A DNA stretch of 26,974 bases from a virus. The position numbers and the translations under genes were made by a program. The stretch spans positions 1-26,974 of the IMG/VR virus record IMGVR_UViG_3300008339_000396. One strand, given 5' to 3'. Positions within the stretch are counted from its first letter, which is position 1, and each line of letters starts with the position of its first letter. Shown one piece after another: positions 1-26,974 of the stretch. The notes beneath the pieces are model-generated. The model saw only the letters and a list, made by a program, of their open reading frames with translations, ran no database searches and was not told the origin of the DNA.

Positions 1-2882
1 ACGTTAAATGTTCCTTGAACGTGTTGTGCTCTACCTGCTGCAATTGTTCCTTCACCTTCAGCATGCGAATAATATCCTGATGCTGTTGTTTGATAACCTT
101 CAGCGTGAGAACCAGGTCCAGATGCTGTTGTCGCTTGTCCTTCAGCGTGAGAATATAATCCAGATGCGATTGTTGAAGCACCTTCAGCGTGAGAATATAA
201 TCCAGATGCCGTTGTATTATAACCTTCAGCGTGAGAATAATATCCAGATGCCGTTGTTAAATATCCTTCAGCGTGAGAATAATTTCCTAATGCCGTTGTT
301 GCATAACCTTCAGCGTGAGACATATCACCAACAGAAGTTGTATTAAATCCTTCAGCGTGAGAACCAACACCAATTGCATAACCTCCAGCAAAATCATTAG
401 CTTGATCTCCACCTTCTGCGTGAGAGTTAACACCTTCAGCTATTGTTTTGTATCCTTCAGCGTGAGAAGCATATCCTGATGCCGTTGTTGTATTACCTTC
501 AGCGTGAGAAACATATCCGGACGCCGTTGTTGATCTACCTTCAGCGTGAGAATAATTTCCAGATGCCGTTGTGTAATAACCTTCAGCGTGAGAACCTAAA
601 CCAACAGAAGTCGTCTGAATACCTTCAGCGTGAGAACCATACCCGGAGGCTGTTGTAGATGAACCTTCAGCGTGAGAATAATTTCCAGATGCAGTTGTAG
701 AATTACCTTCAGCGTGAGAACTTTGACCCAATGCCGTTGTGTAATTACCTTCAGCGTGAGAATAATTTCCAGATGCCGTTGTCTGAATACCTTCGGCGTG
801 AGAAGCACTACCTATAGCTACTGAGTAATTACCTTCAGCGTGAGAACCATTACCAACAGAAGTTGTCTGAATACCTTCAGCGTGTGAACTTTGACCCAAT
901 GCCGTTGTTCCAATACCTTCAGCATGAGAATAATATGCGGATGCTGTCGTTAAAGAACCTTCAACGTGAGAATGATATCCAGATGCCGTTGTTAATCTAC
1001 CCTCAGCGTGAGAATAATTTCCAGATGCCGTTGTTCCTTCACCTTCAGCGTGAGAATAATTTCCAGACGCAACGGTATTATAACCTGACGCAGTTGAATT
1101 TAAACCACTTGCCGTTGAACCAGTTGTTCCAAGAACGATTGAACCCTCAAATGTTCTGGTACCACCACTATTTGCTGCAACAACTTGTTTTAACTCAAGT
1201 TTGTTATCACCATTTACAATTACGGTAACACCATCAGCATCAGCAAGACCATCAATTTCATTTTCTAATGATGTGTCAGCACTTGCTCTTACACTTTCTT
1301 CAGTTGAAACTCTTGAATCCAATGATCCTTCCGCACTTTCTGCTCTTGAAGTTTCAGAAGAAACTTTTGAATCTAATGAGCCTTCAGCAGATTCTGCTCT
1401 TGAAGTTTCCGTAGAAACTTTTGAATCTAATGAACCTTCAGCTGACTCAGCTCTACTAACTTCTTGAGAAATTAAAGCTTCAAGTGAATCGTCACCTGAT
1501 TCGTTACTTGAAATTCTCGCAGATAATGAATCTTCAGCTGACTCCGCTCTTGAAGTTTCTGTAGATACTTTACTGTCTAAAGAACTATCAGCAGATTCTC
1601 TGTTTGAAACCTCAGTAGAAATATCAGATGAAATCTTAGAATCCAATGAACCTTCAACACTTTCAGCTCTTGACGTTTCGTTAGAAACTTTTGAATCTAA
1701 TGAAGTTTCAGCTGAATCTCTTTTACTTTCTTCAGTTGAAATTCTGGACTCAAGCGAATCTTCAGTACTTTCCGCTCTTGATGTTTCTGTAGAAACTTTT
1801 GAATCCAAAGAACCTTCAGCGGATTCCGCTCTACTAACTTCTTGAGAAATTAAAGCTTCAAGTGAATCATCACCAGATTCGTTTTGAGAAATTCTAGCAG
1901 ATAATGAATCTTCAGCAGATTCTGCTCTACTTGTTTCAGAAGATACTTTACTGTCTAATGAACCTTCAGCAGATTCTGCTCTTGAAATCTCGTTAGAAAC
2001 TTTTGAATCCAATGAACCTTCAGTAGATTCTGCCCTTGAAGTCTCGTTAGAAACTTTTGAATCTAATGATCCTTCAGCACTTTCAGCTCTACTTGTTTCG
2101 TTAGAAACTTTTGAATCCAAAGAACTATCAGCAGATTCTCTGTTTGAAGTTTCAGAAGAAACTTTTGAATCCAAAGAACTATCAGCAGATGCTCTGTTAC
2201 TTTCTTCAGTAGATACTCTAGAATCTAATGAACCTTCAGCAGATTCTGCTCTTGATGTTTCTTGAGAAATCAACGCTTCCAATGAATCATCACCTGATTC
2301 GTTACTTGAAATTCTTGCAGATAATGAATCTTCAGCAGACTCAGCTCTACTTGTTTCGTTAGAAACTTTTGCATCCAATGAATCGTCACCAGAAACTCTG
2401 TTTGAAATCTCAGCAGAAATTTCAGAAGAAATTTTTGAATCTAATGATCCTTCAGCACTTTCAGCTCTTGAAGTTTCAGTTGAAACTTTTGCATCCAATG
2501 AATCGTCAGCAGATTCTCTTGTACTTTCTTCAACAGATACTCTGTCGGTTAATGAGCCTTCAGCCGATTCGGCTCTTGATACTTCAGACGATAAGTCTGC
2601 TTCAAGAGAATCATTACCTGATACTCTGTTTGAGATTTCAGTTGAAATCTCGGATGAAATTTTGTTATCCAATGAACCTTCAGCTGATGTTGCTCTGGAC
2701 GTTTCATTTGATACTTTCGCATCCAATGAAGCATCACCAGAGATTCTGCTAGAATCCTGACTGGATAAGGTTGAACTTAACTCCGCGATATCCGTAATTG
2801 TTAAACCGGATGGAGTTAAAATCGTTGCGTTCGTCAGCAATAAGTCGGACTGACGGTCTAATACAATTTTAGTTTCTGCCAT
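1..2882 (-). CDS. Giant phage tail fibre / receptor-binding protein, N-terminal 960 residues (C-terminus outside window)
   Basis: Likely a trimeric virion fibre or appendage. Reading from the ATG at 2882-2880, the frame stays open through every stretch I translated to the left window edge (960 codons). Residues 1-30 are a short unique N-terminus, possibly the virion attachment part. Residues about 35-540 are 18-residue repeats of the type AESAEGSLDSKVSNETSR, predicted helical and probably coiled coil. A hinge at about 541-590 contains DGVTVIVNGDNKLELKQVV. Residues about 594-942 are 14-residue repeats of the form SHAEG-xx-TTASG-xx, the YadA-head-like beta-roll common in phage fibres. The last residues in the window, near AGRAQHVQGTFN, resemble the segment that in other SHAEG proteins precedes a C-terminal autoproteolytic chaperone or peptidase domain; that domain is not visible here. 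Plus-strand ORFs in this stretch are antisense shadows of the repeats. Confidence 0.93.
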   Translation of the reverse strand, partial: MAETKIVLDRQSDLLLTNATILTPSGLTITDIAELSSTLSSQDSSRISGDASLDAKVSNETSRATSAEGSLDNKISSEISTEISNRVSGNDSLEADLSSEVSRAESAEGSLTDRVSVEESTRESADDSLDAKVSTETSRAESAEGSLDSKISSEISAEISNRVSGDDSLDAKVSNETSRAESAEDSLSARISSNESGDDSLEALISQETSRAESAEGSLDSRVSTEESNRASADSSLDSKVSSETSNRESADSSLDSKVSNETSRAESAEGSLDSKVSNETSRAESTEGSLDSKVSNEISRAESAEGSLDSKVSSETSRAESAEDSLSARISQNESGDDSLEALISQEVSRAESAEGSLDSKVSTETSRAESTEDSLESRISTEESKRDSAETSLDSKVSNETSRAESVEGSLDSKISSDISTEVSNRESADSSLDSKVSTETSRAESAEDSLSARISSNESGDDSLEALISQEVSRAESAEGSLDSKVSTETSRAESAEGSLDSKVSSETSRAESAEGSLDSRVSTEESVRASADTSLENEIDGLADADGVTVIVNGDNKLELKQVVAANSGGTRTFEGSIVLGTTGSTASGLNSTASGYNTVASGNYSHAEGEGTTASGNYSHAEGRLTTASGYHSHVEGSLTTASAYYSHAEGIGTTALGQSSHAEGIQTTSVGNGSHAEGNYSVAIGSASHAEGIQTTASGNYSHAEGNYTTALGQSSHAEGNSTTASGNYSHAEGSSTTASGYGSHAEGIQTTSVGLGSHAEGYYTTASGNYSHAEGRSTTASGYVSHAEGNTTTASGYASHAEGYKTIAEGVNSHAEGGDQANDFAGGYAIGVGSHAEGFNTTSVGDMSHAEGYATTALGNYSHAEGYLTTASGYYSHAEGYNTTASGLYSHAEGASTIASGLYSHAEGQATTASGPGSHAEGYQTTASGYYSHAEGEGTIAAGRAQHVQGTFN
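50..1090 (-). repeat. 42-bp tandem coding repeats (SHAEG/TTASG beta-roll)
   Basis: About two dozen copies of a 42-bp unit, each encoding 14 residues with the core SHAEG..TTASG. Copies vary mainly at the two variable dipeptides. One stretch near 360-430 is diverged (ANDFAGGYAIG-like). Each unit would form one turn of a left-handed beta-roll. Confidence 0.9.
1265..2770 (-). repeat. 54-bp tandem coding repeats (18-residue helical repeat)
   Basis: Imperfect 54-bp units encode 18-residue repeats (pattern SAEGSLDSKVSNETSRAE), with occasional longer variants such as SARISSNESGDDSLEALIS. Eighteen residues is one heptad plus one hendecad, or exactly five turns at 3.6 residues per turn, which would give a nearly straight helical bundle. 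The unit length was counted directly in the sequence at about 1974-2030; the structural reading is inference. Confidence 0.85.
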
Positions 2883-3127
2883 TTTTTAATTTTTAAAATG
2901 ATAGTTTATTCTGTATCTCTTTATACAGCATGTTTTTCTGGATACGTATATACATACGGATATGTGATATGTGATATTGGATATGTGATATAGATACTAG
3001 TTACCCGCATCCCTGCCGATACATTATATAAATATGCGGTACTTTACAAAAAGTCACTAATTGTTTAATTTTTTTTTAAAAAAAATAAAAAAATGAGTTT
3101 TTTGTTGTTAATATCATTTATTTCAAT
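2883..3127. other. Intergenic region: leader of the fibre gene, with hairpin and short tandem repeats
   Basis: No gene is seen here. A 6-bp hairpin (CTGTAT at 2911-2916 with ATACAG at 2923-2928, loop CTCTTT) lies about 30 bases upstream of the fibre start, in what would be its mRNA leader. A cluster of GATATGT-type short repeats occupies about 2958-2995, followed by A/T homopolymer runs at 3070-3092. The fibre promoter was not identified. Confidence 0.5.
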
Positions 3128-3135
3128 TATATTTG
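3105..3135 (+). promoter_or_regulatory. Bacteroidetes-type promoter for the first tRNA-like gene
   Basis: TTG at 3105-3107, 20-base spacer, TATATTTG at 3128-3135. This fits the published Flavobacterium/Bacteroides consensus TTG / TAnnTTTG. The predicted start is near 3139, about 17 bases before the tRNA-like acceptor stem. Confidence 0.7.
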
Positions 3136-3155
3136 TTGTCAGAAAAAAGAAATAA

Positions 3156-3272
3156 GGTCAGAAGCGTAATGCGGGACGGTACCCAAACCCTCAAGACACC
3201 ACGGTCCAAGAGCAATTTGGACGCGAGAAGTTATAAGGTTGCATATTGTTGGTTCAAATCCAACTCTGACCT
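3156..3272 (+). tRNA. tRNA-like gene with about 40 extra bases in the anticodon region (possibly Met/CAU)
   Basis: A perfect 7-bp acceptor stem (GGTCAGA 3156-3162 with TCTGACC 3265-3271) is joined to a perfect T arm (GTTGG-TTCAAAT-CCAAC, 3248-3264). The total is 116 nt plus a discriminator base, about 40 more than a class I tRNA. A D arm is weak: GTA 3166-3168 with TAC 3180-3182, or CGT 3165-3167 with ACG 3176-3178. The best anticodon stem is AACC 3186-3189 with GGTT 3237-3240. It encloses 47 nt that begin CTC and end ATAA. Joining those ends gives CTCATAA, the standard loop of CAU-anticodon tRNAs. The extra 40 nt contain a hairpin, GTCCAA/TTGGAC (3204-3222). An alternative reading is a degenerate class II tRNA with loop CTCAAGA. 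No CCA is encoded. Confidence 0.6.
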
Positions 3273-3290
3273 CAAAAAAATTAAAATAAG

Positions 3291-3575
3291 ATGAAAGAAA
3301 AACATCAAGAAGCCATTGATGAAATTATGGATTGGTTTGACTTTGAAAGAGTTGTCAAAGTAATGGAGTTTTTAAACTGGAAGTGGATTACCGCCGAAGA
3401 AGGTGTACCCAGTATTGGTGAAATCAAAAAAACGGCCAGACGATTATTAAAAGAAGCGATTAAAAAGAAAACATCAATTGCAACCGGAGGATTCAAGGTG
3501 ACTTATTTACCAAAAGAAGATTTTTTACATCTTGAATTTGTTATTAGTGAGTTTGATGCTGTAATCAAAAAGTAA
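3291..3575 (+). CDS. Conserved phage protein of unknown function
   Basis: 94 residues. The N-terminus (EAIDEIMDWFDFERVVKVM), a WKW motif, the segment PSIGEIKKTARRLLKEA, and ATGGFKVTY followed by a hydrophobic strand all match a pattern I recognise from many small tailed-phage proteins of unknown function. It is probably a compact alpha/beta protein. It lies between the two tRNA-like genes and ends 5 bases before the promoter of the second, so it probably shares the promoter at 3105-3135. No catalytic motif is visible. Confidence 0.8.
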   Translation: MKEKHQEAIDEIMDWFDFERVVKVMEFLNWKWITAEEGVPSIGEIKKTARRLLKEAIKKKTSIATGGFKVTYLPKEDFLHLEFVISEFDAVIKK

Positions 3576-3579
3576 CCAC

Positions 3580-3608
3580 TTGACTTATTAAATATTGTTT
3601 GTTATAAT
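3580..3608 (+). promoter_or_regulatory. Sigma70-like promoter for the second tRNA
   Basis: TTGACT at 3580-3585 and a consensus TATAAT at 3603-3608, separated by exactly 17 bases. Transcription would start near 3615, directly at the tRNA 5' end (3618). This is the E. coli-type pattern, unlike the TAnnTTTG promoters elsewhere in the window. Confidence 0.6.
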
Positions 3609-3617
3609 TATATAGAA

Positions 3618-3696
3618 AGTCAGTTAGCTCAACTGGTAGAGCAATCCCCAACCCTAAGAAGGGGACGTGCCGTAGGTTCAAGTCCTTCACTGACTT
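3618..3696 (+). tRNA. tRNA with enlarged (11-nt) anticodon loop; identity uncertain
   Basis: Acceptor AGTCAGT/ACTGACT (3618-3624, 3689-3695) and a canonical D arm, GCTC-AACTGGTA-GAGC (3627-3642). The T arm is GTAGG-TTCAAGT-CCTTC (3672-3688) with one mismatch. The anticodon stem TCCCC/GGGGA (3645-3649, 3661-3665) closes an 11-nt loop, AACCCTAAGAA, instead of 7 nt. The last seven loop bases, CTAAGAA, would on their own make a normal loop with U33 and anticodon AAG (Leu), which leaves AACC as a 4-nt insertion. The amino-acid identity is therefore not assigned. The acceptor core GTCAG/CTGAC is shared with the tRNA-like gene at 3156, which suggests common ancestry. Confidence 0.75.
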
Positions 3697-3699
3697 CAC

Positions 3700-3790
3700 T
3701 TTTTCAATAAGGGGATGCCCGGCAGGTTTTTCAACTGGAAAAAACCGATATGACTACTCCTCGTTATCTTTAAGAGGGGGTGATATAGAT
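3700..3790 (+). other. Structured non-coding stretch downstream of the tRNA
   Basis: No ORF is evident. Two hairpins are visible: GGTTTTT/AAAAACC (about 3725-3748) and CTCCTC/GAGGGG with one G-T pair (about 3756-3779). They lie between the tRNA and the terminator, so the RNA is probably the 3' part of the tRNA transcript. No T-arm motif is present, so it is not a third tRNA. Confidence 0.35.
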
Positions 3791-3792
3791 AC

Positions 3793-3823
3793 AAAAAAAG
3801 GGACTTTATTGTCCCTTTTTTTT
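3793..3823. terminator. Bidirectional intrinsic terminator
   Basis: A-run, GGGAC (3800-3804), loop TTTATT, GTCCC (3811-3815), T-run. The symmetrical A/T flanks let it end both the plus-strand tRNA transcript and the minus-strand endolysin transcript, whose stop codon is 2 bases away. Confidence 0.88.
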
Positions 3824-3824
3824 G

Positions 3825-4754
3825 TTAGATACTTAATAACATATCCATTAATTCTTGTTGTGGAAACATATCCACCTTGTCACGTCTTGTATTTGTGTGG
3901 GTATACATTCCCTTAACTCTACCATAATAAGCATTCTCATTAAATTCAAAACCACCAGCACCATTCTTTCTTATTTCCTCAATCAACCCCTTTCTTACAT
4001 CAATGTTATCTCTATTTGCAATAAATAAGATAAGATCTTTTAATACTTCCAACTGAGTGTCAGAATATCTATGCCAGGTTTTATGACCTCTAAATGGTTT
4101 ATCCAATGTGGTAACGTGAGATTCAATTACTTCACCACCACCGTAGTTATAGAATTTATTGGCATCTTTTGCTACCCAGGTTTTTCCCTTTCTATAACCA
4201 CCTTTAGTTACATAACCATAATTACATACTTCAATACCAACGGAACATTTGTGCATATGCATTGAACCGTTATCACCCAAATGCCAACCATAACCACCAT
4301 CCGGTATACATTTAACTATTTCACCATCATATTGGTCGTTCTTTCCGTTACAAGCAGGACCACCCAATACAAACTCAGTTGCGATTCTACCTCTGGTGTC
4401 CTTTGCCCACATATCAACCACTTGGTATGGGTTTGGTCCACCGGCCGTGTGATGCAAGAACAAATATTCTTTATCTGTTGGTCCGGCCAAATATTCATCC
4501 TTTGGTAAAAAATATTGTTTGAATGACAATGTTTCGTTGTCTGAATTAAATTGTTCATTTAGATCAGTTGTTGCAAGTCCCATCGCTTCCCAAGTTTTTG
4601 GTCCAACAATTCCATCATCTTTTAACTTATTTTCTTTTTGCCATTTTTTAACGGCCGCTTCGGTTTTTGGTCCAAAGTCACCATCATCACTAAGTTTTAA
4701 AAATCTTTGCAAGATTTTCACATTTTCTCCTTTACTTCCAAGTTTTAAAATCAT
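3825..4754 (-). CDS. Endolysin: peptidoglycan-binding domain plus N-acetylmuramoyl-L-alanine amidase
   Basis: Cuts the amide bond between muramic acid and the peptide stem of the host wall at the end of infection. 309 residues. Residues 4-60 form a PG_binding_1 domain (LGSKGENVKILQRFL, DGDFGPKTEAAVKKWQ, DGIVGPKTW). After a linker, an Amidase_2-like zinc domain starts at about residue 97. It contains HHTAGG (101-106), WHLGD (157-161), SVGIEVCNYG (171-180), HKTWHRYSDTQ and, near the C-terminus, THTNTRRDKVDMFPQ (285-299), whose His is the likely second zinc ligand. There is no signal peptide, which suits release through the divergent holin at 4831. The gene ends at the bidirectional terminator. 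Confidence 0.93.
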   Translation of the reverse strand: MILKLGSKGENVKILQRFLKLSDDGDFGPKTEAAVKKWQKENKLKDDGIVGPKTWEAMGLATTDLNEQFNSDNETLSFKQYFLPKDEYLAGPTDKEYLFLHHTAGGPNPYQVVDMWAKDTRGRIATEFVLGGPACNGKNDQYDGEIVKCIPDGGYGWHLGDNGSMHMHKCSVGIEVCNYGYVTKGGYRKGKTWVAKDANKFYNYGGGEVIESHVTTLDKPFRGHKTWHRYSDTQLEVLKDLILFIANRDNIDVRKGLIEEIRKNGAGGFEFNENAYYGRVKGMYTHTNTRRDKVDMFPQQELMDMLLSI

Positions 4755-4786
4755 CTTATTTGTTTTTTTGTTTTTTATTTTCTAAA

Positions 4787-4800
4787 TAAATATATATTTA
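4787..4800. promoter_or_regulatory. Palindromic TATATTTA element between the divergent lysis genes
   Basis: Perfect 14-bp palindrome (TAAATATATATTTA) in the 76-bp gap between endolysin and holin. Read on either strand it contains TATATTTA, close to the Bacteroidetes -7 box TAnnTTTG, so it could fire both ways and co-ordinate lysis. The final A instead of G weakens the match. Confidence 0.4.
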
Positions 4801-4830
4801 TATGTAAATAAACTTTTAAAATTTAGAATT

Positions 4831-4998
4831 ATGAATTTTACAAGAGAGCAAGTTTTGGGTATTGTTAGACACGTATTAACCTTCGCTGGTGGTATTGTAG
4901 TAGCCAAAGGAATTGCAGATGAAGCAACTGTAACTGAAGTTATCGGTGGTGTGATTACATTAATCGGTGCTATTTGGTCAATCGTTGCAAAAAAATAA
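4831..4998 (+). CDS. Putative holin, Pam3-gp28-like
   Basis: 55 residues. The sequence has R..LTFAGGIVVAKG, a DEATVTEVIGG segment and ITLIGAIWSIVAKK at the end, which matches the pattern of the Pam3_gp28 family of putative phage holins: two short hydrophobic segments, a small charged middle and a terminal W-S-I-x-x-K. It would insert in the inner membrane and time access of the endolysin to the wall. It starts 76 bases from the divergent endolysin gene and is followed by its own terminator, both of which support a lysis role. Confidence 0.8.
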   Translation: MNFTREQVLGIVRHVLTFAGGIVVAKGIADEATVTEVIGGVITLIGAIWSIVAKK

Positions 4999-5021
4999 TT
5001 TTATTTAATTTTTTTAAATTT

Positions 5022-5046
5022 CCCCTTCTTAACCGGAGGGGTTTTT
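5022..5046 (+). terminator. Intrinsic terminator after the holin
   Basis: CCCCT (5022-5026), 10-nt loop, AGGGG (5037-5041), followed by TTTTT. It separates the holin from the downstream GAF-like gene. Confidence 0.75.
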
Positions 5047-5081
5047 AATTTAACAGATATTTATTAATTAAAACAAAAATT

Positions 5082-5693
5082 ATGGGAGATTACGTGGGAA
5101 TTGTTGTTGCTTTTATTACTGGTGTTTTGGGTCCGTTATCAGTAATTTATTTAAAAAACTATTTGGACAAAAGAAAAAAGAAACCAGATATGGTTCACGA
5201 CACATTAAGAGTTAGTGAATTAATTAATCAAAAAATTGAACATATCAAAGAGGAGTTTGATGCTGATAGGGTGTGGGTAACACAATTTCACAACGGAGGT
5301 AACTTCTACCCAACCGGAAAATCAATGGCGAAATTCTCAATTATGTATGAAACTGTAACTGCCGGAGTTAATTCAGTACAATCAAACTTTCATAATATTC
5401 CGGTAAATTTATTCTCAAAATCAATTAATGAACTATTGCAAAATGATGTCATTGAAATTGCGGATTTTAAAGATGATTCAATTGCGACCTTTGGTTTAAA
5501 GTATATCGCCGAAGAATCAGGTTGTCAATCAGGTTATTTATTTGCAATTAAAACAATTGATGAAAGATTCATCGGTACCTTGGGACTTGATTATACAAAG
5601 AAAAAAATAAAACTTGACATTGAATCAATTAATCATTTAATGGTTCACGCTTCTTCAATCGGTGGTGTTTTAATTTCACACTTGGAACAATGA
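5082..5693 (+). CDS. Membrane-anchored GAF-like protein
   Basis: 203 residues. Residues 4-27 are one transmembrane helix followed by a basic stop-transfer (LKNYLDKRKKKP). The rest is soluble, with alternating strands and a motif stretch (DRVWVTQFHNGGNFYPTGKS) that resembles the GAF-like domains found in a number of phage membrane proteins. No cofactor-binding Cys/His pair is obvious. It lies directly after the holin terminator and overlaps the next gene (ATGA). A regulator of lysis timing or a sensor of membrane state is possible, but this is inference. Confidence 0.7.
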   Translation: MGDYVGIVVAFITGVLGPLSVIYLKNYLDKRKKKPDMVHDTLRVSELINQKIEHIKEEFDADRVWVTQFHNGGNFYPTGKSMAKFSIMYETVTAGVNSVQSNFHNIPVNLFSKSINELLQNDVIEIADFKDDSIATFGLKYIAEESGCQSGYLFAIKTIDERFIGTLGLDYTKKKIKLDIESINHLMVHASSIGGVLISHLEQ

Positions 5694-6334
5694 GAAAAAG
5701 TCTAATTATTGAACGACTTATTAAAAAAATCAAAAACAAATTAATTTCTGAAAGAAAATCAGATCAACTATCATTATATATCTCAAGATTAATTATTAAT
5801 CAATTTAAAAAGAAAGAAGATTTTCAACTTGAGGATCTTGAGTTTGAGAGGGGTGATGAATATGCCTTATTTAATTTATATTGTTATTTTATTGAAGATG
5901 AAAATCTAAACGAACCGTTCTCAATCAGAGCTGAGGCCGATATGGAAACAATGGAAATTGAAATAACATTCAACCCAAGTTATTTTCCGGATGTTATGCA
6001 AGATTTGGTTGGTGAAGTCAAGGAAACGGTTGAACATGAACTTGAACATATTGAACAACAAAACTTTGAGGATGTTGAATTGGCGGATAAAAGTACCGGT
6101 GAAGATTTTGTTGAATATTTAACATCAGACAAAGAAGTCCCAGCGTTTGTTAGAGGATTAATCAAAAGGGCAAAAACCAAAAAGATTTCATTGAACAAAG
6201 CAATGAACGAATGGTTTAATGAAAATTTCAGACAATTTAACGACCCTTCAACTGAATGGCCAATGGTTAAAGATGTGTGGATGGAATATGCCACCGAAAT
6301 GCGAGAAAAAGAAAAAATCAAAAAATTTAATTAA
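5690..6334 (+). CDS. Putative zinc metallopeptidase with HELEH motif
   Basis: 214 residues. HELEHIEQQ at 116-124 is an HExxH zinc motif on a predicted helix, preceded by a strand-rich acidic region (SIRAEADMETMEIEITFNPSYFP). A distant Glu ligand could come from the later helices. The N-terminus is basic and amphipathic (MRKSLIIERLIKKIKNKLISERK), a style seen in phage proteins of this type. Translation is coupled to the GAF-like protein (ATGA overlap). The substrate is unknown; phage structural-protein processing or host-protein cleavage are both possible. The family assignment rests on the motif alone. Confidence 0.65.
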   Translation: MRKSLIIERLIKKIKNKLISERKSDQLSLYISRLIINQFKKKEDFQLEDLEFERGDEYALFNLYCYFIEDENLNEPFSIRAEADMETMEIEITFNPSYFPDVMQDLVGEVKETVEHELEHIEQQNFEDVELADKSTGEDFVEYLTSDKEVPAFVRGLIKRAKTKKISLNKAMNEWFNENFRQFNDPSTEWPMVKDVWMEYATEMREKEKIKKFN

Positions 6335-6361
6335 TTATTTTTTTAATTGAAAAAAAGTTCT

Positions 6362-6369
6362 TATATTTG
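6362..6369 (+). promoter_or_regulatory. -7 box TATATTTG; decides the start of the next gene
   Basis: Matches TAnnTTTG. No TTG is seen at the usual -33 distance. Because it overlaps the in-frame TTG at 6367, that upstream start is unlikely and the ATG at 6391 is preferred. Confidence 0.5.
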
Positions 6370-6390
6370 TCCTTATATATAAATAAGGAT

Positions 6391-6828
6391 ATGACAAAGT
6401 TTGAATTGTGGCTCAAACGCCAATACAAGAGATTAAAGGTTAAATATTATATTTGGGAAAGAGGAAAGAGTTGGTTTAAAGCACCGGAGGATAAAACCGG
6501 TTATGAAAAAATAACTTGTTCAATTGTTAGACAATTGGTTAACCACCCAGATTCCAAATTCACAATGGCACCATTGTCCGGAAAAAGATATATTGTCAAC
6601 AAAACCCTTGATATCTTTTTAATCATTGAAGGAAGCAAAGTTGAAATCACAAACCATGTTTATCATTATGTGACAACATTGGGTGAGAGGGACATTGAAA
6701 AAATCACCACACATTATGATAGGAAAGTTGAAAATCAACGAATCAGTCACGAAGAACAAATTAAATCACAAATATCCAATACCCTACAATCAATTTATGA
6801 CAAAATCACAATCCAATCTGAAAATTAA
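6391..6828 (+). CDS. Phage protein of unknown function
   Basis: 145 residues from ATG 6391. The in-frame TTG at 6367 lies inside the promoter and is rejected. The N-terminus is basic with aromatic residues (FELWLKRQYKRLKVKYYIWERGKSWFK). The middle has short strands (KFTMAPLSGKRYIVNKTLDIFLIIEG, KVEITNHVYHYVTTLG) and the end is a charged helix. A similar compact architecture is seen in small phage ORFs of unknown role. It heads the block 6391-7465, in which genes overlap each other by 4-32 bases. Confidence 0.75.
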   Translation: MTKFELWLKRQYKRLKVKYYIWERGKSWFKAPEDKTGYEKITCSIVRQLVNHPDSKFTMAPLSGKRYIVNKTLDIFLIIEGSKVEITNHVYHYVTTLGERDIEKITTHYDRKVENQRISHEEQIKSQISNTLQSIYDKITIQSEN

Positions 6829-7012
6829 AACATCAAAGGGTTTCGGTCAATTACATAATATATATGTTTCCGAACTTGGATTTTTGATGGTGAAAATTGA
6901 ATATGACAACGGAACTTTTGTTGGTTATAACCTGGGCAAGTTTGACCCAGAAAATAATATAATAACAAACGAATTATTCAAAGATGAACTCATTGGATCT
7001 CCACGGGATTAA
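6797..7012 (+). CDS. Small phage protein, unknown
   Basis: 71 residues from ATG 6797, overlapping the previous gene by 32 bases. A start further upstream at 6683 would overlap even more and is not favoured. Predicted beta-rich: IKTSKGFGQLHNIYVSELG, MVKIEYDNGTFVGYNLG. No domain is recognised. Confidence 0.6.
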   Translation: MTKSQSNLKIKTSKGFGQLHNIYVSELGFLMVKIEYDNGTFVGYNLGKFDPENNIITNELFKDELIGSPRD

Positions 7013-7205
7013 ACATATTGAAGTTCAAAAACTTGTTGACAATTTTATTTGGGAAAATATGCAAAAAAAGATAAATGAGGTTGAAATCATAACCGGAATA
7101 TCGGACCAGATGAAAGATATTGTTAAACAAACCGTTGAGGATTATAAAATGGAATGTACGGTGGATCCATTGAATGTTGGTAAATTAATTATAAAATTAA
7201 AATGA
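6984..7205 (+). CDS. Smr-like domain protein
   Basis: 73 residues, which is about one Smr domain with nothing else. LDLHG at 4-8 is the hallmark Smr motif. It is followed by a helix (EVQKLVDNFIWENMQ) and the strand-turn VEIITGIS, which stands where the family has IITGxG. The C-terminal VGKLIIKLK is the last strand. Smr domains bind nucleic acid; some nick DNA and others, like SmrB, cut mRNA at collided ribosomes. The second motif here is not the strict GxG form, so catalysis is uncertain. It overlaps the upstream gene by 29 bases and the downstream gene by ATGA. Confidence 0.75.
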   Translation: MNSLDLHGIKHIEVQKLVDNFIWENMQKKINEVEIITGISDQMKDIVKQTVEDYKMECTVDPLNVGKLIIKLK

Positions 7206-7465
7206 AAGAACTAAACGAAGAACAATTATTGAAATTATGTGAGATTGAACTCAAAAAAATGAAAAACCATAACATATCTTGTTTAATTTTTTCAATTATA
7301 ATATTCGTCCAAGCTTTTTTGTTGTTGTTTGGTTATTTACCAATCACAATCTATCTTATAATACTTGGAATTATTATGTTGTTATATTATTTCCACGATT
7401 GGAAATTCAAAAAAGCTGACAAAAAACTTAAAGAAATTTTGGAAGAATTGGACAATAGAGTTTGA
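7202..7465 (+). CDS. Two-helix membrane protein, unknown
   Basis: 87 residues. Two hydrophobic helices (about 25-44 and 47-64) with a short turn (GYLPIT) are flanked by charged amphipathic helices on both sides (MKELNEEQLLKLCEIELKK; KFKKADKKLKEILEELDN). The predicted topology is a hairpin with both ends in the cytoplasm. Start by ATGA overlap with the Smr-like gene. Function unknown; the position suggests co-expression with the Smr-like protein. Confidence 0.7.
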   Translation: MKELNEEQLLKLCEIELKKMKNHNISCLIFSIIIFVQAFLLLFGYLPITIYLIILGIIMLLYYFHDWKFKKADKKLKEILEELDNRV

Positions 7466-7492
7466 TTATTAAAAAATGATTTTGTAACTTTG
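7462..7492 (+). promoter_or_regulatory. Bacteroidetes-type promoter
   Basis: TTG at 7462-7464 (inside the end of the previous gene), 20-base spacer, TAACTTTG at 7485-7492. The predicted start is near 7497, about 12 bases before the ATG at 7509. Confidence 0.65.
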
Positions 7493-7508
7493 TTTTAAAA
7501 TATAAAAA

Positions 7509-7757
7509 ATGACAGAAAGAGAATTAATATTATTGGGTTTCCAAAAGGAAGAAATTAATGAATTTGAAGGCGACGATTCCTATTATTATGTATTGGACAT
7601 CGCAAATGGACTGACCTTCATTACACCAACAAATGAAGAAATTAAAGATGAGAATTGGTATGTTGAGGCGTTTAACACGGATCCATTGATTAGATTTTAC
7701 GAGTTCGGTGAAGTCCAAGCGTTGATTAACACACTAACAAAAGCGATAGTAAAATGA
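7509..7757 (+). CDS. Conserved small phage protein, unknown
   Basis: 82 residues. The pattern LGFQKE...DDSYYYVLDIANGLTFIT....WYVEAFNTDPLIRFYEFGEVQALINTL recurs in small Bacteroidetes phage proteins of unknown role. It is predicted as mixed alpha/beta, with a strand-rich core and a C-terminal helix. It is the first gene after a promoter and overlaps the next by ATGA. Confidence 0.75.
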   Translation: MTERELILLGFQKEEINEFEGDDSYYYVLDIANGLTFITPTNEEIKDENWYVEAFNTDPLIRFYEFGEVQALINTLTKAIVK

Positions 7758-7864
7758 TATATAATTTTTTTAGAATGTTTGTTCTGTTGACTATTGGTGC
7801 ATTTTTCATTATAGTTGCTGGTACATATTCATTAACCGAAATAATAAAACCAAATGGAAAGTAA
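7754..7864 (+). CDS. Tiny single-helix membrane protein
   Basis: 36 residues, a short gene easily missed. One hydrophobic helix (FVLLTIGAFFIIVAGTYSL) sits between an aromatic N-terminus and a polar tail. It overlaps the previous gene by ATGA and the next by 11 bases, which supports translation. Function unknown. Confidence 0.55.
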   Translation: MIYNFFRMFVLLTIGAFFIIVAGTYSLTEIIKPNGK

Positions 7865-8030
7865 AAAAGTAATGTATGAGAGTCTATTAAACCAACATAG
7901 ACAAGTCTCAAACCAAATCAGTGAAATCAAAGCAAGGAATTTTGAACCAACGGAACAAGATAAAAAAGAAATCCAAGCTCTTGAATTAAGATTAATCAGT
8001 ATTATGAACCAAATGCAAAGTTTGTTTTAA
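7854..8030 (+). CDS. Small helical protein, unknown
   Basis: 58 residues, almost entirely predicted helix (VMYESLLNQHRQVSNQISEIK, EQDKKEIQALELRLISIMNQMQ), so probably a short helical hairpin or coiled coil. It overlaps the tiny membrane protein upstream and ends one base before the next ATG. Function unknown. Confidence 0.6.
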   Translation: MESKKVMYESLLNQHRQVSNQISEIKARNFEPTEQDKKEIQALELRLISIMNQMQSLF

Positions 8031-8031
8031 G

Positions 8032-8400
8032 ATGAACAAAATACCAACACATGATCCTTACACCGGTGAACTTAATCCTTATTATGAGGAATTAACCGGT
8101 GAAAGAAATCCTTTATCGCCAGAAATTGAAGAAACCTCACCAACGTTTGATTTAAAACAGTTGGTTGGAAAGGAATTTAGATATAATGGTAAATACGGAC
8201 TATCAACTTGGACGGATGTTGTTAAAAACATTGAGGTCATTCACGGTATTGAAACAAACCTCCAACTTCCAATTAAACCATTGAAGGATGGTGAAGGACA
8301 AAAACCATTTAAGCTATACGGATATAAGTATTATTTGCAAGTTAGGTCAACCAGGGGTAATCATTTGTATGACTTCAGTGATTGTGTTTTTTTAGATTAG
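8032..8400 (+). CDS. Phage protein of unknown function
   Basis: 122 residues. The N-terminal third is proline-rich and probably disordered (THDPYTGELNPYYEELTGERNPLSPEIEETSP). The remainder looks like a small beta domain (KEFRYNGKYGLSTWTDVVKNIEVIHGI, YKYYLQVRSTRGNHLYDFSDCVFL). No motif is recognised. It starts 1 base after the previous stop, so it is co-transcribed from the promoter at 7462-7492. Confidence 0.65.
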   Translation: MNKIPTHDPYTGELNPYYEELTGERNPLSPEIEETSPTFDLKQLVGKEFRYNGKYGLSTWTDVVKNIEVIHGIETNLQLPIKPLKDGEGQKPFKLYGYKYYLQVRSTRGNHLYDFSDCVFLD

Positions 8401-8420
8401 TAACCAAATAAAAACAATAT

Positions 8421-8603
8421 ATGGAATATTTTAAATTATTTTTGAAGTGGCTCGGGTTAATAACGATGATTTCACTTTTTGCGGATTATGTTATAAGTAG
8501 AGAAGTTAACGGGTTCATCCAACTTTTAGGTATCGTCGGGTTGGTTGGGATCTTTATGTATTTAGCAGGCGAAACATTAAATAAATTAACAAACAAAAAA
8601 TGA
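8421..8603 (+). CDS. Small two-helix membrane protein upstream of the SPFH protein
   Basis: 60 residues. Two hydrophobic segments (about 6-22 and 32-50; GFIQLLGIVGLVGIFMYLAG) are joined by a short polar turn. Its stop overlaps the SPFH start (ATGA), so the two are translationally coupled and may work as a pair in the inner membrane. Function unknown. Confidence 0.65.
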   Translation: MEYFKLFLKWLGLITMISLFADYVISREVNGFIQLLGIVGLVGIFMYLAGETLNKLTNKK

Positions 8604-9544
8604 TTGGAACATTAATCGTCCTAGCAGGACTAGTAATCGCCGGTTTTACGGCATTTAAAACAAGTGGTAATATGTATGAGGTTACTGAAAGTATGTATGG
8701 TACACGTAAAAGATTAAATGGTGCGTGGCTCGTTAAACCGATTGGTATTTTCATCCTCTCACTTATAATCGCAGCAATCCAACCATTCGCAATTGAGAAG
8801 ATTGATGCCGGAAACAAAGGGTTGAAAATCAATTTGGTTGGAAATCAGAGAGGTGTTGCAAGTTACCAATATAAAACAGGTTGGGTTATGTATAACGCTT
8901 GGACTGAACAAGTATTGGAGTTTCCAATTTACCAACAACATATTGAATATGATGACCAGAGTGTAATCTTAAAAGGTGGATTCTCGGCAACCATTAAACC
9001 AACATTTAATTATTCATTACGTGAAGATGCGATTGGTGATATGTTTGTGAACTTGAGACGACCAATTGCCGATGTGGAACATGGATGGTTAAAGAACGCA
9101 ATTATTGGTGCCGTTAATGACGTATCTAATACCTGGGAAGTGGATAGTATCTTTAATCACCGACAAGCCTTTGAAGCTGCCATCGTTGCCGAATGTAATT
9201 TGAGATTATCAAAGTGGTTTAATGTATCACAATTAAGAACAAATATTACACCACCAGAAGCACTACAAGAATCAATCATATCAAAGACAAAAGCAATCCA
9301 ACAAGCCGAGGCTTCTCGTCAACAAGCAATTGCGGCAAAAGCCGATGGTGAAAGAAAGGTAGCCGTTGCAAGGGCCGATAGTGCTGAGACGGTAATTAAT
9401 GCCGCAGCAAAAGCGAAAGCAATGGAACTTACACAACAAAAATTAACACCTTTGTATGTTGAGTTTAAAAAAGTTGAAAAATGGAATGGGGTTTTGCCTA
9501 CAACAGTTACAAGTGGTTCTGGAACATTTTTAAATATTAAATAA
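8600..9544 (+). CDS. SPFH/prohibitin-like (Band 7) membrane protein
   Basis: 314 residues. Transmembrane helices at about 2-20 and 48-65 are followed by an SPFH domain (about 68-215). Its prohibitin-like features are IDAGNKGLKINLVGNQRGV, YKTGWVMYNAWTEQVLEFPIYQQ, VILKGGFSATIKPTFNYSL and the helical RQAFEAAIVAECN. The region at about 225-285 is an Ala/Gln/Lys-rich coiled coil (KAIQQAEASRQQAIAAKADG). SPFH proteins form large ring-shaped membrane assemblies that organise membrane domains and often bind proteases such as FtsH. They occur in some large phages with unknown roles; protection of the membrane or superinfection control are possible. Flanked by two small membrane proteins in the same operon. 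Confidence 0.88.
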   Translation: MIGTLIVLAGLVIAGFTAFKTSGNMYEVTESMYGTRKRLNGAWLVKPIGIFILSLIIAAIQPFAIEKIDAGNKGLKINLVGNQRGVASYQYKTGWVMYNAWTEQVLEFPIYQQHIEYDDQSVILKGGFSATIKPTFNYSLREDAIGDMFVNLRRPIADVEHGWLKNAIIGAVNDVSNTWEVDSIFNHRQAFEAAIVAECNLRLSKWFNVSQLRTNITPPEALQESIISKTKAIQQAEASRQQAIAAKADGERKVAVARADSAETVINAAAKAKAMELTQQKLTPLYVEFKKVEKWNGVLPTTVTSGSGTFLNIK

Positions 9545-9545
9545 G

Positions 9546-9797
9546 ATGATAAGAAATTTTGGAACAGTATATTTTGTAATTATTTTAAGTGGTTTAATAT
9601 ACGGTGGAATTATGTATATGGCGTTTAATAAAAACAATACGTGTGATAAATTAGTAAGGTTTAATGACGGGACACAAATTGAGGTTAAAGATGTTAGTTC
9701 AGATGATAACGGAATGACAGTGATTAAAACCTGTACCGACGATATTTTAAGGACACCGACACTTAATATAAAAATGGTTGAAGAACTAAATAAATAA
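9546..9797 (+). CDS. Small single-pass membrane protein
   Basis: 83 residues. Hydrophobic helix at about 6-27 (TVYFVIILSGLIYGGIMYMAF), then a polar domain with two Cys (C33, C61) and a possible beta fold (DKLVRFNDGTQIEVKDVSSD). It starts one base after the SPFH stop and is the last gene before the terminator at 9802, so it belongs to the SPFH cluster. Function unknown. Confidence 0.7.
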   Translation: MIRNFGTVYFVIILSGLIYGGIMYMAFNKNNTCDKLVRFNDGTQIEVKDVSSDDNGMTVIKTCTDDILRTPTLNIKMVEELNK

Positions 9798-9801
9798 AAT
9801 T

Positions 9802-9835
9802 AAATCCCCATCTTAGTAGTGGGGATTTGTTTTTT
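9802..9835 (+). terminator. Intrinsic terminator
   Basis: AAATCCCCA (9802-9810) pairs with TGGGGATTT (9820-9828) around a 9-base loop, followed by a run of T. It ends the 7509-9797 block. The -33 TTG of the next promoter overlaps its 3' arm. Confidence 0.9.
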
Positions 9836-9857
9836 TAAAATAATATTATTAATTTTG
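9827..9857 (+). promoter_or_regulatory. Bacteroidetes-type promoter giving an almost leaderless mRNA
   Basis: TTG 9827-9829, 20-base spacer, TAATTTTG 9850-9857. The ATG at 9863 follows only 5 bases after the box, so the mRNA would begin at or next to the start codon. Confidence 0.65.
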
Positions 9858-9862
9858 GGGTT

Positions 9863-10330
9863 ATGAAAGGAAGATTAATAAAAACGGATGTAAATTATAT
9901 TCTTGAAGATGATAAAGGGGTTGTTATTGCATCAACATCTTTAAAGAAAGAAGGATTATCGTTATCACTCAAAAACTGTCAAGCAATTGAGAAAGGATAT
10001 GATTTGGATGAGTTGGCTAAAATAGAATATCCTATTTGTGAAGTATGGAATGATGAAGAAGCACTTATTAGAGAACTTGCTTTTAAAAAAGGCTTCCAAA
10101 AAGCACTTGAGTTGATGGGTCATAAGATGTTTAGTGAGGAACAATTAAGAGAAGCGTTTTTCCATGTACAAAATGAACCCACTTTTGATGTTTTTAAACA
10201 ATCACTACAACAAACTGAATGGGATGTTGAGATTGAGACTGTTCCGGCACTTTCAAATAATGGTAATGTTTATTATGGTGATATTCCAAAACTTGATGAA
10301 GATGGTTGTTTAATTTTAAAAAGAATATAA
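9863..10330 (+). CDS. Conserved Bacteroidetes-phage protein, unknown
   Basis: 155 residues. The segments MKGRLIKT, LSLKNCQAIEKGYDLDELA, EEALIRELAFKKGFQKALELMGHKMFSEEQLREAF, TEWDVEIET and the C-terminal PKLDEDGCLILKRI follow a layout I recognise from many small proteins of Bacteroidetes phages with no assigned function. The N-terminal part is a small beta sheet, the middle is helical and the acidic linker is variable. First gene of a long plus-strand block, with a very short leader. Confidence 0.85.
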   Translation: MKGRLIKTDVNYILEDDKGVVIASTSLKKEGLSLSLKNCQAIEKGYDLDELAKIEYPICEVWNDEEALIRELAFKKGFQKALELMGHKMFSEEQLREAFFHVQNEPTFDVFKQSLQQTEWDVEIETVPALSNNGNVYYGDIPKLDEDGCLILKRI

Positions 10331-10332
10331 AA

Positions 10333-10572
10333 ATGGATAAAAGAAGTACACACTACGGAGACGTAGCAAAATGGATAGAAAAGGTAATTGACTCTTGTGA
10401 GACATACCAACAGACATTTGCCGTTAAAACATTAATTAGTAATTTTAGAAAACAACTAATGAGAACTACACCTAACAAATATTGGAGAGATTATCAGTAT
10501 AGTGTTATTTGGCCACTTGAAGCAAGGGTAACATCTAAAAGGCAGTCATTTATAAATAAGATTGAGGAATAA
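10333..10572 (+). CDS. Small phage protein, paralogue of 10876-11106
   Basis: 79 residues from ATG 10333; the extension to 10306 overlaps the upstream gene and is not favoured. The core KWIEKVIDSCETYQQTFA followed by KTLISNFRKQLM aligns with KWIEKVIKSCQNWEQLTT and EKLISNFKNQMI in the gene at 10876. It is helical and predicted soluble, with a conserved Cys. Overlaps the next gene by one base (TAATG). Function unknown. Confidence 0.75.
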   Translation: MDKRSTHYGDVAKWIEKVIDSCETYQQTFAVKTLISNFRKQLMRTTPNKYWRDYQYSVIWPLEARVTSKRQSFINKIEE

Positions 10573-10886
10573 TGGAAAACAGAAAATACCCAGTAGGTGG
10601 ATTTGCACCTGGAAACTATATGTGTGAGTGTGTCACCTGTAAACACGATTTCTTAGGTGATAAATTAGCAGTACAATGCGAAACTTGTGCTATTGAAATG
10701 GTTAAAACAAAAATTGAGGTTGCCGAAAATGGTGGTATTGAAATAGTACATGACTATTTACCGGGGTTTATAGAACAATTTGGTGACGGACCTCTTGGTG
10801 AACTAGACCCAAATGAATGGACCGCACTTGATTTTTTGGAATGGTTAAAAATTAATAATTTTAAAATAATAAAAGATGTCAGATAA
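10572..10886 (+). CDS. Phage zinc-binding protein (two CxxC knuckles)
   Basis: 104 residues. FAPGNYMCECVTC..FLGDKLAVQCETCA contains C20xxC23 and C36xxC39 (plus C18), a four-Cys zinc ribbon of a kind that recurs in phages infecting Bacteroidetes and other hosts. The C-terminal half is acidic and ends in a helix (EWTALDFLEWLKINN). It probably binds nucleic acid or a protein through the knuckle, but no function is established. It lies between two paralogous genes. Confidence 0.8.
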   Translation: MENRKYPVGGFAPGNYMCECVTCKHDFLGDKLAVQCETCAIEMVKTKIEVAENGGIEIVHDYLPGFIEQFGDGPLGELDPNEWTALDFLEWLKINNFKIIKDVR

Positions 10887-11106
10887 TTTTAAAACAAAAA
10901 AGTGGATTGAAAAAGTAATTAAATCCTGTCAAAATTGGGAACAACTAACAACTTGTGAAAAACTGATATCCAATTTCAAAAACCAAATGATTAACAAAGG
11001 TTACGACAATATGTTGGCCTTACCATTCATATCGGATTTGGATTATAAAGTTAAATTAAAAAGAAACGAACTTATTGAATCAAAAAACTTGATTTTAAAC
11101 AATTAA
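10876..11106 (+). CDS. Small phage protein, paralogue of 10333-10572
   Basis: 76 residues. Shares the helical core KWIEKVI-x-SC...EKLISNF-x-x-QM with the gene at 10333 on the far side of the zinc-binding gene. Overlaps the upstream gene by 11 bases. The diverged C-terminus (ALPFISDLDYKVKLKRNELIES) still has the spacing of its paralogue. Function unknown. Confidence 0.75.
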   Translation: MSDNFKTKKWIEKVIKSCQNWEQLTTCEKLISNFKNQMINKGYDNMLALPFISDLDYKVKLKRNELIESKNLILNN

Positions 11107-11108
11107 AA

Positions 11109-11708
11109 ATGATTGACAACCTTGAACTTATTAAACCTTTATTAAATTTCTCAGAACCCGGAGATTTCTATTACTGTCTTATTTTAAAAAGAAAGAAAGA
11201 TCAACCAGAAGGAGAACGAGATAATCACCAATCAGTAAGAACAATTAAAACTTATTGTATTGAATCCGTTGAATATCTTGAAAAACGTTATGAAGAAATC
11301 AAACAACTTTGTGAGTTTTTTAAAGCCAGAGCTTATGTTCAGGTTCAAAAACAAAACCACAAAGATGTGTCATTAAATATGATGGTCGCATTAGCTCAGA
11401 GAATTCAGGACGGAAGTCATAAACAAGATGGTTTGTTTAGTTCGGTTGTTGGACAAATAAAAACACACGAAAAAAGGTGGGTAATTGATATTGATGAAAA
11501 AACTCCGGAATTGGTTAATCAAGTTATTGATTTCATTGATTCACTTGAACCGGTTGGTCCCAAAATTGAAACGTGTTTACCAACCAAAGATGGTTATCAT
11601 CTTATAACCAAAAGGTTTGACAACAAAACGTTTGGTGAGAAATATCCAGAAATTACAGTACAAAAAAAGAACCCAACTTTACTTTTTTTACCAAAATCAC
11701 TAAATTAA
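11109..11708 (+). CDS. Phage protein with a primase-polymerase-like (AEP) signature, tentative
   Basis: 199 residues. RWVIDIDE (123-130) is a hydrophobic strand ending in D-x-D, and TKDGYHLIT (159-167) gives a conserved G-x-H. Archaeo-eukaryotic primases have an hhDhD motif followed by an s-x-H motif with similar spacing and context, and phage genomes often carry such small relatives. The protein is shorter than full AEP enzymes, and I cannot place the third (hD) motif with confidence. It could instead be an unrelated small alpha/beta protein. It starts 2 bases after the previous gene. Confidence 0.5.
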   Translation: MIDNLELIKPLLNFSEPGDFYYCLILKRKKDQPEGERDNHQSVRTIKTYCIESVEYLEKRYEEIKQLCEFFKARAYVQVQKQNHKDVSLNMMVALAQRIQDGSHKQDGLFSSVVGQIKTHEKRWVIDIDEKTPELVNQVIDFIDSLEPVGPKIETCLPTKDGYHLITKRFDNKTFGEKYPEITVQKKNPTLLFLPKSLN

Positions 11709-11713
11709 AAATT

Positions 11714-11896
11714 ATGAATAATATGTTTGATCCCAATACGTTAAAGAACCTTCAACAGATGATGAATGGTTTAACAAACTTTACACAACAACCGGCAATT
11801 GATTTTAAAACAATCAAAAAATTAATCCTAATAGTTGTGTTATCATTATTTTTATCCGGATTTGGTGTTGGTTTATTAATTGGGTTATTATTTTAA
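11714..11896 (+). CDS. Small C-terminally membrane-anchored protein
   Basis: 60 residues. A polar Asn/Gln-rich N-terminus (MNNMFDPNTLKNLQQMMNG) is followed by one hydrophobic helix (about 38-60; LILIVVLSLFLSGFGVGLLI) that ends at the stop codon, so it is probably a tail-anchored inner membrane protein. Function unknown. Confidence 0.6.
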   Translation: MNNMFDPNTLKNLQQMMNGLTNFTQQPAIDFKTIKKLILIVVLSLFLSGFGVGLLIGLLF

Positions 11897-11900
11897 TATT

Positions 11901-12002
11901 ATGTTGAAATTATTATTAATTGGTTGGACTATTAGTTCATTATTTGTTATTAATTTAACAATCCAATATTTTTACGACGAATATAAAAACAGAAAAAAAT
12001 AG
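11901..12002 (+). CDS. Tiny membrane protein (33 residues)
   Basis: A short gene. Hydrophobic helix LLLIGWTISSLFVINLTI, then a charged tail (YFYDEYKNRKK). It fits between its neighbours with 4- and 2-base gaps, the packing typical of real genes here. Function unknown. Confidence 0.5.
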   Translation: MLKLLLIGWTISSLFVINLTIQYFYDEYKNRKK

Positions 12003-12004
12003 AT

Positions 12005-12238
12005 ATGACAGAATACATCCATTACCCTTTACCGGGAGAAAAGTACCAACACTATAAAGGAGGTACATATGAGGTGATTTGTTTGGCAAATCACACAGAT
12101 AATAATGAAGCATTGGTAATTTACAAATCATTATCTTTTGGTAGTACACACGCTAGACCATTAAAAGAGTGGATTGAAATTATTGGAAATGAAAAAGCGG
12201 GAACAACGTACCCATTACCAAGATTTACAAAAATATGA
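12005..12238 (+). CDS. DUF1653-like protein
   Basis: 77 residues. GEKYQHYKGGTYEVICLANHTDNNEALVIYKSL...ARPLKEW matches the DUF1653 pattern (YxHYKGxxYEV..A.HSE..E.LVVY..L....ARP..MF), a small SH3-like beta barrel of unknown function widespread in bacteria and phages. The usual C-terminal MFxE is replaced by EWIE. It overlaps the next gene by ATGA. Confidence 0.85.
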   Translation: MTEYIHYPLPGEKYQHYKGGTYEVICLANHTDNNEALVIYKSLSFGSTHARPLKEWIEIIGNEKAGTTYPLPRFTKI

Positions 12239-12387
12239 AAAAAGTAATTTACTACAGTTTAAGAGGTTTGTCGTTGGTTTTGGCAATTCCTTCGTTGGTT
12301 ATCGGATTACCGGCCTTTATGGTAATGTTGGTTGCCGATTATATTGAAGATCCATATAATATGTCCGAAGATGTTAAAGAGAATTAA
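12235..12387 (+). CDS. Small single-helix membrane protein
   Basis: 50 residues. One long hydrophobic helix (LSLVLAIPSLVIGLPAFMVMLVA) between a basic start (MKKVIYYSLRG) and an acidic tail (DYIEDPYNMSEDVKEN). ATGA overlap upstream, 17-base overlap downstream. Function unknown. Confidence 0.6.
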   Translation: MKKVIYYSLRGLSLVLAIPSLVIGLPAFMVMLVADYIEDPYNMSEDVKEN

Positions 12388-12481
12388 TAGATGGTTTGAA
12401 CTCAACTGGGGTTGGTTCTTCATCAACGGTAGGAAACAAGCCGAATGGGCTGATTATTTAAGAAACAAATGTAAAAAATAA
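12371..12481 (+). CDS. Small phage protein with WGWFF...NGRKQ motif
   Basis: 36 residues. RWFELNWGWFFINGRKQAEW is a compact aromatic motif that I recognise from small phage ORFs of unknown function. It overlaps the upstream membrane protein by 17 bases and ends 3 bases before the next ATG. Predicted amphipathic helix with a basic C-terminus. Confidence 0.55.
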   Translation: MLKRINRWFELNWGWFFINGRKQAEWADYLRNKCKK

Positions 12482-12484
12482 AAA

Positions 12485-12883
12485 ATGAAAAAAATAATTT
12501 TAAGTTTAGCACTTTTGTGTGGTAAAACAAGTTTCGCACAATTAGATTACGTCAAGAATTTCAAAAAAAATGAATATGGACTTTATGAGTTGAGTTTCAA
12601 AGATCCTATCCAGGCTATACATGAATACAATAATGTTCTAGATAAAAATGGTTCCGACACGCTTAACGTTGTTTATAATATAACTAAAAACCCAATTGAT
12701 TTTGGTTTTTTTAGTAACGACCCAAATAGTGATAACATTATCGTTAGTATATTTTTAAGAGAAAATAACAAATACAAAATAATGTTTGGTGAAATTGACG
12801 GAACTATTGATAAGTATTTTTTTGAAGTAATTGACCAAAATGGTGTTATTACTGATTTATATTATAGGACACATAAAAAATAA
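12485..12883 (+). CDS. Secreted protein, first of a tandem paralogous pair
   Basis: 132 residues. The signal peptide (MKKIILSLALLCGKTSFA) is cleaved before Q19, the usual A-Q site in Flavobacteria. The mature part shows NNVLDKNGSDTLNVVYN..KNPIDFGFFSND and a C-terminal IDQNGVITDLYY. The same skeleton is present in the next gene. It is predicted beta-rich and periplasmic or outer-membrane associated. Such a protein could alter the host envelope during infection, but no family is recognised. Confidence 0.75.
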   Translation: MKKIILSLALLCGKTSFAQLDYVKNFKKNEYGLYELSFKDPIQAIHEYNNVLDKNGSDTLNVVYNITKNPIDFGFFSNDPNSDNIIVSIFLRENNKYKIMFGEIDGTIDKYFFEVIDQNGVITDLYYRTHKK

Positions 12884-12886
12884 AAT

Positions 12887-13276
12887 ATGAAAAAAATAAT
12901 TTTAACAGTTGCGTTATTTTGTACTACAACCATAAATGGTCAAGTGAAACATTTAGATGGTTTTGAAAAAACAAAATTAGGTCACATCAGAACTGTATTT
13001 ACAGAAGATGAGGCCATTAAAACATTCAGTTATGTGATGGATATGAATGGAATTGACACTGTACAATCTAAATACACAAGAGGAGACAATCCGGTAGCGT
13101 TTAGTTTTTTTAAAACGGATGAAAAATCAAAGAAAGTTAATGTTGCCGCAATCATTCACTATGATGGTGTTTATGATGTTTTATTTATGACCATCAAAGA
13201 CCAAAATACAGTTTTATTTAATGTTAAAGATAAGAATGGTGAAATAATTGAATTAATATACGAAAAACCAGAATAA
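12887..13276 (+). CDS. Secreted protein, second of a tandem paralogous pair
   Basis: 129 residues. Signal peptide MKKIILTVALFCTTTING, cleaved before Q. It shares with the gene at 12485 the ordered positions MDxNGxDTV..., NPxxFxFF, a central strand-rich region, and (K/Q)(D/N)NG-(E/V)-I-x-x-L-x-Y at the C-terminus. Identity is modest, so the duplication is old and both copies are kept. Stop and next start overlap (TAATG). Function unknown. Confidence 0.75.
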   Translation: MKKIILTVALFCTTTINGQVKHLDGFEKTKLGHIRTVFTEDEAIKTFSYVMDMNGIDTVQSKYTRGDNPVAFSFFKTDEKSKKVNVAAIIHYDGVYDVLFMTIKDQNTVLFNVKDKNGEIIELIYEKPE

Positions 13277-13542
13277 TGAAAAAAATTGAAGTTAATTTAG
13301 GAATTGGGATGAATATGTTTTTTCCTGAACCAGTGGTAATTGAAATACCAGATAATGGAATCTTTGTTGAAGAACTTGTAAAGTCATATCAAAAATATCT
13401 TGAGTTTTGTAAAACTCTGGAACAACCAAATTATGATTACTTGGTTGACGACCCAAAGGAAAATAAAGTAAGAGAATTTACATTGGAAGAGTTTGTTAAT
13501 GTTTGGGAAAGTAATGACGAGTTCCAAGGAAAGTTTAATTAA
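13276..13542 (+). CDS. Small acidic protein, unknown
   Basis: 88 residues with no signal peptide. A beta N-terminus (KIEVNLGIGMNMFFPEPVVIEIP) is followed by acidic helices (EELVKSYQKYLEFCKTLEQ; FTLEEFVNVWESNDEFQ). It overlaps the secreted paralogue upstream by one base. No recognised domain. Confidence 0.65.
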   Translation: MKKIEVNLGIGMNMFFPEPVVIEIPDNGIFVEELVKSYQKYLEFCKTLEQPNYDYLVDDPKENKVREFTLEEFVNVWESNDEFQGKFN

Positions 13543-13543
13543 T

Positions 13544-13574
13544 TTGTAAATTCAAAAAATGATTATTATATTTG
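13544..13574 (+). promoter_or_regulatory. Bacteroidetes-type promoter for the lipoprotein block
   Basis: TTG 13544-13546, 20-base spacer, TATATTTG 13567-13574. The ATG at 13590 is 15 bases downstream. One of the best matches in the window. Confidence 0.75.
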
Positions 13575-13589
13575 TAAAAAAATAATCAT

Positions 13590-13868
13590 ATGAAAAAAAT
13601 ATTAATCTTCAGTTTAATTTTAACATCTTGTAAAACTCAAGATATTGTTCAGTACGAAAAAAACAAATCAGTAGTCGTGAGTTGGGAAACCAATAGTCAA
13701 ACTTTTGATGTTTATAGATCTGATTCGTTGGTAGTACAGAAAATACCTTGTGATGGCATCAATCAATTAACCTTACATAATTATGACCAAGGTGACTATA
13801 AATTCATTTTCAAAAATGATGGTGTTGTTACTGAAGAAAAACTAATTAAAATTGTTGATAAAAAATAA
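13590..13868 (+). CDS. Small lipoprotein
   Basis: 92 residues. Signal peptide MKKILIFSLILTSC, where LTSC is a short lipobox; C14 would be lipidated. The mature part resembles a small Ig-like beta domain (VVVSWETNSQTFDVYRSDSL... LHNYDQGDYKFIFKNDGVVTEEKLIKIV). Anchored to inner or outer membrane on the periplasmic side. First gene after a strong promoter. Phage lipoproteins often act in superinfection exclusion; that role is only a guess here. Confidence 0.75.
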   Translation: MKKILIFSLILTSCKTQDIVQYEKNKSVVVSWETNSQTFDVYRSDSLVVQKIPCDGINQLTLHNYDQGDYKFIFKNDGVVTEEKLIKIVDKK

Positions 13869-13869
13869 T

Positions 13870-14130
13870 ATGGAAATAGAAAAATTTGAAGAAGCAAAAA
13901 AAATCAAGGAAGAACTTGATAGGTTTGAAATACAAAAACGTAAATTGGAAGAAGCTTTTAAATCTTGTTCTTTGGGTGTGACAATTGGTTATTCATATGG
14001 TGGAACCTTCCCAAGAAAAGGTGAGGTAAGTCTTTATAATAAAGACGCAATTAAAGAAATGATTTGTAGAGAACTACGAAGTTTAGAAGAGCAAATTGAT
14101 TTAGTAAAAGAAGAATTTGAAAAATTATAG
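13870..14130 (+). CDS. Small coiled-coil protein
   Basis: 86 residues from ATG 13870. Helical N- and C-terminal segments (EKFEEAKKIKEELDRFEIQKRKLEEAF; CRELRSLEEQIDLVKEEFEKL) flank a short strand-turn (VTIGYSYGGTFPRKG). It probably folds as an antiparallel coiled coil. Starts one base after the lipoprotein stop. Function unknown. Confidence 0.6.
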   Translation: MEIEKFEEAKKIKEELDRFEIQKRKLEEAFKSCSLGVTIGYSYGGTFPRKGEVSLYNKDAIKEMICRELRSLEEQIDLVKEEFEKL

Positions 14131-14131
14131 T

Positions 14132-14311
14132 ATGGAACAGAACCCTATAGAATTTATTAAGGAAAAAATTGAACTTGATGGAGACACCGATTTTTTACAT
14201 ATTAATTGGGACAAGTTTTATGATATTATAGAACAAGCCTATTTGATGGATATAAAAAGAATGGAATCCCTTAAAGATTTTGATACTTGGAAAGAATGGA
14301 AAAACTCATAA
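14132..14311 (+). CDS. Small phage protein, unknown
   Basis: 59 residues from ATG 14132. Acidic and helical (NPIEFIKEKIELDGDTDFLHINWDKFYDIIEQAYLMDI). It starts one base after the previous stop. No motif recognised. Confidence 0.55.
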   Translation: MEQNPIEFIKEKIELDGDTDFLHINWDKFYDIIEQAYLMDIKRMESLKDFDTWKEWKNS

Positions 14312-14315
14312 TGAT

Positions 14316-14591
14316 ATGTATAGAATTAAAATAGAAGAAAGTAACAACGGAGAAAAACGTTATATACCACAAGTTGGAACAAATAAATTGAGAACTGGTA
14401 GGGTTGTTTGGTTGGGTACCAAATGGGAGAATATAATTACACATCACAATCGTTATACAACATCAAATGGTATAACAGAATTACATAATACCGAACAAGA
14501 AGCTCTTAATGTAATTGAATCGTTTAAGAAAAGTGTTTTAGAAGAAGATGGTAACAAAGTTAAATTCACAACATATAAAATGATTGATTGA
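14316..14591 (+). CDS. Small phage protein, unknown
   Basis: 91 residues from ATG 14316; the earlier in-frame start at 14280 lies inside the upstream gene. It contains YRIKIEESNNGEKRYIPQVG and TEQEALNVIESFKKSV, the strand-then-helix layout of small alpha/beta phage proteins. Function unknown. Confidence 0.6.
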   Translation: MYRIKIEESNNGEKRYIPQVGTNKLRTGRVVWLGTKWENIITHHNRYTTSNGITELHNTEQEALNVIESFKKSVLEEDGNKVKFTTYKMID

Positions 14592-14592
14592 T

Positions 14593-14853
14593 ATGAGTTA
14601 TAAAGTAAAACATATAGGTGAAGGTAAATTTGAAGCAACACTTGATAATGGTGAAACAAAAGAAGTTGGAAAGAATATTATAGGGATGATTAGATATACT
14701 TATTTTGCAGATTTTAAATTACCACCAGTTAATTGGGAAATCACACAAAAACAATTATTGGAGGACTATCAGCCAAAAGTAATGAAAGACATTATGGAAG
14801 GTAAAATACTATATGGTAAACACGAATTTGGACAAACAGATTGGATTGAATAA
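14593..14853 (+). CDS. Small phage protein, unknown
   Basis: 86 residues from ATG 14593. The N-terminus looks like a small beta barrel (YKVKHIGEGKFEATLDNGETKEVGKN). It is followed by a segment with PPVNWEITQKQLLEDYQ and an acidic aromatic end (FGQTDWIE). It starts one base after the previous stop. No recognised family. Confidence 0.6.
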   Translation: MSYKVKHIGEGKFEATLDNGETKEVGKNIIGMIRYTYFADFKLPPVNWEITQKQLLEDYQPKVMKDIMEGKILYGKHEFGQTDWIE

Positions 14854-14864
14854 AATTAAATAAT

Positions 14865-15083
14865 ATGAACGCACAAGAAGCAAGAAAGATGGCCGAGGAG
14901 TTTGAGTGGACTCCTGAGATAGACGAAACCATAGAGTTGATTAAGAAATCCGCAAACAGAGGAGAGTTCTCAACAACAACAAATAGAATGAAACCATCAA
15001 CACAGAGGTATCTTGAAAGAGTGGGGTATAAAGTTCGGTGGCATGATGTTCAAAGAGACGGTTATTGGGAAGTAAGTTGGTAA
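14865..15083 (+). CDS. Conserved small phage protein (EAR...GEFS...GYKV pattern)
   Basis: 72 residues. MNAQEARKMAEEF, IELIKKSANRGEFSTTTN, QRYLERVGYKVRWHDVQRDGYWEVSW: a helix-helix-strand-strand layout that recurs in many small phage proteins of Bacteroidetes and other hosts. No function has been assigned. The C-terminal WEVSW strand ends the fold. Confidence 0.7.
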   Translation: MNAQEARKMAEEFEWTPEIDETIELIKKSANRGEFSTTTNRMKPSTQRYLERVGYKVRWHDVQRDGYWEVSW

Positions 15084-15093
15084 AAAAAAGATT

Positions 15094-15321
15094 ATGAGTG
15101 AACAAATTAAAATAGAAATTTCCTTTACTATGGAGGAAATGGAGAACTTCCTTTTATACAACTACCCAACAAATTATCACTGGAAAGATAGGGTTAAGAA
15201 AGATGTAATGGTGTACGGTAACGATATTGTTGTTGAAGACATAAAAGAAGAGTTTGTTAAGTGTTTCAAGGAAACATTATTGAGTCAAAGACTTAATTCA
15301 AGACCATCAATATACAAATAA
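15094..15321 (+). CDS. Small phage protein, unknown
   Basis: 75 residues. IKIEISFTMEEMENFLLYNYP is a strand and helix, then YHWKDRVKKDVMVYGNDIVVEDIKEEFVKCFKETLL. Predicted alpha/beta with a basic patch. Ten bases after the previous gene. No recognised motif. Confidence 0.55.
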   Translation: MSEQIKIEISFTMEEMENFLLYNYPTNYHWKDRVKKDVMVYGNDIVVEDIKEEFVKCFKETLLSQRLNSRPSIYK

Positions 15322-15329
15322 AATAAAAG

Positions 15330-15512
15330 ATGAATAAAGAAACAAAATTTAAAGTGGGAGACAAGGCTCACAAACCAAAAGGTTATAAATTTCCTTGTAC
15401 AATTGTAGGTGTATTTGAAACTATTGTTGGTGAAGTACGGGTGATTGGTGAAATGGATGAATATGGATTATTACATATTTTTAACGAAAATCAATTGGAA
15501 CATTATGAATAA
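15330..15512 (+). CDS. Small SH3-like protein, copy A of a recent duplication
   Basis: 60 residues. FKVGDKAHKPKGYKFPCTIVGVFETIVGEVRVIGEMDEYGLLHIFNENQLE is a five-strand barrel of the KOW/SH3-like kind that is frequent in phages. The gene at 16348 encodes nearly the same protein; the first 77 bases are identical and only a handful of substitutions follow. It overlaps the next gene by 8 bases. Probably binds nucleic acid or a protein; no direct evidence. Confidence 0.75.
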   Translation: MNKETKFKVGDKAHKPKGYKFPCTIVGVFETIVGEVRVIGEMDEYGLLHIFNENQLEHYE

Positions 15513-15864
15513 AGAACAACAAGAATTATTGGACGAATGTTATAAAAACTATTGGGGGAAAGTGTCTGTTAATAATGAAGAAGATTGTTTAGTTAAACAA
15601 GAAGAAGGATCACTTCTAAAAGAAGTAAGAGTTCTTTATCAACAAGAATTTATCAACAAATGTAAAACTGATATTGAGTTCTCTGAAAAGTGGGGATTAA
15701 AGATTGAAGAACGAGAGCTGAGTTTGGAAGAGAGATGTGGTATTCAAATAAACAGAAATGATTATCAATCATACTACACAAAAGATGAGTTAGATGAAAA
15801 TAACATTCCAACCAAACTAATCACAGTTAATTATAAAAACGAAAAAATAGAAGTTTATGAGTAA
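15505..15864 (+). CDS. Acidic helical phage protein, unknown
   Basis: 119 residues from ATG 15505; the longer reading from 15445 lies within the SH3-like gene and is rejected. Predominantly acidic helix (EQQELLDECYKNYWGKVS; LKIEERELSLEERCGIQINRN), then a short beta end (TKLITVNYKNEKIEVYE). Overlaps both neighbours by 8 bases. No recognised family. Confidence 0.6.
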   Translation: MNKEQQELLDECYKNYWGKVSVNNEEDCLVKQEEGSLLKEVRVLYQQEFINKCKTDIEFSEKWGLKIEERELSLEERCGIQINRNDYQSYYTKDELDENNIPTKLITVNYKNEKIEVYE

Positions 15865-16135
15865 AACAAGAGAAAAATTATTGAATGCAAATAAGTATTG
15901 TCACATCTATGTGGATGATGACGGGATAACTAATTATCACGATACTGAAACAAATGAGACTTATAGGGTTATACCTGACAAAGGAGCATTAGGTTTTTAT
16001 TTGGAATATTTTAAAGATGGTGTATTAAAAGCAAGAAATTCACTTGAATTTAAAGAACTTAAAATACTTGCAAATCTTGCTGGGAGTAATTATTTACTGA
16101 ATAATTTAATTGGTGGAGAACTTAAATCAGAGTAA
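15857..16135 (+). CDS. Small phage protein, unknown
   Basis: 92 residues. HIYVDDDGITNYHDTETNETYRVIPDKGALGFYLEYFKDG is probably a beta sheet, followed by two helices (SLEFKELKILANLAGSNYLLNNLI). Overlaps the previous gene by 8 bases and precedes the next by one. Function unknown. Confidence 0.55.
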   Translation: MSKTREKLLNANKYCHIYVDDDGITNYHDTETNETYRVIPDKGALGFYLEYFKDGVLKARNSLEFKELKILANLAGSNYLLNNLIGGELKSE

Positions 16136-16136
16136 T

Positions 16137-16319
16137 ATGAGTTGGAAGAAAACAATTAAAGAAGTAAAAGTAGGTGATTCTGTGGAGAATAACCGAAATG
16201 GTAAAGGTATGGTAATTGCAAAAACCGCAAGAACTGTTACGGTATTATTTGAAAATGGTAACAAAGTTAAAAACAGTTATAAATACTCTGATGATTATTT
16301 CTGGGAAACAGATTTTTAA
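16137..16319 (+). CDS. Small SH3/KOW-like protein
   Basis: 60 residues from ATG 16137. KEVKVGDSVENNRNGKGMVIAKTARTVTVLFENGNKVKNSYKY has the alternating short strands and VGD / GxGMV turn of KOW-like barrels. It is distinct in sequence from the duplicated SH3-like genes on either side. Basic; nucleic-acid binding is plausible. Confidence 0.6.
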   Translation: MSWKKTIKEVKVGDSVENNRNGKGMVIAKTARTVTVLFENGNKVKNSYKYSDDYFWETDF

Positions 16320-16347
16320 ACAAAAACAAAGATTAAAAAATTAAAAG

Positions 16348-16569
16348 ATGAATAAAGAAACAAAATTTAAAGTGGGAGACAAGGCTCACAAACCAAAAGG
16401 TTATAAATTTCCTTGTACAATTGTGGGTGTATTTGAAACAATTGCTGGTGAAGTCCGGGTGATTGGTGAAATGGATGAATACGGATTATTACATATTTTT
16501 AACGAAGACCAATTGGAAAAAGTTCCACAACAAACAAATGGTGAAGTTAAAACAAAGTGGGATTTATGA
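16348..16569 (+). CDS. Small SH3-like protein, copy B of a recent duplication
   Basis: 73 residues. Nearly identical to the 15330 gene up to residue 55 (differences such as V to A at residue 33 and NEN to NED), but with a different, longer C-terminus (KVPQQTNGEVKTKWDL). Its stop codon overlaps the thyA start (ATGA), so thyA translation is coupled to it. Confidence 0.75.
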   Translation: MNKETKFKVGDKAHKPKGYKFPCTIVGVFETIAGEVRVIGEMDEYGLLHIFNEDQLEKVPQQTNGEVKTKWDL

Positions 16570-17396
16570 GTAAAGCCGACAAATATTATATTCAAAACAT
16601 CCAAAAAATTATGGAAGAAGGTTCTTGGGATGAAAATCCAAGACCAAAATACGAGGATGGAACACCGGCAAACTCAAAATTTATTACAGGAGTTTTTGAA
16701 GAGTATGACATATCAAAAGAAGAGTTTCCAATTCCGACATTAAGAAATACCGCAATTAAAACCGGTATTAAAGAAATTTTATGGATATATCAAAAACAAA
16801 CTTCATCATTGAGAGTTGCTCGTGAAATGGGTATTAACTGGTGGGAAGAATGGAATATTGGTGACGATACAATCGGACAAAGATATGGTGCAACAATTGG
16901 AAGATACAATCTAATTGATAGATTATTAGTAGGTTTAATTGATGATCCGTTTGGTAGAAGACATATCATCAATATGTTTCAGTATCAAGATTTATTTGAA
17001 ACAAAAGGTTTATTTCCTTGCGCATACGAAATACTATTCTCGGTAAGAAAAAATAACGGAGAATTAACTCTTGATATGACACTAATCCAACGCAGCAACG
17101 ATTATTTAGTTGCTGGTTATATTAACAAAATTCAATATACAGCACTTTTAATGATGGTTGCGGGACATTGTGACTATAAAGTTGGTAAGTTTTGTCATTT
17201 GGTTCAGAACCTACATATATACGATAGACATTTTGTTGGTGTTTCAGAATTATTAAACAAGGAACCATTAGACACACAACCAAAGTTAATTTTAAAAGAG
17301 AATAAAAACTTCTACGACTACACAATTGATGATTTTGAGATTACCGGAATTGACAGTATAACTAAAATAAATTCAAAATTAGAGTTGGCAATTTAG
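16566..17396 (+). CDS. thyA: Thymidylate synthase
   Basis: Makes dTMP from dUMP with methylene-tetrahydrofolate, supplying dTTP for phage replication. 276 residues from ATG 16566; the in-frame GTG at 16557 is less likely because ATG-A overlaps the upstream stop. Family residues are all visible: RR at 131-132 (phosphate binding from the other subunit), catalytic C152 in GLFPCAYE, QRSND at 175-179, N187, and HIYDRH at 217-222 (H and Y for the sugar). Length is close to bacterial ThyA. The gene is uninterrupted. A GIY-YIG homing endonuclease gene starts 64 bases after its stop; in phage T4 the equivalent gene, td, hosts an intron with the GIY-YIG enzyme I-TevI. Confidence 0.97.
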   Translation: MSKADKYYIQNIQKIMEEGSWDENPRPKYEDGTPANSKFITGVFEEYDISKEEFPIPTLRNTAIKTGIKEILWIYQKQTSSLRVAREMGINWWEEWNIGDDTIGQRYGATIGRYNLIDRLLVGLIDDPFGRRHIINMFQYQDLFETKGLFPCAYEILFSVRKNNGELTLDMTLIQRSNDYLVAGYINKIQYTALLMMVAGHCDYKVGKFCHLVQNLHIYDRHFVGVSELLNKEPLDTQPKLILKENKNFYDYTIDDFEITGIDSITKINSKLELAI

Positions 17397-17404
17397 GTTT
17401 TTTT

Positions 17405-17460
17405 AGGACTACCATTTAACTTTTTATCTTTTGTAGATATTTATATTAAAAGGTAGTCCT
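17405..17460 (+). promoter_or_regulatory. RBS-sequestering hairpin with possible internal promoter, controlling the homing endonuclease
   Basis: AGGACTACCATTTAA (17405-17419) and TTAAAAGGTAGTCCT (17446-17460) are inverted repeats, 15 bases with one mismatch. The right arm contains AAAAGG, a Shine-Dalgarno 7 bases from the ATG that immediately follows the arm. The 26-base loop has TATCTTTTG, one base longer than the TAnnTTTG box. A read-through thyA transcript would fold and hide the RBS. A transcript started in the loop would lack the left arm and be translatable. This mirrors the control of T4 I-TevI and mobE. Confidence 0.7.
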
Positions 17461-18195
17461 ATGGTTGGTATTTATAGAATAAAAAATTTGGTAAATGGAA
17501 AGATTTATTATGGTTCGTCAAAAGACATTAAAAAAAGATGGAGAACACATAAAAATAAATTAAACAATGGAAAACATCATAATTCACCATTGCTTAACGC
17601 TTGGAACAAATACGGGGAAGAAAATTTTATTTTTGAAATTATTGAACTGTGTGATGAAAAAATTTTACTTGAAAGAGAACAACATTATTTAGATTTAAAA
17701 CCAGAATATAATATCGGAATTAAATCTAGTGGTGGTGACAACATAACAAAAAATCCAAATAAAAAAGATATTATTCGTAGAATTACAGAATCAATTAAAA
17801 AAAGATACAAATTGATGACAGACGAAGAAAAAAAAGAAATGTTTTCATTACCTATGGATAAGAATCCTAATTGGAAAGGTGGTATTAGTTATAAATATTG
17901 CGAATGTGGTGTAAAAATTAAACCAATAAATGATACTTGTTATAAATGTAGACCCAGAAGTGAAGATAAAAATCCATTTTTTGGTAAACAACACTCCGAG
18001 GAAACAAAAAAGAAATTAAGTGAAGGTAAGAAAGGAAAATATCACGGAGAACAAAATATACCTATAATAATTGATGATGTTGAATACAGATCGGCTGGTG
18101 AAGCATCCAAAACACTTAATATCCCAATGGTTACGATAAGGTGGAGAGTAATTAGTAAAAACAAAAAGTTTGAAAATTACAAATATAAAGAGTAA
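17461..18195 (+). CDS. Free-standing GIY-YIG homing endonuclease
   Basis: Cuts a homologous phage lacking the gene and so spreads itself. 244 residues. The catalytic GIY-YIG domain (1-90) has GIY (3-5), IYYG (15-18, for YIG), R26 and E71 or E73, which match the I-TevI catalytic Arg/Glu positions. A linker follows with a four-Cys zinc finger (C147, C149, C160, C163). There are NUMOD3-type DNA-binding motifs (NPNWKGG; NPFFGKQHSEETKKKLSEGKKG at 171-192) and a C-terminal HTH/NUMOD1-like segment (EYRSAGEASKTLNIPMVTIRWRV). The gene is intact. Its start abuts the hairpin at 17405-17460. Confidence 0.95.
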   Translation: MVGIYRIKNLVNGKIYYGSSKDIKKRWRTHKNKLNNGKHHNSPLLNAWNKYGEENFIFEIIELCDEKILLEREQHYLDLKPEYNIGIKSSGGDNITKNPNKKDIIRRITESIKKRYKLMTDEEKKEMFSLPMDKNPNWKGGISYKYCECGVKIKPINDTCYKCRPRSEDKNPFFGKQHSEETKKKLSEGKKGKYHGEQNIPIIIDDVEYRSAGEASKTLNIPMVTIRWRVISKNKKFENYKYKE

Positions 18196-18247
18196 GGGTT
18201 TACCCCCAATTTAACCAGAAGGTCTTTTCAAATCAAAATAGATTGTT

Positions 18248-18255
18248 TAAGTTTG
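18248..18255 (+). promoter_or_regulatory. -7 box TAAGTTTG
   Basis: Matches TAnnTTTG, 27 bases upstream of the ATG at 18283. No clear -33 TTG. It would restart transcription after the homing endonuclease. Confidence 0.45.
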
Positions 18256-18282
18256 TATAAGAAATTTAAAAAAAAGTAGAAT

Positions 18283-18570
18283 ATGAAAACAACAGTAGAA
18301 TGGTTTGTAATAGAATTAAGAAAACTAATTAAAGAATCAGAACTTAGTGATATGAGACCAAGTGAGTTTGATGCTAAAGAAGTGATGCTTATAGAACAAG
18401 CCAAAGAAATGGAAGAACAAGAACAAAAATCATTGTTAGAATGGATTAGAGATAATGCAGTTGAAGTAAGAGAAGGGTGGCATTGTGTAGGGCAGTATCC
18501 AGATAAAACATATACTGACGAAGAGATAATTGAAGTGTATCAAAAACAAAAAACCTTTAAATCAGAATAG
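18283..18570 (+). CDS. Conserved small phage protein (TVEWFVIEL family)
   Basis: 95 residues. MKTTVEWFVIELRKL..., IEQAKEMEEQE and the C-terminal KTYTDEEIIEVYQ form a pattern that recurs, often in several copies, in phages of Bacteroidetes; no function is known. The insert between the two blocks (LLEWIRDNAVEVREGWHCVGQYPD) is less usual. Mainly helical and acidic. Confidence 0.8.
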   Translation: MKTTVEWFVIELRKLIKESELSDMRPSEFDAKEVMLIEQAKEMEEQEQKSLLEWIRDNAVEVREGWHCVGQYPDKTYTDEEIIEVYQKQKTFKSE

Positions 18571-18571
18571 A

Positions 18572-18886
18572 ATGGAAGGAAAATACTTAATAACAACAGA
18601 CAAGTGGTTTACTGCGCCAGACGGTTTTTCGTATCAAGCAGTTTGGGGTGATGTTAAAATCGTGGAGGATTCGGTCCTTGGAGTTAAGACCAACAGAAAT
18701 AGTGCCAATTGGTATGCTGTTGTTGGTGGAAATGGTAAAGAAATTATAATTGCAGGATGTCAAATACATTATGCCGTTAAATCTGAATATAAACCATACA
18801 CTGGTAGAGTAAGGGATTGGCATACAGCAGACAACGGAAGTGTTGTTGAGAATGAAAGACCAACAAAAATTTATATTGCCGAATAA
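18572..18886 (+). CDS. Conserved phage protein, unknown
   Basis: 104 residues from ATG 18572. GKYLITTDKWFTAPDGFSYQAVWGDVKIVEDSVLG, NSANWYAVVG, IIIAGCQIHYAVKSE and the C-terminal PTKIYIAE match a recurring small phage protein with a beta-rich fold. Starts one base after the preceding stop and one base before the next gene. Function unknown. Confidence 0.8.
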   Translation: MEGKYLITTDKWFTAPDGFSYQAVWGDVKIVEDSVLGVKTNRNSANWYAVVGGNGKEIIIAGCQIHYAVKSEYKPYTGRVRDWHTADNGSVVENERPTKIYIAE

Positions 18887-18887
18887 T

Positions 18888-19067
18888 ATGGAAGAAGATT
18901 ATACATTTAAATCAATAAAACCCCCCACATATGCTGGAGGTTATAGATTAGGTAAACTTGAAACTAACTATACTCAATTTAATATGACCCATAAACCAAA
19001 TTGGTTTCACAGACAAATGATGAGAATATTTTTTGGTTGGTATTGGTTTGATAATGGTGTAAAATAG
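18888..19067 (+). CDS. Small aromatic-rich phage protein
   Basis: 59 residues from ATG 18888. The C-terminal motif KPNWFHRQMMRIFFGWYWFDNG is amphipathic and could lie on a membrane surface; the N-terminal half is polar (YTFKSIKPPTYAGGYRLGKLE). Function unknown. Confidence 0.6.
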   Translation: MEEDYTFKSIKPPTYAGGYRLGKLETNYTQFNMTHKPNWFHRQMMRIFFGWYWFDNGVK

Positions 19068-19109
19068 TTTTAACAAAAACAGATAAAATTGTAAAAAGTA
19101 ATTAAAGTT

Positions 19110-19286
19110 ATGGACATAAAAAACTTACCACCAACAGAACTCATCGCCCTTAAAAAATACTTTGAAAGTAGGTATGAAAAATTGGACCCAAAATATTGGG
19201 ATAAACAAAAAGATGCGATAGAGGTTGTCAAAAAAATTGAGACAATATTAGATAAAATGGGTAAAAGAATAATAACTGATTTATGA
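19110..19286 (+). CDS. Small helical protein, unknown
   Basis: 58 residues, below the size usually reported. LPPTELIALKKYFESRYEKLDPKYWDKQKDAIEVVKKIETIL is two helices. Its stop overlaps the next start (ATGA), which supports translation. Function unknown. Confidence 0.6.
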   Translation: MDIKNLPPTELIALKKYFESRYEKLDPKYWDKQKDAIEVVKKIETILDKMGKRIITDL

Positions 19287-19564
19287 AATTAGGAAAACAA
19301 ACATTAATTGACAATGACTATTGGGAAAGTGGCGAATGGAAACAACCGCCGGTAAAAATAAAACACGGAGATTTGGTGGACATTAAATGCGAAAACTACC
19401 CAATTATGCTTGGAAGATATATTGGTAAAGGTATGGGTGTCGTAGAATTACATAATTATTCAACTGGAACTAGTTACCATATCGGTAAAGTTGTATCAAG
19501 AGGTTTAGACAGAAATCCACGTCTAATATCGGATGAAAAATTATTTGAATTTATAAAAGATTAA
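19283..19564 (+). CDS. Small beta-rich phage protein
   Basis: 93 residues. VKIKHGDLVDIKCENYPIMLGRYIGKGMGVVELHNYSTG suggests an SH3-like barrel, with a helical end (DEKLFEFIKD). Coupled to the upstream gene by ATGA. No recognised family. Confidence 0.6.
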   Translation: MKLGKQTLIDNDYWESGEWKQPPVKIKHGDLVDIKCENYPIMLGRYIGKGMGVVELHNYSTGTSYHIGKVVSRGLDRNPRLISDEKLFEFIKD

Positions 19565-19576
19565 AAATTATTAAAA

Positions 19577-19888
19577 ATGAAATTAGGAGAATTCATAGAA
19601 AAATTTAGTCATAATAATTTGATTAGATTACATTACAAGGAAAAAGGTGGAAACCGACTTGTATTGGAAGATTGGAATGATGTGTCAATGGACTGGGAAG
19701 TTAATAAACAAAAAGGAAAGTTCAGACATTATGTAAATAATGAAGTATTGAGCCTTGCCAGTATTTACTTTCCACCAGGAATGAACCATCGTTATCCGGA
19801 AGCAATCAATATTGTAATTGAAGAATTGGAAAATCAACCTATGATTGATGAGGTTGAAGATGAAATAAATTATGAATCAGCAGGATAA
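19577..19888 (+). CDS. Small phage protein, unknown
   Basis: 103 residues. LGEFIEKFSHNNLIRLHYKEKGG resembles the start of many small phage proteins that begin with KLGEFI...S.N.LIRL. The middle contains DWEVNKQKGKFRHYVNNEVLSLASIYFP and the acidic C-terminus (EDEINYES). Stop and next start share a base (TAATG). Function unknown. Confidence 0.65.
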   Translation: MKLGEFIEKFSHNNLIRLHYKEKGGNRLVLEDWNDVSMDWEVNKQKGKFRHYVNNEVLSLASIYFPPGMNHRYPEAINIVIEELENQPMIDEVEDEINYESAG

Positions 19889-20445
19889 TGAAAGACATAG
19901 GTTTAGAAATAACAAAAGAAGAGATCCAAGAAATTGAAAGATTAACCGGAGGAAAAATTGGGACACACACATTTGGACCAAACAACGAATACACATTAGA
20001 AAATTCATTCTTATCACTTGATGGGACATACATTGGTAGTATGGACGAAGCAAGATGGTACGTGAAAAACAAAATGATGGTAGATGAAAAATACCCACAT
20101 GGAGTTGCCGCAGTTATTACCGAAGAAACATATGGAACCGATAAACCTGTTATTGAAGGAATGTATGGGTATACGCATAGAGGAGGAAATCTATTTAAAA
20201 TTGGTGATAGGTTGTTTGATGAAAAATACAAACCAACCAAAGAAGATTATCCTAAAGATGAATGGAATGAATATGAAACCAGATTTAAAGAACTTTATGA
20301 GTCAGAAGATGAACTTGGAAAAAGATGGATGGATGCTGACGGAATATCATATGTGATACCTTATAAATTAAGAGGTTCAAGAATCATTGAAACAATGGAA
20401 GATGCGTTTGAAGCAGCCAAAAATATGTCAAATTATTTAAGTTAA
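19888..20445 (+). CDS. Acidic phage protein, unknown
   Basis: 185 residues. Alternating helices and strands; KYPHGVAAVITEETYGTDKPVIEGMYGYTHRGGNLFKIG is a glycine-rich beta section. The C-terminal half is acidic (KPTKEDYPKDEWNEYETRFKELYESEDE), ending in a helix. No catalytic motif is seen. One base overlap upstream and a 4-base gap to the 2H phosphoesterase. Confidence 0.6.
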   Translation: MKDIGLEITKEEIQEIERLTGGKIGTHTFGPNNEYTLENSFLSLDGTYIGSMDEARWYVKNKMMVDEKYPHGVAAVITEETYGTDKPVIEGMYGYTHRGGNLFKIGDRLFDEKYKPTKEDYPKDEWNEYETRFKELYESEDELGKRWMDADGISYVIPYKLRGSRIIETMEDAFEAAKNMSNYLS

Positions 20446-20449
20446 TATT

Positions 20450-20956
20450 ATGAACGAAAAACAAACTTACGACTACGGATGTGTAATGTTATATTTTGAT
20501 TTCCCTGAGATCAAAAACCTACATTCACTAATTGATGAAGAAGACATCTACACCGAAGATGGTGATAGAAGTTTTGGTTTAGAAGACGAACCACACACCA
20601 CATTACTCTATGGATTGCATGATGATGTTACTGAAGGTGATGTTGCAGATGTGATAAACAACTTTGATTATGGAACTTGTAGAATTACAAATCCATCTTT
20701 ATTTGAAAATGAAAAATATGATGTTTTGAAGTTTGATACTAGTGGACCAAACTTACATGAAACAAATAAAGAGTTATCAAATTATCCACACACAACATCA
20801 TTTCCTGACTACCACCCCCATTTAACAATCGGTTATTTAAAATCAGGAATGGGTAAGAAATATGCAAATAAATTAAAAGGAATCCAATTCAAATTGGAAC
20901 CAACCCATGTTGTATATTCTATGGCAAATGGAGATAAAATAAATTATAACATATAA
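20450..20956 (+). CDS. 2H phosphoesterase (LigT/2'-5' RNA ligase-like)
   Basis: 168 residues. The two signature H-x-T motifs are HTT at 49-51 (PHTTLLYG) and HLT at 124-126 (HPHLTIGYL), in the expected two-lobed layout with strands on either side. 2H enzymes open cyclic or 2'-5' linked nucleotides and RNA ends. In phages they include Acb1, which destroys cyclic oligonucleotide signals of CBASS defence, and RNA-end processing enzymes. Which of these applies cannot be decided from sequence alone. The N-terminus (YGCVMLYFDFPEI) is the first strand of lobe 1. Confidence 0.88.
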   Translation: MNEKQTYDYGCVMLYFDFPEIKNLHSLIDEEDIYTEDGDRSFGLEDEPHTTLLYGLHDDVTEGDVADVINNFDYGTCRITNPSLFENEKYDVLKFDTSGPNLHETNKELSNYPHTTSFPDYHPHLTIGYLKSGMGKKYANKLKGIQFKLEPTHVVYSMANGDKINYNI

Positions 20957-20971
20957 TTAAATAATTAAAAT

Positions 20972-21655
20972 ATGTTAGGACTAAAAAAGGTTGAACCCGG
21001 TAGATGGAAAAATGATTGGATGGAATTTTATCCCGGATTTCACAAGTGGAACTTTAGGTACCTACCAAGTAATGGGTTAAATTGGAAATTGGATTTTTGT
21101 TTTATTTGGGGGCAATTTTATATGACGTTCAAAACAAACAAACCACCAAAATATAAAGATGAAAGACCAACATATGGATTTTATTTTTATTCTGTAAGTA
21201 ATTGGTTTCCTGATTCATTATGGTTCCACAGAGGAACTAAAAAAATAAAATGTATAGATTTACCTTGGCAATATGATTGGGTTAGAACTTCCGTATTTTT
21301 AAAGGATGGAACTTGGACTCACGATACTAAAAAAAATAAAACGGACTTTTATGACCCAAAGTTTAAAAATAAAATACATACAGAAAAACATACCTATTAT
21401 TATATCCACGATGGTATTTTTCAAGAAACCGAAGCCATTTGTACACTAGAAGAACGAGAATGGAGACCCAAATGTTTTAAATGGACTGGTTTGTTTAAAA
21501 AAGTAAGAACAACTATTGACGTTGAATTTACAAATCCCATCGGTAGTGGTGTTAACACATATAAAGGTGGTACTTACGGTGCCGGACATGATATTAAAAA
21601 AGGTGAAACAATTAGGGATTGTCTAATAAGGATGATGGACGAAAGAAAGTTTTAA
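20972..21655 (+). CDS. Conserved phage protein, unknown (Trp-rich)
   Basis: 227 residues. FIWGQFYMTFKTNKPP, YGFYFYSVSNWF, CIDLPWQYDWVRTSVFLKDGTW, KTDFYDPKFKN, EEREWRPKCFKWTGLFKKVRTTIDVEFT and the C-terminal GGTYGAGHDIKKGETIRDCLIRM form a pattern I recognise from a recurring phage protein family of unknown function in marine and other phages. Rich in Trp/Tyr and predicted mostly beta. Last gene of the plus-strand block, only 2 bases from the end of the convergent nuclease gene. Confidence 0.8.
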   Translation: MLGLKKVEPGRWKNDWMEFYPGFHKWNFRYLPSNGLNWKLDFCFIWGQFYMTFKTNKPPKYKDERPTYGFYFYSVSNWFPDSLWFHRGTKKIKCIDLPWQYDWVRTSVFLKDGTWTHDTKKNKTDFYDPKFKNKIHTEKHTYYYIHDGIFQETEAICTLEEREWRPKCFKWTGLFKKVRTTIDVEFTNPIGSGVNTYKGGTYGAGHDIKKGETIRDCLIRMMDERKF

Positions 21656-21657
21656 AC

Positions 21658-22287
21658 TTATTTTATAACCACTTTTTCACCACCCCCCCTTATTAACCCA
21701 TTAACCGATTTTAGATCCGAAATTATAATTTTCCCATCCAAGTTTGAACCAACCCAAACGTATTTCTTTTTTCCAATGAACAAAACTTTAAAAAACTTGG
21801 ATGGTATTGGAATTTTACTACCACCCATATAGTTAACACCATCATAAATAACACCAGTTATAATAACCACATCTTTTTTGTATTTGGAAACAGAATCCTC
21901 AACTGATCTCTCCAACCTCATCCAAGAACCCCTATTAAATTTTGGTAACTGAGGTACCGAATTAAACAAACTAAACGATCTATAATTAAGTTCATTGTCA
22001 TATGATGTGATGTGTGATGGTGTTAAATGTCCCATATCATATCCGGATTTGTAGTAGTATTTTGTGTCGTACTTATCAACAAATACGTCCTGAAACCAGT
22101 TGTCACTTCTTTCTTTGTCAAGTTTTAAAAAATCAACATATTTTAGTTTGTGTATGGATATAAAAGTACACGTATCTTTTGTTAATATGAGTGTCATATC
22201 ACCGTGGTTGATTTTTATATTGTTTGTTTTAATTGTTTGACAAAAATAGTTAAGTGATATTAGTAGGAAGAATAATAATGTTCGCAT
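21658..22287 (-). CDS. Secreted DNA/RNA non-specific endonuclease (EndoG/NucA-like)
   Basis: 209 residues. The N-terminus (MRTLLFFLLISLNYFC) is a signal peptide, so it acts outside the cytoplasm. The beta-beta-alpha-metal core is visible. SGYDMGHLTPSH (81-92) aligns with the family DRGH motif, with M in place of R and catalytic H87 kept. NSVPQLPKFNRGSWMRLE (109-126) matches the metal-binding N and the following N-x-G-x-W...E. Such enzymes degrade DNA and RNA sequence-independently. As a phage-encoded exported nuclease it might scavenge nucleotides, block competing phage DNA or help lysis. Divergent from the adhesin operon and convergent with 20972. Confidence 0.85.
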   Translation of the reverse strand: MRTLLFFLLISLNYFCQTIKTNNIKINHGDMTLILTKDTCTFISIHKLKYVDFLKLDKERSDNWFQDVFVDKYDTKYYYKSGYDMGHLTPSHITSYDNELNYRSFSLFNSVPQLPKFNRGSWMRLERSVEDSVSKYKKDVVIITGVIYDGVNYMGGSKIPIPSKFFKVLFIGKKKYVWVGSNLDGKIIISDLKSVNGLIRGGGEKVVIK

Positions 22288-22360
22288 AATGAATCTTTAA
22301 AAATAAATATTAATCTTTAGTAAAGAAATAGTCGTTGGCTGTAAATATATGTCAAAATGT

Positions 22361-22391
22361 TTGGTCAGATTAAATATTATCATTATATTTG
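22361..22391 (+). promoter_or_regulatory. Bacteroidetes-type promoter of the adhesin operon
   Basis: TTG 22361-22363, 20-base spacer, TATATTTG 22384-22391. The ATG at 22409 is 17 bases further. It drives the three secreted-protein genes to 25035. Confidence 0.75.
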
Positions 22392-22408
22392 TTCATATTT
22401 ATTAATTG

Positions 22409-23878
22409 ATGAAGTATTTACTTTCCATATTGACACTTATTGTAACTTTTTTTACTGTAGCACAAATTACAGCAAACGGAAATTCTGGAGTTAGACCAAC
22501 GGTTTATACAAACGGATCACCAAACAATTCAATCTTTATTTGGTGTGGTGTAGGAAATAATGGCTCATTGACTTATACACCAACTTCCGGAACGGCACCT
22601 TATACATTCAACTGGTTCTCATATTCCAATACAACTTTTTCTTGGAATACATTAACCACCCAAAACGGCGCAACATCTACTTTAAATAATTTGTCTAACG
22701 GTGGTTATAGAATTGAGGTTTATTCATCAAACGGTACATTGGTTGGTTGTGATATTGCTTGGGTTTGGAATGTAAATAATCAAGTTACAGCCTCAAACAC
22801 ACAAGTTAGTTGTGGGTCAACAAACTTAATTGGAACCAATACAGTTACACCAACATCGTTTACTTATTATAATCCACCACCACCACAATCAATAATAAAC
22901 ACCAACACAACAATTAAAGTTTGTTTTACCGGAAATCACACTTGGGTTTCAGATTTGGGATTCTATTTAATTGGACCGGCTTCTTGTGGTAGCCCAGTGA
23001 TTACCTTATCACCAAATCCAGGATCCAATAGTCAAGGTAGTATTTGTAATGGTGGAAACAACTTCAATAACCTTTGTTTTACAAATGCGGCAAGTCCCAA
23101 TTTAAATGTATGTTCATCACCAACACCATTAACTGGAACTTATGATTCGTATGGACCAACTCCGGGAACCAATATTAATTTTTCACCACTTATTGGTTGT
23201 AACGCGGCACAAGGTGGTTGGAGAGTTCAGGTGTTTGATTGTATTTCATCCGATGTTGGTAAGTTAACTAATGCAAACATAACTTTTTCAAATTTAACAT
23301 CCATTTGTGGTTCACCAACAACCATAACTTATAGTTCAGGAACAATAAATTCAAACATAAATGATAATTCATGTTCACAAGCGACGGCATCCGTTTATCA
23401 GGTACCACCACCGACAAATTTAACAACACCAATAACAATAAATGGTACCACCACAATTCAATGGACAAGTAATCCATCGGCAACAATTGCAAATTCAACA
23501 AACCTTAATACAACGACAACAAACGTGACACAACAAACAACATTTACTTTAACTTCAACATTCAGTGTAGGTGGAACAAATGTTTGTGTTTCAACAGCTC
23601 AAACAACCTTTACACCAACACCATTAACCGCCAACTTTACGTTTGTTAATCCATCTTGCTTTGGTTTGTGTGACGGTTCGGCAACCGCAACGCCAACATC
23701 AGGAACTTTACCTTATATATATGTTTGGACACCAAGTGGTTCCACACAAACAATATCTAATTTATGTTCCGGAACATATAATGTAACGGTCACTGACGCT
23801 AATGGTTGTACTGTAAGTGGAAGTGTAACCTTAACGGACCCAAATCAGTTAATATTAACCCCAATAAACCATAATTAA
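22409..23878 (+). CDS. Secreted adhesin-like protein with P-domain and SprB repeat
   Basis: 489 residues from ATG 22409; an in-frame TTG at 22406 precedes it. Signal peptide ends at A-Q (FFTVAQ). Residues about 50-115 resemble a first SprB-type repeat ([15 protein letters not shown]...GGYRIEV). Residues about 130-300 look like a proprotein-convertase P-domain beta sandwich ([12 protein letters not shown]...[10 protein letters not shown]...[10 protein letters not shown]). A T/N/S-rich stretch follows. Residues about 415-475 are a clear SprB repeat ([20 protein letters not shown]...[15 protein letters not shown]). SprB repeats build the gliding adhesins of Flavobacteria. It has no T9SS sorting domain of its own and ends in LTPINHN. 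Confidence 0.85.
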
Positions 23879-23889
23879 ATCTAAACACC

Positions 23890-24465
23890 ATGAAAAAAGT
23901 AATTTTAATTTTAGCTCTTTTAGTATCAAGCTCTTTGTTCTCACAACTTGTAACAACAAACCCTGATACGGTCTGTTTCCAATCAACAACACTATCCACT
24001 TATACAGTACAAAATATCGGTTCGGGGACCTATACGTGGACAATACCAGGTTCAGCAACCCTAGTTTCTGGACAAGGAACAAACTCAATCCAAGTGGATT
24101 GGTCAGCAACACCAGCCGGTCTTATAAATAACGCCATATCTGTAACATATACTTCGGGTTCTGGATGTCAAGCTCAACCGGTAACATTAAACGTGTTGAT
24201 CTACCAATTCACACCAACTATTGCTGCTTTAGGTCCATTTTGTGAATCTGATCCTTGTGTTACTTTGGTTGGTTCACCGGTTGGTGGTACTTGGTCTGGA
24301 ACCGGAGTCTCTGGAAATCAATTTTGTCCAGATAACGTGGCAAACGGAACGAACGCAATTTCCAATGTGACATATACTGTAACAAATGGTGGATGTACGT
24401 TCTCAACTTCAACAACAGTACCAGTATTTGGTACACCAACTTTATCACCAATTCAACATAACTAA
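23890..24465 (+). CDS. Secreted PKD/Ig-like protein
   Basis: 191 residues. Signal peptide MKKVILILALLVSSSLFS before Q. The PKD-like N-terminal domain contains TYTWTIPGSATLVSGQGTNSIQVDWS. A second Cys-containing beta domain follows (CESDPCVTLVGSPVGGTWSGTGV), of the kind found in Bacteroidetes surface proteins. The C-terminus LSPIQHN closely resembles the LTPINHN end of the preceding protein. No sorting domain. Predicted export to periplasm or surface as part of the three-gene adhesin set. Confidence 0.8.
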   Translation: MKKVILILALLVSSSLFSQLVTTNPDTVCFQSTTLSTYTVQNIGSGTYTWTIPGSATLVSGQGTNSIQVDWSATPAGLINNAISVTYTSGSGCQAQPVTLNVLIYQFTPTIAALGPFCESDPCVTLVGSPVGGTWSGTGVSGNQFCPDNVANGTNAISNVTYTVTNGGCTFSTSTTVPVFGTPTLSPIQHN

Positions 24466-24468
24466 AAT

Positions 24469-25035
24469 ATGAAATTTATTTCATCCATATTGGTTTTAAT
24501 CATATGTTTTGTTTCTTCAGCACAAGATACACTTGAGATCTGTGCTGGGGAACCCAAAACGGTTAGCTATTTTGCCTCATCAACGAGTGATGGTGAAAAT
24601 ACCTGGAAGGTCAATGGTGAAACATTTATTGGTGATGAATTAACTTATACTTATACTCAAGGTGGTTTATACAATATAACTGTACGTAGAGAAAATTGGT
24701 TATGTTATGTTGAACAAACACTCCAAGTTTTTGTAAGTGAATGTCCAGGTGTTACTTTTTGGGTACCAAACACATTTACACCAGATGGTGACGAATTTAA
24801 TCAATATTTTGGCCCAGTAATGAATGAAGGATTTGATGTTGATGGTTATTCGTTTTTGATTTTTAACAGATGGGGTGAAACCATATTTAGTTCATCTGAC
24901 CCAAATGGAAAGTGGGATGGTATGTACAATAACGTTTTATGTCAATACGGAACTTATAGTTGGGTGTTAAGGTTTAATGTTAAAGGTGATGATGGTGTCA
25001 TTCAAAAATCAGGTAATGTTAATTTACTTCGTTGA
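24469..25035 (+). CDS. Secreted protein with T9SS type B (gliding-motility-associated, CHU_C) C-terminal domain
   Basis: 188 residues. Signal peptide ends at A-Q (VSSAQ, 15-19). Residues about 22-90 form a small PKD-like domain (TVSYFASSTSDGENTWKVNG...GGLYNITVRR). Residues 97-188 are the CHU_C/TIGR04131 sorting domain: FWVPNTFTPDGDEFNQYF, GFDVDGYSFLIFNRWGETIF, GKWDGMYNN..CQYGTYSWVLRF and the terminal GNVNLLR. In the family this domain directs passage through the type IX secretion system and retention at the surface. It starts 4 bases after the PKD gene. Its passenger is very short, which suggests it may carry the other two proteins. Confidence 0.9.
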   Translation: MKFISSILVLIICFVSSAQDTLEICAGEPKTVSYFASSTSDGENTWKVNGETFIGDELTYTYTQGGLYNITVRRENWLCYVEQTLQVFVSECPGVTFWVPNTFTPDGDEFNQYFGPVMNEGFDVDGYSFLIFNRWGETIFSSSDPNGKWDGMYNNVLCQYGTYSWVLRFNVKGDDGVIQKSGNVNLLR

Positions 25036-25038
25036 TTG

Positions 25039-25629
25039 TTAGTCCCACCACCATCTCATTCTTTCTTTTAAAATTTTAAACAATAAATTATGCGCTTTTT
25101 CTTGATTATGTTTTGAAACATAATGACATAAATCTCTTTTATTTAGATTGGGATTTTCTTTTAATATTTTACGGACACTTGATGGGTATTTTTTTAAAAA
25201 ATCATCATAAGTCTCACTTGAAACCTCTATATCTGCGGACCTAAGATTTTCATTACCTTCAACCGGTTTAAATACAACATCAGAGTCTTCATAATCAAGA
25301 TATTCAGTGTTGTAGTATTCGTCTTTAACTCTTTCAATTAGGTTTAAAACAATAGTCATATCACGATTATCTCTATCAACCTCCATATGACGATTTGCAT
25401 AGATAATTTCTTTTCTTTGAAATTCTATTTTCTTTTGAAGGATTGTAAAAATATACCAGTCATCCCAATCCTTATCTTTATATAAAGTTGGTATCCATCT
25501 AAAGATATTTTTTATACCTCCGATAAAGTATCTTATTCTCCAATTTGTGTTTCGCCATATGAATGGAAATACCCCCTTTCTATTCCAAGCGGATTCTTCA
25601 GGTATTGTTAGTTTCTTGTAATTTTTCAT
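25039..25629 (-). CDS. Conserved phage protein with GIKNIFRWIPTLYKDKDWDD motif
   Basis: 196 residues from ATG 25629; the upstream extension to 25656 includes the likely promoter (TATATTTA). FIGGIKNIFRWIPTLYKD and KDWDDWYIFTILQKKIEFQ are the hallmark of a recurring phage protein of unknown function in Bacteroidetes and T4-like phages. The middle has IERVKDEYYNTEYLDYEDSD. The C-terminal half (SVRKILKENPNLNKRDLCHYVSKHNQEKAHNLLFKIL) is helical and basic. Ends 4 bases from the convergent adhesin operon. Confidence 0.8.
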   Translation of the reverse strand: MKNYKKLTIPEESAWNRKGVFPFIWRNTNWRIRYFIGGIKNIFRWIPTLYKDKDWDDWYIFTILQKKIEFQRKEIIYANRHMEVDRDNRDMTIVLNLIERVKDEYYNTEYLDYEDSDVVFKPVEGNENLRSADIEVSSETYDDFLKKYPSSVRKILKENPNLNKRDLCHYVSKHNQEKAHNLLFKILKERMRWWWD

Positions 25630-25801
25630 TGTATTGTAAATATAACGAAAAAACAACCAAAAAGTTAATAGTTAAACTCAAAAAAATCTCAAATAAATAA
25701 TGCCAATTTGTTTGTGTTAAGGAAACGTGGGTTCCAAACCACATAAATGAACCATATTTGTTCATAACTTCAATTAGTAGATATTTCAAAAAGTTTTTCA
25801 T
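25598..25801 (-). CDS. Possible small membrane protein
   Basis: 67 residues. One hydrophobic helix (LFEIFLSLTINFLVVFSLYL, about 36-55) preceded by an aromatic segment (KYGSFMWFGTHVSLTQTNWHY). It overlaps the start of the minus-strand gene at 25629 by 32 bases in a different frame. The lack of known relatives and the A/T-rich context make it uncertain. Confidence 0.4.
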   Translation of the reverse strand: MKNFLKYLLIEVMNKYGSFMWFGTHVSLTQTNWHYLFEIFLSLTINFLVVFSLYLQYNEKLQETNNT

Positions 25802-25813
25802 ATATTTATAATT

Positions 25814-26086
25814 ATGGCGAAGGACTTAAATACACCAAACCCAAAACTAGAGGTTGGTGATAGAATTGTTTTAATTCACATGGATGGTGAAGAAGTTCCG
25901 ATTGGATCAAAAGGTAAAGTTGTTGGAATAAATAACCAACCAAGGTATAGACCGACAGACTCTGGTATGGGGTATTGGGTTGAGTTTTATGACTCAGATA
26001 CCGATGAATTTATTTCCAAACTGACTTTGATTCCGGAAGATGATATTTGGTTGTATGACAAAGATTATTATCAAAGTTTGGGTTGA
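25814..26086 (+). CDS. Conserved phage SH3/KOW-like protein
   Basis: 90 residues. LNTPNPKLEVGDRIVLIHMDGEEVPIGSKGKVVGI...GYWVEFYDSDTDEFISKLTLIPEDDIWLYD matches a recurring small phage protein, especially in T4-like and marine phages. It is predicted as an SH3-like barrel. A TATATTTA box at 25801-25808 leaves only 5 bases before the ATG, so the mRNA may be leaderless. Function unknown. Confidence 0.8.
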   Translation: MAKDLNTPNPKLEVGDRIVLIHMDGEEVPIGSKGKVVGINNQPRYRPTDSGMGYWVEFYDSDTDEFISKLTLIPEDDIWLYDKDYYQSLG

Positions 26087-26130
26087 TATCCTTAATTTTT
26101 TTTTCTATTATTTGTTGTAAACAAAAAATT

Positions 26131-26451
26131 ATGGAAAAAAACGACATCTTAAAATACGGAGAAATTCAATATCTAAAAGGACGACTTGATGAATTATTTA
26201 AGTCATTTTATGTCATCACAGATTTACACGAAAGTAGATTAATAGACCAGCGAATTGAAAAATATTTAAATAAGTTGAAACATGTGGATGAGGTTTCATA
26301 CTACCTATATGAGGTTGAATTAACATCAAGAAGAAAATCAAAAGAAAGATCCAAAAAAGAAGTTAAAACATTGTTGGAAAATGTTTTGAATGAGGAAAAT
26401 ATTTCAGAAGAACTTATTGAAAAAATTAAAAAACAAATTGATAAATATTAA
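26131..26451 (+). CDS. Small helical phage protein, unknown
   Basis: 106 residues from ATG 26131. The longer reading from TTG 26083 adds a hydrophobic segment that overlaps the upstream gene and is not favoured. Almost wholly helical and highly charged (YLKGRLDELFKSFYVIT, RRKSKERSKKEVKTLLENVL, EELIEKIKKQIDKY). Function unknown. Confidence 0.65.
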   Translation: MEKNDILKYGEIQYLKGRLDELFKSFYVITDLHESRLIDQRIEKYLNKLKHVDEVSYYLYEVELTSRRKSKERSKKEVKTLLENVLNEENISEELIEKIKKQIDKY

Positions 26452-26470
26452 TTAATTTTTGTTATATTTG
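26438..26470 (+). promoter_or_regulatory. Bacteroidetes-type promoter, near-leaderless
   Basis: TTG 26438-26440, 22-base spacer, TATATTTG 26463-26470, with the ATG at 26475 only 4 bases downstream. Confidence 0.6.
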
Positions 26471-26474
26471 TATC

Positions 26475-26974
26475 ATGAAAAAGAGGTTAACATTTATATC
26501 GGATACACATACAAAACACAATTTGTTGGATGGGTTTTTACCTGGTGGTGATATATTGTTGTGTGCTGGAGACATATCCAGTCGTGGTTATGTTACCGAA
26601 TTAGAGAATTTCTTTGGATGGTATGATAAAATAGATAACTACGACACAAAAGTTTTTATCGCAGGTAATCATGATTTTGGGTTCCAGGATGATCCAGAAA
26701 AAATAAAAGGTTTGCTCACCGGTTATAAAACAATAGACTACCTTCAAGATGATTGGATGTTGGTTGGTGAGGATTATGATAAATTGGTTAAAATCTGGGG
26801 TAGTCCATGGCAACCTGAATTTCATAATTGGGCATTTAATTTACCTCGTGGTGAAAAACTAATGGATAAGTGGAACTTGATACCAAAAGATGTTGATATA
26901 CTTGTAACTCACGGACCCGCTTTTGGTAAATTAGATTTTGTTCCATATGACGGAGTAAATGTTGGTTGTGAAGA
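26475..26974 (+). CDS. Metallophosphoesterase, MPPED/calcineurin-like, N-terminal part (runs off the window)
   Basis: 166 residues visible, open at the right edge. Metal ligands of the calcineurin-like fold are present in order: D10 and H12 (ISDTHT), D33 (AGDIS), N65-H66 (GNHD) and H146 (THGPAFG). KIWGSPWQPEFHNWAFNLPRG and DILVTHGPAFGKLD are the pattern of the MPPED1/2-like subgroup, whose bacterial and animal members hydrolyse phosphodiesters, some of them cyclic nucleotides. In a phage it may act on nucleotide signals or nucleic-acid ends; the substrate is unknown. Confidence 0.9.
   Translation, partial: MKKRLTFISDTHTKHNLLDGFLPGGDILLCAGDISSRGYVTELENFFGWYDKIDNYDTKVFIAGNHDFGFQDDPEKIKGLLTGYKTIDYLQDDWMLVGEDYDKLVKIWGSPWQPEFHNWAFNLPRGEKLMDKWNLIPKDVDILVTHGPAFGKLDFVPYDGVNVGCE

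Follow-up and report, generated by a model that had tools for sequence, protein, structure and literature searches.

The window analysed here, an IMG/VR virus record of 26,974 bases, carries near its end three adjacent genes that we refer to as A, B, and C (Table 1). Its genes for an endolysin, a phage-type thymidylate synthase, and a homing endonuclease show that the window is phage DNA. It is almost entirely covered by two other contigs (68,669 and 19,226 bases) with 99.9-100% identity over the main aligned stretches, and no cultured phage near-identical to it was found. Nothing points to the marine origin that the initial annotation had presumed; every copy comes from uncultured metagenomic phages. 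The 68.7-kb contig, near-identical elsewhere, lacks window positions 9871-10090 and 15382-15516; the latter stretch sits inside a 185-bp direct repeat region (15316-15500 / 16335-16518, 95% identical). At the start of the window (3-2882, minus strand), a long repetitive fibre-like protein contains dozens of SHAEG motifs, which look like the head repeats of trimeric autotransporter adhesins. The divergent neighbour of the three genes (21658-22287, minus strand) encodes an exported DNA/RNA non-specific endonuclease (PF01223, E 7.8e-26).

Table 1 Features of the A-B-C locus, in window coordinates
Feature	Position	Strand	Remarks
Bacteroidetes-type promoter-like element, TTTG-N20-TATATTTG (-33/-7)	22360-22391	+	Pattern match
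Gene A, putative "tip" passenger	22409-23878	+	ATG start; TTG at 22406 also possible
Layout of A			Signal peptide (to Ala18, Gln19 next), beta-rich region, SprB repeat, C-terminal tail
SprB repeat of A	23636-23737	+	PF13573, E 4e-9 for the protein
A tail LTPINHN, proposed donor strand for B	23855-23875	+	Extreme C-terminus of A
Gene B, putative "adapter"	23890-24465	+	Signal peptide, PKD_6, second Ig-like domain, C-terminal tail
B tail LSPIQHN, proposed donor strand for C	24442-24462	+	C-terminus of B
Gene C, putative "carrier"	24469-25035	+	Signal peptide, incomplete PKD/Ig-like domain, type B T9SS sorting domain
CHU_C / TIGR04131 type B T9SS sorting domain of C	24763-25026	+	PF13585 and TIGR04131

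Profile searches confirmed the domain series that had been read from the letters, namely an SprB repeat in A, PKD/Ig-like domains in B, and a PKD-like domain followed by a CHU_C/TIGR04131 domain in C. The SprB repeat, a mark of SprB-like gliding adhesins, scored 36.4 bits in A (PF13573, cut-off 28; best stretch residues 411-444), whereas the P-domain also assigned to this protein stayed below threshold (13.3 bits, cut-off 21). PKD_6 was detected in B with 38.7 bits (cut-off 25), and this Ig-like domain, the first of two in B, begins at strand B. For C, the sorting domain exceeded the cut-offs of both CHU_C (PF13585; 46.3 bits, cut-off 27) and TIGR04131 (36.4 bits, cut-off 35), while its PKD-like domain scored below threshold. 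In neither A nor B did the profile search detect CHU_C or TIGR04131; the sorting domain is confined to C, and A and B would not be classed as T9SS cargo by their sequence. SprB repeat and sorting domain do not share one polypeptide here but are distributed over three genes with their own signal peptides. UniProt already holds metagenomic copies of B and C, as phage proteins named "PKD-like" and "Gliding motility-associated, C-terminal domain".

Each of the three proteins has its own signal peptide ending in A/S-Q, as originally noted, and this pattern is present in 55/61 relatives of A, 62/64 of B, and 64/65 of C, vs. 10/277 other ORFs. With regard to transcription, the "one good promoter" of the initial annotation stands as an element of the window and falls as a conserved feature: the full consensus was found upstream of 1/60 relatives only and is missing from 59/60 operons, so we rejected a conserved promoter for the operon. 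It is plausible, judging from the match, that the element works as the promoter of A-B-C in this phage. A sigma-70 scan of the region gave no sites in excess of shuffles. In 48/65 operons, the end of B overlaps the start of C by a single base and the two genes are read in different frames; B and C are therefore probably translationally coupled yet separate proteins. The same overlap implies separate translation, and read-through or frameshifting that would join A-B-C was rejected on this ground.

Relatives of B were located in 109 viral contigs and those of C in 227 (IMG/VR), and 80 of each were fetched. We obtained 65 distinct B-C pairs in IMG/VR contigs, nearly all with a third gene upstream whose type is variable. 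The co-occurrence of the trio is far above chance, and the possibility that it is peculiar to this one record does not hold, as dozens of diverged phage contigs carry it. Among the fetched sequences, a separate B stands beside 66 unique C proteins, and one fused ORF was seen in 37; these 37 phage proteins, including one from a 634-kb phage, hold the equivalents of B and C in a single polypeptide. In that phage (LR745206; 634,780 bases), a fused 732-aa ORF is colinear with the SprB part of A, with B, and with C (A403-486, B25-177, and C1-188 correspond to residues 315-400, 403-547, and 545-732, respectively). A tree of B plus C placed 63 split and 37 fused forms on opposite sides of one branch (support 100/99), and a tree of C only, built without the tails described below, gave the same partition with weaker support (84). 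Split and fused forms are partly paralogues, since some phages (G005, 436 kb; G009, 152 kb) carry both.

The surroundings of these genes show some further regularities. The fused adhesin gene lies directly behind tail sheath-like (MANFTTSPGVA..) and tail tube-like genes in L146, L150, L152, L155, L160, L167, and relatives; this location suggests late expression of the fused adhesin. A 205-aa gene of unknown function (..RMRWWWD; window 25039-25656, minus strand) borders split as well as fused adhesin genes in many phages. Two huge phages also encode minimal proteins of ~110-126 aa that consist of a signal peptide and a type B sorting domain with almost no passenger of their own (L013, LR756502, 1438-1788, minus strand; L014, LR745206, 1363-1743, plus strand).

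The key feature of the system, which goes beyond the original observation, is a short C-terminal tail on A and B. All 65/65 unique B proteins end in [LI][STQ]PI[QS]H[ND], one of them beginning with I. Unique A proteins numbering 61 end in [LVI]G[PANSV]I.H[ND], with G in 59; the two tails that deviate at the G position include the LTPINHN of the window, and a further A has V for I, which brings the tail to 62/62 examined A proteins. The typical forms are [LVI]GPI[NS]HN for A and LSPIQHN for B, and I.H[ND] occurs in 0/37 fused proteins. We then searched 2.9 million IMG/VR contigs for exact DNA spellings of the tail plus stop and obtained 134 matches, 129 of which are in-frame ends of such genes. 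GPI[NS]HN-stop gave 52 matches (50 in-frame ends of passenger genes, nearly all directly upstream of B), and SPIQHN-stop gave 80 (77 ends of B genes, with C next wherever the contig extends far enough). The mixed type GPIQHN had 2 matches only, both of them ends of exported proteins of the same kind, and the A and B tails are thus separate, highly specific tags. We rejected an intein-like origin of the HN ends because the search for domains revealed none for splicing and because the tail shows a match to an Ig strand.

This match was seen when the split and fused forms were aligned across their junctions. At the A/B junction, a fused example reads NLVDPPQVTLTPIVGSDTLCYNST, while in the window A ends in LTPINHN and mature B starts QLVTTNPDTVCFQS; the tail LTPINHN is homologous to the fused "LTPIVGSDTLC". 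Another pair, fused L167 (SLGPINGLDTICYLSS) vs. split L029 (VLGPINHN, then SQ|LSTTNPDTVCYQS), matches strand A residue by residue. The B/C junction has TVNPQPIILPITPSNEFFELCEGD in the fused form vs. GTPTLSPIQHN and QDTLEICAGE in the split one. At both junctions, the cut thus lies directly behind the opening strand of an Ig-like domain: the upstream protein keeps this strand, capped with His-Asn, and the downstream protein begins with what is left of the domain. Naming the tail "strand A" is our reading of the repeat layout. The layout is the anatomy that would be expected for donor-strand complementation in the order A, B, C. Colinear one-ORF homologues, separation on one branch of the tree, and passenger tails that correspond to the missing strand of the next subunit together lend strong support to the suggestion that an adhesin was split into a short T9SS carrier and two passengers.

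Structure prediction is in line with this layout to a modest degree. AlphaFold2 was applied to B-C of the window as a single chain that reads through the intervening TAA (in frame here), and its alignment included rows from fused homologues; both choices favour the expected placement. Rows of mixed A, B, and C alignments were misplaced by MAFFT and were excluded from folding. The B-C model (mean pLDDT 88.4) has a pLDDT of 89 in the tail block (181-190) and a two-residue strand at Q189-H190, whereas the model of B alone (pLDDT 89.7) has 84 in the tail and no strand in it. The gain of a tail strand with C present agrees with pairing of the tail to C, the effect being a small one, i.e., a two-residue bridge. 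In the model, C forms its own first strand (residues 211-217), and complementation of C by the B tail may therefore be partial. The HN cap itself falls outside what strand complementation explains. A Foldseek comparison with the PDB returned generic Ig chains only.

The tail is retained where the protein that bears it changes. Among 646 operon pairs in which B is at least 65% identical, the A proteins of 191 align over less than half their length, and A proteins range from roughly 190 to 630 aa with differing recognisable domains. The A position is thus exchangeable, as far as these comparisons of sequence go. In addition, two further tail-bearing exported proteins are encoded on a phage contig of 190 kb that has just one CHU_C gene (L307, positions 76001-96000). 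One is a 455-aa PKD protein that ends in SISHN and directly follows C (10648-12015, minus strand), and the other is an orphan propeller-like protein of 384 aa that ends in IGPIQHN, several kilobases from the carrier (17679-18833, minus strand). Because the latter gene lies away from the only carrier of the contig, it is possible that one carrier serves several passengers.

The split form appears to belong to phages. In 61 Bacteroidota loci, relatives of B were mostly internal domains of large proteins, and among the 1,788 ORFs of these loci tail endings are confined to L182, a 7-kb Flavobacteriales MAG contig whose DNA resembles that of phages. L182 (3185-6540) has a B gene as well as a gene for a tail-bearing A of 927 aa with CUB, PKD, and P-domain, and is probably a phage contig that was binned with a candidate host. 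A bacterial origin of the split form was rejected on these grounds. The idea that the locus is a chance fragment of a bacterial one fails for the same reasons and because the tail spelling never ends an ORF in 399 Flavobacteriales genomes. PorP/SprF genes are commonly, not universally, encoded alongside type B cargo. The 13 phage records searched yielded none, against 7, 21, and 13 in the three Bacteroidota genomes that served as a positive control, and a host shuttle would hence be needed.

We propose that A, B, and C would each be exported to the host periplasm by their own signal peptides. The tail would be the detached strand A of an Ig/PKD-like domain whose remainder starts the next protein, and by its insertion the A tail (GPI[NS]HN type) would complete B and the B tail (SPIQHN type) would complete C. 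The linked A-B-C complex would then cross the outer membrane by way of the host translocon plus a host PorP/SprF shuttle, and would be anchored via the type B sorting domain of C. In such a complex, the variable A would serve as an exchangeable adhesin tip on a constant adapter (B) and carrier (C), and its effect at the surface of the infected cell would most likely be altered adhesion or the exclusion of further phages. The sequences establish the split, the order of the genes, the tails with their homology to strand A, and the swapping of A; strand insertion, joint translocation, surface display, and biological role belong to the proposal. We consider it moderately probable that the operon encodes a three-piece T9SS cargo of this kind, strand-linked on the host surface. 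That the tails constitute a trans-acting T9SS export tag, by which swappable passengers free of a sorting domain ride a separate carrier, is a serious possibility that we advance tentatively. It weighs against the proposal that, to our knowledge, no T9SS cargo lacking a sorting domain has been demonstrated.

It is also conceivable, if unlikely, that A and B remain periplasmic (e.g., as a barrier to incoming DNA) and that only C is surface exposed. This would be consistent with the lack of a recognised T9SS sorting domain in A and B, and phage exclusion proteins that act in the periplasm are known in general. Nonetheless, B and C form one polypeptide with the sorting domain in the 37 fused phage proteins, and the split copies have retained a strict order and close spacing.

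We regard as quite unlikely a reading in which the tail itself is a minimal T9SS (or other outer-membrane) sorting signal and A and B are exported independently of C. The tail does have the look of a signal, being short, invariant, at the extreme C-terminus, and restricted to exported proteins. Its homology to an internal Ig strand of the fused relatives and the systematic difference between A and B tails argue otherwise, and the type B signals described in the literature depend on a complete C-terminal domain plus their cognate shuttle (PMC12618676). Furthermore, the tail spelling was matched once in 399 Flavobacteriales genomes, not at an ORF end, and a reversed control pattern had about as many or more matches; the tail was rejected as a bacterial signal for this reason, and no host reader of it is known.

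We think it improbable that the three proteins are virion components (decoration or fibre proteins). A weak PHROG match of A to a Hoc-like head decoration protein (E 0.0013) and the tail sheath-/tube-like genes that adjoin some fused copies hint in this direction, but the signal peptides of nearly all relatives would divert the proteins from virion assembly in the cytoplasm, and C has a specific T9SS domain above cut-off. That the split arose by neutral decay of a fused adhesin or by operon rearrangement, with no mechanism for the tail, is very improbable even though related phages, and at times the very same genome, have fused forms, given that tail, signal peptides, and spacing are kept in dozens of diverged operons and that tail positions are invariant though the A proteins get exchanged.

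The reading that we favour, a strand-linked three-piece cargo, shares parts with several known systems. Phage-encoded T9SS cargo has been described in Cryophage, in which three variable genes have type A sorting domains and use of the host system is presumed (PMC7468147); there, each gene has its own sorting domain, whereas here tailed passengers without one accompany a single type B carrier. The SprB repeat, PKD/Ig modules, and type B sorting domain resemble those of SprB and other adhesins with type B C-terminal domains (PMC9143113, PMC12618676), which differ from our three proteins in being single polypeptides, commonly with the cognate shuttle next door. Type B substrates require PorP/SprF partners (PMC12618676, PMC9143113), and there are orphan type B cargos whose shuttle lies at a distance (PMC12618676). 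Donor-strand complementation is established in chaperone-usher pili and has been proposed for Mfa/FimA fimbriae (PMC4789730). The proposed likeness lies in a strand-lacking Ig-like acceptor that is completed by its neighbour and in the logic of tip, adapter, and anchor; in our case, a C-terminal strand A capped with HN would act as donor, export would be through the T9SS with no usher or chaperone identified, and the product would be a short defined chain instead of a polymer. The fused adhesin of phages (732 aa in LR745206; also L123, L126, and others) has the same SprB-B-C domain order in one ORF; it has no tails and one signal peptide, and stands on the other side of the tree from the split form. 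A limited literature search, which is weak evidence, found no description of the operon, the tails, or T9SS passengers free of a sorting domain. As far as we could find, phage T9SS cargo (type A) is known and tail-tagged passengers without a sorting domain are apparently new.

Our results indicate that a three-way split surface adhesin is carried by a large family of phages, all uncultured, that infect bacteria of the Bacteroidetes type, and the tail is a near-perfect sequence marker with which such phages and their passengers can be found. If the proposed mechanism is true, T9SS cargo would need no sorting domain of its own, as a short tail would hitch any passenger to a separate carrier. This would offer a testable handle on the passage of folded complexes through the T9SS translocon as well as a compact surface-display tag for Bacteroidota. 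It would also mean that phages possess a modular device with interchangeable parts for remodelling the Bacteroidota cell surface.
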